Shown one piece after another: positions 1-64,000 of a stretch of 64,000 bases of DNA. The notes beneath the pieces are model-generated. The model was not told where the DNA came from, searched no databases, and saw only the letters and a list, made by a program, of their open reading frames with translations. The stretch spans positions 558,001 to 622,000 of the forward strand of contig JAJFJQ010000073.1 in assembly GCA_021773835.1 (NCBI GenBank). The letters are read 5' to 3'. A program made the position numbers and the translations under genes. The stretch comes from Gammaproteobacteria bacterium (GTDB taxonomy: Bacteria; Pseudomonadota; Gammaproteobacteria; Ga0077536). Each line of letters starts with the position of its first letter. Position 1 is the stretch's first letter.

Positions 1-2
1 TC

Positions 3-56
3 GTCATTGACGGCGCAGGCTACTTCGCTTCCATAGCCAATAAATTTTCTTTCTAG
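3..56 (+). CDS. rpmF: Probable C-terminal end of ribosomal protein L32 (partial)
   Basis: An open frame enters from the left edge and stops with TAG at 54-56, four bases before plsX. The visible tail reads VIDGAGYFASIANKFSF. The D-x-x-GY core resembles the end of bacterial L32 (typically DGYYRGR). rpmF lies directly upstream of plsX in most proteobacteria, and that context is the main support. With only 17 residues visible the call is tentative. Confidence 0.5.
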   Translation, partial: VIDGAGYFASIANKFSF

Positions 57-60
57 GGCA

Positions 61-1074
61 ATGGAGATCTCCATCGCGCTTGATGTCATGGGTGGCGACG
101 TCGGCCTCGCGGTGACAATCCCGGCTGCTCAACTCGCGTTGAACAAGCATGCTGGATTGTCGCTGTATTTAGTCGGCCAAGAGACGGAAATTGCGAGGCA
201 TCTCGCTCGGCTAAGCAGTTCTGAACAATCCCGTTGCAATATCGTACACGCACCGCAGCAGGTCGAGATGGACGACAAGCCTTCGAGTGCACTACGTAAT
301 CGACGTGAATCATCAATGCGTTTTGCAATCGATTTAGTCAAGGACGGTCGTGCTCACGCAGCCGTCAGCGCCGGCAATACCGGTGCGCTAATGGCCATTG
401 CGCGATTCGTTCTCAAAACTATTCCGGGGATCGATCGCCCAGCTATATGCGGACTCATGCCGGGTACTAATGGCGTAACTCACATGCTCGATCTCGGCGC
501 GAATGTTGATTCCAGCTCCGAAGAGTTATTTCGTTTTGCGGTCATGGGCTCGGTCCTTGCGAGCGCGATAGGCGATAAGGAAAACCCGACTGTTGCGCTT
601 CTCAATATAGGCGAGGAGGAAATAAAAGGTAACGATCGGGTCAAGCAAACTGCATCGTTGTTGGAGGCGAGTGAACTAAATTATTTTGGATTTGTGGAAG
701 GCGACGATATTTTTAAAGGCACGGTCGACGTGGTTGTGTGCGATGGGTTTGTCGGCAATGTTGCATTGAAATCCAGCGAGGGTGTTGCCCGAATGCTGAC
801 ACAGTTTGCGCGTGATGAATTTGGCCGTAACTTATTTAGAAAGTTGACTGCGATTTTCGCTAAACCCGCGTTGACCGCAATGCGCAATCGCGCAGATCCT
901 GGGCGCTATAATGGTGCGAGTCTATTGGGCCTGAAGGGCATCGTCGTTAAGAGCCACGGCGGCGCCGATGCTGCATCGCTGGCCAATGCAATCGATGTTG
1001 CAGTTGTCGAAATTGAAAACAACGTGCCCGACCGGATAAGTGATCATATAGAAAGATTCTTGGTCGCTACTTAG
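61..1074 (+). CDS. plsX: Phosphate acyltransferase PlsX
   Basis: PlsX converts acyl-ACP and phosphate to acyl-phosphate, which feeds PlsY in phospholipid synthesis. The protein is a peripheral membrane enzyme. At 337 residues it has the normal family length. It opens with the hallmark IALDVMGGD, and carries HMLDLGANVD near residue 142 and VVVCDGFVGN near 225. The ATG at 61 follows the preceding stop by four bases. It heads the plsX-fabD-fabG-acpP-fabF cluster. The next gene starts only 35 bases downstream and is fabD, so the fabH often found here is absent. Confidence 0.96.
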   Translation: MEISIALDVMGGDVGLAVTIPAAQLALNKHAGLSLYLVGQETEIARHLARLSSSEQSRCNIVHAPQQVEMDDKPSSALRNRRESSMRFAIDLVKDGRAHAAVSAGNTGALMAIARFVLKTIPGIDRPAICGLMPGTNGVTHMLDLGANVDSSSEELFRFAVMGSVLASAIGDKENPTVALLNIGEEEIKGNDRVKQTASLLEASELNYFGFVEGDDIFKGTVDVVVCDGFVGNVALKSSEGVARMLTQFARDEFGRNLFRKLTAIFAKPALTAMRNRADPGRYNGASLLGLKGIVVKSHGGADAASLANAIDVAVVEIENNVPDRISDHIERFLVAT

Positions 1075-1109
1075 AACACCATTTAATAGCCGATTTCTAA
1101 ACATCTCTT

Positions 1110-2075
1110 ATGTCAGTCAAAACTGCCTTTGTACTACCCGGCCAAGGTTCACAATCGGTGGGAATGTGCGATGCTTTGCGCCGGGACTTTCCGGCGGTCA
1201 ATTCCCGATTCGAATTAGCGGCTGAAATCCTGGGTTACGACCTTGGCGCGATCATGACCGATGGCCCAATCGATAAGCTTAACCAGACGGAAACGACGCA
1301 ACCAGCAATGCTGCTTGCTAGTATAGCAACTTGGGACGCTTGGCAGGCTTGTGGCGGGCCTCGGCCTGACTACTTGGCCGGACACAGTTTCGGCGAATAC
1401 TCGGCCTTAGTTTGCGCGGACGCAATCCGATTTGAAGATGCCGTATTTCTCGCCGCGGAGCGTGGACGTTTCATGCAAGAGGCGGTACCGGCCGAGCGTA
1501 GTGCGGTTTACGCGGTGCTGGGTTTAGAGGAAGACGAACTTGGCGAGTTGTGCGTGCAGGCGGCTGAAAATCAGGTCGTGCAGTGCGCCAACATTAATGC
1601 GCCCGGACAAATTGTGCTGACTGGCGATCGGGAGGCTGTCGAGCGTGCCTGTGCCCTTGCCACCAAAGCTGGCGCCAAAAAAGTCATCCCATTGGCGGTC
1701 AGCGCGCCGGTGCATTGTGACCTGATGCTCCCTGCTGCAGCACGGCTCGCCGAGCACATTAACAAGATCGAAATTAGTGTGCCGGAAATTCCAGTGATCC
1801 ATAATGTCGACGCCAAACCGCGCGATAATGTTGTCGGTATCCGTGATGCGCTGATCGACCAAATGGCGTCACCCGTACGTTGGCGGAACACTGTCGAGTT
1901 CTTCGCTGCGCACGGAGTCGGCAGCGCAATTGAATGTGGCCCAGGGAAGGTGTTGTCGGCACTAGTGCGGCGCACCTGTAAAGCGATTAAAACATACGCG
2001 CTGAGCGACGCAGAAAGCATCAAAGTCGTAATAGGAGAGTTACATAGCGCTAGTGACCACGGAGATCTCAGATGA
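1110..2075 (+). CDS. fabD: Malonyl-CoA:ACP transacylase FabD
   Basis: FabD loads malonyl groups onto acyl carrier protein for fatty acid elongation in the cytosol. At 321 residues it is of usual size. It shows the N-terminal FVLPGQGSQ and the nucleophile elbow GHSFGEY with Ser93. SAPVHCDLM near residue 198 supplies the catalytic His, and ECGPGKVL lies near the C-terminus. The ribosome site is weak. Its TGA overlaps the fabG start (ATGA), so the two are probably translationally coupled. Confidence 0.96.
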   Translation: MSVKTAFVLPGQGSQSVGMCDALRRDFPAVNSRFELAAEILGYDLGAIMTDGPIDKLNQTETTQPAMLLASIATWDAWQACGGPRPDYLAGHSFGEYSALVCADAIRFEDAVFLAAERGRFMQEAVPAERSAVYAVLGLEEDELGELCVQAAENQVVQCANINAPGQIVLTGDREAVERACALATKAGAKKVIPLAVSAPVHCDLMLPAAARLAEHINKIEISVPEIPVIHNVDAKPRDNVVGIRDALIDQMASPVRWRNTVEFFAAHGVGSAIECGPGKVLSALVRRTCKAIKTYALSDAESIKVVIGELHSASDHGDLR

Positions 2076-2812
2076 CTGATCGAAAATGCGCGGTTGTGAC
2101 TGGCGCAAGCCGAGGAATCGGTAGAGCGATCGCAAAAGGGCTCGCTCAAGCCGGATACGTCGTGGTCGGCACGGCGACCGGTGACGTCGGCCTGCAAGCG
2201 ATCGAATCAACCTTGTGCGCCGAACATTCCGGTTGCATCGCGTTAGCGTTGAATGTCACAGACGACGAATCAATCGAGCAGTTTATTGCCGATCTAGACG
2301 CACATGAAATTAAGCCGCAGGTCTTGGTAAATAATGCGGGGGTTACTCGCGATAACTTGTTATTACGCATGAAAGATGACGAATGGAATGACGTAATAGC
2401 AACAAATCTATCGGCGATATTCAAACTATCAAAACCGCTACTGCGCCCGATGCTTAAGGCGCGATTTGGGCGCATAATCAACATTGGGTCAGTTGTCGGT
2501 TCAATGGGAAACCCCGGCCAATCGAATTATGCAGCGGCAAAGGCCGGTATGATTGGATTAACGAAATCACTCGCGCGCGAAGTCGCCAATCGCGGGATCA
2601 CGGTCAATGCGATCGCCCCGGGATTTATTGATACAGATATGACCCAAGCACTCACATCCGAACAGCGTGAAAAAATGCTCGCGCAAGTGCCGGCTGGACG
2701 ACTTGGTGACGTTGACGAAATTGCCGCGGCGGTCGTTTTTCTGGCGTCCGATTCTGCCGGCTATATTACTGGCGAAACACTGCATATCAACGGTGGCATG
2801 CATATGATCTAA
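2072..2812 (+). CDS. fabG: 3-oxoacyl-ACP reductase FabG
   Basis: FabG performs the NADPH-dependent reduction of 3-oxoacyl-ACP in each elongation cycle. This 246-residue classical short-chain dehydrogenase has the TGASRGIG nucleotide loop at residues 10-17, NNAG at 87-90, and the catalytic set Ser140, Tyr153 and Lys157 (SNYAAAK). It ends with the typical ETLHINGGMHM. The start overlaps the end of fabD by four bases. Confidence 0.96.
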   Translation: MTDRKCAVVTGASRGIGRAIAKGLAQAGYVVVGTATGDVGLQAIESTLCAEHSGCIALALNVTDDESIEQFIADLDAHEIKPQVLVNNAGVTRDNLLLRMKDDEWNDVIATNLSAIFKLSKPLLRPMLKARFGRIINIGSVVGSMGNPGQSNYAAAKAGMIGLTKSLAREVANRGITVNAIAPGFIDTDMTQALTSEQREKMLAQVPAGRLGDVDEIAAAVVFLASDSAGYITGETLHINGGMHMI

Positions 2813-2924
2813 ATGTCTCATTGCGGTCTCCGTACAGCGAAATCGGCAATGAGCAATTTCCGCACCACAATCACTTTATACTTTTGTTTTTAAATGGTTA
2901 TTTTGCAGTACGCGCTGTCGTTGC

Positions 2925-2952
2925 TTGCAAGATATTTGGTTTCCACTAAACT
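2925..2952 (+). promoter_or_regulatory. Candidate sigma-70 promoter for acpP
   Basis: TTGCAA at 2925-2930 and TAAACT at 2947-2952 are separated by 16 bases, about 50 bases before the acpP start. The 190-base gap after fabG is large for this cluster and fits separate strong expression of acpP. This is a judgement from sequence only. Confidence 0.4.
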
Positions 2953-3002
2953 ATCACCCGCCGCAGCCCAGGCTGCAGTTGACTGGGGAGGAAGGTCAAG
3001 CA

Positions 3003-3239
3003 ATGAGTAGCGTTCAAGAGCGTGTAAAAAAGATCGTCGTCGAACAATTAGGCGTCAAAGAAGAAGAGGTTACAGATGAGGCATCGTTCGTTGATGACCT
3101 TGGCGCCGATTCGCTGGACACCGTTGAATTGGTGATGGCATTGGAAGAAGAGTTTAAAACTGAAATACCAGACGAAGAAGCCGAAAAGATCACCACTGTC
3201 CAGCAAGCGATCGATTACATCACCGCGAACCTGGATTAA
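3003..3239 (+). CDS. acpP: Acyl carrier protein AcpP
   Basis: AcpP carries acyl chains on a phosphopantetheine arm. The 78-residue acidic protein shows the attachment motif GADSLD, in which the Ser receives the prosthetic group, and the family start [12 protein letters not shown]. The frame is open further upstream, but this ATG lies just after a strong GGGGAGGAAGG ribosome site and matches the family N-terminus. A hairpin terminator follows before fabF. Confidence 0.97.
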
Positions 3240-3263
3240 ACTACAAGCTTGCATCAATTATGG

Positions 3264-3297
3264 AAGGCCGCGATTTCGAATAGAACGCGGCCTTTCA
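3264..3297 (+). terminator. Hairpin terminator/attenuator between acpP and fabF
   Basis: Inverted repeat AAGGCCGCG (3264-3272) and CGCGGCCTT (3286-3294), with a 13-base loop and a short T run. It lies after acpP and before fabF. It could give high acpP output with partial read-through, an inference from position. Confidence 0.65.
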
Positions 3298-3331
3298 TGT
3301 TTGTAGAGCAAGGTCCCCGAGGAAATCAATT

Positions 3332-4567
3332 GTGTCACGCCGAATCGTAGTTACAGGTCTAGGTGTTGTATGCCCGGTCGGTAATACAACGGAAGATTCC
3401 TGGAACAATATCGTTGCCGGTGTCAGTGGCATTGCACCGATCACCTGTATCGACACCTCAGGCTTTAACGCTAAGATTGGCGGCAACATTAAGGATTTTG
3501 ATGTCGAGCAATACATAAGCAAAAAAGAAGCGCGACGGATGGACCCGTTTATCCATTACGGCCTTGCCGCCTCCGTGCAAGCGATCGATGATGCGGGTCT
3601 CGAAATTAACGATAAAAATGCCCGTCGGGTCGGCGCCTGTATCGGCTCTGGGATCGGTGGGCTTCCGGGTATTGAACAAGCCTACCAATCCTACTTAGAT
3701 GGCGGGGCACGAAAGGTGTCCCCATTTTTCGTCCCCGGTAATATCATCAACATGGTTGCTGGCAACTTATCGATCCGGTACGGCTTTAAGGGGCCGAACT
3801 ATGCGATGGTCACGGCTTGTTCTACCGGCGCTCATTGCATTTCAAACGCCGCACGTATGATTGAACGTGGCGATGTCGATGTGATGATAGCCGGCGGGTC
3901 GGAATTTGCCACGAGCTACACTGGGCTCGGTGGGTTTGCATCGGCTAAGGCTCTCTCAACGCGTAACGACGATCCGGAACGCGCAAGCCGACCGTGGGAT
4001 CTCGAACGTGACGGTTTCGTCCTCAGCGACGGTGCGGGCATCGTGGTGTTGGAGGAATTGGAGTATGCGAAACAGCGAGGCGCGACGATTTATGCCGAGC
4101 TTGCTGGTGCTGGAATGAGCAGCGACGCGTTTCACATCACGGCACCGTCGACCGATGGAGAGGGCGCGGCATATTGTATGGAACTCGCAATCGATGACGC
4201 GGGACTCAACAAGGAGGAGGTTGACTACATCAATGCCCACGGAACCTCTACTCCAGCTGGCGACAAAGCAGAAACCGATGCGGTGAAACGCTACTTTGGA
4301 GAGCATGCGTATAAGCTCGCCATGAGTTCGACAAAATCGATGGTGGGTCACATGCTGGGTGCTGCCGGCGGCGCCGAAGCGGTATTCTCGATCTTATCGA
4401 TCCGAGATCAGATCGCACCACCTACGATCAATCTGACCAATCCCGATCCGGATTGCGATCTAGATTACGTACCGAACGAGGCGCGTGAGATGAAGATCGA
4501 TGTTGCAATGACGAATTCGTTTGGGTTTGGAGGCACCAACGGCACACTAGTTTTCAAACGGATTTAA
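3332..4567 (+). CDS. fabF: 3-oxoacyl-ACP synthase II FabF
   Basis: FabF performs the decarboxylating condensation of malonyl-ACP with acyl-ACP. The 411-residue thiolase-fold protein has the nucleophile Cys163 in TACSTGAH, the first catalytic His in NAHGTSTPAGD and the second in SMVGHMLGAAGG. It ends in the glycine-rich FGFGGTNG loop. The start is GTG, supported by GAGGAA about ten bases upstream. Confidence 0.96.
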   Translation: MSRRIVVTGLGVVCPVGNTTEDSWNNIVAGVSGIAPITCIDTSGFNAKIGGNIKDFDVEQYISKKEARRMDPFIHYGLAASVQAIDDAGLEINDKNARRVGACIGSGIGGLPGIEQAYQSYLDGGARKVSPFFVPGNIINMVAGNLSIRYGFKGPNYAMVTACSTGAHCISNAARMIERGDVDVMIAGGSEFATSYTGLGGFASAKALSTRNDDPERASRPWDLERDGFVLSDGAGIVVLEELEYAKQRGATIYAELAGAGMSSDAFHITAPSTDGEGAAYCMELAIDDAGLNKEEVDYINAHGTSTPAGDKAETDAVKRYFGEHAYKLAMSSTKSMVGHMLGAAGGAEAVFSILSIRDQIAPPTINLTNPDPDCDLDYVPNEAREMKIDVAMTNSFGFGGTNGTLVFKRI

Positions 4568-4623
4568 CGCGATCCAGGACGTCGTTAGCAAGTTCGTTCG
4601 ACCAATTTCTGCCGAGCCCCGCG

Positions 4624-5444
4624 ATGATTCTAGTGAATGGTGCTCACGCTCAAGGCGTTTCCGTACTCGACCGAGGCCTCGCTTACGGCGATGGACTATT
4701 TGAGACGCTTGCGTTGGTCGAAAACGAGATCCTTAATTGGCCGCGCCATATAGAGCGACTCCGTCTAGGCTGCGACACCTTGAATATCCCACAACCCGAT
4801 TTCGCGGCCCTCGACGCGGAAGCACATGAGGTTGCTGCCGGCTTTGATCGAGCGGTGGTAAAGATCATCATTACGCGTGGTAGCGGCGGGCGCGCTTACA
4901 CACCTCCCGAGAAAATTGTACCGACCCGGATCGTGACACGGCATGAGTGGCCGGACGATTACGCCGAGCGCGAGCGATCAGGGATACGCGTGTGTGTCGC
5001 CCGGCATCGACTACCTCGCCACCCGCAACTTGCGGGCCTAAAGCATTTGAATCGTCTGGACCAGGTGCTGGCGAGTTTCGACCTCACGAAGTGCGACGCT
5101 ACGGAGGCACTGATGCTCGACACCAGTGATTTCGTCATTGAGGCGACGCGCTGTAACTTATTCATTGTTAGCGACGCCCGGTTGGTGACGCCGAACTTGG
5201 ATAATTGCGGTGTCCGCGGTGTCATGCGCTCGGTCGTATTGCACGTTGCGGACACGCTACGGATAGGCGTGGATGAAGTAGATTTGAGGCTTGAGGATCT
5301 ATACCAGGCCGACGAAGTATTCCTATGCAACGCCATCGCTGGGATCTGGCCGGTGATCGAAATCGACCAAGCACAGCGAGTTTTTTCCATCGGCGAGACC
5401 ACGCGTGCCCTTCAGGCCGCTGTGCGCGCCGGCGGCTACCATCC

Positions 5445-5448
<4 letters not shown>
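4624..5448 (+). CDS. pabC: Aminodeoxychorismate lyase PabC
   Basis: PabC is a PLP enzyme that releases pyruvate from 4-amino-4-deoxychorismate to give p-aminobenzoate for folate. The 274-residue fold-type IV protein shows SVLDRGLAYGDGLFETL near the N-terminus, the PLP lysine Lys140 in LAGLKHLNRLDQ and the cofactor-binding EATRCNLF. Its stop overlaps the mltG start (ATGA). The pabC-mltG pair is widely conserved in proteobacteria. Confidence 0.93.
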
Positions 5449-8103
<2,655 letters not shown>

Positions 8104-8112
8104 GAGAGGTAA

Positions 8113-8469
8113 ATGGCCGCAAGCGGTAAAAACCCACGCCAGGGGATCTTATCGTTAACGATACGCGACAAGAGCTCGCTCTATGCCGCCTATATGCCGT
8201 TCATAAAGAATGGCGGATTATTTATCCCTACTAACAAGAGTTATAAGATCGGCGACGAAGTTTTCATGCTCTTAACGCTTACCGATAGCAAAGAAAAGTT
8301 GCCGGTTGCGGGTAGAGTCGTGTGGATCACGCCGTCCGGCGCTCAAGGCAATCGGAATGCTGGAATCGGTGTCCAATTTAGTGAGCTCGACAATGGCGCG
8401 ACCCGCAACAAGATCGAAACACAGCTGGCTGGCGCCCTTAAATCAGACCGCCAAACCCATACAATGTAA
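8113..8469 (+). CDS. pilZ: PilZ-domain type IV pilus protein
   Basis: This 118-residue protein matches the stand-alone PilZ needed for type IV pilus assembly, found between holB and tatD in Pseudomonas and relatives. The visible core is FIKNGGLFIPTNKSYKIGD followed by LPVAGRVVWITPSG and GIGVQF. The usual RxxxR and D/NxSxxG c-di-GMP binding motifs are not evident, as in the pilus-type PilZ. A GGAGAGG site precedes the ATG, nine bases after holB. Confidence 0.88.
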   Translation: MAASGKNPRQGILSLTIRDKSSLYAAYMPFIKNGGLFIPTNKSYKIGDEVFMLLTLTDSKEKLPVAGRVVWITPSGAQGNRNAGIGVQFSELDNGATRNKIETQLAGALKSDRQTHTM

Positions 8470-8523
8470 CGTCGGCGCCGGCTCCCACACCGGAACCCTA
8501 GTGGGGATCCCCGTGTTTGATCG

Positions 8524-9321
8524 GTGTCGACACGCGTGCAACTTGTAGACTCCCACTGTCATTTGCCCTTGGTGGCATCCCCGGAGCGCGGCATAGCAGA
8601 TATCGTCGATAGTGCCATGGATGCCGGCGTGTCCCACATGCTGTGCGTTTGCGTGCAGTTGGAAACGTTTAGCGACGTACGCCAAGCCGCGGTAGACCAC
8701 GATAACGTATTCGCCTCCGTCGGCGTGCACCCGAATACCGATGATGACGCGCGTGAACCGTCGATTGAAGAGTTGTTGGAGCTCGGCCGCGACCCGTTGG
8801 TCGTGGCGATCGGTGAGACCGGACTAGATTATTTTCGCAGTGAGGGCGATCTAGAGTGGCAACGCGATCGCTTTCGTTGTCACATCCGCGCGGCGCGCAC
8901 GCTCGGCAAACCGCTAATCATTCATACCCGTGAGGCAGCAGCCGACGTTATTTCTATCTTAGATGAAGAAAACGCAAGGGACGTCGGCGGCGTGATGCAT
9001 TGCTTTGTCGACGACTGGGATACGGCTGCCGCCGCGATGGACCTTGGGTTCTACATATCGATATCCGGCATTGTGACCTTTAAGTCGGCCGGCGATTTGC
9101 GCGAGGTGGCGCTACGCATACCCGCGGATCGCCTGCTCATTGAAACCGACTCGCCGTGGTTGGCCCCGGTGCCAAAACGCGGTAAACAAAACGAACCGGC
9201 CTTCGTCCGCCACACCGCTGAATTTCTGGCTGGGCTGCGCGGCGTGAGTGTCGATGATCTTGCCACGGTTACTGCTGGGAATTTTTTTAAATTATTTAAT
9301 GTTAATCAACAATTAAAATAA
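8524..9321 (+). CDS. tatD: TatD family metal-dependent hydrolase/DNase
   Basis: TatD-family proteins are two-metal TIM-barrel nucleases. The 265-residue protein shows VDSHCHL (His11, His13), GETGLDYFR with the metal-bridging Glu, IIHTREA, GVMHCFVDD and ETDSPWLAPVP, the complete family set. The start is GTG with no strong ribosome site; a GTG four codons later (8536) is an alternative. It closes the plsX-to-tatD block. Confidence 0.93.
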   Translation: MSTRVQLVDSHCHLPLVASPERGIADIVDSAMDAGVSHMLCVCVQLETFSDVRQAAVDHDNVFASVGVHPNTDDDAREPSIEELLELGRDPLVVAIGETGLDYFRSEGDLEWQRDRFRCHIRAARTLGKPLIIHTREAAADVISILDEENARDVGGVMHCFVDDWDTAAAAMDLGFYISISGIVTFKSAGDLREVALRIPADRLLIETDSPWLAPVPKRGKQNEPAFVRHTAEFLAGLRGVSVDDLATVTAGNFFKLFNVNQQLK

Positions 9322-9340
9322 AATACTTAATGTATTTTAT
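9318..9340 (+). terminator. AT-rich perfect hairpin at the end of tatD
   Basis: ATAAAATAC (9318-9326) and GTATTTTAT (9332-9340) pair perfectly around TTAAT and overlap the tatD stop codon. There is no clean T tract, so termination is only a suggestion from position. Confidence 0.35.
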
Positions 9341-9508
9341 AAGAAATTTGACGCCATCCAAACGAGCTGGCCTCAACTTGCTCTAGCTACTTGCAAGGCT
9401 CGCCATCGATGAACGTCGGGCTAAATAACACGACCGAGGTCATTAGCGTCCGCGCGACGCTATAATTTGTCGGCGGACATCGATTCAATATTCGACGGAG
9501 GGAACAAT

Positions 9509-9913
9509 ATGGCAGTGCAATCACTCGATCATTATTTGGTATTCGCAGGCGATCTCGAGGCGACCAAGGAATTCTACGTCGACACAATAGGACTCGAGGT
9601 TGGTTTCCGCCCCCCCTTCGAGTTTCCCGGATACTGGCTCTATATCGACGGAAAGGCTGTCGTGCACCTCGCCGCGGATGATGGCAGCGGTAATTTTGAG
9701 AAATATCTGGACAAGCCGGAGAAGGCGCCCGATGGCGGCACCGGCGCTTTGGACCATATTGCGTTTCGGTGCGGAGACATAGATGATTTTCGGGCCAGAC
9801 TCGATGGCATGGATGTCCAATATAAGCATCGCGTCGTGCCCGATTTCGACCTACAGCAACTGTTCCTTGATGATCCCGACGGCCTCATGATCGAACTCAA
9901 TTTTTTCGACTAA
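9509..9913 (+). CDS. VOC (glyoxalase/bleomycin resistance) family protein
   Basis: A 134-residue single-module vicinal-oxygen-chelate protein. It has SLDHYLVFAGDLEATKEFY at the start, GKAVVHLAA, ALDHIAF near residue 84 and DPDGLMIELNFFD at the end. The two His (DHY and DHI) and the terminal Glu are placed as the usual metal ligands. The ATG follows GGAGGGAACAAT; an upstream in-frame ATG-like start lacks such a site. The substrate cannot be told from sequence. It lies upstream of an FAD monooxygenase on the same strand. Confidence 0.8.
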   Translation: MAVQSLDHYLVFAGDLEATKEFYVDTIGLEVGFRPPFEFPGYWLYIDGKAVVHLAADDGSGNFEKYLDKPEKAPDGGTGALDHIAFRCGDIDDFRARLDGMDVQYKHRVVPDFDLQQLFLDDPDGLMIELNFFD

Positions 9914-10001
9914 GTGCACTGAAAATTTGCAGCCAAAAACTCGGAACCCTTGGGCCTACGGCGCATCCAGCGTGCTCGATTCCGTTACTTAGTAGTGAGC
10001 G

Positions 10002-11237
10002 ATGACAGCAATACGGGGAAGCGTTGGGGTCATTGGCGGCTCGATGGCAGGCCTGACCGTCGGTTTATTGCTGCGGCATCAAGGCTGGGATGTTCACATT
10101 TTTGAACGTAGTGGTGAGGAGCTTGCCAGCCGTGGTGCCGGCATCACACCGCACCAAGAGTTGTTCGACGCGTTCCGACAAGCTGGAGCCGATATCGAAA
10201 ACGCGATGGGGGTTGAGGCGCACGGGCGTATCTTGTTCGCGCAAGACGGGGCCATCGCTGCGCAAATAGAGGCACCGCAATTATTCACTTCCTGGGGACT
10301 GTTGTACCGATTTCTACGTAAGAAATTTCCTGACGACCGCTATCACAATGGCGCAATCGTAACGAGCGTGGCAGCTAAAGATCAGGCGGCGGTGGTGAGT
10401 TTTGATGACGGATCCCATGAGACCTTCGACTGGGTCATCGGGGCCGATGGCCTACGCTCTGTCGTCCGTGAATCAGTCGCACCTGAGCTGAAATTGAGCT
10501 ACACAGGCTACGTCGCATGGCGTGGCCTGGTACCCGAGTCGCTTATTCCCGCGGCTGTCAGGCAGCAACTCGAGTGTCGCATGGCGTTCTATCTACCACC
10601 GGGCGAGCACATGCTCGGCTATACAGTGGCCGGACCAAATGACAACTGTAAACCGGGGGCACGCTCTTACAATTGGGTTTGGTACCGTCCAACGCCTGCG
10701 GGGCACGCGCGCACGGAGATGTTTACCGATGTGGATGGAAATTATCAACCGGATGGTATTGCTCCGCAGCAGATCCGGGCTCGCGTAACGGCAGCAATGC
10801 GAGAGGACGCCAAACGTCTTTTGCCACCCCAATTCCAAACCGTGATCGACAAAACCGAGCAACCATTTATCCAGCCGATTGTAGAACTCGCGTGTGAAAG
10901 GCTGTTATTTAAACGAGTCGCCTTGATCGGTGATGCGGCTTTCACCGCACGACCGCACATCGGCTTTGGCGTCTCGAAGGCCGCTGCAGACGCAGCAACA
11001 TTGGCGCATGCGTTCGAAAAACCCGCAGAAGACCTAGTCGCAGCGCTAATCGAGTGGGAGCACGAACGGCTCCGAGTGGGTAGTGCATTGCTCAAGCGCA
11101 GCGCAGATCTTGGCTGTTACCTGAGCGGTGCGCCGCAAACCGAACACGATGCAGCTCGTTATGAGGCGTTCCGCCAGCCCGATGTCCTGATGCGCGGGAT
11201 CGCCGCAATAGACCCTTATGAATCTCTTGCCGGGTGA
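10002..11237 (+). CDS. FAD-dependent aromatic-type monooxygenase
   Basis: A 411-residue class A flavoprotein monooxygenase. It has the dinucleotide fold VIGGSMAGLTVGLLLRHQGW at residues 9-28, the second FAD/NADPH motif DWVIGADGLRSVVR near 146-159 and RVALIGDAAFTARPHIGFGV near 304-323. Class A enzymes hydroxylate activated aromatics such as phenols and hydroxypyridines. The SMAGL variant resembles 2,6-dihydroxypyridine hydroxylase-like members, but the substrate is not fixed. It ends 12 bases before the next gene. Confidence 0.8.
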   Translation: MTAIRGSVGVIGGSMAGLTVGLLLRHQGWDVHIFERSGEELASRGAGITPHQELFDAFRQAGADIENAMGVEAHGRILFAQDGAIAAQIEAPQLFTSWGLLYRFLRKKFPDDRYHNGAIVTSVAAKDQAAVVSFDDGSHETFDWVIGADGLRSVVRESVAPELKLSYTGYVAWRGLVPESLIPAAVRQQLECRMAFYLPPGEHMLGYTVAGPNDNCKPGARSYNWVWYRPTPAGHARTEMFTDVDGNYQPDGIAPQQIRARVTAAMREDAKRLLPPQFQTVIDKTEQPFIQPIVELACERLLFKRVALIGDAAFTARPHIGFGVSKAAADAATLAHAFEKPAEDLVAALIEWEHERLRVGSALLKRSADLGCYLSGAPQTEHDAARYEAFRQPDVLMRGIAAIDPYESLAG

Positions 11238-11249
11238 GGACTGATCTAG

Positions 11250-11870
11250 ATGGCGAAAACCTTTATCGCGGGCGAAGACTATTGTGAAGTCTATGTGGAG
11301 CCGCGGCATCGATTCCACCTGCGTAATGCCTATACGAATATTTACGAGATTGAGCTGCCACATGATTGCTTCACCCAATTTCATCGGCATGCGGAGGATA
11401 CGGTCTATTTCGTTATCGCCGATGCGAACGTCGAAGAATCTTTTCTAGATAAACCGTCGAAACTCACCACCGCGTCGTTTGGCGGCACCTTGTGTCGCTC
11501 GCACCGTGAAGAGCATTTAATCCATCAGGTAAAAAATATCGGCGACAACGTCATGCATATGGTGGGCGCCGAAGCGTTGCAACGCACGCCGACAGTTGGT
11601 GCCATGCCGCTAACTTTCGAGGGTTTTACCCAATCATGGGACTCAAGCAGGTTTCGGGTTTATGAAGTTCAAGCCGAGGCGGCACCCAGTCCAATAACCT
11701 TCGCTATATTTGGTCTTCTCGTCACGCTAGTCGAGACCACCGTCACTGTGATGGGGGACGGTGGATCGGCCACTGTGCGACTGGCACCGGGCTGCTTTGT
11801 GTGGATCGAGCCGCCCTATACGGTATGTCTCGATCGCACCTTTTGTGGGCTCTTCGCCGAATGGATATGA
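11250..11870 (+). CDS. Cupin-like hypothetical protein
   Basis: A 206-residue protein with two weak cupin-like halves. The first has CFTQFHRHAEDTVYFVI near residue 39 and SHREEHLIHQVKNIGDN. The second ends in APGCFVWIEPPYTV. No catalytic assignment is possible. It is 12 bases downstream of the FAD monooxygenase and almost certainly co-transcribed, so a role with that enzyme's product is plausible but unproven. Confidence 0.6.
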   Translation: MAKTFIAGEDYCEVYVEPRHRFHLRNAYTNIYEIELPHDCFTQFHRHAEDTVYFVIADANVEESFLDKPSKLTTASFGGTLCRSHREEHLIHQVKNIGDNVMHMVGAEALQRTPTVGAMPLTFEGFTQSWDSSRFRVYEVQAEAAPSPITFAIFGLLVTLVETTVTVMGDGGSATVRLAPGCFVWIEPPYTVCLDRTFCGLFAEWI

Positions 11871-11942
11871 GACACTGCTTCGCTTAATTAAACTCGACGA
11901 CTCTGACCTGAGTACTGCGGCGCAAGGAGGCGCCTGTGAACT

Positions 11943-13808
11943 ATGAACGATCTTGCCCAGATAAAATCCAGTTGTGCTGACCAAGCCAGCGCGATCCTGC
12001 AAACGGTTTACGGCTACCCTGCATTTCGCGGCGATCAACTAGAGGTGATTGAAGCCACGGTCGCGGGCAACGACAGCTTGGTCTTGATGCCGACCGGCGG
12101 TGGCAAGTCGATTTGTTATCAGATACCAGCGTTGATGCGTAGCGGCGTTGCGCTGATCGTCTCGCCCTTGATTGCATTGATGCGTGACCAGGTCGTCGCC
12201 CTCCAGCAACTCGGGGTTCAGGCGGCATTTCTAAACTCATCTTTGCCATCGAATGAACAAGCCGAGGTTATCCGTCGGGTCCGCGCAGGTGATCTGGATC
12301 TCTTGTATATCGCGCCGGAGCGACTGCTCCAAACGCAAACCCTGGCCGAACTTAGTGCAACGCAAATCGGATTGATTGCAGTCGACGAAGCCCATTGCGT
12401 ATCGCAATGGGGGCATGACTTCCGTGTCGACTACCTGGAACTTGGCCAGCTTGGAGAGTTGTTCCCTGGCGTACCGCGCATGGCGCTTACCGCCACCGCA
12501 GATGAACGCACTCGGGTTGAGATCGTAGAACGTCTAAATCTGCGGCAACCGCGGCGCTTCGTGAGCGGCTTCGATCGACCAAACATTCGCTATGCCGTGC
12601 ATACAAAAGCGGACGCCAAACGCCAATTGCTTGGATTTCTTGAGAGCCATAAAGATGAATGCGGGATCGTCTACTGTCTTTCACGCGCAAAAGTTGAAAG
12701 TACTGCAGCATGGTTGCGCAATACGGGGATCAACGCTTACCCGTATCACGCCGGCCTCGCGGCCCAGACCCGTGCCGAGCACCAAACGCGCTTTCTCCAC
12801 GAGGAAGCGGTGGTAATTGTTGCGACGATCGCGTTCGGAATGGGTATCGATAAACCGGACGTGCGCTTTGTCGCGCACCTTGATTTGCCCAAGAGCATCG
12901 AGGCCTACTATCAAGAAACCGGACGGGCCGGGCGCGATGGCGAGCCGGCAGATGCGTGGATGGTCTATGGCCTACAAGATGTCGTGCGTTTGCGCCAGAT
13001 GCTCGACACCTCGCAGGCGGACGAGCGGCATAAACGGATAGAGCGACACAAATTGGATGCCTTGTTGGGTTGGTGCGAGATCACGACCTGTAGACGCCAC
13101 TCGCTGCTGGCCTATTTCGGTGACGAGTCGATCGAGGCCTGTGGCAACTGCGATATTTGCCTCAATCCACCAACAACCTGGGACGCTACGCTCGCGGCGC
13201 AACAACTGCTGTCATGCATCTACCGCACTGGCCAGCGGTTTGGCGCGGGCCACGTTATTGACGTGCTCTTAGGCAAAAACACCGACAAGGTACAGCAACA
13301 CGGACATGCTGCGATTAGTACATTTGGGATCGGCGCAGAGTTAAGCGCTCAGCGCTGGCGGTCAGTGTTGCGGCAGTTGATGGTTGGTGGGTTCGTGCAA
13401 GCGGATCCAGAGCGCTATGGTGCATTGGTGCTCAGCCCGCACAGCCGCCCATTGCTACGAGGCGAAATAAGCCTGCAGTTGCGTGAGGATCCGAGCTTAC
13501 CTTCTGGCCGCAAACGTGAACGTCGTGAGCGAACCGTAGTCAGTAGCGGTGACGAGCCGCTATGGGCATTACTGCGAGAATGCCGTAGCCGCATTGCTAA
13601 AGAACAAAGCATCCCACCATATGCCGTATTTCACGATTCAACCTTACTTGAGATGCTCGAAGTTCGACCGTCAAATTTGGCCACGATGCGCAATATCAAC
13701 GGGATTGGCGACGTGAAACTCGAACGCTACGGTGCGCAATTTCTAAAATTAATTAACCCAGTGGATAAAGACCTTGAAAGTGATGAAGACAGCCACTTTG
13801 CCCACTGA
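11943..13808 (+). CDS. recQ: ATP-dependent DNA helicase RecQ
   Basis: RecQ unwinds DNA 3' to 5' in recombination repair. The 621-residue protein has Walker [13 protein letters not shown] near residue 50, the DEAH box [22 protein letters not shown], the motif IV region GFDRPNIRY, and the motif V-VI region [17 protein letters not shown] and [11 protein letters not shown] zinc-binding RQC region carries GNCDICLNP, and a C-terminal HRDC-like domain ends with [15 protein letters not shown] strong AAGGAGG site lies about 12 bases before the ATG. Confidence 0.95.
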
Positions 13809-14007
13809 CGCTTGAACACCGGAATTGACCAGAGGCGGGCCCGCGCTGCACAATTACAGGCTAGGCGTGTCCCGAATGACTGCGTCCGCTGCGCACGCTG
13901 GACTGATACCCAATAGGCACTGTGAGCGACCGTCTAGGCGGTCCTATGATTACATTGAAAACAGCGCCGTACGTACCGATGAAGAATTAATTGCGGAGAA
14001 ATAAATT

Positions 14008-15654
14008 ATGGCCGAAGTGAGATCGCAGAAAGATAACGGTAACGGAGTTGCAAACCCGCTAGTGCTCGACGCAGCCGTCATCGGGGCTGGCGTTGCCGGG
14101 CTTTATCAGCTCCATCAGCTGCGCGAGGAAGGGCTAAGTGTTAGAGCCTTCGATGCTGCTGGTGGCGTCGGCGGTACGTGGTATTGGAACTGCTACCCCG
14201 GCGCAAAATTCGATTCGGCGAGCTACATCTATCAATATTTGTTCAGTGAGGAACTGTACAAAGGTTGGAGCTGGAGCCAGAAATTCCCGGAACAACCAGA
14301 AATTGAAAGCTGGATGAACTATGTTGCAGACACGCTCGATTTGCGGCCGGACATCCAACTCAATACGACGATCAAATCAGCACACTACGACGAAGACCGC
14401 GGGCGCTGGACCCTTACGACGGACGCAGGCCAGGTCATTGACGCGCAGTTCGTGGTGTCATGCTCCGGTATGCTGTCGGCGCCAATGACCAACCTGTTCG
14501 AGGGTCAAGACAGCTTTAAAGGCGATATTTTTCACACCGCCCGCTGGCCGCGAGAGGCAGTGAATTTAAAAGGCAAGCGGGTCGGCTGTATAGGAAATGG
14601 CGCCACTGGCATCCAGGTGATCCAGACGATCGCGCCCGAGGTCGGCGAACTAAAAGTGTTCATCCGGACCCCGCAGTACGTCAACGCAATGAATAATCCG
14701 CAGTATGGGCCGGCCGAAGTTGAGGAGTACAAATCCAAGTTCGAATACTACAAAGAACGCTTGCCACACACCTTCGCCGGCTTCGAATTTGATTTTGACA
14801 ACGGCACCTGGGCCGACAGTACACCCGAACAAAGGCATGAGGTGTTGGAGCGGATTTGGGAGAATGGATCACTGGAACTTTGGACCGCTTCGTTCTCGGA
14901 GTTGTTTTTCGACGAAGAAATAAACGAACAAATATCGGAATTCGTCCGCAACAAGATGCGTGAACGGCTTAAAGACAAGGACCTGTGCGATTTGCTGATT
15001 CCGACTGATTACGGCTTTGGGACCCACCGCGTGCCGCTCGAAAGCGGTTATCTCGAAGCATACCATCTGCCGCATGTCGGTATCGTCAGTGTTAAGGACA
15101 ACCCAATCGCTAGAATTACACCCGAAGGCATCCAACTTACCGACGGCAGCACGTACGAATTCGACGTCATTATCCTCGCGACCGGATTCGACGCCGGCTC
15201 CGGAGCGCTTACGCGGATGGATATCCGTGGTCGCGACGACCGTTCGCTGACAGAACAGTGGCAACAGGACATCACGACAACGATGGGCCTCCAAGTCCAC
15301 GGCTACCCGAACCTGTTCTTGACCGGCGCGCCGCTGTCGCCATCGGCGGCACTTTGCAACATGACCACCTGTCTACAGCAGCAAACCGAATGGATCACCA
15401 GTTGTATCAAGCATCTGCGTAATAAAGACCTGCACGTGGTCGAAGCGACCAGAGAAGCCGAGGAACAATGGGTCAAACATCACGATGACTTAGCGAACGC
15501 AACACTCGTAACAAAAACAGACTCGTGGTATATGGGATCGAACATTGAGGGCAAACCTCGACGGATGCTGTCCTATATCGGCGGGGTGGGGACCTATCGG
15601 CAGAAGTGCAGCGAAGTCGAAAGCCAGGGCTACCCTGGTTTTGAAATGCACTAA
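14008..15654 (+). CDS. Baeyer-Villiger-type flavin monooxygenase
   Basis: This NADPH- and FAD-dependent enzyme would insert oxygen next to a ketone to give an ester or lactone. The 548-residue protein has VIGAGVAGLYQLHQL at about residues 24-38, GVGGTWYWNCYPGAKFD near 53, the diagnostic fingerprint FKGDIFHTARWP at 170-181 (F-x-G-x3-H-x3-W-P) and the second Rossmann GNGATGIQ near 197. It ends with the GTYRQKC type tail of cyclohexanone/phenylacetone monooxygenases. A GGAG site precedes the ATG. It stands alone behind a 200-base gap. Confidence 0.9.
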   Translation: MAEVRSQKDNGNGVANPLVLDAAVIGAGVAGLYQLHQLREEGLSVRAFDAAGGVGGTWYWNCYPGAKFDSASYIYQYLFSEELYKGWSWSQKFPEQPEIESWMNYVADTLDLRPDIQLNTTIKSAHYDEDRGRWTLTTDAGQVIDAQFVVSCSGMLSAPMTNLFEGQDSFKGDIFHTARWPREAVNLKGKRVGCIGNGATGIQVIQTIAPEVGELKVFIRTPQYVNAMNNPQYGPAEVEEYKSKFEYYKERLPHTFAGFEFDFDNGTWADSTPEQRHEVLERIWENGSLELWTASFSELFFDEEINEQISEFVRNKMRERLKDKDLCDLLIPTDYGFGTHRVPLESGYLEAYHLPHVGIVSVKDNPIARITPEGIQLTDGSTYEFDVIILATGFDAGSGALTRMDIRGRDDRSLTEQWQQDITTTMGLQVHGYPNLFLTGAPLSPSAALCNMTTCLQQQTEWITSCIKHLRNKDLHVVEATREAEEQWVKHHDDLANATLVTKTDSWYMGSNIEGKPRRMLSYIGGVGTYRQKCSEVESQGYPGFEMH

Positions 15655-15859
15655 GTCGTTGCCCAGATGGGCCATAGGACACGCTACCTTTTTGTATTGC
15701 TGGACACATAACCGAGCAATGTGGCGGCACTCGCATGATTGCAATTGATCTATCTTCAGCTCAGATACCAACCGTGCTTTATCCGGCATATACTGGCGCT
15801 CTGCACAGTATTAACCGCTGTACCACACTTGCCATAAAAATGAGCCTCGGAGGTCAACG

Positions 15860-16957
15860 ATGATCCAGATCGGTCTTTGCCAAATTGCCCAAAGCTTCGG
15901 TTACGACAACATAAGTGATGACCAGGTCTACGATGAGGAGATTGCCAACGCACTACTCGCCGAGGAACTAGGCTACGACTTGGTCTCGATGGTTGAGCAT
16001 CATTTTGAAGACTACGCGCTTTGCCCAGACAATTTCGTCTATCTTGCCCATCTTGCGGCACAGACCTCGCGCATAAAGCTCATGACCGGCGCCGTTATTG
16101 TGCCGTGGCACAGTCAACCGCTGAGGATCGTCGAAAAAGCCGCGCTACTCGATCATTTGAGCAATGGGCGAATGATCCTCGGACTTGGTCGCGGCTTATC
16201 GCGGCGTGAGTACGGGCAATTCGGTATCTCGATGGACGAATCGCGTGAGCGCTTCGATGAGGCGACGCCGATGATAATGGCAGCACTTGAGAGTGGGGTT
16301 ATGGAGGCGCACGACGGACGATTCTTCACGCAACCGGAGGCACAAATTCGGCCGCGGCCAACAAAAAGCTTTAAGGGACGCACGGCCCAGGTGGCGATGT
16401 CGGGAGACTCCGTCATTGAAGCGGCAAAAAACGGGTTGAAGATGATGCAGTTTGCATACAAGCCCGCCGCAGTGCATAAGCAAGAAGTTGAAACCTATGC
16501 GGAGCATTATCGAACCGAGCACAAAACAGCCCCGCCGATACCTTTCTTCGTGGATTTTTGCGTGTGCGATACAAATGCCGACCGTGCCGCTGAAAATGCA
16601 GACCGCCATGTGCGACGTTATCTGTTAAGTCTTATGCATCATTACGAGATGATGGGGGACCACTTCGCTGATGCCGAAGGCTATGAAGAATACGGCGAAG
16701 GCGCAAAAGCCATGCAGGCAGCGGGAATGGAGGCAGTAGCCGATGAGTATCTTGCCGGTCAGACCTGGGGTACGCCACAACAGATCCTCGACAAGATCCA
16801 AGCCCGCCGCGATATCCTCGGCGCTTACGACATTCTTCTAGTGACGCGCTTTGCTGGTTTGCCCTATGAAGATGTAGAACGCACCATGCGAACGTTTGCC
16901 AATGAGGTTATGCCGGAACTAAGGAGTTGGGATAGTCCGGAGACTATCGCGGCCTAA
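15860..16957 (+). CDS. Luciferase-like (LLM class) flavin-dependent monooxygenase
   Basis: A 365-residue TIM-barrel protein of the bacterial luciferase family. Features are LAEELGYDLVSMVEHHF near residue 35, SRIKLMTGAVIVPWHSQPLR, GRMILGLGRG near 109, GTPQQILDKI near 307 and TRFAGLPYEDV near the end. Such enzymes use FMNH2 or coenzyme F420 on long-chain aldehydes, alkanes or aromatics, and the substrate is not evident. CGGAGGTCAACG precedes the ATG. It converges on the thiolase gene, with a strong hairpin in the gap. Confidence 0.85.
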   Translation: MIQIGLCQIAQSFGYDNISDDQVYDEEIANALLAEELGYDLVSMVEHHFEDYALCPDNFVYLAHLAAQTSRIKLMTGAVIVPWHSQPLRIVEKAALLDHLSNGRMILGLGRGLSRREYGQFGISMDESRERFDEATPMIMAALESGVMEAHDGRFFTQPEAQIRPRPTKSFKGRTAQVAMSGDSVIEAAKNGLKMMQFAYKPAAVHKQEVETYAEHYRTEHKTAPPIPFFVDFCVCDTNADRAAENADRHVRRYLLSLMHHYEMMGDHFADAEGYEEYGEGAKAMQAAGMEAVADEYLAGQTWGTPQQILDKIQARRDILGAYDILLVTRFAGLPYEDVERTMRTFANEVMPELRSWDSPETIAA

Positions 16958-17023
16958 TTGCGACGGATGTATAAGCGCAACGGACAGCCCGCTGCGCAAA
17001 GCTTAGACCATCATTATTACGCT

Positions 17024-17060
17024 ATCATGCGCGCAGATTTGGCGTGTCGGCGCGCATGAT
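17024..17060. terminator. Perfect 11-bp inverted repeat between convergent genes
   Basis: ATCATGCGCGC (17024-17034) and GCGCGCATGAT (17050-17060) form a perfect stem around a 15-base loop. It sits in the gap between the luciferase-like gene and the oppositely directed thiolase. Position and symmetry suggest a two-way transcription stop, but there is no T tract on either side. Confidence 0.45.
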
Positions 17061-17072
17061 GGATATGCGCAT

Positions 17073-18251
17073 TTAACAAACCTCGAATAGACCCGCAGCG
17101 CCCATACCACCACCGATGCACATCGTCACGACGACGTTTTTCGCGCCGCGACGCTTGCCCTCGATCAATGCATGGCCGGTCAAGCGGCTACCCGTCACAC
17201 CGTAGGGGTGTCCGACGGCGATTGAGCCGCCATTGACGTTTAAGCGATCGCGGGGGATCCCCAGCTTGTCCGCGCAATAGATCACCTGTACCGCAAATGC
17301 CTCATTCAGTTCCCATAGATCGATATCATCAACCTTCAGACCGACATTTTTGAGCAACTTCGGGATCGCAAATACGGGGCCGATGCCCATTTCGTCGGGT
17401 TCACAACCGGCAACCGCGAAACCACGAAAGATACCGAGTGGCTGCAGACCTTTTTGCGCGGCAAGTTTGTCACTCATGATTACTTGCGCGGAAGCACCAT
17501 CGGAGAACTGACTCGCATTTCCTGCAGCGATCACGCCACCTTCGATAGCTGGTTTGATCTGCGCCACGCCTTCATAGGTCGTACCCGGACGAATACCTTC
17601 GTCTTGCGTCGCGGTAACTTCTTTTATCGTCTCAGCCCCGGTCTCCTTGTCGACCAATTTCATTTGCGTCGTGACCGGAACAATTTCGTCGTCAAATTTA
17701 CCGTCCTCGCGCGCCTGCGTCGCCTTGTTCTGGCTCTCGACCCCATAACGATCTTGGTCTTCACGCGAAATCTTGTAGCGCTTGGCGACGGTTTCCGCGG
17801 TTTGTAGCATCGGCCAGTAAATCTCGGGCTTATGTTCAACCAGCCAAGCGTCGGTGAGCATATGTTGATTCATTTCGTTTTGAACGCATGAGATGGACTC
17901 GACCCCGCCGGCAACAAAGATGTCGGCCTCGCCGCTAATCACGCGCTGCGAGGCGAGTGCAACGGTCTGTAACCCGGAAGAACAAAAGCGATTCACCGTC
18001 ATCCCCGACACTGTGACCGGCATTTCTGCCCGCAGTGCGATCTGCCGAGCGATGTTGGAACCGGTTGCCCCTTCTGGATTGGCGCAGCCCATGATCACGT
18101 CGTCAACCTCGCTAGGCTCAAGGCCCGCACGCTCTACCGCGGCCCCCACTGCAACGGCCCCAAGTGTCGCGCCATGCGTCATGTTGAATGATCCGCGCCA
18201 ACTTTTGCACAAAGGTGTACGGGCGGTGGAAACAATAACGGCCTCGGTCAT
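17073..18251 (-). CDS. Thiolase family acetyl-CoA acyltransferase
   Basis: A 392-residue thiolase that either cleaves 3-oxoacyl-CoA or condenses acetyl-CoA. It has the acyl-accepting Cys90 in [11 protein letters not shown], His348 in [11 protein letters not shown] and Cys378 in [10 protein letters not shown], the full catalytic triad. The chosen ATG gives the family start [13 protein letters not shown] and follows GGAGATCGCTGAG; the frame is open for 45 more codons upstream. It is transcribed divergently from the persulfide dioxygenase gene. It could serve beta-oxidation or the last step of 3-oxoadipate use. Confidence 0.92.
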
Positions 18252-18368
18252 CTCAGCGATCTCCCAATCTGAACTCAGTCGGCTATGATAACCGCAAAGT
18301 GCAAGCCACTGCAGCTTGCTACACCGGATCTGAAAAGTGACAAAGGAGCAATTTGAGAGACCGAGCCT

Positions 18369-19442
18369 ATGCTGATATTTAGACAATTATTCGACCAAGA
18401 CTCGTCGACATTTACCTATGTACTCGGCGACTCTAATACGCACGAGGCGGTCATTATCGATGCCGTATTCGAACAGGCTGGGCGTGACCGCGCCTTGCTC
18501 GAGGAGCTTGGACTACAACTCGTCCATGTCGTTGATACCCATTGTCATGCGGATCATGTCACCGCTGCCTGGTTAATGAAGCACCACCTAGGTGCGCAGA
18601 TTGGGATCTCCCAACATGCGGGAGTCGAAGGCGCGGACAACGCACTGGCGCATGGTGATCACGTCAGATTTGGTTCGCGATATCTCGAAGTCCGCGAGAC
18701 GCCCGGCCATACTAATGGCTGCGTTACCTATGTTTTGGATGACGAGACAATGGCCTTCACCGGCGACGCCGTGCTGATCCGCGGTTGCGGCCGCACAGAC
18801 TTTCAGCAAGGTGACCCAAAGGCCTTGTACCGTTCGATTCAGACTCAGATCATGGCCTTGCCCGATTCAACAAGGTTATATCCGGCCCACGATTACCGTG
18901 GCATTACGATGACCTCGGTCGCCGAAGAAAAGCAATTTAATCCGCGCTTCGGTGGGCAGATAAGCGAGCAGGATTTTGCCGGTTATATGAACAATCTGGG
19001 CTTGCCGCATCCGGGCCAAATCGATATCGCGTTACCGGCGAATCTTCGTTGCGGGCGGCCCGAGAACGATGAGATAAACGATGGGTTGCCAGCCTGGGGA
19101 CCGATCAAACAGACCTTCGGCGGGGTGTGGGAGGTCGATCCGCAATGGCTGGTAGAACACCTGTCGGAAGTGCAGGTGCTCGATGTTCGTGAGAGTGATG
19201 AGTATGACGGGCCACTTGGGCACATTGCAGACGCAATCCATATCCCGCTCGGATCACTCGCCGATCGAGCTGACGAAATCGGTTCCGAGCGTCCGGTCGT
19301 CACCGTTTGCCGCTCCGCTGCGCGGTCGGCGCAAGCTATCGTATTACTCAAACGGGCAGGGATCGGTGAGGCGGCGAATTTAAGCGGCGGCATGCTGCGT
19401 TGGCGAGATCGCGGCTATCCGGTCGTTGGCGGTGTCAGTTAA
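18369..19442 (+). CDS. Persulfide dioxygenase-rhodanese fusion
   Basis: A 357-residue two-domain protein. The N-terminal part is an ETHE1-like metallo-beta-lactamase fold with THCHADH (His58, His60, Asp62, His63), His114 in ETPGHTNG, Asp133 in [13 protein letters not shown] and His174 in [12 protein letters not shown]1 enzymes oxidise glutathione persulfide to sulfite. The C-terminal rhodanese domain has the active loop CRSAARS with Cys314. Such fusions handle hydrogen sulfide-derived persulfides. The ribosome site is weak. An atypical thiol peroxidase follows 18 bases later. Confidence 0.9.
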
Positions 19443-19460
19443 ACCAATGGGAGAGGCGTC

Positions 19461-20087
19461 GTGAGATACGCGATCACTGCGCTAGCAGTACTGATCCTCA
19501 ATGCAGGATGCAGTAGCGGCGACACGAATCAAGTGCAAGCCGATCTGCCAATCGACCGCGGCAGTGTTCAGGCGGGGCAGGGCAACAGTGTGACGATGCG
19601 GGGCAAGCCGCTGGCCTTGTCCGGAAGTGGGATGATCGAAGTTGGCAAAGCCTTGCCGAGTGCGGTGATGTCATCGAACGAGCTCAAACCTGTCAACCTC
19701 ACGGAGGTCAAAGGCAAGGTTCGCATCATTAGCGTGGTGCCATCGCTCGACACGCCGGCCTGCGAAAAACAAACGCACGAACTCTCTGAAGAGAACGGCG
19801 GGCTCGATGCACGCGTTGAACTGATCACAATCAGTATGGACTTACCTTTTGCCCAGTCGCGCTTCGCCGAAGCAGCGAAGATCAACAATATCACTTTTTT
19901 ATCGGATTATAAAAACAGATCTTTCGGCGACAATAATGGTTTGCTAATCGAGCCGCTCGCACTGCTAGCACGCGCGGTGATCGTTACCGATAAAGACAAT
20001 ATCGTGCGCTACCTCCAGGTAGTGCCGGAACTCGCGGCGTTGCCTGATATGCAAGCAGCGATGGAGGCTGCGCGCGCGCTCCTTTGA
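19461..20087 (+). CDS. Lipoprotein thiol peroxidase of Tpx type, lacking the resolving Cys
   Basis: A 208-residue peroxiredoxin of the Tpx family with a lipoprotein signal: MRYAITALAVLILNAGC, lipobox Cys17. The peroxidatic Cys101 lies in VPSLDTPACEKQT. In E. coli Tpx the resolving Cys follows DLPFAQSRF; here the same DLPFAQSRF is followed by Ala136, and no other Cys exists in the mature chain. It should act as a one-Cys enzyme needing an outside thiol, anchored to a membrane. The GTG start has a GGGAGAGG site. It sits directly after the persulfide dioxygenase-rhodanese gene. Confidence 0.88.
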   Translation: MRYAITALAVLILNAGCSSGDTNQVQADLPIDRGSVQAGQGNSVTMRGKPLALSGSGMIEVGKALPSAVMSSNELKPVNLTEVKGKVRIISVVPSLDTPACEKQTHELSEENGGLDARVELITISMDLPFAQSRFAEAAKINNITFLSDYKNRSFGDNNGLLIEPLALLARAVIVTDKDNIVRYLQVVPELAALPDMQAAMEAARALL

Positions 20088-20140
20088 GCGCACGCGATTG
20101 CCACTTAACGGAATTATCCTAGCGCCGCATGGAAAGCGGG

Positions 20141-20677
20141 CTACGACACACTTTCCTTGAATACCTCTGGCGGCGCTTGGTTGACCTTTGCATCCTCGGT
20201 CCAATAACGCTTCGCCCAGATCCCGTTGTAGGCCTCGCCTTCAATCGGCATGCGCCAGGTTCGAACTTCGGCATCGGCTAAGGTCAGCGAACACAAGGCG
20301 CGTGGTTGGTCGTCCGTACTATCCACATAGGCATCGGCGTCGTCGAGTGTGATGTAGCGTTTTGCAATGCGGCGATAGCGATCCCGCCAAGCGTCATCGT
20401 TGCCGACTTCATGGATGATTTCTGCTTTGCCGCGGATCACGACCTTACGATACGGCATGGCCTGCTCGTCAATACATAATGCAATACGGGGGTCGTTGCG
20501 GATGTGCTTTAGCCATTCCGAGTATTGCCGCGGTGTAAACCACATCCGACCTTCTTCGTGGACGAACCAGATCGGGGTGGATAAAGGTGCGCCACTCGGG
20601 TCAACCGTTGCAATGTTCATCATGAATCCCTGCTCCGATAGAAACGCATCACGCTCTGCATCAGTCAGTTTTGGCAT
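20141..20677 (-). CDS. Pyridoxamine 5'-phosphate oxidase-fold flavin protein
   Basis: A 178-residue split-barrel protein. It has MNIATVDPSGAPLSTPIWFVHEEGRMWFTPRQ near residue 20, IALCIDEQAMPYRKVVIRGKAEI near 64 and a C-terminal WAKRYW. This is the layout of the pyridoxamine-phosphate-oxidase-like group that binds FMN or F420. The substrate is unknown. It lies 14 bases after the ygiQ-type gene on the same strand and has an AGAGGACAAC ribosome site. Confidence 0.8.
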   Translation of the reverse strand: MPKLTDAERDAFLSEQGFMMNIATVDPSGAPLSTPIWFVHEEGRMWFTPRQYSEWLKHIRNDPRIALCIDEQAMPYRKVVIRGKAEIIHEVGNDDAWRDRYRRIAKRYITLDDADAYVDSTDDQPRALCSLTLADAEVRTWRMPIEGEAYNGIWAKRYWTEDAKVNQAPPEVFKESVS

Positions 20678-20691
20678 TGTTGTCCTCTCAT

Positions 20692-22899
20692 TTAGCTTCG
20701 TTGTCGTGGAGTCGTGGCGCGCCGTGTGTTGCGCGCCGATTTAGATTTTTTTACTGCGCCAGAGCCACGCTTGGTGTCGGCTTGCTCGGCGCGAGTGTGA
20801 GTTGTGCGAAACGGCTTAACGGTCTTGGCACCACGCCGACCTTCGGACCGCTCGCCCGTGCCGAGCGGTTGATAGCTCGGGACTAAATGTCGTTTGCCGT
20901 TGCCAATGAGGTCACTGCGACCCATCCGCCGCAGTGCGTCGCGCAACAGCGGCCAATTATTCGCATCGTGGTAACGCAGAAACGCCTTGTGTAGGCGCCG
21001 CACTTTAAGTCCCTTGGGTACAGCTACCGATTCGCTGTCGGGGCCGACGCGGCCAAGTGGGTTCTTGCCGGTGTGATACATCGCGGTCGCGCTCGCCATC
21101 GGTGATGGTAGAAACGCTTGTACTTGATCAGCACGATAGCGATTCCGTTTCAGCCACAGCGCGAGTTCAACCATGTCCTCGTCGCTAGTGCCTGGGTGTG
21201 CCGCGATGAAGTAGGGGATCAGGTACTGCTCTTTACCAGCTTCGGCCGAATAACGGTCGAACAACTCCTTAAATCGATAATAAGTGCCAACCCCAGGTTT
21301 CATCATCTTCGCTAACGGCCCGTCCGAGATGGCCTCGGGTGCGATCTTCAGATAACCACCAGTGTGATGTTGAGCGAGCTCCTTCACATACTCTGGCGAC
21401 TCAATTGCCAAGTCGTAACGAACACCTGAGGCGATCAAGACCTTTTTGATCCCAGGTAATGAGCGTGCCCGCTGGTAAAGTTTGATCAGTGGCGCGTGGT
21501 TCGTGTTGAGGTTGGGACAGACTCCGGGGAAAACACACGACGGCCGACGACAGGCGGCTTCGATCGCCGGCGTCTTGCATGCTAAGCGATACATGTTTGC
21601 GGTTGGCCCGCCAAGATCGGAAATGACCCCGGTAAAGCCTGGCACCTCATCGCGGATCGTTTCGATTTCGCGCAGCACGGAATCTTCCGATCGATTCTGG
21701 ATGATCCGACCTTCGTGTTCGGTGATGGAACAAAACGTGCAGCCGCCGAAACAACCACGTTGGATCGAGATCGAAAACCGGATCATTTCGTAGGCCGGGA
21801 TCTTCGCCTCGCCGTAACTGGGATGTGGTCGTCGCTTATAAGGTAGTTCGTAGATCGCATCCATTTCCGCGGTTGTGAGCGGCAGCGGTGGCGGATTCAA
21901 CCATACATCGACATCATTATGGCGCTGTACCAATGCACGCGCATTGCCAGGATTCGACTCGAGATGCACGATACGAGAGGTGTGCGCGTAGAGCACCGGG
22001 TCGCGGTTCACCTGATTAAACGCCGGTAGTCGTATCACACTGGTCGAGCGATCCGCATTCGGCACACGACCGCTGAAGCGCACAACTTTGACATTCGGTT
22101 CGAGATCGGTCGCATCGCCCGCCGGTTTTTCATTGCTTACGGCCTCCATTGCGTACGGATCGACAGCAGGGCCCACAGGCCCTGGGCGATCCAAATGCGT
22201 GGAGTCGATTTCAGTCCAACCGGGTGGCGGTTGGCGGTTAACAAAGGCGGTCCCGCGTAGGTCGGTGATATCGCTGATCGTTTCACCTGCGGCGAGCCGA
22301 TGCCCGATCTCTGCCAACTGGCGCTCGGCGTTGCCAAATATGAGCAGATCGGCCTTCGCATCGATCAAGATCGACCGGCGCACCTTTTCCGACCAGTAAT
22401 CAAAATGCGCAACCCGCCGCAAGCTCGCCTCGATACCACCGATGATGATCGGCACGTCCTTGAATGCCTCACGTACCCGCTGGGCGTACACGATCACGCT
22501 CCGATCGGGACGCTTGCCGGCTTCGCCCCCTGGGGTATAGGCGTCATCGCGGCGTATTTTCCGATCCGAGGTATACCGGTTAACCATCGAGTCCATGTTG
22601 CCTGCGGTAACGCCGAAAAAGAGATTGGGTCGGCCGAGTGCGCAAAAGTCGTCTGTGTTATTCCAATTCGGTTGCGCGATCATGCCAACCCGGAATCCTT
22701 GCGCCTCCAGCAGGCGCCCGACTATCGCCATGCCAAAACTTGGATGATCGACGTAGGCATCACCGCACACGATGATCACATCGCAACTATCCCAGCCGAG
22801 ATCGTCCATTTCTGCTCTTGTCATTGGCAGAAACGGTGCAGGAGTTAGGCGCTCGGCCCAAAACTTTTTGTACGAAAATAGCGGCGTGGCGGGTTGCAT
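20692..22899 (-). CDS. YgiQ family radical SAM protein
   Basis: A 735-residue member of the conserved YgiQ family. An N-terminal B12-binding-like region has [25 protein letters not shown] near residue 38. A radical SAM core follows, with the cluster loop [15 protein letters not shown] (CxxxCxxC). The C-terminal tail is basic and rich in Lys/Arg. The biochemical role of the family is not established. The next gene downstream, PPOX-like, is probably co-transcribed. Confidence 0.9.
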
Positions 22900-23021
22900 G
22901 GCGCGTATTAGACCTTGGCAATCAGCGCAGGTCTATGCTTGCACAGCGAATCGCACCACAATAGGCATGACAGTCGCCCATCGGGCGAGGATCCGAACGG
23001 ACAGCAAGTGAGGAACGACTC

Positions 23022-23417
23022 ATGGCAAAAACGATCCCAGAGAATTTTCAAGACCTGCTCAGCAAAAAGGCCTTGGCCGATATTGCCACGATCATGCCGG
23101 ATGGCACCCCGCAGGTGACACCGGTGTGGTTTGATTATGATGGTCGACACATCCGCATTAATTCGGCCAAAGGCCGCCAGAAAGATCGCAATATGCGGGC
23201 TCGGCCCGCCGTCGCCCTTGCGATTGTCGACCCGGACAATCCATACCGGTATATGCAGCTGCGCGGCGAAGTGATCGAGATCACGGCGGCGGGCGCGGAC
23301 GCGCATATCGATGCGCTTTCCAACAGCTACCTTGGTAAGGACTACCCTAATCGACAGCCGGGTGAGGTGCGAGTTACCTACGTCATTAAGCTATCCAGCG
23401 TGTCTACGATGGGTTAG
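23022..23417 (+). CDS. PPOX-class (possibly F420-dependent) flavin protein
   Basis: A 131-residue split-barrel protein resembling the family of PPOX-class F420-dependent enzymes. It has ADIATIMPDGTPQVTPVWFDYDGRHI near residue 19, NSAKGRQKDRNMRARPAVALAIVDPDNPYRYMQLRGEV and a C-terminal strand. F420 dependence is a family-level expectation; FMN or heme binding cannot be excluded. A GAGGAACGACTC site precedes the ATG. It leads a same-strand run with the TauD-type gene, a small unknown gene and a glutathionyl-hydroquinone reductase. Confidence 0.78.
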   Translation: MAKTIPENFQDLLSKKALADIATIMPDGTPQVTPVWFDYDGRHIRINSAKGRQKDRNMRARPAVALAIVDPDNPYRYMQLRGEVIEITAAGADAHIDALSNSYLGKDYPNRQPGEVRVTYVIKLSSVSTMG

Positions 23418-23429
23418 CGCTTGAGTGCG

Positions 23430-24281
23430 ATGCCAGAACAATTCGAAATCAGCGTAATCGAACCGAACTTCGTCGCGGAAATTACAGACCTTAGGCTCAA
23501 TTCCAAGCTGTCGAGGTCGATGGTCGACCAAATAAAAGCGGCATGGGCGCGATATCCGGTGCTGGTGTTTCCGGGTCAGCCAATGACGCCGAATGAACTT
23601 GCGGCGTTTTCGCGGCAGCTTGGTGATTTTGGCGTTGATCCATTCGTGCGGCCGATCGAAGACCACCAGCACGTGATCGAGGTGCGCCGAGAGGCTCAAG
23701 AGTCGGCCCCGATATTTGGCGCCTCATGGCACAGCGACTGGAGCTTTCAGCCTGCACCGCCGAGCGGCACGTTACTGCACGCGCAGACCATCCCGCCGTT
23801 TGGCGGCGACACCGTGTTTGCGGATTGTTACAGAGCATATGCCACACTGCCGACAGAATTAAAAAAGACACTGGCTGGCCGCGCCGCAATCCACACCGCT
23901 GCGCCGGCCTACGGGCCACAAGGACTTTTTGCGGAGGACGATGACACCCGTTCGATGAAAATAGTCGTCTCGAGCGAGGCTGAGAAATCTGAAACGCACC
24001 CGATCGTTCGAACGCACCCGCTGTCTGGCCGCCAGGCTTTGTTCATCAATCACGTCTACACCGTCGCCATTGCCGGCATGACGCGCTCGCAGAGTAGAGC
24101 CTTACTCAAATTCTTGTTCGAGCATATGACCCAGGATGATTTTGTCTATTACCATCGATGGTGCGCGGATATGCTCGTTTTATGGGACAACCGCTGTGTG
24201 GTGCATTACGCTAGCGGCGGCTATGACGGCTACCAGCGGGTTATGCACCGCACCACGCTGGCTGGCGAACGTCCGGCCTGA
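23430..24281 (+). CDS. TauD/TfdA family Fe(II)/2-oxoglutarate dioxygenase
   Basis: A 283-residue dioxygenase of the TauD/TfdA family, which hydroxylates sulfonates, phenoxyacetates and related small acids. The iron site is His101-x-Asp103 in SWHSDWSF and His259 in WDNRCVVHYASG. RVMHRTTLAG supplies the 2-oxoglutarate-binding Arg. A TTG three codons upstream (23421) is an alternative start. It begins 12 bases after the PPOX gene. The substrate is unknown. Confidence 0.88.
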   Translation: MPEQFEISVIEPNFVAEITDLRLNSKLSRSMVDQIKAAWARYPVLVFPGQPMTPNELAAFSRQLGDFGVDPFVRPIEDHQHVIEVRREAQESAPIFGASWHSDWSFQPAPPSGTLLHAQTIPPFGGDTVFADCYRAYATLPTELKKTLAGRAAIHTAAPAYGPQGLFAEDDDTRSMKIVVSSEAEKSETHPIVRTHPLSGRQALFINHVYTVAIAGMTRSQSRALLKFLFEHMTQDDFVYYHRWCADMLVLWDNRCVVHYASGGYDGYQRVMHRTTLAGERPA

Positions 24282-24304
24282 AGATCATTTTTGGAGACCA
24301 CCGT

Positions 24305-24655
24305 ATGACGAATGCAGCCATTATTGACCCCCATGACCTGACCTTCGACCCAGGCGACCCCTTGAACGGCAGCCTGTATTTATGCCAGGCCCGGGGTCAA
24401 TCGGCCGCCGCTCTCGAGCCGATAATTGCGTGGCTGCGAAGTGCCGAATTATGGTCACAGAGCGAAGCAAAACAAGTACCAGACGACCACCGCGAGGCCT
24501 ACAAAGAACAACTGCAGTTTGTTGAGGCAGTTACCTACGCCGTAGCCGGTAGTCAGCTCACGATTGCGCGCTTCGATCACGAAAAATTTCCGTCAGATCA
24601 GGGTCGCTGGGACGGCTGGAAGGCTGCGTTTGACGGGCAATACGAACGTATTTAG
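24305..24655 (+). CDS. Uncharacterised small protein in the dioxygenase-GST operon
   Basis: A 116-residue protein I do not recognise. It opens MTNAAIIDPHDLTFDPGDP and contains LYLCQARGQSAAALEPIIAWL, a mid-region acidic helix and DQGRWDGWKAAF near the C-terminus. There is no signal peptide or membrane segment. A GGAG site eight bases before the ATG and tight spacing on both sides (23 and 9 bases) argue that it is a real gene. Confidence 0.65.
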   Translation: MTNAAIIDPHDLTFDPGDPLNGSLYLCQARGQSAAALEPIIAWLRSAELWSQSEAKQVPDDHREAYKEQLQFVEAVTYAVAGSQLTIARFDHEKFPSDQGRWDGWKAAFDGQYERI

Positions 24656-24664
24656 GAGCTTTCA

Positions 24665-25624
24665 ATGGGTGTAATGGTAGACGGTGAATGGCATGACCAG
24701 TGGTTCGACACCAAATCGAGCGGCGGTCGGTTTATCCGCTCGGAGGCGCAGTTCCGCAACTGGATCACGTCAGATGGTAGCCCCGGCCCGAGCGGGGAAG
24801 GCGGATTTAAAGCGGAACCGGGCCGCTACCATTTATACATCGGTAATGCCTGCCCATGGGCACATCGCACGGTGATTTTTCGGGCTTTGAAGGGCCTCGA
24901 GGACTGGATCGATCTATCGATAGTGCATTGGTATATGGCCGATAACGGTTGGAGCTTTGCAGCAGGTGATGGCGTGATCCCTGATCCGATACACAATGCC
25001 AATTATGCCTATGAAATTTACCGTGCCGCCGACCCAAACTATTCCGGACGGGTAACCATTCCGATCCTGTGGGACAAGCAGAAATCGACGATTGTGAGCA
25101 ACGAATCGTCAGAAATCATCCGCATGTTTAATACGGCATTTGACGGACTCGGGGCTAAACCCGGTGATTACTACCCACAGGACCTGCGTGAAGAGATCAA
25201 TGCAATCAATGCCCGCGTCTACGATACGGTCAACAACGGTGTGTATAAATGCGGGTTCTCGACCAGCCAGGCCGCCTATGAAGAGGCCATACACCCCCTA
25301 TTCGAGTCGCTCGATTGGCTAGAAGGCCTGCTTGCCGACCGCACTTATCTACTCGGGGACCGCTTGACCGAGGCCGATTGGCGTCTATTCACCACCCTTA
25401 TTCGCTTCGATCCGGTATACGTCGGTCATTTTAAATGCAATTTCCGCCGGATCATCGATTATCCGAATCTCGCACGCTTAACCCGGTCGCTATATGACTA
25501 TCCTGGCGTCGCCAACACCGTCGATATGGCACACATTAAAAATCACTACTACAGCAGCCACGAGTCGATCAATCCGAGTCGGATCGTACCGGCCGGACCG
25601 GCCGACTACATTGGCAGCGGTTGA
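24665..25624 (+). CDS. Glutathionyl-hydroquinone reductase (GST Xi class, YqjG/PcpF-like)
   Basis: Enzymes of this class use glutathione to reduce glutathionyl-hydroquinones back to free hydroquinones. The 319-residue protein has the catalytic NACPWAHRT near residue 60, SIVHWYMADNGWSF and ESSEIIRMFN. The C-terminal helical domain carries LFTTLIRFDPVYVGHFKCNFRRI, typical of the Xi class. AGGAG precedes the ATG. The presence of hydroquinone catabolic genes at 57-64 kb fits a repair role in quinone metabolism, which is inference. Confidence 0.9.
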   Translation: MGVMVDGEWHDQWFDTKSSGGRFIRSEAQFRNWITSDGSPGPSGEGGFKAEPGRYHLYIGNACPWAHRTVIFRALKGLEDWIDLSIVHWYMADNGWSFAAGDGVIPDPIHNANYAYEIYRAADPNYSGRVTIPILWDKQKSTIVSNESSEIIRMFNTAFDGLGAKPGDYYPQDLREEINAINARVYDTVNNGVYKCGFSTSQAAYEEAIHPLFESLDWLEGLLADRTYLLGDRLTEADWRLFTTLIRFDPVYVGHFKCNFRRIIDYPNLARLTRSLYDYPGVANTVDMAHIKNHYYSSHESINPSRIVPAGPADYIGSG

Positions 25625-25626
25625 GC

Positions 25627-26052
25627 TCAGCCTTTGATGAAATAAAGCGAGGATTCGTGGGTGATGAGGTTGTAATGTGCGGTTAGATCGGTGCCATTGG
25701 CGAACTCAATACATATCTCAATGCGCTCGCCGAGCTTTTTCTCCGTGACATTGTAGATTTCTTGCCCATTCACCCGGTATTCGGCACCAACGTTGCGCAC
25801 GCGGTAATGCATATCGGATTCCGTTACGGGGACTTGGGCTTCTTCGGCATCTGAAACCGATAAGCCCCAGCAAACATCGTGCGTGTTCGGTGCAAGTACC
25901 ACCCATTCATTGGCGTCCAATTGGATATAGATGCGCTCAGCTTGACCGCGGCATTCCCCGATGATCCATTTCTCGTGCACGCATAGGTCTTGCGGACGCA
26001 GGCCCTTAAGATCGCCGGGGCTGACCAATTTAGAAAGATCCACTAACGCCAT
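25627..26052 (-). CDS. Uncharacterised protein
   Basis: A 141-residue protein I do not recognise, starting MALVDLSKLVSPGDLKGL. It has a moderately hydrophobic core, no signal peptide, and short beta-rich stretches such as ERIYIQLDANEWVVLAP and ERIEICIEFANGTDL. An ATG 11 codons upstream is possible but adds a non-conserved-looking leader. It converges on the hydroquinone reductase gene with two bases between stops. Confidence 0.6.
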   Translation of the reverse strand: MALVDLSKLVSPGDLKGLRPQDLCVHEKWIIGECRGQAERIYIQLDANEWVVLAPNTHDVCWGLSVSDAEEAQVPVTESDMHYRVRNVGAEYRVNGQEIYNVTEKKLGERIEICIEFANGTDLTAHYNLITHESSLYFIKG

Positions 26053-26126
26053 GTAATGAAGTATAGGCACCAAACGCGCCCACATCCATTCCTATAATTA
26101 ACATTAAATATATCATTCATACATTT

Positions 26127-26152
26127 GTTATTACAATGATTATTGTAATAAC
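26127..26152. promoter_or_regulatory. Perfect 11-bp palindrome in a divergent promoter region
   Basis: GTTATTACAAT (26127-26137) and ATTGTAATAAC (26142-26152) are exact reverse complements separated by GATT. It lies between two divergent genes, about 120 bases before the metallopeptidase and 75 before the other start. The symmetry and spacer fit a repressor or activator site; the protein that binds it is unknown. Confidence 0.45.
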
Positions 26153-26271
26153 TATTGAGTTAATCTAGCTCCATTGAGGGGAGCCGTGGTGCGGCCGTCG
26201 ATGCGTAATATTCATGCACAAACACAAAGTCTCGATTAGAATGCCTGGCAAATTACAGATGGGGATGTCAC

Positions 26272-27138
26272 ATGCGCTGGCGAGGGAGTCGTAGAAGCAG
26301 CAACGTAGAGGACCGCCGCGGCCGCAGGCCGATGCGAGTAGGGGGCACACCGATGAAAGGTGGTGTGGGTCTGATCGTGCTACTGCTGGCCGCCGCATAC
26401 TTCGGTGTCGATCCCTCGATTATTTTAAATCAAGGCTTGCAACAAACGGGAACCGGCGCCAACGCCGGTGCACCACACAAACCAAGTGCTGCGGAGGACG
26501 AGCTTGCAGCCTTTGTATCGGTTGTTCTCGCCGACACAGAAGACACCTGGAACACCTTATTTCAAGCACAAGGGCAGCGTTATCAAGAGCCTATACTGGT
26601 CTTGTTTACCGGTGCGGTGCAATCCGCGTGCGGGCGCGGCGAAGCTGCAATGGGGCCGTTTTACTGTCCAGGCGATAACAAGGTCTACATCGATCTCAGT
26701 TTCTACCACGATCTGCGCGAACGCCACGGTGCTCCTGGTGATTTTGCCCAAGCCTACGTTGTGGCGCACGAGATTGGCCACCACGTGCAAAACCTGATGG
26801 GAATATCGAACCAGGTACATTCGCAGCGCCGCAACATGAGCAAAGCCGAGGGCAATAAACTTTCGGTAAAACAAGAGCTTCAAGCAGATTGTTTCGCGGG
26901 CCTGTGGGCGCATCATGCTAATCGCACTCGCCAGATACTAGAGCAAGGTGATGTCGAGGAGGCGATGACCGCGGCCACCGCAATCGGTGATGATCGACTG
27001 CAAAAGCAAGGGCGAGGTTATGTAACTCCGGAATCATTCACCCATGGCACCTCGAAACAGCGGGTCCGGTGGTTTCGGATGGGGTTGGATAAGGGTTCTA
27101 TTGCGGCCTGCGATACGTTTAAGACGGCGGCGCTTTAG
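26272..27138 (+). CDS. YpfJ-type neutral zinc metallopeptidase
   Basis: A 288-residue predicted membrane-anchored peptidase. The start MRWRGSRRSSNVEDRRGRR is very close to the E. coli YpfJ N-terminus, which fixes the ATG. One membrane helix (GLIVLLLAAAYFGV, about residues 33-46) follows. The zinc motif HEIGHH lies in VVAHEIGHHVQNLMG near residue 166, with a downstream ELQADCFAGLWAHH carrying the third-ligand Glu region. The substrate is unknown. Confidence 0.9.
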   Translation: MRWRGSRRSSNVEDRRGRRPMRVGGTPMKGGVGLIVLLLAAAYFGVDPSIILNQGLQQTGTGANAGAPHKPSAAEDELAAFVSVVLADTEDTWNTLFQAQGQRYQEPILVLFTGAVQSACGRGEAAMGPFYCPGDNKVYIDLSFYHDLRERHGAPGDFAQAYVVAHEIGHHVQNLMGISNQVHSQRRNMSKAEGNKLSVKQELQADCFAGLWAHHANRTRQILEQGDVEEAMTAATAIGDDRLQKQGRGYVTPESFTHGTSKQRVRWFRMGLDKGSIAACDTFKTAAL

Positions 27139-27283
27139 TTTTTCTTCCTTACCTTTGGACAGGACTTAACTTTCTAAAGCAACGACCGCTGTTAAGCTGC
27201 TGCAAGCTGACACCCGTATAAATCGGTCGACTTACGGCGTTCAATCGCCGTCTTTACGTCGAAACATCCGCCTCTGGACTATT

Positions 27284-27300
27284 TGTCAACAAACTTTACA
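27284..27300 (+). promoter_or_regulatory. Candidate upstream activator site, copy 1 (TGTCAA type)
   Basis: TGTCAAC-AAA-CTTTACA, an imperfect inverted repeat. A matching site TGTCAAG-ATT-CTTTACA is found before the second PEP-CTERM gene. It lies about 205 bases before the -24 promoter element, a workable distance for a sigma-54 activator. Confidence 0.5.
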
Positions 27301-27420
27301 AGTTTTGTCAGCGATTTTTGACGATGAATCCCGGAGTTCTAAGACACAGCAGGACATTAGGAGAAGATTTGTGTACAAACTTGCTACGTATATCGTATTT
27401 TTACCCTTTTCCACTGAGAA

Positions 27421-27437
27421 TTCTTAGAAACTTTACA
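27421..27437 (+). promoter_or_regulatory. Candidate upstream activator site, copy 2 (TTCTTAG type)
   Basis: TTCTTAG-AAA-CTTTACA, about 70 bases before the -24 element. The longer pattern AATTCTTAGA-N4-TTTACA recurs before the second PEP-CTERM gene with nearly the same bases. Confidence 0.55.
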
Positions 27438-27488
27438 TCCCGCACCACTGCTTTGTGCAAGTAGTTGATAAACCAAAAAATAGTTGCT

Positions 27489-27504
27489 TGGCTTGATTCT
27501 TGCG
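27489..27504 (+). promoter_or_regulatory. Sigma-54 promoter of the first PEP-CTERM gene
   Basis: TGGCTTGATTCTTGCG: GG at 27490-27491 and GC at 27502-27503 are exactly ten bases apart, as sigma-54 requires, and the -12 part is TTGCG. The predicted start of transcription is about 24 bases before the ATG. Sigma-54 control of PEP-CTERM genes has been proposed for exosortase-containing bacteria. Confidence 0.75.
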
Positions 27505-27538
27505 CGAGGTCTTATACCTAATTTCCGAGGAGTTCACC

Positions 27539-28141
27539 ATGAGGGTTTCTAAGGGCAGGTCGTGCATAGGCCTTATAACGCTAGCATTAAGTCTGCTGGT
27601 TGCTATGCCGGCACAGGCGGTCATGGTGTATCAGACCACCTTGGACCTCAGTACACCGGTGGTGAATGTTGATTCAATCGATAAGATTGTCTACCGCTGG
27701 TCGACGACTGAAACCAGCGGGACGGTTGACCAATCCGAACTCGTTGATCTCGAAATGCAAATTTTCGCCAGCGGGGCTCTAGTCCATACTGATTCTGTCC
27801 TTGAGGACGGAACCGTGCTTTCCCCGGCTGGTATCACGCGAACCCTTGGTGATCTGTTTTGGCGCTTCGACTTAACGACAATGGTGTTGGCGCAGATGTC
27901 GAATGGCGTAGGCGATACACTCCGAGATGCGACAGACACGCAATATCGGATATCGGATGGTCTTTCATTACCTGCAGATTCCCGGGTCAATATACGTAAA
28001 ACAACGGACGGAGTACAAGACTATATTGTTAGAGAAATGCTCCTCACGCAAAGTACTAAACTAGTTCCGGAGCCCACAAGTCTAGCGCTAGTGGCGCTCG
28101 GTTTGGCGGGCCTCGGCTTTAGGCGGCGAAAAGTCGTGTAA
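27539..28141 (+). CDS. PEP-CTERM sorting domain protein (first)
   Basis: A 200-residue exported protein. A signal peptide (about residues 1-27, ending MPAQA) is followed by a beta-rich body without a recognised domain. The C-terminal sorting signal is PEPTSLALVALGLAGLGF followed by RRRKVV. PEP-CTERM proteins are cleaved by exosortase and linked to exopolysaccharide or the surface; no exosortase gene is in this window. The ATG lies after GAGGAGTTCACC. It is preceded by a sigma-54 promoter and followed by a hairpin terminator. Confidence 0.88.
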   Translation: MRVSKGRSCIGLITLALSLLVAMPAQAVMVYQTTLDLSTPVVNVDSIDKIVYRWSTTETSGTVDQSELVDLEMQIFASGALVHTDSVLEDGTVLSPAGITRTLGDLFWRFDLTTMVLAQMSNGVGDTLRDATDTQYRISDGLSLPADSRVNIRKTTDGVQDYIVREMLLTQSTKLVPEPTSLALVALGLAGLGFRRRKVV

Positions 28142-28169
28142 GCTCCTGCGCAAGCAAGTGCAACTGAAG

Positions 28170-28193
28170 CCCGCCTTGTGCGGGTTTTCTTTT
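28170..28193 (+). terminator. Rho-independent terminator of the first PEP-CTERM gene
   Basis: CCCGC (28170-28174), loop CTTGT, GCGGG (28180-28184), then TTTTCTTTT. The hairpin and U-tract are identical to the terminator after the second PEP-CTERM gene. Confidence 0.85.
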
Positions 28194-28230
28194 GGCCACT
28201 TGAATGAACAAGTTCAAATAGCCGCGGAAT

Positions 28231-28309
28231 ATTGCCGGACACCCATCAAATGTAATGAGCGAATATTTCGGGACATCCATAATATTTTATCGTCTAAACC
28301 ATTGATTAC
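28231..28309 (+). repeat. Degenerate GGGACA repeat block A
   Basis: Two units start with CCGGACACCCAT (28231) and TCGGGACATCCATAA (28268), followed by TCGTCTAAACCATTGATTA. The second unit and the CTAAACCATTGATTA tail recur at 29506-29595 with few changes, so these are copies of one family. Confidence 0.5.
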
Positions 28310-28466
28310 AAAACCTTACGCCGATATCGAATCGAGGCTGTCCTGGACCGTTCCTCCGATAGGATCGTGACTGTCCCAGACTCTCCCAGACTCTCAAGCA
28401 CCGGGCCGCCGACTCACTGCGGAGCTGTGCCGGGTGACGCAAAAACACTGAAAACGGCGTTCAAAA

Positions 28467-28490
28467 GCCATCATCCTGATAGATGATGGC
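28467..28490. repeat. Perfect 9-bp hairpin
   Basis: GCCATCATC (28467-28475) and GATGATGGC (28482-28490) around CTGATA. It has no T tract and lies far from both neighbouring genes. Function unknown. Confidence 0.4.
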
Positions 28491-28690
28491 CACCCAACCC
28501 ACGACCTCAACTAAATCCCGATGATCGATGACCAAAGACACAGGTTCAAGACGAGTTTTTCAACAGAATCAAACTGAAATCGGTCATCCAGATGAGGAAG
28601 CTGACGGTCCGATACCGACCTATTCAGCCTGGTTGCGATATCTAATACAAGTGAACGACCGATGACTCACGCGGTTTTGGCTGGGTGGAC

Positions 28691-28707
28691 TGTCAAGATT
28701 CTTTACA
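28691..28707 (+). promoter_or_regulatory. Candidate upstream activator site, copy 3 (TGTCAA type)
   Basis: TGTCAAG-ATT-CTTTACA, extending to the near-palindrome CTGTCAAG-N3-CTTTACAG. It matches the site at 27284 at 13 of the last 16 positions. Confidence 0.55.
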
Positions 28708-28733
28708 GACAGAACGCTCTGAAACCCAGCAAA

Positions 28734-28750
28734 TTCTTAGATTATTTACA
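28734..28750 (+). promoter_or_regulatory. Candidate upstream activator site, copy 4 (TTCTTAG type)
   Basis: TTCTTAG-ATT-ATTTACA, the counterpart of the site at 27421. It lies about 90 bases before the -24 element of the second PEP-CTERM promoter. Confidence 0.55.
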
Positions 28751-28825
28751 CAGCCACTTTTCTGGGTTGAGCCTCAATCTACGTAACTCATTGAGAATGG
28801 GTAATGTTTTCTGTTTTCGATGCAA

Positions 28826-28841
28826 TGGCATGGTTTTTGCA
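28826..28841 (+). promoter_or_regulatory. Sigma-54 promoter of the second PEP-CTERM gene
   Basis: TGGCATGGTTTTTGCA: GG (28827-28828) and GC (28839-28840) are ten bases apart and the flanks fit TGGCAC-N5-TTGCA almost fully. Transcription would start roughly 30 bases before the ATG. Confidence 0.82.
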
Positions 28842-28884
28842 CCGATCTTTTGTAGGCTTTTACCGTCCAACGGAGCAGTTACAA

Positions 28885-29421
28885 ATGTTTAGGAAACAAC
28901 TTGCCGCTTTAACGCTGGCCCCAATCCTCGCCCTGATGTCATTCTCTACGCACGCCGTCTTAATGCTCGATGCTGGCTGGAATCTTGATGAGTGGTCGGG
29001 TGGTTCAACCGTATTTACTGACGATTCCTTGGACCCAGTTGCCGAAGGATACGATTTCACCTTGGTGTCGAATGCGATATTGACGATCACAGACTGTTGC
29101 GCAACAGGGGATACCTTTGACGTGTTCGACGGCGCTGCCTTACTCGGTTCGAGTGCGCTGTTGGCGGGCACTGCGTTTGGAGACGGTCTCGGAGAATTTC
29201 CCGCAGATTTTGATCCTTCTTTTGCCGACCCCGCTTTTCACGGCATTCAACTCGCACTTGGTCCTGGCTCTTATCAGTTGCGGATTCAGCTAACCGGAGG
29301 ACTAAGTTTAGGGGCCCTCGGCGTGCGACTCGATACTGCGGTTGTCCCAGAGCCCACCAGCCTCGCACTTCTCGGCCTAAGTTTAGCTGGCTTGGGTTAC
29401 AGTCGGAAAAGAAAAGCGTAA
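28885..29421 (+). CDS. PEP-CTERM sorting domain protein (second)
   Basis: A 178-residue exported protein. The signal peptide is MFRKQLAALTLAPILALMSF followed by STHA. The body includes a Cys pair DCCATGD and a beta-rich acidic region. The C-terminal signal is PEPTSLALLGLSLAGLGY followed by SRKRKA. The chosen ATG follows CGGAGCAGTTACAA and gives a proper signal peptide; the frame is open for 27 more codons upstream, through the promoter. The body does not resemble the first PEP-CTERM protein beyond the sorting signal. Confidence 0.88.
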   Translation: MFRKQLAALTLAPILALMSFSTHAVLMLDAGWNLDEWSGGSTVFTDDSLDPVAEGYDFTLVSNAILTITDCCATGDTFDVFDGAALLGSSALLAGTAFGDGLGEFPADFDPSFADPAFHGIQLALGPGSYQLRIQLTGGLSLGALGVRLDTAVVPEPTSLALLGLSLAGLGYSRKRKA

Positions 29422-29448
29422 GAACGTCTAGACGCTGGTGATGGAAAG

Positions 29449-29472
29449 CCCGCCTTGTGCGGGTTTTCTTTT
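29449..29472 (+). terminator. Rho-independent terminator of the second PEP-CTERM gene
   Basis: CCCGC (29449-29453), loop CTTGT, GCGGG (29459-29463), then TTTTCTTTT. Stem, loop and U-tract equal those at 28170-28193. Confidence 0.85.
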
Positions 29473-29505
29473 GCCGACAATATTTCTAGCAGAATCAGTA
29501 TGGGA

Positions 29506-29595
29506 GATATTTCGGGACACCCATAAAAAGCTAATCTTGGGACAGGCACATATTCTGGGGTACCCACAAAATAACATCATCTAAACCATTGATTA
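29506..29595 (+). repeat. Degenerate GGGACA repeat block B
   Basis: Units begin GATATTTCGGGACACCCATAA (29506), TTGGGACAGGCACA (about 29538) and TGGGGTACCCAC (about 29556), followed by TCATCTAAACCATTGATTA (29577-29595). It parallels block A, which also lies just after a PEP-CTERM terminator. Confidence 0.5.
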
Positions 29596-29645
29596 TGAGC
29601 CCGCAGGCTTAGAATGAATCGTGACCATCTCCGGCAGTTTGACTG

Positions 29646-30095
29646 TTGAATAGATCAGCGCCACCCTTAGCTACGCCTCAATTTGCTGCAGCATTTCGCT
29701 TTACGGATGGTGTTGTGCCCAATTCAATAGAAAAACGAGATAACTACTTCTACACGCGCTGCACCGACGAACACCTCGATTTGAATAGCGCCATACGGTG
29801 GGTGTCAGAATTATTTATTGAACATCCGAGGTTCGAGCCCGGGACGAACGTACTGTGGGATGCAACCGCGATCACGAGTAGCAGCCTGAGTTTTGGCGAC
29901 ATGGAGGCGTTCGGTGATTATCTGGAAACAGTCCGAGATCGGCGCGGCGGGGGCCGCTCCGGATTTGTTACTGATAACGATTTAGTTTTTGGGCTCTTCA
30001 GAACCCACGAGATGCTGAACCGCGACAAATTTGACTACGAGTATCGGGTCTTTCGAGATCTCGCGGCAGCGAGGGTTTGGGTTGAGTTCGGATAA
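29646..30095 (+). CDS. Uncharacterised protein
   Basis: A 149-residue protein I do not assign to a named family. Visible elements are a central FEPGTNVLWDATAITSSSLSFGD and a C-terminal YRVFRDLAAARVWVEFG. That C-terminal pattern recalls SpoIIAA-like/STAS-type small proteins (FRDxxxAxxWL), which is weak support only. The start is TTG without a clear ribosome site, so the N-terminus is uncertain. A short AT-rich segment with GATATCATTGATTATG follows the stop. Confidence 0.55.
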   Translation: MNRSAPPLATPQFAAAFRFTDGVVPNSIEKRDNYFYTRCTDEHLDLNSAIRWVSELFIEHPRFEPGTNVLWDATAITSSSLSFGDMEAFGDYLETVRDRRGGGRSGFVTDNDLVFGLFRTHEMLNRDKFDYEYRVFRDLAAARVWVEFG

Positions 30096-30216
30096 TTCAG
30101 AACTCCCCGGATCGCCACGATATCATTGATTATGAAGGATTCGCCCATATCAAATCGTGGTTATGCTGAATAGTCATAGAAAAATTTTCCGTGCACGCGG
30201 AAGTTGTAATTGCGAT

Positions 30217-31260
30217 TTACGCATCCCCACGCTGCTCGCGCCACAGACCCAGAACTTGCTGAACGGGCCGGTCGGAGAAGCTGAAAAGAACTGCATCTTC
30301 GCTGGCCACGTGACGTTGTTCAACCCAGCTGGGCACCACGAAATGGTCGCGCTCGCGCCACTCGAAGGTGTGGTCACCAATCATAGACTTACCGGAACCC
30401 TCGACGACGCTGTAGACCGTGGCATCAGTGCTGCGGTAGGTGCACGCCTCGAAGCCCTTCGGCAAAAGCTGCATGAAGGTACCTATCGTCGGCATAGCGG
30501 ATTGGCCATTGTCTGGGTTCACGTAGCGTAGCTTAAGCCCGTGACAGGGATCCCACTGTTCGGTTTTACGCATCTGCTCCAGCGCTTCGCGGGTGCGGAC
30601 ATAGGGGTAATTGAATACAGGGGAAGTCGGATTTTGTTGCTGATGGTCGACTGGCATCAGACCAGAACCGTAGCGGGCAATCGAATCGCCGATTGGGCGG
30701 GTGGATGGGTGGTTTTTGTCGGGGTAGGGCTCCGCGAAAGTGGCATCGAGCGTCTCGATCAGTGGAATATCAAGGCCGTCAAGCCACACCATAGGCTGCG
30801 CGGACTCATTCCCGTGATCGTGCCAGGTCCACGATGGTGTGATGACAAAATCGCCTTCCTCCATGATAGTTCTTTCGCCGTCAACGGCCGTATAGGCGCC
30901 CGACCCTTCAACGATAAACCGCAATGCCGCCTGGCTATGGCGATGCGCGGGCGCAATTTCGCCCGGCATAATGAGTTGCAAACCGGCATACAGCGATGTG
31001 GTCACCCGACTACGACCGCGCATGCCGGGATTTTCTAGAACCAGAACCCGACGTTCTGCCTCCTCGGCTGTAATCACGTCAGCCGCTTTCATTATCGTGT
31101 CTCGGATCTCCCCGTAATGCCAGATATGCGGCTGGCAGTCGCTGCTTGGCGACTTTCTGACAATCGTGTGCAGTACCTCCCACAATGGTGCCAGATGCTT
31201 CGGATCGCAGTCCTCGTTGTAATACGGGGCAAGGTCCGGCCGGACATTACTAGTAATCAT
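30217..31260 (-). CDS. Gentisate 1,2-dioxygenase-like bicupin
   Basis: A 347-residue bicupin of the gentisate/salicylate 1,2-dioxygenase family, which opens the ring of 2,5-dihydroxybenzoate or relatives with Fe(II). The first cupin has the metal ligands His106 and His108 in PAHRHSQAALRFIVEG and His147 in TWHDHG. A second, weaker cupin lies near residues 255-335. The chosen ATG follows AAGGAGAATGACCAC; 23 upstream codons are excluded. The usual partners (maleylpyruvate isomerase, fumarylpyruvate hydrolase) are not adjacent, so the substrate is not certain. Confidence 0.88.
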   Translation of the reverse strand: MITSNVRPDLAPYYNEDCDPKHLAPLWEVLHTIVRKSPSSDCQPHIWHYGEIRDTIMKAADVITAEEAERRVLVLENPGMRGRSRVTTSLYAGLQLIMPGEIAPAHRHSQAALRFIVEGSGAYTAVDGERTIMEEGDFVITPSWTWHDHGNESAQPMVWLDGLDIPLIETLDATFAEPYPDKNHPSTRPIGDSIARYGSGLMPVDHQQQNPTSPVFNYPYVRTREALEQMRKTEQWDPCHGLKLRYVNPDNGQSAMPTIGTFMQLLPKGFEACTYRSTDATVYSVVEGSGKSMIGDHTFEWRERDHFVVPSWVEQRHVASEDAVLFSFSDRPVQQVLGLWREQRGDA

Positions 31261-31666
31261 GTGGTCATTCTCCTTCGAACCGGACTGGCTTTGAGCTGAG
31301 GCTAAAATTAGGAGACAGCCACAGAGCAAATTACGGGACCGTCACAAACTAAATACATCTCGAATATTACAGGACAGGCACGAAATAAGATTATCTCGAA
31401 TACGAGAGGACGGGCCGGAATCTAAAGTACATAACGAAGAATATTATCGGGACTGCATAGAAACTGGATAATAATAATTATATAAATAATTAATTTAAAA
31501 GAACTATTTATGCCATAGATTATGACTGCCCTAGACCGCAAGAGGGTAGGCATCGCCCGCGGTCGTCGTTGCAACGCTATTGAATTAACCAGCCACCATG
31601 CACCATCTTGCGTTATGGCAGAATCGACGCCTGCCTGAACTATCTAGCCGGAGGAAGGCTTTCAAA
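31261..31666. other. 406-base intergenic region between divergent genes
   Basis: It separates the gentisate-dioxygenase-like gene and the alpha/beta hydrolase gene, which are transcribed away from each other. About 150 bases are tandem degenerate repeats (31310-31460). These are followed by a very AT-rich stretch (31465-31510) likely to contain promoters. No gene was seen. Confidence 0.55.
31310..31460 (+). repeat. Degenerate tandem repeat of about 36 bases, block C
   Basis: Successive units start GGAGACAGCCAC (about 31311), GGGACCGTCACA (31335), AGGACAGGCACG (31371), AGGACGGGCCGG (31407) and GGGACTGCATAG (31449). Units at 31335 and 31371 are exactly 36 bases and share ATCTCGAATA at the same offset. 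The same head motif occurs in blocks A and B. Confidence 0.6.
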
Positions 31667-32548
31667 ATGCCATACGCGACAACCAAAGACACAGTGCGTC
31701 TTTACTACGAGGAAGCGGGTGACGGCGATGTGCTCATTTTCGTGCACGAGTACGCCGGTGATCTGCGAAGCTGGGAACCTCAGATCCGGTTTTTCTCCCG
31801 CCGCTACCGCTGCGTGGCATTTAATGCCCGTGGGTTTGCACCCTCGGATGTGCCCGCGCAACAGGACATGTACTCGCAAAAACATGCTTGCGATGACATT
31901 TTGGCGATTGTTGATCATCTCGGGATCGAAAGCGCGCATATCGTTGGCCTGTCCATGGGCGGCTTCGCAACGCTGCACTTCGGGCTCGAGCACCCCGAGC
32001 GGGCACGCTCGCTTGTCGTTGCGGGGTGTGGTTACGGGGCGGAGGGCGATAAGCGCGCGCAGTTCCAGGCCGAGGTCGAGGCTGCTGCTCAATTAATTGA
32101 GCAATCAACTGGAGAGGCGTTTGCCGAGCGCTATAGCGAGGGTCCGACCCGCGTCCAGTTTCAGAACAAGGACCCGCGAGGATGGATGGAATTTCGCGAA
32201 CAGTTGGCCGAACACTCGATGCAAGGTGCTGCACTGACCATGCGCGGGGTGCAAAAGGCGCGCCCGTCGATTTTCGACCTCGAAGATAACATGCGGCACC
32301 TAAATGTGCCGACACTTATCGTGACCGGAGACGAGGACGATCCATGCCTCGTGCCGAATATTTTTATGAAACGAACCATACCATCGGCGGCCCTGAGCGT
32401 ATTACCCAACGCTGGCCACACCATTAATCTCGAAGATCCGGACCGTTTCAATTCAATCGTGGCGGAATTTTTGGCCCAGGTGTCCTCGGGGCGCTGGCCG
32501 ATGCGCGATCCTCGATCGACTAGCGGTTCGATTTTGGGCGTAAAATGA
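31667..32548 (+). CDS. Alpha/beta hydrolase
   Basis: A 293-residue hydrolase with the nucleophile elbow GLSMGGFATL (Ser near residue 101), an oxyanion region VHEYAGDLRSW replacing the common HG motif, and the catalytic His in LPNAGHTINLEDP near residue 253. It resembles enol-lactone or ring-fission-product hydrolases, but the substrate is open. GGAGGAAGGCTTTCAAA precedes the chosen ATG; 23 upstream codons are excluded. A predicted beta-propeller gene follows 39 bases later. Confidence 0.83.
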   Translation: MPYATTKDTVRLYYEEAGDGDVLIFVHEYAGDLRSWEPQIRFFSRRYRCVAFNARGFAPSDVPAQQDMYSQKHACDDILAIVDHLGIESAHIVGLSMGGFATLHFGLEHPERARSLVVAGCGYGAEGDKRAQFQAEVEAAAQLIEQSTGEAFAERYSEGPTRVQFQNKDPRGWMEFREQLAEHSMQGAALTMRGVQKARPSIFDLEDNMRHLNVPTLIVTGDEDDPCLVPNIFMKRTIPSAALSVLPNAGHTINLEDPDRFNSIVAEFLAQVSSGRWPMRDPRSTSGSILGVK

Positions 32549-32587
32549 GCAGATCTGGCAATAACGAGCCACCTTGATTCTGCTGAA

Positions 32588-33595
32588 ATGAAATTGTTCA
32601 TCGGTAGCAAGGAAGTCGACCAACCCGCGACGCCAAGGTTTTTCAATATTCTCGACGTAGACGAGCACTCGCTGGCGCCGCAGGAGTTGCGCGTTTATCA
32701 GACCGAGAGCAACACCCGTTCCGGAAACATGCGCAATTGGGGTTTCGCCTGGTACGCCGATCATCTCTACGCGCCCAACAGAACCAAAGGCCTGGTGAAA
32801 TATGACCGGGATCTGAACGTCCTAGCCAACTACTTGTTTCCTGTTGCCGGTCACACGCCCGTCGAACCAGGAAAATCAGTGCGCAATGCCGCGCAATTCG
32901 ACCGCCCACACCAAGTCGCCTGTCTTGGTCGGAAAATTTATGTCTGCGACAGCGGCCATAACCTACTCAAGGTTTTCGATCCCGACACCAAGACTTTTCG
33001 GTCCATTGGCTTCGACCCACGCAAGAACTGGATAAACTCCGTCAATTTGATCGATGACGAGATCAACATCGTGTTTCATAACCACGGTTGGAGCGATCTC
33101 GTCGTGCTGGACACGGATCTCAGGCCGAAGTATGAAAAGCGCCGAATAGGGATTTGCGCCCATCATGTATGGTGGATGAACGGCGAACGTTGGACCTGTT
33201 CAAGTCGTGAGGGCACGCTGCGGGCGATTGACTCAGACAGGGTTATTCAGCTCGGCGGATACCTTCGGGGCGTCGCCATATTCGACCGCTACTTGATAGT
33301 TGGGGTCTCGCGAGAACGCAACAGTAATTCACTAGACCAACTGCTGCCGCAACCAACTACGGCACACAGGGAAATCTCCACCAGTGGACTGGTGTTCTTG
33401 GATATGAAGACGCTCTCGGTGGCCGGCACCATTGAGTTTCAGGACCTGGCAAACGCTGCCAATTACCGTATGCCGTATATCTTCGAAGTGCGTGTCGTGG
33501 ATGTACTCGATGATGCCCTGCGCGTCGCCGAGCCCTTAAGTTTTGGGAACATCGAAAGATTCCTATATCTGCGGCGGACGTTAGCGGGTAATTAA
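32588..33595 (+). CDS. Uncharacterised predicted beta-propeller protein
   Basis: A 335-residue protein I do not recognise. It has repeated blade-like segments of about 40-50 residues: HLYAPNRTKGLVKYD, KIYVCDSGHNLLKVFDPDTKTF, INIVFHNHGWSDLVVLD and LVFLDMKTLSVAGTIEF. These suggest an NHL/YVTN-like propeller. There is no signal peptide, so it is probably cytosolic. It follows the alpha/beta hydrolase closely. Its last four bases overlap the end of the opposite-strand gene. Confidence 0.65.
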   Translation: MKLFIGSKEVDQPATPRFFNILDVDEHSLAPQELRVYQTESNTRSGNMRNWGFAWYADHLYAPNRTKGLVKYDRDLNVLANYLFPVAGHTPVEPGKSVRNAAQFDRPHQVACLGRKIYVCDSGHNLLKVFDPDTKTFRSIGFDPRKNWINSVNLIDDEINIVFHNHGWSDLVVLDTDLRPKYEKRRIGICAHHVWWMNGERWTCSSREGTLRAIDSDRVIQLGGYLRGVAIFDRYLIVGVSRERNSNSLDQLLPQPTTAHREISTSGLVFLDMKTLSVAGTIEFQDLANAANYRMPYIFEVRVVDVLDDALRVAEPLSFGNIERFLYLRRTLAGN

Positions 33596-34518
33596 ACGCC
33601 GGCCCTACGCGTCAACGATTCAGCAGTTCTAAGTTCGATATAACGCAGCGGAGTCGTCCGACCATTGAGTGGATCAATGGCCTGCAATGCGGCAATCAAG
33701 GCGCTGTAATCATTAACGTCGATTTTCGACAAACGGGACTTATCGGGAGCTTGGTCATCTACGCTGTCGAGCAACATGCGTTGCGCGCTCGAAATATAGG
33801 TCCCGCGTGCCTCCTTTTTCAGTCTCGGATCCGTTGCCCAGAGCTGCTTCATCCACCGTAGGTAGTTGCAATCTTCCCGCCGGTCCCTGCGAATTGCCCT
33901 CACTGCAAGGGCGACGCGGAACAACCCCTGAAGCTTTATACGGCGGGTAAAATGGACGCAACCATTTTTGAACAACAATAGGTCGCCATTGTCGAGCGCA
34001 TCACCGCCGACAGTTCGCTCGAAGCTCAGTGTTTCGCGTCCATCGGGGGTCAGTGCGTACGACGTGCCGGCGTAAACCGGCCCGGGTGCGACGGGAACCC
34101 CAACTTCAAGTGCATTGCGATTCCTCGTCTCAGCCACACCGTGCGAGGACAATATGCAGCTTTCCAACAATATCCAAAGTTGGATTGGGACCTCTTGGCC
34201 GGCGCGCAAGAACAGGGACACGTCGTTATGGGGACGTACCGGCTCTCCCAAGCCAAAAAAGAGTTCCGGTGTGTAGAGCTCGTAATCGTTTAGATGATCG
34301 GCGAGTGCCCCTAACACCTGCTGTAGCAGCGCGGGTATCGTCGCGTTCAAACCCAGCGAATAGGGGCCGTGCTTGAGACCATAGTCATTCTGGGTGCCTA
34401 CTGGAAGCTGTCGATGCGCCTCGTAGACGCTTAGGTAGTAATCAAGTAGCGCCTGACGATGTTTGACTAGGAACTCACGCAGCTGGCCGTTGCGCACGAC
34501 AGTTGCATCAAAATCCAT
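33592..34518 (-). CDS. Uncharacterised protein with Fe(II)/2-oxoglutarate-oxygenase-like residues
   Basis: A 308-residue protein without a family I can name. It contains RPHNDVSLFLRAGQEVPIQL, a His97-x-Asp99 pair. About 90 residues later comes GDLLLFKNGCVHFTRRIKLQ with His189, followed by LFRVALAVRAIR with Arg201. HxD...H...R with Arg 12 residues after the distal His is the metal and co-substrate pattern of 2-oxoglutarate oxygenases. A loop between them carries ETRNRNALEVGVPVAPGPVY. The assignment is inferred from spacing only. Confidence 0.6.
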   Translation of the reverse strand: MDFDATVVRNGQLREFLVKHRQALLDYYLSVYEAHRQLPVGTQNDYGLKHGPYSLGLNATIPALLQQVLGALADHLNDYELYTPELFFGLGEPVRPHNDVSLFLRAGQEVPIQLWILLESCILSSHGVAETRNRNALEVGVPVAPGPVYAGTSYALTPDGRETLSFERTVGGDALDNGDLLLFKNGCVHFTRRIKLQGLFRVALAVRAIRRDRREDCNYLRWMKQLWATDPRLKKEARGTYISSAQRMLLDSVDDQAPDKSRLSKIDVNDYSALIAALQAIDPLNGRTTPLRYIELRTAESLTRRAGV

Positions 34519-34947
34519 CGCCTCAGACCTGGTTGCCGATTTGGATCAAAGAGGTCCATAAAGCCGCGGCGCGGGCCCGAACAGTGGGAAATTCAGGCGG
34601 TTTCATAGTGCTGATGATAGACGATTCAATTCCGAGCGGCGATCCCTACATTACTCGCGAATTTGCAAAGTCAGTGTCGCCGCATCGGCCGCTTGGACTC
34701 AATTTCGGCGGGGCAGGGTAGTGTTCGGCGATTTCGCCCACTAAGAACATAGAACGAGGCTGCTTTTCCGTCTGATTTAGCCTAATGCACATAATGACTG
34801 TCCCAGTTTTGCCAGTTTTGGTCCAGTTTTGTCCACGTTGCGCATCAATCCATCGGTTGCCGTTTAATAATCGCTCGCCACATGCAGCGGTGGCCTCAGT
34901 GGCCTGTTAAGCTGATTGCCAACATTCGGCAATATTGGGAGGTGAGA
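34519..34947. other. 429-base intergenic region
   Basis: Lies between the reverse-strand oxygenase-like gene and the formamidase-like gene, which are divergent. It contains a CCAGTTTTG triple repeat at 34803-34834 beside the sequence GACTGTCCCAG. A 72-codon forward frame (34503-34721) has no ribosome site or family likeness and was not called. Confidence 0.5.
34803..34834 (+). repeat. Short tandem repeat, three copies of CCAGTTTTG
   Basis: CCAGTTTTG, CCAGTTTTGGT and CCAGTTTTGT lie head to tail. Read on the reverse strand the segment becomes AAAACTGGGACAGTCA, which resembles the GGGACA head motif of the repeats at 28-31 kb. Confidence 0.55.
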
Positions 34948-36060
34948 ATGGCCAATCGAGTTCCGATCAATCGGTCGCTGCGCCTATTCGAAGAGCCACA
35001 TCTCGGGCACAACCGGTACCACCCAGAAATCGAGCCGATCTTGGCGGTGGATGCAGGCACGGAAGTAATATTGGAAACTCGCGACGGGGTTGATGGTCAG
35101 TTGCCACCAACCGCTACAGCGGCCGATATCGCCGCATTGGACACCGGCGCCGTGCACCCGTTGACCGGACCAATATATGTCAATGGTGCGGCGCCCGGGG
35201 ACGGCCTCGAAATAGAGTTTCTTGATATCGCGCCTGAGCCCACGGCATTCACTGCGATTATTCCCGGTCTCGGTTTTCTCCGAGATGTAATAGCGACGCC
35301 ATTTCTAGTGCATTGGCAGATCGCCGATGGCTGGGCCACCTCGGCGCAGATCCCCGGGGTCCGGATCCCCGGCGCACCGTTTATGGGCGTCTCTGCCGTT
35401 GCCCCATCGCAAACCGAAGTCGATAACTGGCGCGAACGCGAAGCCCGCTGGGCAGACAAGGGCGGCATGGCATTGGGGCCAGATCCAGCCGGCGCGGTAC
35501 CTTCCGGGTCATGCGGGCTGGCGGGACTGCGAACCTTACCGCCGCGTGAAAATGGGGGTAACTTCGATGTTAAGCAGTTAACCAAGGGGTCGAAGCTTGT
35601 ATTACCGGTTTTCGTTGACGGTGGTTTGTTCTCCACCGGAGACGGGCATTTCGCCCAAGGTGACGGCGAAGTATGCGTCACGGCGGTGGAAATGGGTGCG
35701 ACAGTCGCGGTCCGTTTCAAGGTCATCAAAGATCTCTACAAGACCCGCAAGTTCCGAGCGCCGGTTTTTTCGCACCAGAACTATTTCGCCGATCCAAAAT
35801 ACGCCGTGCCCGAACGTTTCCTGGGGGTCATGGGCATGCCGATCGATGCGGATGGCGAAAACGACGGCGAAAACCTGACCCTGGCCTGCCGCAATGCGCT
35901 GCTAAACATGATCGAATTACTCCAGGAGCGCGGATTCACGCAGGAACAAGCCTATGTGATCTGCAGTGTCGCCGTTGATCTCCGCATCAGCAATGTGGTC
36001 GATGTGCCGAACTACGTTGTCTCCGCACTGCTACCCGAGGCGATATTCGACGGCGATTGA
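34948..36060 (+). CDS. Acetamidase/formamidase family protein
   Basis: A 370-residue protein of the FmdA/AmdA family, which hydrolyses formamide, acetamide or related amides to ammonia and acid. Family features are VDAGTEVILETRDGVDGQ near residue 34, HPLTGPIYVNGAAPGD near 70, PGARI-type VRIPGAPFMG, RTLPPRENGGNFDVKQL near 193 and LFSTGDGHFAQGDGEVC near 230. GGGAGGTGAGA lies just before the chosen ATG; 22 upstream codons are excluded. The natural substrate is not evident. Confidence 0.88.
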   Translation: MANRVPINRSLRLFEEPHLGHNRYHPEIEPILAVDAGTEVILETRDGVDGQLPPTATAADIAALDTGAVHPLTGPIYVNGAAPGDGLEIEFLDIAPEPTAFTAIIPGLGFLRDVIATPFLVHWQIADGWATSAQIPGVRIPGAPFMGVSAVAPSQTEVDNWREREARWADKGGMALGPDPAGAVPSGSCGLAGLRTLPPRENGGNFDVKQLTKGSKLVLPVFVDGGLFSTGDGHFAQGDGEVCVTAVEMGATVAVRFKVIKDLYKTRKFRAPVFSHQNYFADPKYAVPERFLGVMGMPIDADGENDGENLTLACRNALLNMIELLQERGFTQEQAYVICSVAVDLRISNVVDVPNYVVSALLPEAIFDGD

Positions 36061-36143
36061 CGGCGTCGACACTTGTGCATCAGAAAATTATGGAACGTCG
36101 CGATTCCAAATTCCGTAAGTTATTGACTCCAGTGGAATTGTGG

Positions 36144-36172
36144 TTGACTCAATAGACCTCGACACCTATATT
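36144..36172 (+). promoter_or_regulatory. Sigma-70 promoter for the DUF1329 gene
   Basis: TTGACT (36144-36149), a 17-base spacer, then TATATT (36167-36172). This is one of the best sigma-70 matches seen in the window. The predicted start is near 36179, giving a leader of about 220 bases. Confidence 0.65.
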
Positions 36173-36196
36173 TGTCGGGCCGGATCGTTCGGCATG

Positions 36197-36212
36197 GTGT
36201 CGTTAACGACAC
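36197..36212. promoter_or_regulatory. Perfect 16-bp palindrome, likely operator
   Basis: GTGTCGTTAACGACAC is fully self-complementary and lies about 18-33 bases downstream of the predicted transcription start. That placement fits a repressor site. The regulator is unknown and not adjacent. Confidence 0.55.
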
Positions 36213-36399
36213 GGTCAGTTTTGGATTTGGCTTGAACAGCACGGAACGCCGGCGAGCCATTTTCGACCGAGCCCTCCAGTAGCGTTTAACCTAACAGAAC
36301 CGCAGTGCTAGGCGTGCAGGATAGGGACGCCAAGCCATCATATTCAGTTGATGTCGCCCTTCGATTTAGGTCTTCGAGGCAACATAGGAGTATCTCCGC

Positions 36400-37719
36400 G
36401 TGATAGCAATGCGTACCTTCCCTGTACTTGTCGTACTGATTTTCTCACCGTTCGTAGCGGACGTAGCAGCCGATGTAACTCGCGACGACCTGATCGCGTG
36501 GGTTGCCCAGGGCAGCGCGCACACCCCGCCACCAGGCGGTACAACGCTTGGCGCCGGCAGCGATGCAATAACGGCTTTTCTGCCACCTGGCTATGCGGCT
36601 GAATACGATTTCCCGGAAGTTCGCCTCGAGATCCAAACCACCGCCTCGCTAACGCCGCATCAATCCTATCTTGACGCGACACTTGCACACGCCGACAAGG
36701 CACAGCTTGCCGCCGACGGCGCCATGCTGAATTACGTCGCCGGACGACCTTTTGATCCGGCCCAATTCCACGACGTAGACGCCGAAGCGGCTGGTTATAT
36801 GATTGCTTGGAATCACATACATCGCTGGCAATACTATGGGTGGCGGGCCGAAGACTTCACCATGTACTACCTGCTACCGGCCAGCAATGGTGGCCAGCTG
36901 AAAAAAGGCTTCACCGGTGGTGGCCATATTGACCGCTTCGTCTCACTGACCTATCAACGTGTCTACCTCTCCCACCTCTCTATGCTGCCGGACGCAGGTT
37001 ATAAGATAGACCTCGACGACGCGAACGGCTATTTGTACAAAGATCACATGCGCTTTAGCGAGCCCTTTGACGTAAAAGGCACCGAATTCGTGATTGAGCG
37101 CGCCCAAGACCCGCACGAAGCTGACCAAATCAACTCGTATCTGCCATCTGAACGTCGCGTTCGAAGACTCTCGGCGAAAGAACGCGCCGACCGATTCATG
37201 GGCGCCGATATGACGATGGATGATTTCGAAGGGTTCTCCGGCCAAGTACTCGACTACAAGTGGCGATATCTTGGTCGTCGACAACTTCTAGCCGTGGTTG
37301 ACTCAAAGGGCCCGACGCTGGCCTTTTTTGGCCCAAAAAGTCGGGTCCCCGATGACGTCTGGCAGATCAGGCCGACTTATGTGATAGAGATCATCTCCAC
37401 CTGGGAAGGCCATCCATACGCTAGCAAGATCCTGTTCATCGATGAGGAGACCTACAACGTCACAGTCGGCATGGCGTTCAATCGCGACGACCAACTGTGG
37501 CGGCTAGTCAGCCCCTTGTACTGGCTTCCAGAACCTGGCGCGAACGGCACGGCGGCAATCGAAACTTCAGTTCAACGATGGGCGGCGACCGTAGCCATCG
37601 ATTTTCTAGCCGATACCTCGACCATCTCGCGGGCGTTAAAGCCGACCGAAATGCCGACTATGACCGTGGCGCAAATCAAACGTCGATTCAGCGTTTCTAA
37701 TCTAACCGGTGGGCGCTAA
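36400..37719 (+). CDS. DUF1329 family exported protein
   Basis: A 439-residue secreted protein of the DUF1329 family, whose members lie in the periplasm or outer membrane and often accompany RND/lipid transport genes. A signal peptide covers about residues 1-24 (ending VADVAAD). Family features include a long central region with GYMIAWNHIHRWQYYG and the late DYKWRYLGRRQLL, followed by TYVIEIISTWEGHPYASKIL. The GTG start is chosen because GGAG lies nine bases before it; ATG three codons later is possible. A hairpin terminator follows directly. Confidence 0.8.
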   Translation: MIAMRTFPVLVVLIFSPFVADVAADVTRDDLIAWVAQGSAHTPPPGGTTLGAGSDAITAFLPPGYAAEYDFPEVRLEIQTTASLTPHQSYLDATLAHADKAQLAADGAMLNYVAGRPFDPAQFHDVDAEAAGYMIAWNHIHRWQYYGWRAEDFTMYYLLPASNGGQLKKGFTGGGHIDRFVSLTYQRVYLSHLSMLPDAGYKIDLDDANGYLYKDHMRFSEPFDVKGTEFVIERAQDPHEADQINSYLPSERRVRRLSAKERADRFMGADMTMDDFEGFSGQVLDYKWRYLGRRQLLAVVDSKGPTLAFFGPKSRVPDDVWQIRPTYVIEIISTWEGHPYASKILFIDEETYNVTVGMAFNRDDQLWRLVSPLYWLPEPGANGTAAIETSVQRWAATVAIDFLADTSTISRALKPTEMPTMTVAQIKRRFSVSNLTGGR

Positions 37720-37747
37720 TGCCGATAATTGGCGATCGGCATTTTCT
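37718..37747 (+). terminator. Hairpin terminator after the DUF1329 gene
   Basis: AATGCCGAT (37718-37726) and ATCGGCATT (37735-37743) pair perfectly around an 8-base loop, followed by TTCT. It overlaps the stop codon. The gene downstream is convergent. Confidence 0.65.
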
Positions 37748-37808
37748 ATAATCTACATTAATTAACTTTAATAACTATTTAATTTACATATTTATTTAAT
37801 TACGGACC

Positions 37809-39086
37809 TTAAATGTCCAGGGCCTGTGCCAGATCCGCAATCAGATCATCCGGGTGCTCAAGCCCAATCGAGATCCGGATCAAAGACTCCGTAATATTGA
37901 GCTTCTCGCGCAATTGGCGATCTACCCCCGAGTGGATGGTGGATGCCGGGTGACAAATCAACGATTCACTGCCACCGAGACTCACAGCAAGTCTAAATAG
38001 TCGTAACTTATTTAGCGCCGCGAATACCGCCGCACGACCGCCATCGATACTGAACGAGAAGGTCGAGCCGCCGCCGCTGCATTGGGCCTTATACACTGCC
38101 TGATAGCGTTCATCGGTGACGTGCTCCGGATGGTAGACGATGTCCACGCGTGGATGTTCGCTAAGCCACGTTGCAACCCGCGAGGCGCTCTCGGCTGCGC
38201 GATTCATACGCAGGTTTACCGTTTCCAGCGACCTGCCGATCATCCACGACGAATGTGGGCCTAATTGCGTACCGAAGGCACTGCGGGTACGTCGGATGGG
38301 ATCGATTAACTCACGTCGACCGATAGCCGCACCAGCCACCAGATCGCTGTGACCACCGATATATTTTGTTAAGGAATACAACACGATATCGACGCCGTGA
38401 GCGAGCGGTTGTTGGAATACCGGTCCCAACATTGTGTTATCACACACCACAATAGGGCGTTCCCCCTGAGAGCGCTCAATTTCATCCGCAACGGTCCTCA
38501 CCGCCGCAAAATCGATCAGAGTATTGGTCGGGTTGGCCGGCGTTTCTAGGAATATTACGCGTACTGGCCCGAGCGCCATCGCGTTCGCCGCTGCCGCCCG
38601 GATACCAGCCAGTGACAGACCATCCATGAACGCATGCGAGCGCAGTTGCATCGCCGCCAACACGGACGTGATTAGCGTTTCCGTGCCGCCGTATAAAGGT
38701 TGGCTGCGCAGAATTACCTGCCCGTGGGAGACCAACGCAAGCAGGGTGGTGGAGATGGCCGCCATTCCGCTGGCAAACACGGTCGCGGCCTCACCGTCCT
38801 CCAAGACCGCGAGCCGATCTTCGGCGATTTGCAGATTCGGATGGTTGAATCGCGAGTAGATGAGACCGGCATCGTCTTTTGCCTCGACGCTCGCGTTGCT
38901 GGCCAACGATTGGAAGAACTCAGCACCATCTTCGGCCGTAGGGAAGGCGAATGTCGAGGTCAGAAAAACCGGGGGCTTGACTGCACCTTCGGATAGAAAC
39001 GGGTCATAGCCGTATGAAAGCATGAGCGTTTCCGGGTTAAGTTTCTGCCTTCCGATTTGTCGCTGCTTGTAATCGTGCGTGGCCAT
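37809..39086 (-). CDS. Cystathionine gamma-synthase/methionine gamma-lyase family PLP enzyme
   Basis: A 425-residue trans-sulfuration enzyme of fold type I. It has YSRFNHPNLQIAEDRLA near residue 76, SGMAAISTTLLA near 104, SQPLYGGTETL with the PLP-stacking Tyr, and VCDNTMLGP. The PLP lysine lies in LYSLTKYIGGHSDLVAGA near residue 240. Family members cannot be split into synthase or lyase by sight. It is 51 bases downstream of aceE on the same strand, so probably co-transcribed. A TGGGGGCCCCCA palindrome abuts the start codon. Confidence 0.88.
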   Translation of the reverse strand: MATHDYKQRQIGRQKLNPETLMLSYGYDPFLSEGAVKPPVFLTSTFAFPTAEDGAEFFQSLASNASVEAKDDAGLIYSRFNHPNLQIAEDRLAVLEDGEAATVFASGMAAISTTLLALVSHGQVILRSQPLYGGTETLITSVLAAMQLRSHAFMDGLSLAGIRAAAANAMALGPVRVIFLETPANPTNTLIDFAAVRTVADEIERSQGERPIVVCDNTMLGPVFQQPLAHGVDIVLYSLTKYIGGHSDLVAGAAIGRRELIDPIRRTRSAFGTQLGPHSSWMIGRSLETVNLRMNRAAESASRVATWLSEHPRVDIVYHPEHVTDERYQAVYKAQCSGGGSTFSFSIDGGRAAVFAALNKLRLFRLAVSLGGSESLICHPASTIHSGVDRQLREKLNITESLIRISIGLEHPDDLIADLAQALDI

Positions 39087-39098
39087 TGGGGGCCCCCA
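39087..39098. promoter_or_regulatory. GC-only palindrome at the start codon of the PLP enzyme
   Basis: TGGGGGCCCCCA is perfectly self-complementary and touches the ATG of the downstream gene on the reverse strand. It covers the place where the ribosome would bind. Its function is unknown. Confidence 0.35.
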
Positions 39099-39137
39099 CT
39101 TGTTGATTATGATGGTTAATAGACGGCCGAACCCACG

Positions 39138-41813
39138 CTATTGGTCGGCCGGATTGATCTTGTCTGCGTCAAGCCGCTGCTCACGCATTAAGTCCTCGAC
39201 GTCTTCAATCGACGCGGCACCACTGCCTCTCAGTGCATCGAGTGCAGCGAGCGCGATGTGAGCCGGCCCGATCTCAAAATAATCCCGCAGTTGTTCGCGC
39301 GATTCGCTCAATCCAAAACCGTCAGTGCCGAGGGCCTGATAGGGACCTGGAATCCAGCGGGAGATCGACTCGGCGTAGGCCTTCATATAGTCCGAAACGC
39401 CTATGAAAACGCCAGTTTCCGAGTCGAGCAACTGCTCCAAATGCGACCGTTGTGGCGGTTCTGCGGGATGTAGCCGGTTCCAACGAGCACATGTCACTGC
39501 ATCACGGTAGAGCTCGTTGAAGCTGGTTACGCTCCAGATATCGACGGCGCACCCGTATTCCTCTAACAAAGTCGCGCCAGCTAGGGCCTGCTGCATGATG
39601 CTACCGCTCGCAAGTAGGTGGACTTTGCGTGATTTATCCAAGTTTTTGCTTGCGCTGCGCAGCCGATACATGCCGCGCACAATGGCATCGCTGATATCAC
39701 CTTCCGGTAGCGCTGGCATGACATAGTTTTCGTTATATAAGGTGATGTAATAAAAGATCTTTTCGTCGCGACCATACATGCGGTCGATACCGTCACGAAT
39801 GATGATCGCGAGTTCGTAGGCGAAGGCCGGATCGTAACTTTTGAGATTGGGAATGGTGTTCGCAACGACTTGCGAGTGTCCATCTTGATGCTGCAGGCCT
39901 TCGCCGTTCAAGGTGCTACGTCCCGCCGTACCGCCCAGCAGAAAGCCGCGGCACATCATATCCCCGCAGGTCCAAATCATGTCGCCGACGCGCTGAAATC
40001 CAAAGATCGAATAGAACAAATAAAACGGAATCATGGGGATGCCGTGCATGGCATAGGCCGTTCCGGCGGCGAGAAACGACGCCATCGCCCCAGTTTCGCA
40101 GATCCCCTCCTGCAAAATTTGCCCATCGATGGTTTCCTTGTAGCGCAGCAGGGATTTCTGGTCGACCGGCGTATATTTCTGCCCCTCAGGCGAATAAATA
40201 CCGGCGACATTGAATAGCGCATCCATGCCGAAGGTGCGCGCCTCATCGGGCACGATAGGCACCACATAACGACCCACATCTGCGTCTCGCAGTAACCGGC
40301 TGATCAAACGCACCGCGGCCGTCGTCGTCGACATGGTCCGCTCACCGCTGCCCTTGAGTAATTCGCCGAAACGCTCCAGCGGCGGAGCGCTCAGGGGAGG
40401 GCAGTCAACCGCACGCTTCGGCAAATAGCCGCCAAGCTGTTCGCGATGACGTTTTAGATATTGGATCTCCGGGCTATCCTCCGGCGGCCGGTAGAATGCC
40501 GCGGCCGCCATCTCCTGTTCACTCAATGGAATTTCAAAGGCCTTGGCGCAGGCAATACGTTCGGCTGCAGTCAAATTCTTCTTCTGATGGACCGTATTAG
40601 TCCCCTGAACGGTGGTCATGCCGTCGCCTTTTACTGTTTTGACCAATACGACGGTGGGCGACTCATGGCTGTCTACGGCTTCGGTGAACGCGGTGTAGAG
40701 CTTTTTCGGATCCTGTCCACCACGCTTGATGTCATGAATTTCCGCATCCGTGAGGGAATTCATCATGTCTGCCAGTTGCGGATTGTTCTCCACCCATAAC
40801 TCGCGCTGAATATCACCTGGCGATACGGAATAGTACTGATAATCCCCATCAACGGCATTTTCCATGCGATTGCGTAATATCTGGTCGTGATCACGCGCCA
40901 GGAGGCCATCCCAGCCACTACCCCATATCACCTTGATAACATTCCAATCGGCGCCGCGAAAACTCCGCTCGAGTTCTTGGATGATCTTGCCATTACCACG
41001 TACAGGCCCATCGAGGCGTTGCAGGTTGCAGTTGATAACGAGGATCAAATTATCAAGCTTCTCACGTGCCGCAATATTAATAGTGCCCAGCACCTCCGGC
41101 TCATCCGCTTCGCCATCGCCGATGAAGCACCAGAATTTACCGCCGTTTTTTGGTTTAAGTCCCCGATTTTCTAAGTATTTAGCGAATCTTGCTTGGTAAA
41201 TAACCGTCGGCGTGGACAGGCCCATGGAGGCACAGGGGACTTGCCAAAAATCCGGCATGAGGCGTGGATGGGGATAGGAGCTCAGGCCCCCCTCGTCGTT
41301 CAGTTCACGCCGGAAGTTTTTCAATTGCGCTTCACTCAAACGGCCTTCTAGATAGGCTCGCGCGTATATCCCAGGTGCGGCATGCGGCTGCGGAATAAAG
41401 ACATCACCACCGTAGTCCGAGCTTGCGGTGCGGAAGAAATGATTAAACCCTACTTCCATCGTGGTTGCTGCCGACCCGAAGGTCGCGATATGACCGCCGA
41501 CTCCACTACCGCTGTCGACCGCTTGGAGCACCATAGCCATCGCATTCCAGCGGATGATGTCCTCGATTCGCTTCTCAAGTGCGATATCGCCGGGGTAGGG
41601 GGGCTGCTTTTCGACGGGAATGGTATTCACATACGGGGTATTTAGCGTCGCTTCATTCAGTGGCACACCCAGCGCCAGCGCCCTGTCTTGCAACGTACGC
41701 AACAGGGCTTTTAAGCCGTCTTCGCCGTGTTCCCGATGGATATCCTCAAACGCCTCTAGCCATTCTTGCTGCTCAATTTCGAAGGAATCCTGGTGCTCGT
41801 CAGCCTGCGTCAT
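39138..41813 (-). CDS. aceE: Pyruvate dehydrogenase E1 component, homodimeric type
   Basis: E1 decarboxylates pyruvate with thiamine diphosphate and passes the acetyl group to lipoyl E2. The 891-residue length is that of the single-chain AceE type. Motifs include GVGGHIATFGSAATTMEVGF near residue 105, the thiamine site GDGEADEPEVLGTINIA near 231, NCNLQRLDGPVRGNGKIIQE, and STLNGEGLQHQDGHS in the second half. No aceF or lpd is adjacent. It is divergent from an Lrp/AsnC gene across a 130-base promoter region and upstream of the PLP enzyme gene. Confidence 0.95.
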   Translation of the reverse strand: MTQADEHQDSFEIEQQEWLEAFEDIHREHGEDGLKALLRTLQDRALALGVPLNEATLNTPYVNTIPVEKQPPYPGDIALEKRIEDIIRWNAMAMVLQAVDSGSGVGGHIATFGSAATTMEVGFNHFFRTASSDYGGDVFIPQPHAAPGIYARAYLEGRLSEAQLKNFRRELNDEGGLSSYPHPRLMPDFWQVPCASMGLSTPTVIYQARFAKYLENRGLKPKNGGKFWCFIGDGEADEPEVLGTINIAAREKLDNLILVINCNLQRLDGPVRGNGKIIQELERSFRGADWNVIKVIWGSGWDGLLARDHDQILRNRMENAVDGDYQYYSVSPGDIQRELWVENNPQLADMMNSLTDAEIHDIKRGGQDPKKLYTAFTEAVDSHESPTVVLVKTVKGDGMTTVQGTNTVHQKKNLTAAERIACAKAFEIPLSEQEMAAAAFYRPPEDSPEIQYLKRHREQLGGYLPKRAVDCPPLSAPPLERFGELLKGSGERTMSTTTAAVRLISRLLRDADVGRYVVPIVPDEARTFGMDALFNVAGIYSPEGQKYTPVDQKSLLRYKETIDGQILQEGICETGAMASFLAAGTAYAMHGIPMIPFYLFYSIFGFQRVGDMIWTCGDMMCRGFLLGGTAGRSTLNGEGLQHQDGHSQVVANTIPNLKSYDPAFAYELAIIIRDGIDRMYGRDEKIFYYITLYNENYVMPALPEGDISDAIVRGMYRLRSASKNLDKSRKVHLLASGSIMQQALAGATLLEEYGCAVDIWSVTSFNELYRDAVTCARWNRLHPAEPPQRSHLEQLLDSETGVFIGVSDYMKAYAESISRWIPGPYQALGTDGFGLSESREQLRDYFEIGPAHIALAALDALRGSGAASIEDVEDLMREQRLDADKINPADQ

Positions 41814-41943
41814 TGGATATCGTCCCGACTACCGTTGTCACCATGATTATAGGTGAGATGCCCAGCAATTCGGTGCCAAATATGCTAATTATGTATCGCG
41901 AGATAGCACATTCGAGCAAGTATTGATTCATAACGAGATATTT

Positions 41944-42441
41944 ATGCCAAAAGAAACCCTAGACCGTATCGACTATAGGATCCTCCATTTCATCCAAAAT
42001 GACGCACGGATGACCAATGCCGAATTGGCTGAACAAGTCGGGCTATCGCCGTCTCCCTGTCTGCGTCGGGTGAAATCGCTCGAGCGCGCTGGGATCATTA
42101 AACGCTATGTGGGCATCGTTGACGCTAGCGCCGTTGGGTTGCCGATCAGCGCTTTTGTCAGCATCTCGCTGCATAACCAAGACCGCCAAGCAATTGAAAC
42201 CTTCCAATCGCGGGTATCCACCTATGCGGAAGTAATGGAGTGCTATCTCATGACCGGGACATCCGATTTTCTGATGCGCGTTGTGGTTCCCGACTTACAG
42301 AGCTATGAGCGATTCGCGGATAAGTTGACCCGCATACCAGGCATCAGCAACATTCAAACCAGTTTTGCCTTAAAGCCCGTCGTCTACAAGACAGAATTAC
42401 CGTTGGAGGAGGGCGTTGTGCCCGTGCCGACCGGATCATGA
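41944..42441 (+). CDS. Lrp/AsnC family transcriptional regulator
   Basis: A 165-residue regulator. The N-terminal helix-turn-helix begins LDRIDYRILHFIQNDARMTNAELAEQVGLSPSPCLRRVKSLE. A C-terminal RAM ligand domain contains VMECYLMTGTSDFLMRVVVPDLQSYE. ATG is preferred over the TTG seven codons upstream because it gives the family start. It is divergent from aceE, so aceE and the PLP enzyme are likely targets; this is inference from layout. Confidence 0.9.
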   Translation: MPKETLDRIDYRILHFIQNDARMTNAELAEQVGLSPSPCLRRVKSLERAGIIKRYVGIVDASAVGLPISAFVSISLHNQDRQAIETFQSRVSTYAEVMECYLMTGTSDFLMRVVVPDLQSYERFADKLTRIPGISNIQTSFALKPVVYKTELPLEEGVVPVPTGS

Positions 42442-42651
42442 CGACAGGCAATTCGATCGATTCGGTGATCACATCGAACTATAAGGATTATTTTTTAAAA
42501 TCAAATAATTACGATTATAATGTAATGTACTTTATTAGATATTGCGATGTCCGACAATCGTACAATCGATGCGCAATTGACGACGCTCAAGCTAAACCGT
42601 CAATACCTGACATAATCGAGTGGTCGTTGGACTGCGTGGGGGAAATATTTC

Positions 42652-44127
42652 ATGTTTGAGGCTGCGGAACTGGGGCGGACGGTATCGAAGAAAACCTACG
42701 CCGAGAAGGAACCGATTTTGCGCACCGCCTTATTGGAGGCGCAGCAAAGGCTCCGAAAATTACCGTTTCCGGTCATCATTATCGTCTCCGGCGTCGAGGG
42801 CGCGGGTAAAGGTGAGGTCGTAAACGAACTAAACCGTTGGTTTGACACTCGCGGCGTTCAAACGCACGCGTTTTGGGACGAGAGCGATGAGGAGCTTGAA
42901 CGCCCCAAGTTTTGGCGTTTCTGGCGGAAATTACCACCAAAATCGACCATCGGGATCATGTTTGGCTCTTGGTACACGGAATCGATTATCGAGCGCGTCT
43001 TCCGCAATTTGAGTCGTGCCGAATTCGAGAGCGAATTGGACCGAATTTGCGAGTTTGAACGGCTATTGTCTAACGATGGCGCGCTGATAGTGAAGTTTTG
43101 GTTCCATATGACCAAAAAAACTCAACAAAAACGCCTCAAACAAGATCGCAAAAACGGTAAACCTTCACCGTTGCTAAAGGTCTTTTCAAAGAACTACGCA
43201 AGATTCAGATCGGTGTCCGAATTGGCGATACGCGCGACCGACACCGGCTTCAGCCCCTGGCACATCATCGAATCCGAAGATCGCCGGTATCGCAATCTAG
43301 CGGTCGGGGAAACGCTGTTAAGCGCTATTCGGCGTCGTTTGGATGCCCCGAATCCAACGGTGCCGCTGAGTCAGCCCGACGATTCGCTCGTCACCGATAT
43401 CCCCGAAGCGTCGGCAACCTTACTCGACAAACTAGATTTAACCCCTGAATTGTCCCGGAGTGACTACGAAGACCGTCTTTCGGCGGCGCAGAATCGCCTG
43501 CGAACATTGGCGTGGCAAGCCTATAAGGCCCAAATAAACACCGTTTGCGTGTTCGAGGGTTGGGATGCCGCTGGTAAGGGTGGTGCAATCCGTCGCATCA
43601 CGGGGGCCATTGATGCCCGTTTGTATCGAGTCATTTCAATCGCTGCGCCGACCGAGGAGGAACAGGCGCAGCACTACCTATGGCGGTTTTGGCGTCAGTT
43701 GCCACGCGCCGGATACTGCACGATTTACGACCGTTCGTGGTATGGGCGGGTATTAGTCGAGCGCGTGGAAGGATTCAGCGCTCACCATGAATGGTCTCGT
43801 GCATACGCCGAAATTAACGATTTCGAGCAACAACTCACCGATACCGGCACCGTGCTGCTTAAGTTCTGGCTGCACATCAGTCCGGAAAAGCAATTGCAGC
43901 GCTTTGAAGAGCGTAAACGAACGCCGTGGAAGCAACATAAAATTACCGACGAGGATTGGCGCAACCGGGACCGCTGGGACCAGTACAAACACGCCGTCAA
44001 CGACATGGTGGCCCGCACCAGTACCAGCTACGCACCGTGGGTTTTGGTGCCGGCAAACGATAAATGGTTCGCTCGAGTGCATGTCGTCGAAACCTGCTGC
44101 GATCAACTTGAGGCTGCGCTCGAATAG
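42652..44127 (+). CDS. pap: Polyphosphate:AMP phosphotransferase (tandem PPK2 domains)
   Basis: This enzyme uses polyphosphate to phosphorylate AMP to ADP. The 491-residue protein has two PPK2 domains. The first has P-loop SGVEGAGKGEVVN near residue 46, WRFWRKLPP and SWYTESIIERV. The second has EGWDAAGKGGAIRR near 304, WRFWRQLPRAG and DRSWYGRVLVERVEGF. The tandem layout is that of class II PPK2/Pap. Spacing GGGGGAAATATTTC to the ATG is acceptable. It follows an AT-rich 200-base gap. Confidence 0.92.
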   Translation: MFEAAELGRTVSKKTYAEKEPILRTALLEAQQRLRKLPFPVIIIVSGVEGAGKGEVVNELNRWFDTRGVQTHAFWDESDEELERPKFWRFWRKLPPKSTIGIMFGSWYTESIIERVFRNLSRAEFESELDRICEFERLLSNDGALIVKFWFHMTKKTQQKRLKQDRKNGKPSPLLKVFSKNYARFRSVSELAIRATDTGFSPWHIIESEDRRYRNLAVGETLLSAIRRRLDAPNPTVPLSQPDDSLVTDIPEASATLLDKLDLTPELSRSDYEDRLSAAQNRLRTLAWQAYKAQINTVCVFEGWDAAGKGGAIRRITGAIDARLYRVISIAAPTEEEQAQHYLWRFWRQLPRAGYCTIYDRSWYGRVLVERVEGFSAHHEWSRAYAEINDFEQQLTDTGTVLLKFWLHISPEKQLQRFEERKRTPWKQHKITDEDWRNRDRWDQYKHAVNDMVARTSTSYAPWVLVPANDKWFARVHVVETCCDQLEAALE

Positions 44128-44203
44128 CCGAATGAATGCTTTTGTAATATCCGGAACCGACTCTAGAAGTTAGATTAGGTTAATGTATTAACTTATTTAA
44201 ATT

Positions 44204-44229
44204 AAAAGATAAAATAGAATAAATCTTTT
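44204..44229. terminator. AT-rich inverted repeat between convergent pap and ridA-like genes
   Basis: AAAAGAT (44204-44210) and ATCTTTT (44223-44229) in a strongly AT-rich 270-base gap. It may end transcription from one or both sides. Weak evidence. Confidence 0.3.
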
Positions 44230-44397
44230 ATTTTGAATAGCAACAACAAATAGTCATCCCCATGGATCCCATGTACGCATACATAAGTTCGCATAATGTA
44301 TATTATGTTAAATACTGGATTCACGCAGGATTCGAATCATTCATCAATTCGGTAAGTTATTGTCGCATTGCGGGCGCCGGGATAATCACCGCGTGGC

Positions 44398-44790
44398 TCA
44401 CGGGCGATCGCTATAGAAAGTAAACTCAATCTCCACACTCGCCTGCAATGGCAAAGCGCTGACCCCGATGGATGTTCGGGCTGGGGGTCGCACCTCATCC
44501 GTGAAGACCTGCTCCCAGGCTGCGTTGATCGCCGGGAACTGGTCAAAGTCCGTGGTGTAGATAGTCGCGCTCACCATATCCTCCAAGCTGAGCGAAAAAT
44601 CAGGCAAGGCTGCGGTCAAATTCGCTAGTATTTTTGCCGCTTCAGCGCCGGCACCACCATTTTCGAGCTCACCAGAATCCTTATCCAATGCAATCATTCC
44701 AGCAGTTTTATAAAACGGTCCGGCCTTTACTAGAGGGCTGTAGCGGAACCGCGGCGCGGGCAAATTTCGTGAACTCAATGCTTTGATCAT
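44398..44790 (-). CDS. RidA (YjgF/YER057c) family protein
   Basis: RidA proteins hydrolyse reactive enamines and imines made by PLP enzymes. The 130-residue protein has YSPLVKAGPFYKTAGMIALD near residue 18, a helix AEAAKILANLTAAL, SLEDMVSATIYTTDFDQFPAINAAWEQVF, and the Arg-containing RPPARTSIGVSALPLQASVEIEF, where the family Arg binds substrate carboxylates. An upstream extension of 26 codons is excluded. It is divergent from the enoyl-CoA hydratase. Confidence 0.9.
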   Translation of the reverse strand: MIKALSSRNLPAPRFRYSPLVKAGPFYKTAGMIALDKDSGELENGGAGAEAAKILANLTAALPDFSLSLEDMVSATIYTTDFDQFPAINAAWEQVFTDEVRPPARTSIGVSALPLQASVEIEFTFYSDRP

Positions 44791-44950
44791 GGTTTCATCC
44801 TGCGATTTGATTATTGTCCCGCGTAGTTTACGTATAGGGCGCCGTTGAGTGATAGGCACGGCTCGCATTCGAAAAGACGTTCGGAATTGCCTAGGATCCC
44901 TCGGCTACTGCAACTGTATACCAGCAAATCTCTTATCCGAGGAAACCGAG

Positions 44951-45778
44951 ATGTATCACGAAATTGAACTTGAAATCGACGATCCCGTTGCGATTATCAC
45001 CATGAATCGGCCGGATCGCTTGAATGCCATGACCACTCGCATGCTAGCCGAAATCCGCCATGCCTTGGCCGCGACTGAGACCGACGACCGGGTGGTCGGC
45101 ATCATCCTAACGGGTGCCGGAAGGGGCTTTTGCGCAGGCATGGATATGGCGGCTTTGGATGACATGACTGACAACGGGCGATTTAGCATCGATACCCGCG
45201 GACTCGAGGCAGATCCCGGCGATCCGGCGATGGGCGAGGACTTTGCCACTGGGTTTACCTACATTCTATCGCTGCGCAAACCGCTCATTGCAGCAGTCAA
45301 TGGCCCGTGTGCAGGTCTCGGATTTTGCTTCGCCCTCCTCTGCGATATGCGTTTTGTTGTGCGTGACGCCAAATTCTCTACGGCGTTTGCGAAACGCGGC
45401 CTGATTGCGGAGCACGCGACAAGTTGGCTACTACCGCGCCTCATTGGCAGCTCTCGGGCCTTGGATCTACTGTGGAGTGCACGGAAGTTCGACGGTGAAG
45501 AGGCGGATCGTCTGGGTCTGGTCGACCGCCTATGTGAGCCCGGCACGGCCTTAGAGCGCGCCCGTGAATACATTGGAGAACTTGCGCGGACTGCGTCGCC
45601 GACCTCACTGCAGGTCATGAAACAGCAAGTCTATCGGGACCTCATGACGCCGCTAGGCCCGGCGATGCTGGAAACGCAACGCCTCATGGACGAAAGCATA
45701 AAGCGTGACGATTTCCGGGAGGGCGTGCGTTCGTTTATTGAAGACCGCCCGCCGGCCTTTGCTCGGATTAAGGTCTAG
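44951..45778 (+). CDS. Enoyl-CoA hydratase/isomerase family protein
   Basis: A 275-residue crotonase. It has AIITMNRPDRLNAM near residue 14, the oxyanion-hole segment GRGFCAGMDMAALDD near 57, and the second oxyanion/catalytic region AVNGPCAGLGFCFALLCDMRFV. GLIAEHATSWLLPRLIG comes next, where the usual glutamates may sit. The product could be hydratase or isomerase. The ATG follows CGAGGAAACCGAG; 34 upstream codons are excluded. Confidence 0.88.
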   Translation: MYHEIELEIDDPVAIITMNRPDRLNAMTTRMLAEIRHALAATETDDRVVGIILTGAGRGFCAGMDMAALDDMTDNGRFSIDTRGLEADPGDPAMGEDFATGFTYILSLRKPLIAAVNGPCAGLGFCFALLCDMRFVVRDAKFSTAFAKRGLIAEHATSWLLPRLIGSSRALDLLWSARKFDGEEADRLGLVDRLCEPGTALERAREYIGELARTASPTSLQVMKQQVYRDLMTPLGPAMLETQRLMDESIKRDDFREGVRSFIEDRPPAFARIKV

Positions 45779-45923
45779 CGTTTACCCGACCTTCACACCC
45801 TACTCGCCTCGACTAAATCGCGTGCGAAACCTCGTTAAATTCCGGCGGATCCGGGCGGGCGTTGTAGTAACGGCGCTCCGGGTACTCTTTGTGCTTGGCG
45901 CTTAATCGAAGTACCTTCAGGCC

Positions 45924-46283
45924 TTAGACATAGACGATGTCGGATTTCATGCTGTAGAGCACGTATAAGACTTCTTCCTTTTCACGTTGCCCGACGTTAT
46001 GCATTTCCAGTGCTTGTAGAGCGTCATCGAGAACGGCAACAAATTCGTCGTTATCGATATTCATTCCAGTATGGGCCGCGCGCATCTCTTGACCGTCATA
46101 ATCGTTAGGGCCGCCGGTGCCAGCAATAAAAAACGTCGCTACTTGGTGTTTGACCTTAACCGGATCGGAATCGGCATAACGCGCAGCGATGCGTGGATTG
46201 GCCATATGGATATCAACAAGATCGCTCGAAATATTTGTGATCGCTTCAGATCCACCCAGTCTTTCATAAAGGGATTTACTCAT
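45924..46283 (-). CDS. Group 1 truncated hemoglobin
   Basis: A 119-residue heme protein of the 2-on-2 globin family. It starts SLYERLGGSEAITNISSDLVD and carries KVKHQVATFFIAGTGGPNDYDG and the proximal His in MRAAHTGMNID near residue 73. Group 1 members bind oxygen or nitric oxide. The chosen ATG has GAGGAG upstream. It is the last gene of a reverse-strand run with an acyl-CoA ligase (41 bases upstream), an SDR and a VOC protein. Confidence 0.9.
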   Translation of the reverse strand: MSKSLYERLGGSEAITNISSDLVDIHMANPRIAARYADSDPVKVKHQVATFFIAGTGGPNDYDGQEMRAAHTGMNIDNDEFVAVLDDALQALEMHNVGQREKEEVLYVLYSMKSDIVYV

Positions 46284-46324
46284 CGATTCATGCTCCTCTA
46301 GCAATTGAAAGGTCGGGAATTGCG

Positions 46325-47875
46325 CTAGACGATACGGCTCTGCTTATCGCCCCAATATCGATCGCGCAACAAACGCTTATATAGTTTACCGGTGGGTAGC
46401 CGAGGTAACTCGTCTTCAAAATCGACCGAACGTGGACATTTTTGCCGTGACAGATTGGCGTGGCAGTATGCGATGAGTTCTGCCTCCAGCGCATCGCCGG
46501 TCTTAAATTCCGGCATCGCCTCGATTACCGCCTTAACCTCTTCCCCCAGATCTTCGTTTGGCACACCGAACACCGCCGCATCGGCGACTTTCGGATGTGA
46601 GATCAAGAGATCCTCGCATTCCTGCGGGTAGATGTTCACGCCGCCGGAAATGATCATATAGGTCTTACGGTCGGTGAGGTACAAAAAACCATCGTCATCG
46701 ACATAGCCGACGTCGCCAACCGTCGTCATGGCCCCGTCGGGCGAACAAGCCTGTGCGGTGCGAGCGGGATCGTTGTAATACTCAAATGGGGTCGCCGTTT
46801 CAAACCAAAGCGTACCAGCGGTGCCGTTTGGACACGGGTTCATGTCGTCGTCCATGACATGAACCTCACCGAGCAGCACTTTCCCAACCGAACCCGGATG
46901 TGCGAGCCATTCGGCGGAATTACACGCAGCGAAGCCTAAGCCTTCAGTTGCACCATAGTACTCATAGATGATTGGCCCCCACCAATCAATCATTTGATGC
47001 TTGATTTGTGGCGGGCATGGCGCAGCGGCATGGATGCCGATTTCCAGAGAGGACAAGTCGTAGCGGTTGCGCACGTCCTCCGGCAGTTTTAGCAAACGGC
47101 TGAACATCGTTGGTACGAGTTGGCTATGCGTTATCTGATGATTCTCGATGAGCGCCAGATATTGCTCTGGGTCGAAACGTTCCATGATGACGCAAGTGCC
47201 ACCCATGCGGATCGTAAGGTTAGTCGCCGCCTGGGGCGCAGAATGGTAGAGCGGCGCTGGCGAGAGATAAACCATCCCTTCCCGGTATTGCCATATCCCG
47301 TTGAGGAAATTAAAGATCGGCAAGTTTTCATCCGGCGGCACGTCCGCCAACGGACGCAGGATCCCCTTTGGCCGGCCGGTCGTGCCCGACGAATACAACA
47401 TCGCGGTGCCGAGCCGTTCGCGCGCAATTGGTGTGGTGGGATATTTTGCTATCGCTTGCGCGTAGTCCAGTGCGCTATTGCCATTGTCTCCGCCGTCGAC
47501 GATTAAATGTAGTGTTACGTTCGGGCATTGCTTAAGGGCTTCGAGCACGACCTCACGCCGCGCCGCCGAGCTTATGAGAACCTGCGATTCGCTGTCGTTA
47601 ACAATGAATGCCATCTCATCGGCGGTAAGGTATGAATTGATGCAGGTGTAGTACAAACCGGCACGTTCGCCGGCTGCACAGGCCTCAAGATAACAGGCAT
47701 TGTTCTCCATGAAGATCGCATAGTGGTCGAGTGGTTTGAGTCCATGGTCTGCCAACAAATGGGCTAGCTGATTGGCATGGGCTTCAAACTCGGCATAAGT
47801 GATCACTTCGCCGGATTCCGCCATGATCAGACACGGCTTTTCGGGGTGGGTAATAAGATGCTTGCCTGCGTACAT
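46325..47875 (-). CDS. AMP-binding acyl-CoA synthetase
   Basis: A 516-residue adenylate-forming ligase that activates a carboxylic acid with ATP and couples it to CoA. It has the P-loop MLYSSGTTGRPKGI near residue 173, YEYYGATEGLGF near 303, and GDVGYVDDDGFLYLTDRKTYMIISGG. The C-terminal lysine is in PRLPTGKLYKRLLRD. It resembles FadD13/long- or medium-chain ligases, though the acid is unknown. It starts 37 bases after the SDR gene. Confidence 0.9.
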   Translation of the reverse strand: MYAGKHLITHPEKPCLIMAESGEVITYAEFEAHANQLAHLLADHGLKPLDHYAIFMENNACYLEACAAGERAGLYYTCINSYLTADEMAFIVNDSESQVLISSAARREVVLEALKQCPNVTLHLIVDGGDNGNSALDYAQAIAKYPTTPIARERLGTAMLYSSGTTGRPKGILRPLADVPPDENLPIFNFLNGIWQYREGMVYLSPAPLYHSAPQAATNLTIRMGGTCVIMERFDPEQYLALIENHQITHSQLVPTMFSRLLKLPEDVRNRYDLSSLEIGIHAAAPCPPQIKHQMIDWWGPIIYEYYGATEGLGFAACNSAEWLAHPGSVGKVLLGEVHVMDDDMNPCPNGTAGTLWFETATPFEYYNDPARTAQACSPDGAMTTVGDVGYVDDDGFLYLTDRKTYMIISGGVNIYPQECEDLLISHPKVADAAVFGVPNEDLGEEVKAVIEAMPEFKTGDALEAELIAYCHANLSRQKCPRSVDFEDELPRLPTGKLYKRLLRDRYWGDKQSRIV

Positions 47876-47912
47876 GTGTCTTGCGTCTACTTCGAATGGT
47901 CGCGGGCTTCGG

Positions 47913-48581
47913 TTACGACAGTCCTACAACAGGCACCAAGGCGCCGTGTATTGCGCGAGCGGAATCGGATCCAAGAAAACAGATCACACTTGCTAAATCG
48001 TCGGGAGCAACCCATTTCGAGTGATCCGCATCCGGCATATCCGCTCGATTCGTTGGGGTGTCGATGATGCTCGGCAATACGGCATTCACGTTGATTCCAT
48101 GCGGCCGCACTTCCTTAGATAGGCTCTCAGTTAAACGCATCACAGCGCTTTTAGCCACGCAATAGGCGCCCATGTTGCCCTGCCCTTCGCGCGCCGACAT
48201 GGCGCCGACATTAACTATCGCGCCGCTGTTGGCCAGCAACATCTTTGGCACCACCGCAGCGCACATATTTCGCGCCGTGGTAACGTTCATGTCGAACATC
48301 GCCTCCCACTCAGAGTCTTGGGTCTCGTACACCGCCGGGCCCATGGCGAAGCCGCCGGCCACATTAAACAGGCCGTCAACAGTATTAATCGCACCAATCG
48401 CTGCCGCGACCGCGTCCGCGTCCGCGAGATCAATAACGATCTGCTGGACACCATCGTGCTCTCGCGTAAACAAGCGATCTAGTGCGATTACTGACGCACC
48501 TGCTTTTATTGCCGATCCGACCACTGCCTGACCTAACGCGCCGTTTGCACCGGTAACAATTACCGTCTTTCCATCCAACAT
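47913..48581 (-). CDS. Short-chain dehydrogenase/reductase
   Basis: A 222-residue classical SDR with VTGANGALGQAVV near residue 9, FNVAGGFAMG, and the catalytic Tyr and Lys in MGAYCVAKSAVM. Ser is in VNVGAMSAREG, and the proline region is NAVLPSIIDTPTNR. The ATG is preferred over a GTG four codons earlier because CGGAACC lies closer to it. It is in a run with the acyl-CoA ligase and the two-domain VOC gene. Substrate unknown. Confidence 0.85.
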   Translation of the reverse strand: MLDGKTVIVTGANGALGQAVVGSAIKAGASVIALDRLFTREHDGVQQIVIDLADADAVAAAIGAINTVDGLFNVAGGFAMGPAVYETQDSEWEAMFDMNVTTARNMCAAVVPKMLLANSGAIVNVGAMSAREGQGNMGAYCVAKSAVMRLTESLSKEVRPHGINVNAVLPSIIDTPTNRADMPDADHSKWVAPDDLASVICFLGSDSARAIHGALVPVVGLS

Positions 48582-48659
48582 GGTTCCGTTCACCCACAGG
48601 TCTGATTTCGTTTCGTAGCGAAGTGTATGCCGTGATACCCGAGCGAAGCAAAACCGGTG

Positions 48660-49667
48660 TTAGGTTCCGTCTCGATCCCGATCCGATTCTACGGTTGAAG
48701 TTGACTCGATCACGCGGACCGCATACCCGTCCGGATCGTGCACCGTGATCGCCCTGGCGTTTGACACGGGATCCAATGCTTCGGTGCGCGCTAGCGAAGA
48801 TCTAGTGGCGATCAAACTGGCCACAACCGCGTTAGCGTCGCCGGCAATAAAACTAACGCCCTCAAAGCCCGTAGTAGGCGCAACTCGATATTGGAATTCG
48901 CTAAGCTCCGTTCCCCAAATATGCTGCAGTTCTAGAACCGTGTATGGTCGCTGCCACAGCCATTCACGATTTCTCACATCATCGACATCAGCATACGGCG
49001 GTCGCTCCTCGGTGCAGGCGAGAAAGTACAAAGTAAAGCGATGCGCCTCGATTACCTGGCGCGATAGCAGTTGCATACCCAAGCCTCGGATGTAGAAGTC
49101 CAGGCTCTTTTCAGGATCCTTTACCCGTAACGTGATCTGACCAAATGTCGCCACGCAGCCAAGCCTATAGTTCGCTAGCGGCAAGCTTGGCTGGTGATTG
49201 TCGGCAAAACGATGCTGTAACAGTTCGATCGTGTACCCATCGGGATCACTGAGGTGACACAAATAGCCAACATCGTGAAACTGCTTTGGCTCACTCACTA
49301 TCGTGTCAACTTCGATTAAATTTTGGCGCGCCAGATCGACATCGGCAAGTGTGATCCCAATCTTCCAATAGCCGACTTTTTCTGTACCGTGAGATGCATT
49401 GTCTATCGTTGGCTGATCCGCTCGATAGATCAGTTCCAACAGCGTTGTAGTTTGATGGCCCCGATCCCAATGGTTAATTTCCGGGTCGACGTCTGGGTGA
49501 GCAAATCCGAGGAAGTAGTGTTGAATGCGCGTCGCATCAACGGTGCTGTTCGCGTGCCCATGTAAGCTCAGGCCAAGCTTTTCTTGGTAGAACGCTAGGC
49601 TAGCTTCCGGATCGGAGATTCGTAACGTGTGATACGCGACCCGGAGTGGATTGACGGACTTATCCAA
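48660..49667 (-). CDS. Two-domain VOC protein (glyoxalase I-like)
   Basis: A 335-residue protein with two glyoxalase-like halves. The first has VAYHTLRISDPEASLAFYQEKLGL, LGFAHPD, LLELIYR and a closing LSDPDGYTIELLQ. The second has ITLRVKDPEKSLDFYIRGLGM, YTVLELQHIWGTE and HDPDGYAVRVIES. The closing acidic residue of the first half is kept and that of the second is changed (RVIES). A tandem layout resembles two-domain glyoxalase I. The start is TTG with a weak ribosome site. Substrate unknown. Confidence 0.75.
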   Translation of the reverse strand: MDKSVNPLRVAYHTLRISDPEASLAFYQEKLGLSLHGHANSTVDATRIQHYFLGFAHPDVDPEINHWDRGHQTTTLLELIYRADQPTIDNASHGTEKVGYWKIGITLADVDLARQNLIEVDTIVSEPKQFHDVGYLCHLSDPDGYTIELLQHRFADNHQPSLPLANYRLGCVATFGQITLRVKDPEKSLDFYIRGLGMQLLSRQVIEAHRFTLYFLACTEERPPYADVDDVRNREWLWQRPYTVLELQHIWGTELSEFQYRVAPTTGFEGVSFIAGDANAVVASLIATRSSLARTEALDPVSNARAITVHDPDGYAVRVIESTSTVESDRDRDGT

Positions 49668-49839
49668 GCTGCTCGATGACAGATAGCGTTAGCGCAAGCT
49701 GTTCGCGCCTGAGTAAATGAAAATATTGAGTAGCCGCGCTTCGCATTGCCCTACCCGGTCGTTTGCGCCGGACAACATCCCGGGCATAGCGCGGGGAAGA
49801 TTTCGCGGCCCCTACAACCCCGGGCGCACTATTTGGATT

Positions 49840-50028
49840 CTATGCCGCCGCGTCGTCGCCGTTAGGCAATGAAAGGTCCTGTTCTGCCTCGTCGCCGGTC
49901 GTGATACCGTCCGGCTCTGTTTCGGCGGCGGCGCTGAGTTCTGCTTTACGTAGCCGCTTTTCTTCTTTTTTCTGCTTCTTCGCCAGATCTCGCTGGCGTT
50001 TTGCAAACGCATAATTGGGTTTAGCCAT
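49840..50028 (-). CDS. Small conserved lysine-rich protein
   Basis: A 62-residue basic-to-acidic protein starting MAKPNYAFAKRQRDLAKKQK, with an acidic tail. This N-terminal pattern is shared by short proteobacterial proteins of unknown function. The upstream extension of 26 codons has no such likeness. Confidence 0.65.
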   Translation of the reverse strand: MAKPNYAFAKRQRDLAKKQKKEEKRLRKAELSAAAETEPDGITTGDEAEQDLSLPNGDDAAA

Positions 50029-50219
50029 AGGGCATTTCGTCCATTTAATCGATGATTGAGTGCGACAGGTTACGGCATTTTGCAAAACCCTGCCCTCTAA
50101 CTTCATCGCGACCGGCAGCGGTGCGGCTTTTTCACCCTAGCCTCGCCCCAGTCAGAGCCGTTTTCTACGGGTGCAATAATTGCTACTCTGCGCTATCCAA
50201 TCCATTGCAGATCAGCACA

Positions 50220-51920
50220 ATGCACTACGACCTTATTATCAAGAATGGTTACGTTATCGACGGCTCGGGTGGCCCACGCATTCCCGCCGATGTCGGTATT
50301 ATCGGCGATAAAATCGCGACCCTAGGGCGTATCAACGCGCCGGCCACGGAGACCATCGACGCCGAGGGTCATGTCGTAACCCCGGGGTTTGTCGACGGCC
50401 ACACCCACATGGATGCACAAATTTTCTGGGATCCGATCGGCTCATCATCGTGCTACCACGGCGTGACAACCGTCATGATGGGGAACTGTGGATTTACCTT
50501 GGCGCCGTGCGCTGAGCGCGACGCCGACTTCGTCTTTCGCAATCTCGAGCGCGCCGAAGACTTGTCGCGAGATGCAATGCTCACCGGAATCAATTGGCGT
50601 TGGGAAACCTTTCCAGAATATCTAGATACTATCGATGCGTTGCCGAAAGGGATCAATTACGGTGGCTATATCGGGCACTCGGCGCTGCGTACCTATGTCA
50701 TGGGTGAGCGCGCGTTTACCGAACAAGCGACTGACGATGAACTCAAGCGCATGCGGCACGAGGTACAAGAGGCGGTGCGGGCAGGTGCGATTGGGTTTTC
50801 AACTTCACGCACGAAAAACCACATCACTGCCGACGATCGCCCAGTCGCAAGTCGCATCGCCGATTGGGATGAAGTACGCGCATTAGTCAATGGAATGGGC
50901 GAACTTGGCGCCGGGATCTTTGAGTTGGCCGGCGAAGAGCCGGGGCGCAGTCCACAGCGCCAACGCGAATATTTTGATCGCTTAAAAGGCCTTGCGGTTG
51001 AATCTGGCCGGCCGTTGACCTTTGGCATGCCAAGCATCCGCATCGCACCGGAAATTTGGGCCCCATACTACGAATTGGCCAATGAAACAGCCGAAGCCGG
51101 CGGCCGGATGTTCGTCCAATCACATTCGCGCTCAATCTCCACCCTGTTATCTTTCAAATCGCATACGCCTTATGACGAATGGGAGTTTTGGTCTGAGATC
51201 CGCGCCAAGCCGCTAGACGAGCAAAAACGATTAATGTCCGATCCAGCCGTCAAGAGGCGCATGGTGGAGGTCGCGACCCAGCCCTATAGCGGTCCCCGCG
51301 TAGTGGGTGCCGAAGCGCGCCCGCCGGAATGGGACTGGCTGTACCTGTTCGACGGTATCGGTGATGAAACTGTGATGACTGAGGTCGCGGAGAAACGCGG
51401 CGTGCATCCCGCTGAAGCCATGATCGATATCGCGCTCGAGCGCGATTTCGATGTCTTCTTTCGTCAACCACTGGCGAATGAGAATCAAGACCACGTTCTC
51501 ACCATGATGCGACATCCGCGTAGCGTGGTGACCTTCTCAGATTCCGGTGCACACGTCGCGCAGATCATGGATTCGTCGTTGCAAACGCACTTGCTGAGCC
51601 ATTGGGTGCGAGACAAACAAGCCTTTAGCCTTGAAGAGGCCGTTCGCCTAATTACTTATGACACGGCAACCGCTTGGGGCCTGCACGACCGAGGGTTAAT
51701 TCGCGAAGGGCTCAATGCAGACCTTGTCGTATTTGACCCGGAGACGATCGGGCAAAACATGCCCGAACTACTGCACGATTTACCGGCCGGCGCACCTCGC
51801 TTGAAGCAAACTGCAATCGGTATCAAAAATACGGTCGTTAACGGGCGCGTGTTGTTACAGGAAAACGAGCCCACTGGAAATCTGCCTGGCCGACTCGTGC
51901 GCGGCCCGCTTGCACAATAG
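50220..51920 (+). CDS. N-acyl-D-amino-acid deacylase-like amidohydrolase
   Basis: A 566-residue metallo-dependent hydrolase. It begins MHYDLIIKNGYVIDGSG, with the metal motif GFVDGHTHMDAQ near residue 60. YHGVTTVMMGNCGFTLAPC carries the Cys typical of D-aminoacylases. FSTSRTKNH and the late TFSDSGAHVAQ contain further ligands. The family cleaves N-acyl-D-amino acids or related amides. The upstream 56 codons of open frame lack homology. A ribosome site is weak. Confidence 0.85.
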   Translation: MHYDLIIKNGYVIDGSGGPRIPADVGIIGDKIATLGRINAPATETIDAEGHVVTPGFVDGHTHMDAQIFWDPIGSSSCYHGVTTVMMGNCGFTLAPCAERDADFVFRNLERAEDLSRDAMLTGINWRWETFPEYLDTIDALPKGINYGGYIGHSALRTYVMGERAFTEQATDDELKRMRHEVQEAVRAGAIGFSTSRTKNHITADDRPVASRIADWDEVRALVNGMGELGAGIFELAGEEPGRSPQRQREYFDRLKGLAVESGRPLTFGMPSIRIAPEIWAPYYELANETAEAGGRMFVQSHSRSISTLLSFKSHTPYDEWEFWSEIRAKPLDEQKRLMSDPAVKRRMVEVATQPYSGPRVVGAEARPPEWDWLYLFDGIGDETVMTEVAEKRGVHPAEAMIDIALERDFDVFFRQPLANENQDHVLTMMRHPRSVVTFSDSGAHVAQIMDSSLQTHLLSHWVRDKQAFSLEEAVRLITYDTATAWGLHDRGLIREGLNADLVVFDPETIGQNMPELLHDLPAGAPRLKQTAIGIKNTVVNGRVLLQENEPTGNLPGRLVRGPLAQ

Positions 51921-52000
51921 AAGGCAAGCGCAAGGATCTCACAGCGCGCAGTGCGTGCTAAGAAATCGAGAACTTGTCTGACATGGTCGGACGTAGGCGA

Positions 52001-52723
52001 TCACACCAGTAAACAGCCGCCATCGACGGCTAAGTTGATCCCGGTTACATAACCGTTTTGCATTAAAAATAAGACGGCGTGCGCGATCTCGTCCGGGCGA
52101 CCAATACGTTTCATCGGCAGCTGGGCGGCCGCGTCCGCCAATATGGCGTCGCGTTGTTCTCCAAACAATTCATCAAACAACGGCGTGTCGATATAACCTG
52201 GGGTGATCGAATTTACCCGAACGGGTGCGAGATCCAATGCCAGGGCTCGCGCAAAGGCATCGATGGCCCCACACGATGCCGAGGTGACAGCCGCCCCTGG
52301 TAAAGGCCGGCGACCGGCGGTGCCCGACATGAACGTAATCGAGCCGCCAGCGCTCATTTTCATCGCCGCGTACTTAGCCGCATAGACCGCGCCCCAGAAA
52401 CGTGTCTCAAGCGCTGGGCGCAAATCGTCACTGCTCGGTTCCAGGTGCGTATCGAGCACAATGGCGCCTGCGGTAATGAACAAGTGATCCAGCGACGGCA
52501 GGCTCTCAATTAACGCTCGAGTGCCGTTCTCGTCGAATGCATCTACCGCCACAGCTGTTGCACTGCTGCCAAGCGCGGTCCGTGCAGCACCGAGGCGTGT
52601 TTCGGAACGTCCGGTGATCGTTACTGTCGCGCCCTCGGCCGATGCTGCTTGTGCCGTAGCTAATCCAATACCAGAGCTCCCGCCCAAGACCAGTACGCTC
52701 GTGTCTTTCAGTGTATTTGGCAT
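52001..52723 (-). CDS. SDR family protein without the YxxxK catalytic motif
   Basis: A 240-residue protein with a good NAD(P)-binding loop LGGSSGIGLATA near residues 13-24. It ends in the family pattern TPGYIDTPLFDE, RPDEIAHAVLFLMQNGYVTGINLAVDGG. Ser133 is kept (FMSGTAGRR), but the catalytic Tyr and Lys positions read Thr147 and Cys151 in AAVTSASCGAID. It may bind nucleotide without normal SDR catalysis, or use another chemistry. Related sequences with the GTAGRR signature also lack YxxxK. Confidence 0.82.
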   Translation of the reverse strand: MPNTLKDTSVLVLGGSSGIGLATAQAASAEGATVTITGRSETRLGAARTALGSSATAVAVDAFDENGTRALIESLPSLDHLFITAGAIVLDTHLEPSSDDLRPALETRFWGAVYAAKYAAMKMSAGGSITFMSGTAGRRPLPGAAVTSASCGAIDAFARALALDLAPVRVNSITPGYIDTPLFDELFGEQRDAILADAAAQLPMKRIGRPDEIAHAVLFLMQNGYVTGINLAVDGGCLLV

Positions 52724-52838
52724 TGTTCCCCCGCCGCCACTCGTAGGCGGAATTTTAGTTGACGGTGGATTCTAGCCCATGTCGTGGCGCAAGGGTTTGG
52801 GGTTTAACCTTAAGTCGTCGGGCTACGATCGAAAAAAG

Positions 52839-53261
52839 TTAATCCCAACCGGCTAAATCGTAGCCGCGATCTTGTAAGCAACGCGTAACAAACGTTCTAT
52901 AGGTTGAATTACCGGGGGAATCACCAAGCAGACTGTAGAGCAATGAACCCGTTGCACCAGACGCCGCACCGATTGCCGCGCCGCGGCCCGCGTGCCCAGC
53001 AATAGCCCCGCCGACGGCGCCGCTCGCCGCGCCCACGCCGGCCCCGCGCACTGTGCGTTTTGCGGTTTGATTGGCCTTACTACTGACCGTACTCGCACCG
53101 GCATTCTTGGCCAGGCGACCGCACTCGGCAATGTCGGCCTCGGCTTGCGCAGCACCCACTGCCTGGGAATGGGTGTTCGGATAAATTACGGGTTTGTTCG
53201 CCGCGCACCCAACGAGATGTAGTGACGTGGCGAGAATACATAAACGGAACCAGTTGATCAT
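52839..53261 (-). CDS. Glycine-zipper outer membrane lipoprotein
   Basis: A 140-residue predicted lipoprotein. A signal peptide leads to the lipobox LVGC (Cys19). Then a helical region follows and an Ala/Gly-rich stretch GVGAASGAVGGAIAGHAGRG near residues 75-95, a glycine zipper that may cross a membrane. It ends with FVTRCLQDRGYDLAGWD. GGGAGCG precedes the ATG. Exact function unknown. Confidence 0.82.
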   Translation of the reverse strand: MINWFRLCILATSLHLVGCAANKPVIYPNTHSQAVGAAQAEADIAECGRLAKNAGASTVSSKANQTAKRTVRGAGVGAASGAVGGAIAGHAGRGAAIGAASGATGSLLYSLLGDSPGNSTYRTFVTRCLQDRGYDLAGWD

Positions 53262-53470
53262 AACGCTCCCTTTCGACTTATCGCGGTCATTCGCAGTAAT
53301 TACAAAGATTGCTATGTTCTATCACACGGTGCAATCAAGCTCCGGAACGACATGCATATTGTCGCAGGCGATAATGAACCGGGGATGAATATCAATGAGT
53401 CTGGCCGAACAGTAACGCTTACTAGCAATCTGCATCGTGCATCACCGCAATGCCGATATATTTGTATCGA

Positions 53471-53926
53471 TCACGAAGCACCAGAATATTTCGTCAACAA
53501 CTGATCCAGCTTATTCGCAAACTCATTGCGATCGCCTTTGCTTAATGCTGCCGGCCCCCCGGTTTCGATCCCGCTACCACGCAAGGTATCCATGAAATCG
53601 CGCATGTTGAGGCGATCTCGGATATTGTCGTCGGTGTAAAGTTCCCCACGGGGACTCAACGCGTAGCCACCCTTCTCCACTACTTCGGCAGCCAGCGGTA
53701 TATCGGCGGTCACGACCAAATCGCCAGCATCGATTCGGTTTACGATCTCGTTGTCAGCGACATCGAATCCCGAACTTACGCGGAGGAATTTAATAAACGG
53801 TGACTGGGGAATCCGCAGGGTTTGATTTGCGACCAAGGTCAACTGGATTTCGGTACGCTGTGCCGCTCGGAACAAGATCTCCTTGATCACGACCGGGCAA
53901 GCGTCGGCATCGACCCATATGTTCAT
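53471..53926 (-). CDS. YaiI/YqxD family (DUF188) protein
   Basis: A 151-residue PIN-like protein of the DUF188 family. It starts with the hallmark [20 protein letters not shown] and contains [17 protein letters not shown] and a tail with [17 protein letters not shown]. The fold suggests a nuclease, and the biochemical role is not established. It is the last gene before the aromatic cluster. Confidence 0.9.
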
Positions 53927-53987
53927 TATGTTCTACCCCGCTAGCGGCCACGGCACGAACCGTAGTTCTTGCGAACCACAACCCGCT

Positions 53988-54575
53988 TCAGGCGTAGTGC
54001 TCAGGTGGGATAGGCACCATCGGGCCATTGGGGCGGGTTAATAACTGTTCCACCGGGGTACCATTTTTAAGCCGTTCAATAAAATCTTCCGGATCAAACG
54101 CCACGCCAATAGGGTTTGAGGCATAGGCGTCACTGCGCATATAGGTATTGCCTTCCTCGGCACTGGCAAAACAATCGGCTTGGAACTCGAGTCGATTGCC
54201 GTCGGGATCGCGATAATAAAACGAGACCGTCACGCCATGGTGTACCGGCCAATATGGCGTTATGCCCTGTTCCTTTAACTCACTGTAGGTATCTAGAAGA
54301 TCGCCAAGGCTCGCGTAGGTATAGGCCACATGATCAACTCCTGGCATTAACTGTCCAGCACCATCATCGTCAACTGCCGGGGTTTGTTCGTCGGGATTCA
54401 CTTGCGCCAGATTGATAAAAGCGAACCGATGATGCTCTTCATCGTAGGTGAGAAAGGCAAGTAACTCGTTTTGATATTGCACCTTCGCTTGGAATACTTT
54501 TTCGTACCACTCGACCATTTCTGCGAAACGTCGTGTTCGATAAACGACATGCGCGAATTTCCTTGGTTGTGCCAT
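53988..54575 (-). CDS. VOC family protein, possibly ring-cleaving extradiol type
   Basis: A 195-residue protein with one VOC module. It has FAHVVYRTRRFAEMVEWYEKVFQ at the start, GVDHVAYTYASLGDLLDTYSELKEQGI near residue 79 and DPDGNRLEFQADCF near 128. The His, His and Glu are placed as in type I extradiol dioxygenases. It is the last gene of the reverse-strand aromatic run and abuts the OsmC gene with no spacing. Substrate unproven. Confidence 0.75.
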   Translation of the reverse strand: MAQPRKFAHVVYRTRRFAEMVEWYEKVFQAKVQYQNELLAFLTYDEEHHRFAFINLAQVNPDEQTPAVDDDGAGQLMPGVDHVAYTYASLGDLLDTYSELKEQGITPYWPVHHGVTVSFYYRDPDGNRLEFQADCFASAEEGNTYMRSDAYASNPIGVAFDPEDFIERLKNGTPVEQLLTRPNGPMVPIPPEHYA

Positions 54576-55097
54576 CTATATTGCCTCGCTGGTTGCTACT
54601 GCACTGGTCACAACAATGTGCGGAGCTTGCTTTATCGTCTGCAAGACGACGCAATAACGCTCAGTCAATTCGATGAGTTTATCGAGCGATGCCTGTGGTG
54701 CATCCGTATCAAGCGTGAACGCTAATCGGATATCCCTCAACCCTACCGGCGCGTCCTTTGTAACCGCCAAGGTTCCACTAAAATCAAGATCGCCTTCGGC
54801 GGTCACTTTGGCATCACGCAGCGGGATCTCCAGGGCCGTCGACACGGCCCTCAGGGTTACCCCGGCGCACGCAACCAATGCCTCTAGTAACATATCTCCG
54901 GAACAAAGCTGCGTACCATCGCCACCGCTTGCCGGATGCAAACCGGCCTCCGCGATCGCGCGCCCCGTTGCAACGTTGCACACAACGCCTTCACCGAGTT
55001 GACCGCTAGCGCGCAAGGTCACGACTCCAGCTGTGGGATCTTCGCGATACCGCTCTTTCAGTGGTGCTTGTAGTTCCCGAAGTTGTTCTGCCTTCAT
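54576..55097 (-). CDS. OsmC family peroxide reductase-like protein
   Basis: A 173-residue OsmC-fold protein. The two reactive cysteines are in LVACAGVTLRA near residue 77 and ERYCVVLQTI near 148, in the classical OsmC/Ohr spacing. It may reduce organic or lipid peroxides made during oxygenation of aromatics. Stop and next start are adjacent. It belongs to the run that includes the intradiol dioxygenase. Confidence 0.85.
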   Translation of the reverse strand: MKAEQLRELQAPLKERYREDPTAGVVTLRASGQLGEGVVCNVATGRAIAEAGLHPASGGDGTQLCSGDMLLEALVACAGVTLRAVSTALEIPLRDAKVTAEGDLDFSGTLAVTKDAPVGLRDIRLAFTLDTDAPQASLDKLIELTERYCVVLQTIKQAPHIVVTSAVATSEAI

Positions 55098-55154
55098 GCC
55101 GACCTCATGGTTTCGTCTACGACAAGCTCCGATTCTGTTTTTGCGATACCTACG

Positions 55155-56021
55155 CTATGCCGGCATCAATCCAAAATCGTAGTGAACTTTAGAGAACGGC
55201 ACCGGCAGATCATATTCGGTCGCAAGGTTTTTATCTGTAGATGGCTCAAACTTGGCCACGAGATCGGCCTTTGTCGCGAATACCGCGTCGGAATCTAGGT
55301 ACTGATCCCCGTCGACAAAAATATGGGTTGTGAGCGTTTCGTACCCGGGCGCGGCGACCATGAAGTGGAGGTGTGCTGGTCGATAGGCGTGACGTCCGGC
55401 GGCGGATAACAATTTTCCGACTGGCCCGTCGGTCGGTACCGGATAGGAGGTTGGCTTTTCGGATACGAAACTAAATTCGCCGTTGTCTTTCGCCTTGATC
55501 TTCGCACGCAAATTCCATTCCGGCGCATCTGGATCCTGCACATCGTAGAGCTGATTGTTTGCGGTCTGCCAAACGTCGAGAGTCGCGCCCTTAAGCGGTT
55601 TACCCTCTGCGTCGGATACCGTGCCGGTAACCAGAACTTTCTCACCACCAATGTCACGTTTGATGATGTTGCTGCCTGATTCGACTTCCGGGGCGCCATC
55701 GACATAGAAGGGGCCGAGCACCGTCGATTCCGTACCTTTGCCGCCTTTCGGATGATTGATTGCGTCGACGACCATCGATAGTCCTAATGTGTCGGACAGT
55801 AAAATAAACTCTTGGCGTTTATCGTCGCACTTCTTGCCAGTCTCGGTAAGAAATTGTATGCCTTCAATCCACTCGGCTTCGGTTAGCTCAACTTCTTTCG
55901 CAAACGCGTGCAAATGCTTGATCAGTGCACTAAAGATCTCAGCATGGCGCGGGCTAACGGCGTTCTTCGTATAGGCCTCGACAGCAACGTCAGTTAGGTT
56001 ATCCAAGGTAAAATCTTTCAT
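55155..56021 (-). CDS. Intradiol ring-cleavage dioxygenase (hydroxyquinol/catechol 1,2-type)
   Basis: A 288-residue Fe(III) enzyme opening an aromatic ring between two hydroxyls. Ligand positions fit Tyr159 (QLYDVQD), Tyr193 (TSYPVPTDGP), His217 and His219 (RPAHLHF); the spacing of Tyr193 to the histidines, 24 and 26, equals that in catechol 1,2-dioxygenase. The N-terminal helical dimer domain is present and LGPFYVDGAP lies near residue 102. Maleylacetate reductase nearby favours hydroxyquinol, giving maleylacetate. GGAGT precedes the ATG. Confidence 0.88.
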   Translation of the reverse strand: MKDFTLDNLTDVAVEAYTKNAVSPRHAEIFSALIKHLHAFAKEVELTEAEWIEGIQFLTETGKKCDDKRQEFILLSDTLGLSMVVDAINHPKGGKGTESTVLGPFYVDGAPEVESGSNIIKRDIGGEKVLVTGTVSDAEGKPLKGATLDVWQTANNQLYDVQDPDAPEWNLRAKIKAKDNGEFSFVSEKPTSYPVPTDGPVGKLLSAAGRHAYRPAHLHFMVAAPGYETLTTHIFVDGDQYLDSDAVFATKADLVAKFEPSTDKNLATEYDLPVPFSKVHYDFGLMPA

Positions 56022-56165
56022 CGAGTACTCCTAGGCTTCATATCTAGTACGGGCAGGCACATCCAATGGTCACTGCGATTGGTGGGACCGACACTATGCT
56101 TCGATCAAGAAAATATCAAGGTTGCTGAGCGTGGAATCGCGCTGGTTTGTCCCCTACCGGCCGGC

Positions 56166-57365
56166 TTATATGAACGCTGTCGGCTCCTCTTGCCCGGTGA
56201 CCAAGGATCCGTACAGGCGCACAGCACTTTCATGGCTCAAAAAGCCATGGCAGTTAATCGCCGACACGTCCTGAAAAGCACGTTGTAGTGGATGATCCGG
56301 CGTCAATACGGCGCCGCCGCTGTTGAGGAATAATGCCTGCACCGCATGCATGCATTCTCGCGTCGCCCAGGTCGTATCGACGCAGGTCTTGGCGGCCAAT
56401 GCCCGAGGCATCCGTCCTGATTGCTTGGCAGCATCGCGAATCACTCGGCCCGCACGATCGAGTAGCAAACGCGCAATGTCGACCCGCATTTCTGCCTCGG
56501 TCAACATAGTGTGTGCCTGTGGTGCGTTTGCACGCGCTTCACCAGTGATGGGGTAGGCTCCAGGCTTAGACAACAAGCTCTCAGTGAAATCTTGCAGTGC
56601 TTGTTCTGCAATACCAAGCCCCGGCCCACCGAGATTTAGAACTAGGATCGGCACAAACGCAGCGTTAAATGCAGGCCCGGGGTTGGAGTCCAAGCCGGGT
56701 GAAGTGCCAGCGCAGGCCGCGCCGTAGGACAATAGTCGATCCTGCGGCACGAATAGATCCGAACACGTGAGACTTAGGCTTCCCGTTGCCTGCAAGCCAG
56801 ATACAAACCAATCGTCTTTTTCTTGTAGATCTTTTCCACTTACCAGCAATGCGCCGACGTCAATCAATGCATCGCTGTCATCCAACACCTGTACCCCAAG
56901 CCACGCCCAATCGCGCGCCGGCGCACCGGAGCAAAAAGGGAAACTACCGCGTTCGATCAGGAACCCACCGTCGACCGATCGGGCGATATTCTTCATCGGA
57001 TTGAGCGAGGCCACGATGACCGGGCTGGGTCCGTCGGAGAATACTTCTTGTTGCACCGCATCCGGCAAAAATGCGACCAGCCAATTGTGTACCTGATAGA
57101 CCGCTAGAACCCATGCTGCTGCAGAACAACCGCGCGCCAAACGCGCGACCGAGGGCAGCACCTCAACCATGTGGAGCTCATCGCCACCGAACCGTGTCGG
57201 CACATATGCCTTAAGCATGCCGGCGTCGCACATCTGCGCAACGGTATCCGCGCCGAGGCGCCGTTCAGCCGTCGCGGCGACGGTACGTGCGCCGAAAATT
57301 GGTGCTAGATCCGCGGCACTGCTAAGCAATTTGTTTGCTGCAGCACTCAAGTGCGCGACATCCAT
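56166..57365 (-). CDS. Flavin-dependent monooxygenase, HsaA/HPAH-C2/TftD class
   Basis: A 399-residue enzyme with the acyl-CoA dehydrogenase fold, as in the oxygenase part of two-component phenol hydroxylases. Features are CDAGMLKAYVPTRFGGDELHM near residue 45, the aromatic-acid region GCSAAAWVLAVYQVHNW near 80, FCSGAPARDWAWLG near 145 and a C-terminal INCHGFLSHESAVRLYG. It would need FADH2 from a separate reductase, not seen adjacent. ATG is preferred to the TTG just before. It could hydroxylate phenols or hydroquinones for the ring-cleavage genes. Confidence 0.82.
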   Translation of the reverse strand: MDVAHLSAAANKLLSSAADLAPIFGARTVAATAERRLGADTVAQMCDAGMLKAYVPTRFGGDELHMVEVLPSVARLARGCSAAAWVLAVYQVHNWLVAFLPDAVQQEVFSDGPSPVIVASLNPMKNIARSVDGGFLIERGSFPFCSGAPARDWAWLGVQVLDDSDALIDVGALLVSGKDLQEKDDWFVSGLQATGSLSLTCSDLFVPQDRLLSYGAACAGTSPGLDSNPGPAFNAAFVPILVLNLGGPGLGIAEQALQDFTESLLSKPGAYPITGEARANAPQAHTMLTEAEMRVDIARLLLDRAGRVIRDAAKQSGRMPRALAAKTCVDTTWATRECMHAVQALFLNSGGAVLTPDHPLQRAFQDVSAINCHGFLSHESAVRLYGSLVTGQEEPTAFI

Positions 57366-57543
57366 CAATAGTCCCCCTTACGTGTCCCATTCGCATCGGC
57401 CCGCGGCCAACTCACCGAAATGTTGGCCCGTTAGGCAGCGTGATAAAGCAGCGATGCCGCTATCTTCCAAGTATGTCGATATGGCCTCATGCAGCATCGG
57501 ATAACGAGCTGCTTGAGGCATTTAGAGGTCGACTAGCGCAGGA

Positions 57544-58509
57544 TCAATCCTTTAGGAATCCGATCTGCGACATCAGTTCCTGTTTATTTTGCTCGATGTT
57601 TGGTGACACCATGACGTCCATACCGAGATTCTCGAGTGGTTCGTCGCAGGTGAAGCTGGGTTTATGCGAAACCGTTGCTTCGAACATCGCGCCAGAGGGT
57701 GTGCGGATGTAGATCGAATCAAAATAACCGCGATCCTTAACATCGGAGACATCGGTATAGCCAATAGCCTCAAGGAAGAATTTCAGTTCGTCCTGGTGTT
57801 TATGACTCGCAACCTCGAAGGCCATGTGATGGATCGCACCTTCTCCGACTGTCCATGTGCCGGGTTTACGATCGGGCTCGACCTCAAAATCAACGATCGC
57901 CCCACTGCCGCCCTTACCAACCGTGTAACGGATCAGATTACGGTCATCGCCGACACGTTCGCCGCCCCAGCCGACCTGCATAAATTCTTCCATAAATTCC
58001 GCATCACGCATCGACACCCCGATTGAATGCGTGCCTCGGATCATCATCTCCGCCGGCACCGGCCCTTGCGTATGTGGCGTTCGTGGGTCATCGGCGACTG
58101 CGGCCAGGGTGTAGTTCACCCCACATGGATGTTCGAAATCGAGATAAGTCTCGCCAAAACGTTCCGTTTGCTCGACCGCAAAGCCATGCTCGGTCAGGCG
58201 TTGTTGCCAATAGTCGACCGCGCCAGGCGGAATTGACAAGGCGACGTAGCTCACCTGCCCTGAGCCCTTGCGACCCTTTACCCCGGTGTGGCGCATGGGG
58301 AAGGTCGTTACCAGAGAGCTTTCCTCGCCAGCATCGTTACCGTAATAAAGATGATAGATGGGTACTTTGCCATCATAAAAGAGCGTCTTTTTAACGCTCT
58401 TCATGCCGAGCACCTTAGTATGAAATTCGTAGTCTTCCTGGGCGCCGCCCGTCGCAATCGTGATGTGATGATGACGTAAGACGTGGGATCCTGGCGTTGC
58501 TTCTGCCAT
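57544..58509 (-). CDS. PcpA/LinE-type VOC ring-cleaving dioxygenase
   Basis: A 321-residue two-module VOC protein. The metal ligands fall at His15 (RHHHITI), His228 (GAIHHMAFEV) and Glu277 (SGAMFEATV), matching the spacing in PcpA, the 2,6-dichlorohydroquinone dioxygenase. This class cleaves hydroquinones and para-dihydroxyaromatics; MhqO-like relatives share the LGMKSVKKTLFYDG segment. The chosen ATG follows CGGAGGAAACCAGTC. It lies between TetR and the flavin monooxygenase. Substrate (plain, methoxy- or chloro-hydroquinone) not fixed. Confidence 0.83.
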   Translation of the reverse strand: MAEATPGSHVLRHHHITIATGGAQEDYEFHTKVLGMKSVKKTLFYDGKVPIYHLYYGNDAGEESSLVTTFPMRHTGVKGRKGSGQVSYVALSIPPGAVDYWQQRLTEHGFAVEQTERFGETYLDFEHPCGVNYTLAAVADDPRTPHTQGPVPAEMMIRGTHSIGVSMRDAEFMEEFMQVGWGGERVGDDRNLIRYTVGKGGSGAIVDFEVEPDRKPGTWTVGEGAIHHMAFEVASHKHQDELKFFLEAIGYTDVSDVKDRGYFDSIYIRTPSGAMFEATVSHKPSFTCDEPLENLGMDVMVSPNIEQNKQELMSQIGFLKD

Positions 58510-58590
58510 GACTGGTTTCCTCCGGTTTTCGACTTTGTTTGATGAACCTAGCATGCGGCTATACCTGCCGCAATGCGCCTGATTTCGAAT

Positions 58591-59220
58591 TTACGGCACC
58601 CGATAGCGTGCCAAAAAAGTCTGCACTGCAGCATCCGCCTCGGCCTCAATCTCAGCCTTCTCTGGCCGGCTACGGGCGCCGACTATTTGGGCCAACACCC
58701 GATCCCACAGCAGTAGGCCTTCAAATTCCTTCGCTGCGGCCTTCGGATCCGAGACTTTCAAGATGCCCGCGCGTGTCTGCGCTTCAAAGTATTGCGCGAG
58801 GGCTGACTGGACCATCAATGGCCCTACCGCATAGTAGACTGACCCAAGCTGCGGATATTTCCATGCTGCCGAAATCGTCGCTCGCACAATCGCGATATGT
58901 TTTTCGTCAAGGAGTTGCGTTAGGGTCAGCCGCGCGTAGCGATATAGCGCTTCCTCAACGTTCATGTCTTGGAGATGAAAGGCGTGTAACGCCTGCGACA
59001 AGCCCAAGGCTGTGTCCTCGGTTAGCGCAGTAAGTAGCCCTTCCTTATTGCCAAAGTATTGGTAGATCGATGTCTTCGAGCAGGCGGCACGTTCACAAAT
59101 TGCGTCTAGATTGGTTCCGTCGTAACCGCGCTCCACGATCAAATCTGCAGTTGCAGTGAGGATCGCGGTGCGTTTTTCCTCGTTTCTCGATCCCTTGGCT
59201 TTCGATAGAACAGTACTCAT
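58591..59220 (-). CDS. TetR family transcriptional regulator
   Basis: A 209-residue regulator. The N-terminal helix-turn-helix is ILTATADLIVERGYDGTNLDAICERAACSKTSIYQYFGNKEGL, followed by a helical ligand domain with ALYRYARLTLTQLLDEKHIAIVRATISA. It heads the reverse run of catabolic genes, 81 bases before the PcpA-like gene, and likely represses aromatic genes on both sides. The inducer is unknown. Confidence 0.9.
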   Translation of the reverse strand: MSTVLSKAKGSRNEEKRTAILTATADLIVERGYDGTNLDAICERAACSKTSIYQYFGNKEGLLTALTEDTALGLSQALHAFHLQDMNVEEALYRYARLTLTQLLDEKHIAIVRATISAAWKYPQLGSVYYAVGPLMVQSALAQYFEAQTRAGILKVSDPKAAAKEFEGLLLWDRVLAQIVGARSRPEKAEIEAEADAAVQTFLARYRVP

Positions 59221-59731
59221 ACGTATCGCATAAAATTAAATCTAAGCTTGTATCGCCGATTGAGAGTTTATTTTAAAATAAAATAATAATGTTATTAATC
59301 AAGAATTTATATTTATATATTAATCTTAATTCTAGACTATGCGTAAATCGAATAAGAGCGAAATATCTATCACTAAGTTTTTCGTATTGTAAAGACGTAC
59401 TATACGGTATCCGAATACTGATTGGTACTGCTGCGGAACAGGCGAAAAAGTGACCACAATTAAGGACTCCAGTCATGTCCCAAAACTAACCGGGACAACT
59501 GAGCAATGCGCGGAGGGTCGCGCATCGGATGCTGCCTCGCAACAAAGTACAGGCAGTAGAGGCAGGAGCGAATTACAACAGTAGCAGTCGACAGTTTCGC
59601 GACCGGCAGTGCGCTCGCCTACCCTGCGTTAAGCGGAAGGCGGTCCGCGCCAGGTGCGAATATTAGGCAAGATTCGCAATCGGCTCGGTGCCCAATATCA
59701 TTTTCGATATTGACCGGGACCCAGCAGCGAA
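59221..59731. other. 511-base intergenic region between TetR and maleylacetate reductase
   Basis: No gene was seen. A perfect but low-complexity palindrome TTTATTTTAAAATAAA lies at 59267-59282, followed by an AT-rich block to about 59345. TGTCCC (59476-59481) and GGGACA (59492-59497) form a small stem resembling the repeats at 28-31 kb. The promoter for TetR should lie in the left part. Confidence 0.5.
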
Positions 59732-60790
59732 CTAGACGTGCGGACGGTGCCCGTGATATGCCTGTTCGAACAATTCACGCACACCATCGCGCGTGACCTC
59801 GGCGGCATTGCTGCATGGCGTTTCAGTAGCAATATCCGCGGCTTTGTCGAGGTCTGTCGCTGCCAGCCCTAGGTGCTGCAGATTCGTTTTCTCACTAACT
59901 TGATGCAGTAAATCGTAAATCCCGTTCGCAGCGTCGGTAACGCCAAGTGCTTCGGCGACCCGCTGAGTCCCAACTGGCACCGCGGCACTGTTATAGGCGA
60001 CGGAATAGCCCAACAAGATGGCGTGCGTGTCGGCGTGGGATGTGTTGAAGCTGCCGCCAAGCGTATGACACAGGCGATGATGCAGACTGGTGATGCCCGC
60101 ACCCAGGGCCGCGCCACACAGACAGGCGCCGTATAAGGCTTGGGTACGTGCCTCAATATCATGTGATTCACGGACAACCGTCGGCAAACTAGCGGCGAGC
60201 GCCCGGATCCCATCGAGCGCGAGCGCAGAGATGATCGGGTTTGGACTCGCCGCGGTGGCATTGATAACCGCTTGTGCCATCGCGTTGATACCGCTGGGTC
60301 CGGAAATGAACGCGGGCAAATCGAGCGTTAGTTCAGGATCATAGATAACAAACGTCGGCAGGACCTTGTTGTCACGACCGGTGGTCTTGCGGCCCTCCTC
60401 CGTCAATCCCCAGACATTGGTCATCTCCGAGCCGGCATAGGTTGTCGGGATCGCAATGTTCGGCAGGTCTGATTTTAACGCTAAAGCCTTACCGAGCCCG
60501 GTTGTCGAGCCACCGCCAATGGATACGGTGCAATCCACATTAAGGGATTTGGCCAAGGCCTGTGCTGCTGATACCGTCGCGATCGGAACGTGCATAACAG
60601 CCTGATCGAAGATCCCGGCGCACCGTTCACCGATAAGATCGGCCACCGCATCGCCATGATGACGTTGCTCAGGGGTTGAGAGCACCAGCGCTCGTGCCAG
60701 ACCGCGGCTATCCATTTCGGCAGGAAGCCGGTTGAGCGCGCCGGCGCCGAAGATTATCTGCCACGGTAGTGCCGCGAATTCGAATTCCAT
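59732..60790 (-). CDS. Maleylacetate reductase
   Basis: Maleylacetate reductase converts maleylacetate to 3-oxoadipate with NAD(P)H. The 352-residue protein is of the iron-alcohol-dehydrogenase fold. It has FGAGALNRLPAEM near residue 15, the nucleotide loop IGGGSTTGLGKALAL near 85, PTTYAGSEMTNVWGLTEEGRKTTGRD near 111, and a His-rich ITSLHHRLCHTLGG near 230. It ends the hydroquinone pathway shown here and is divergent from the Rieske oxygenase operon. The ATG gives the family start MEFEFAALPW; earlier in-frame ATGs exist. Confidence 0.92.
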   Translation of the reverse strand: MEFEFAALPWQIIFGAGALNRLPAEMDSRGLARALVLSTPEQRHHGDAVADLIGERCAGIFDQAVMHVPIATVSAAQALAKSLNVDCTVSIGGGSTTGLGKALALKSDLPNIAIPTTYAGSEMTNVWGLTEEGRKTTGRDNKVLPTFVIYDPELTLDLPAFISGPSGINAMAQAVINATAASPNPIISALALDGIRALAASLPTVVRESHDIEARTQALYGACLCGAALGAGITSLHHRLCHTLGGSFNTSHADTHAILLGYSVAYNSAAVPVGTQRVAEALGVTDAANGIYDLLHQVSEKTNLQHLGLAATDLDKAADIATETPCSNAAEVTRDGVRELFEQAYHGHRPHV

Positions 60791-60928
60791 AGTGTCCCCA
60801 AATCGATCCGGATTGGACTTCATTCTTTCGGTTTTTGGGGGCGAATACAATTGCCCAGCGTGAGGCGGGTATCAACTGATTTCGCCCTACCAATAGGCGT
60901 TCGAAGTGTCCCACTCGCGCTTGATATA

Positions 60929-60940
60929 TTGGTCGACTAA
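60929..60940. promoter_or_regulatory. Candidate operator in the divergent catabolic promoter region
   Basis: TTGGTCGACTAA is palindromic at ten of twelve positions around GTCGAC. It lies between the divergent maleylacetate reductase and Rieske oxygenase genes. GGTCGACTA recurs once at 57527-57535, in the gap before the flavin monooxygenase end of the same cluster. The TetR regulator at 58.6 kb is a natural candidate binder. Confidence 0.35.
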
Positions 60941-61040
60941 TTATACGGTTGGGGCGTAATCTTGCGCTGCCAGATGCTGGCACAGCGCACGATCCGACCC
61001 GATGGGGCCGACGCACAAAGTATCCAACAGTGAGTCGTTC

Positions 61041-62162
61041 ATGAGTAAACCATTTCTACGCAATGCTTGGTATGTCGCGGCCTGGAGCTACGAGGTAGAG
61101 CAAGCTCTATTCGAGCGCACGATCATCGGCGAATCGGTCCTGTTATTTCGCAAACCCGATGGCAATCCGATTGCAATGAGCAACACATGTCCGCATCGAT
61201 TTGCACCACTCGCTCGGGGGAAACTGCTCGATGGTATTGTCGAATGTCCCTATCACGGCTTGCGCTTCAACGCCGAGGGACGATGTGTCTATAACCCGCA
61301 TGGCAATGGCAAGATCCCAAGTCGCGCCCGCACCACGATATTTCCCTTGATAGAAGCGCACGACATGCTGTGGATCTGGATGGGCGATCCTGCCATGGCG
61401 GACCCAGCGACGATCCCCGACTTCAGTTGCCAGAGCGATGACCGCTTCCCGACGGTCAGCGGCGTCATTGAAATGCACGCAAATTACGAACTCATCAGCG
61501 ATAACCTCATGGACCTAACCCACGTCGAATTTGTCCATGAAGGTATCCTAGGCTCCGATGCTATCAAAGCCGGCGAGCATGAAATCACGCAAAGCGGCAC
61601 GACGATGTATTCGAATCGCTGGTGTCCTAATGGTTTAGCACCACCTGCATGGGATGCGATGTTCGGCAATTATGGGAAGCCCGTTGACCATTGGCTGTAT
61701 ATGCGCTGGGACGCGCCCTGCCATATGCTGCTTGACGTTGGCATCACCCCGGCGGGGAAACCGCGCGAAGATGGGATCTGGATCTACGGGACTGATATTC
61801 TCACCCCGAAGGACGAGACCTCGACGTATTACTATTGGGCTGCATCCCGTAGCTACGACGTAGACGATCCCTCTGCCGGACAGTTATGGGAAGAAGCAAT
61901 TACAGTAGCATTCGGCCAACAAGACAAGCCATTGATCGAGGCCCAACAACACATGCTCGGGCTACATGGCGCAACGGACATCGATGGGGTCGATGCCGTG
62001 ATGTTGCCAACCGACGCTGGCCCCACGCGCTGTCGCAAAATCATGGATAAACTTAGGGAGACAAATACAAGCACACCTCCCGACCCGCGTAATCCGGCGC
62101 TGACAGAGCTGCTCGAAAAATCAACCGGCAACTACACCGGCAGAGTTACCCCCGTCGTTTGA
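61041..62162 (+). CDS. Rieske non-heme iron oxygenase, VanA-type
   Basis: A 373-residue oxygenase component. The Rieske cluster ligands are Cys50 and His52 (TCPHRFAPL) and Cys69 and His72 (CPYHGLRF). The mononuclear iron motif lies in DNLMDLTHVEFVHEG. Architecture and length match vanillate O-demethylase oxygenase (VanA) and similar methoxyaromatic demethylases. No reductase (VanB) gene is adjacent. It is followed 31 bases later by the hydroquinone dioxygenase genes, so it may demethylate a methoxylated precursor. Start ATG; 13 upstream codons excluded. Confidence 0.88.
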   Translation: MSKPFLRNAWYVAAWSYEVEQALFERTIIGESVLLFRKPDGNPIAMSNTCPHRFAPLARGKLLDGIVECPYHGLRFNAEGRCVYNPHGNGKIPSRARTTIFPLIEAHDMLWIWMGDPAMADPATIPDFSCQSDDRFPTVSGVIEMHANYELISDNLMDLTHVEFVHEGILGSDAIKAGEHEITQSGTTMYSNRWCPNGLAPPAWDAMFGNYGKPVDHWLYMRWDAPCHMLLDVGITPAGKPREDGIWIYGTDILTPKDETSTYYYWAASRSYDVDDPSAGQLWEEAITVAFGQQDKPLIEAQQHMLGLHGATDIDGVDAVMLPTDAGPTRCRKIMDKLRETNTSTPPDPRNPALTELLEKSTGNYTGRVTPVV

Positions 62163-62193
62163 TCCGACAAAACGAACGAAGGTTCAATAGGAA

Positions 62194-62700
62194 ATGGCTA
62201 TGGACGAACAAACCGTATTCGCATCGATCGACAACTACACCAAAGGCGGCGTTGAGATCACGGGCAAGGATGAACCTTGGCGCTATCTATTTTCCAACAT
62301 GTTCGAGGTGACCAGTAACTCGCAGCCCTGGGAACGGATTGTTGTTGCCAAAAACCTCGAATTCACCATTGAGGCGACCCGTGCAGAAGGTGAGAGCCCT
62401 TGGTATACCTGCGCGCATGACGAAACGGCCTTACTAATGCAAGGCGCGATGGAGGTCCACTTCATTAAGCCCGGCGACACCAGCGCCCTACCGCCGGAAG
62501 ATAAAGAAGGTGCGGTGCGGCTTTCTGGGGAGCCGCAAGGTGCGAAAATGGGGCACATCGTCGCGTCCCGCGGCCACTTGACACTTTTGCCGGCTGGCGC
62601 TGCCTACCAATTTCGCGCTGACGGGCTCGCAATGATCTTGATCCAATCGGTTCTTGGTGACGAATCGATCGAAAAATGGGCAGAGATCTGCCAGCACTAG
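62194..62700 (+). CDS. pnpC: Hydroquinone 1,2-dioxygenase small subunit (PnpC/HapC type)
   Basis: A 168-residue cupin-fold protein. Size and position directly before the large subunit match the alpha chain of the two-subunit hydroquinone dioxygenase. Visible elements are PWERIVVAKNLEFTIEATRAEGESP near residue 46, ALLMQGAMEVHFIKPGD near 83 and HLTLLPAGAAYQFRADG near 126. The metal is carried by the large subunit. AGGA precedes; the second ATG (62200) is an alternative start with better spacing. Also named hapC in other strains. Confidence 0.85.
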   Translation: MAMDEQTVFASIDNYTKGGVEITGKDEPWRYLFSNMFEVTSNSQPWERIVVAKNLEFTIEATRAEGESPWYTCAHDETALLMQGAMEVHFIKPGDTSALPPEDKEGAVRLSGEPQGAKMGHIVASRGHLTLLPAGAAYQFRADGLAMILIQSVLGDESIEKWAEICQH

Positions 62701-62747
62701 AGACGGCATCGCCCTCATTGCACACAACTTAATGACGAGTAGCAATT

Positions 62748-63767
62748 ATGTCGACAGCAATTAAAGACATCGCAGACAATACGCCTATCAATACGACTGC
62801 CCATAGCGAGAGCGCACCTGATCCGCATAATGGATACCGAAAATACGCCATTGGTGGATTTAGCTTTGAGCGCGACGAGTATTTTGCGCGGATTAAAAGC
62901 CCGACGGGTACACATGTCGTCGATATTGAAAATTTCCTACGTTCGATGATGCGTGACGTCGCCTGGGGATTTTTCTACGGCTGGGTCAATTTCGATGAAG
63001 TGATTGGGACCGTCAATCATTACGGCAGCGTTGATCTCTACATGGGCACGTACAACAGCGCCTATCGCGAAGCCGGCACCGACTATACCGAGCGCTTTGA
63101 CTCACAGAACCTCCTCGCCTGCTTCAAGTCGATGTTGAAAGATTGGACGAACACAGGCTTCGATCCATTCGCCGCTCCGCTGGAAACCGGTACCGCGCGC
63201 GGACCGAAAAACGGTAACAATGATGCTGCGGTCGACTTTCAGCGTGAGCTCGCCGATCGGTTTGTAACCTTGCCCGGTGATAGCGAAATACGGACCGACG
63301 AACGCGGCTTCCCGGTCAACCGACAATTTTCCGATGTAAGCCAAGAGGAACCCGAGATACATGCCGAACCCGGCTTTGAAGGTGAGATCGCGGCTTTCAA
63401 TCTGTTTAAATACCTATCGAGATCGCCAGTTACCTGGAATCCTTCGATCGTATCGATCGTAAAGAACAGCGCCTATTGTCCGACGTCGGAGGAACACATT
63501 CTGCCGATTGATCATGGCAACGACCGGGTCGAGTGGTTCATTCAATTGTCCGATGAAATCTCATGGCGGGTCGGCGATAAGGACAGCGGTGCTCCTCGCG
63601 CAGTTGTTACGATGAAGGCCGGTGATGTGTCATGCATGCCGGCCGATATTCGGCACAAAGGATTTTCGCCGAAGCGCTCTATGTTGCTCGTATGGGAGAA
63701 CCTGACCCCAGGGCTCGAGAAGCGCTATGAGAGCGGTGAACTCCCGCCTGTGCCCGCCGAATTTTAG
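62748..63767 (+). CDS. pnpD: Hydroquinone 1,2-dioxygenase large subunit (PnpD/HapD type)
   Basis: Cleaves hydroquinone with Fe(II) and oxygen to 4-hydroxymuconic semialdehyde. The 339-residue protein carries His256, Asn258 and Glu262 in PIDHGNDRVEWFIQ, and His303 in PADIRHKGFS. These are the iron ligands I recall from the PnpCD structure, in the same spacing and numbering. The fold is cupin. The gene follows the small subunit by 47 bases, and an aldehyde dehydrogenase follows after 100 bases. It may also accept methyl- or chloro-hydroquinones. Confidence 0.9.
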   Translation: MSTAIKDIADNTPINTTAHSESAPDPHNGYRKYAIGGFSFERDEYFARIKSPTGTHVVDIENFLRSMMRDVAWGFFYGWVNFDEVIGTVNHYGSVDLYMGTYNSAYREAGTDYTERFDSQNLLACFKSMLKDWTNTGFDPFAAPLETGTARGPKNGNNDAAVDFQRELADRFVTLPGDSEIRTDERGFPVNRQFSDVSQEEPEIHAEPGFEGEIAAFNLFKYLSRSPVTWNPSIVSIVKNSAYCPTSEEHILPIDHGNDRVEWFIQLSDEISWRVGDKDSGAPRAVVTMKAGDVSCMPADIRHKGFSPKRSMLLVWENLTPGLEKRYESGELPPVPAEF

Positions 63768-63869
63768 ACCCACCTGAGGCTTCGCCAACCTGCCCACAGG
63801 GCCTGGGAGATCTCATTGGAGAGGTCCAGAACCCCGATCCCATGTTGAACCCCATCCCGGAGACAATCA

Positions 63870-64000
63870 ATGCTAGAAAAAACACGCCTGGTTAACCCCA
63901 AGCAGGTACGCAATCAGCTATTTATAAATGGCGAGTTTGTCGACGCACAAGACGGGGCCACTATATCAGTCTCGGATCCGCACGATTTGAGTGAGCTCAC
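63870..64000 (+). CDS. Aldehyde dehydrogenase N-terminus (partial; probably 4-hydroxymuconic semialdehyde dehydrogenase)
   Basis: The first 43 residues of a protein running past the right edge. QLFINGEFVDAQDGATISV and SDPHDLSE are typical of the aldehyde dehydrogenase start. CGGAGACAATCA precedes the ATG. Position after the hydroquinone dioxygenase large subunit predicts oxidation of 4-hydroxymuconic semialdehyde to maleylacetate (PnpE/HapF role). The active site is outside the window. Confidence 0.75.
   Translation, partial: MLEKTRLVNPKQVRNQLFINGEFVDAQDGATISVSDPHDLSEL

Follow-up and report, generated by a model that had tools for sequence, protein, structure and literature searches.

In many environmental and floc-forming bacteria, surface and matrix proteins are sorted by PEP-CTERM/exosortase systems, and the activation of the corresponding genes has been little tested. 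The closest described promoter class is that of Haft et al. 2006 (PMC1569441), who, according to the accessible part of their text, found that 99 of 167 proteobacterial PEP-CTERM genes are preceded by a 17-nt motif ending in TTTACA (motif 1), which is sometimes repeated and is followed by a sigma-54 motif. The spacer had a mean of 62.8 nt (SD 10.6, range 32–92 nt), and the species profile of the motif was matched to PrsK, PrsR and PrsT. An in vitro DAP-chip study of 2011 on DVUA0057, a PrsR-type regulator of Desulfovibrio vulgaris, recorded enrichment of the five PEP-CTERM targets predicted for it (PMC3333781). The pepA gene of Aquincola tertiaricarbonis was reported in 2023 to be RpoN1-dependent, with a transcription start mapped at its -24/-12 element (PMC9850573). 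Sigma-54 polymerase needs the ATPase of an activator; NtrC-type activators bind upstream dyad sites, and IHF aids the DNA looping (PMC7175178).

The 64-kb window (i.e. the whole stretch of DNA analysed) belongs to a draft genome (6.14 Mb, 74 contigs), which was searched by pattern and by family. The window contains two PEP-CTERM genes on the + strand: gene 1 (27539–28141, 200 aa, likely start ATG 27539, tail VPEPTSLALVALGLAGLGFRRRKVV) and gene 2 (28885–29421, 178 aa, likely start ATG 28885, tail VPEPTSLALLGLSLAGLGYSRKRKA). Both products carry the C-terminal PEP-CTERM domain according to TIGR02595 (26.9 and 26.2 bits, cut-off 16) and PF07589; they score far below the cut-off of the PepA model and are not PepA orthologs. 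Four elements precede each gene on the + strand. For gene 1 these are a distal PrsR-type motif 1 (box A, 27284–27300, TGTCAACAAACTTTACA), a proximal variant of motif 1 (box B, 27421–27437, TTCTTAGAAACTTTACA, 68 bp to the T of TGG), an IHF-like site (27458–27470, CAAGTAGTTGATA versus YAANNNNTTGATW, 9/9 matches, 31 bp before TGG) and a putative sigma-54 -24/-12 element with GG-N10-GC spacing (27489–27504, TGGCTTGATTCTTGCG). The corresponding elements of gene 2 are box A (28691–28707, TGTCAAGATTCTTTACA), box B (28734–28750, TTCTTAGATTATTTACA, 92 bp to the T of TGG), an IHF-like site (28784–28796, TAACTCATTGAGA, 8/9 matches) and a GG-N10-GC -24/-12 element (28826–28841, TGGCATGGTTTTTGCA); here the IHF-like site is about one helical turn farther out than its usual position, at 42 bp before TGG. 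The window holds no A or B boxes beyond these two of each, with 0.004 A and 0.0006 B boxes expected by chance from a first-order model of its sequence. A preliminary description of this DNA had placed the four 17-bp boxes and the two -24/-12 elements correctly; it overlooked the two IHF-like sites and a pair of homologous 3′ flanks (see below). It had also presented the boxes as matched pairs, and the A-then-B order is indeed common to both genes, but the A-to-B spacing is unequal, box A lying 137 bp 5′ of box B for gene 1 and 43 bp 5′ of it for gene 2.

Both promoters resemble the class of Haft et al. in having a motif 1 that ends in TTTACA and a -24/-12 element before PEP-CTERM genes, and in belonging to a genome that carries both prsK and prsR. 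The most 3′ box is separated from the -24/-12 element by 51 nt (gene 1) or 75 nt (gene 2), inside the range given in the accessible part of that paper. The likeness to DVUA0057 lies in a PEP-CTERM-type response regulator with PEP-CTERM gene targets; binding was recorded there by DAP-chip, with no validated motif for that regulator group (PMC3333781), whereas here it is predicted. As with A. tertiaricarbonis pepA, a PEP-CTERM gene stands behind a -24/-12 element with a predicted enhancer upstream, although transcription of pepA was established experimentally and that of the window genes, which encode no PepA ortholog, is predicted. In both window promoters an IHF consensus is found between activator site and -24, and the arrangement of upstream activator sites, bending site and -24/-12 element is that of IHF-assisted sigma-54 promoters of the NtrC, NifA and PspF types (PMC7175178), with the differences that the activator here would be PrsR and that IHF binding is predicted. 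Given the Haft (as far as its accessible text goes), DVUA0057 and pepA precedents, the earlier proposal of PrsK/PrsR and sigma-54 control is a rediscovery: it is not new, and as far as sequence can tell it is correct for this genome.

Genome-wide, the PEP-CTERM model gives 28 hits, 20 of them above cut-off. The 6.1 Mb contain 20 copies of box A (TGTCAAN5TTTACA), compared to none for a reversed-pattern control. Chance occurrence of the boxes was rejected, as a first-order model predicts 0.42 A and 0.06 B boxes in the genome where 20 and five are observed. Eighteen of the 20 A boxes are upstream of model-detected PEP-CTERM genes, while the remaining two precede PxP-transmembrane-Arg-tailed proteins missed by the model (1128 aa, ending PVPIPAAGWLFGIAIASLFARRGRWKGRR, and 223 aa, ending PIPLPAPVLLLTTALLTLCGASRRRAALPNS), which from their sequences look like PEP-CTERM variants. 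Box A is confined to PEP-CTERM or PEP-CTERM-like genes (20/20), and it is therefore not equally common elsewhere. Exact or near-exact boxes precede 15 of the 20 above-cut-off PEP-CTERM genes. A strict-pattern search of the class (369 genomes) returned few matches, because such a pattern misses diverged boxes. Paired boxes were not supported as a general feature of the promoter class, with a second near-perfect box in just 3/35 promoters from other species.

The regulator and exosortase genes are all in the genome: prsK (C42:8850–10967, 718.8 bits) with prsR directly downstream (C42:7510–8853, about 692.5–692.9 bits, cut-off 502.6), rpoN (487.6 bits) and two exosortase genes (209.5 and 161.9 bits). 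Together with the 20/20 box distribution, this supports at the sequence level the view that sigma-54 and PrsK/PrsR regulate these genes. An EpsB_2 sugar transferase gene is found near prsR/prsK, and ihfA (L055:935–1237, genome C42:19935–20237) follows pheT on the same contig, about 11 kb from prsR. Across the order, the strict patterns used show only a weak association between box A and the presence of PrsR (10/7/6/13, Fisher p 0.18); fragmented drafts and strict pattern matching blur the signal. As the association is not significant, box A was not retained as a clean marker of PrsR in these genomes.

The distance between proximal box and promoter, measured start-to-start to the T of TGG, is not free to vary. 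In 15 promoters of this genome it amounts to 68, 68, 68, 69, 69, 80, 83, 90, 90, 91, 92, 92, 92, 101 and 112 bp, and with periods of 9.5–12 bp allowed only 1 of 5000 random sets was equally phased (R=0.82). Promoters of relatives (n=14) are phased to a degree reached by 15 of 5000 random sets. A scan for box A, a gap of 46–76 nt and TGGCN7TTGC across approximately 85,000 species genomes yielded at least 80 loci, the matches listed including some related species. All 26 PEP-CTERM-linked proteobacterial promoters among the matches listed fall at 67–71 (9), 79–82 (10) or 90–92 bp (7) within a possible 63–93 bp, and none of 5000 random sets was equally phased, either for these 26 loci in other species or for all 59 proteobacterial loci among the matches listed. 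The 18 non-proteobacterial loci among the matches listed display no phasing (4901 of 5000 random sets as phased); these are presumably chance matches and provide an internal negative control. The best-fitting period is approximately 11 bp. Activator box and promoter thus share one face of the DNA helix, a layout rule absent from the literature searched; the spacer statistics of Haft et al. are compatible with phasing, which the accessible part of that text does not mention. For the distance between paired boxes, phasing is no more than suggestive (178 of 5000 for distances >90 bp) and is for that reason not claimed. The 137-bp A-to-B distance of window gene 1 corresponds to no whole number of turns, a point against the mechanism proposed below.

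The spacers between activator box and promoter share a further element. The well-known IHF consensus was used for scoring, and most spacers contain a match to its reverse (YAANNNNTTGATW; YAAN4TTGATW) in a single orientation, usually located about 31 bp (30–34) before the TGG of the -24 element. A score of at least 7/9 at 29–35 bp was found in 11/15, 7/14, 18/26 (matches listed) and 6/9 promoters of four sets, compared to 1, 1, 2 (matches listed) and 1 in an equal window at 40–46 bp. The mean best score of the genome's own promoters is 8.00, versus 6.65 ± 0.16 in dinucleotide shuffles. Among the matches listed, 35/59 proteobacterial and 3/18 non-proteobacterial loci have the site (p 0.002), with some difference in spacer G+C (0.36 versus 0.44) between these same groups. 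The IHF-like position is fixed relative to the promoter, and the box-to-IHF distance changes in helical steps (37–38, 48–51, 58–59, 67 and 81 bp). A predicted DNA-bending site for IHF between activator box and promoter is the likely reading of these sequence data; a link between IHF and PEP-CTERM promoters was not found in the literature searched.

Box B (TTCTTAGN4TTTACA) occurs in five exact copies in the genome, all before PEP-CTERM-type genes. All five occupy the in-phase proximal slot, at 68, 69, 69, 91 and 92 bp before TGG, and in four of the five promoters an A box (three exact, L007 with one mismatch) lies exactly 43 bp upstream of B, window gene 1 being the exception. A role of box B as a second activator site general to the promoter class was not supported: in 35 other genomes of the order it is absent, save for a single isolated match in G023, so that box B is a variant limited to this species within its order. 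Read most simply, box B would be a variant PrsR site peculiar to the species.

Combining these observations, we propose with good confidence the following mechanism. Sigma-54 RNA polymerase would transcribe both genes from their -24/-12 elements; this polymerase being unable to open DNA alone, the genes would remain off until PrsR is activated. The off state would end with phosphorylation of PrsR, which is an NtrC-type activator, by the kinase PrsK. A PrsR dimer is predicted to bind each 17-bp box, TGTMAA-N5-TTKACA being an imperfect dyad. Having two boxes in a promoter, box B presumably included, may aid assembly of the active PrsR oligomer. IHF bound between box and promoter would bend the spacer, allowing PrsR to reach the polymerase. 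If this contact requires the proximal box to be on a fixed helix face, the distance can shift only by about one turn at a time (68, 80, 91, 101, 112 bp). After export, the products would undergo processing by exosortase on the cell surface.

Besides PrsR, the genome encodes about 12 other NtrC-type activators, one of them GlrR-like and encoded 7 kb away from prsR, and box A is kept before PEP-CTERM genes in G035 (97% complete) and G027 (94%), for which no PrsR was detected at 1e-140 and no PrsK at 1e-30 (the boxed loci are L090, L087 and L099). These genomes may have draft gaps, or another activator may read their boxes. We nevertheless consider it improbable that a sigma-54 activator other than PrsR is responsible, even in part of the family: the motif profile matched PrsR across 13 proteobacterial genomes in the accessible part of Haft et al., the PrsR-type regulator of D. 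vulgaris pulled down predicted PEP-CTERM targets, and the PrsR of this genome scores as a clear equivalog (692.9 bits versus a cut-off of 502.6). A second regulator sharing the TTTACA half-site could be envisaged for box B, with the five A-B promoters forming a sub-regulon. TTCTTAG is invariant in five promoters whose sequences between and around the boxes are otherwise unrelated, intermediate forms with one mismatch are absent from the genome (versus 4 control matches), and the 43-bp distance to the A box is exact in four of five. We view this option as doubtful but worth keeping in mind, since B takes the in-phase slot that proximal A boxes hold in other promoters, which would fit binding of B by PrsR itself, and no candidate regulator was found.

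The spacer element might instead reflect intrinsic curvature, or the site of another nucleoid protein: the spacers are AT-rich, and the IHF-like sites are called by consensus matching, with about one third of promoters having no clear site. This appears rather unlikely, given that an asymmetric consensus is matched in one orientation and at one position, that scores are far above those of dinucleotide shuffles and neighbouring windows, and that ihfA is present (167.4 bits). A further rival explanation is that the boxes common to the two window genes are a mere remnant of tandem duplication of one gene. The 3′ flanks (28167–28308 and 29446–29595) are homologous, with 69.7% identity over 152 columns (E 2.5e-10). 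They include an intrinsic-terminator-like hairpin 3′ of gene 1 (28167–28191, + strand, AAGCCCGCCTTGTGCGGGTTTTCTT) and its near-identical copy 3′ of gene 2 (29446–29470, + strand, -16.9 kcal/mol, z -4.0). Owing to this homology, an old tandem duplication followed by divergence of the two genes is possible. The upstream regions outside the boxes are nevertheless unrelated (26% identity in register), and the same boxes precede at least 12 other PEP-CTERM genes on other contigs and occur in other species, a genome-wide distribution that already contradicts the remnant explanation and leaves it with very little probability. Transfer of the boxes with a recently duplicated promoter was likewise rejected, sequences between and around the boxes sharing 24–36% identity. 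The earlier statement that the protein bodies differ is confirmed, as genes 1 and 2 do not align outside the sorting signal; its corollary, that the shared control region is not just a recent gene duplication, holds for the protein bodies and upstream regions, whereas the 3′ flanks are about 70% identical. The latter also share short GGGACAYCCATAA-type repeats in addition to the hairpin, and no such repeats were seen near the other PEP-CTERM genes of the genome.

Three features go beyond the literature found: the helical phasing, the IHF-like site about 31 bp before -24, and the species-limited box B. The accessible part of Haft et al. mentions neither phasing, nor an IHF-like element, nor the TTCTTAG variant. 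We consider it reasonably probable that PrsR-controlled PEP-CTERM promoters across Proteobacteria follow a hitherto unreported three-part geometry, consisting of a fixed-face box that moves by about 11 bp at a time, an IHF site at about 31 bp before -24 and the -24/-12 element, with a diverged TTCTTAG box replacing the proximal PrsR box in five promoters here, possibly as a sub-regulon. A PrsR regulon in this genome combined with a strict geometric rule, i.e. helix face and IHF-like site, would allow sharper promoter finding.

Two individual loci are of further interest. The 1128-aa protein (L236:45–3428, genome C47:275444–278830) consists of NxxGxxAF repeats with a VPIPA-type tail and is encoded behind an A-B box promoter; as a member of the regulon, it is likely to be a sorted protein. 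Another PEP-CTERM gene (L002, genome C32:1548) is preceded by two A-type boxes and a -24 element without the GC of -12 (CGGCACAGAATATCC), and perhaps represents a decayed promoter.
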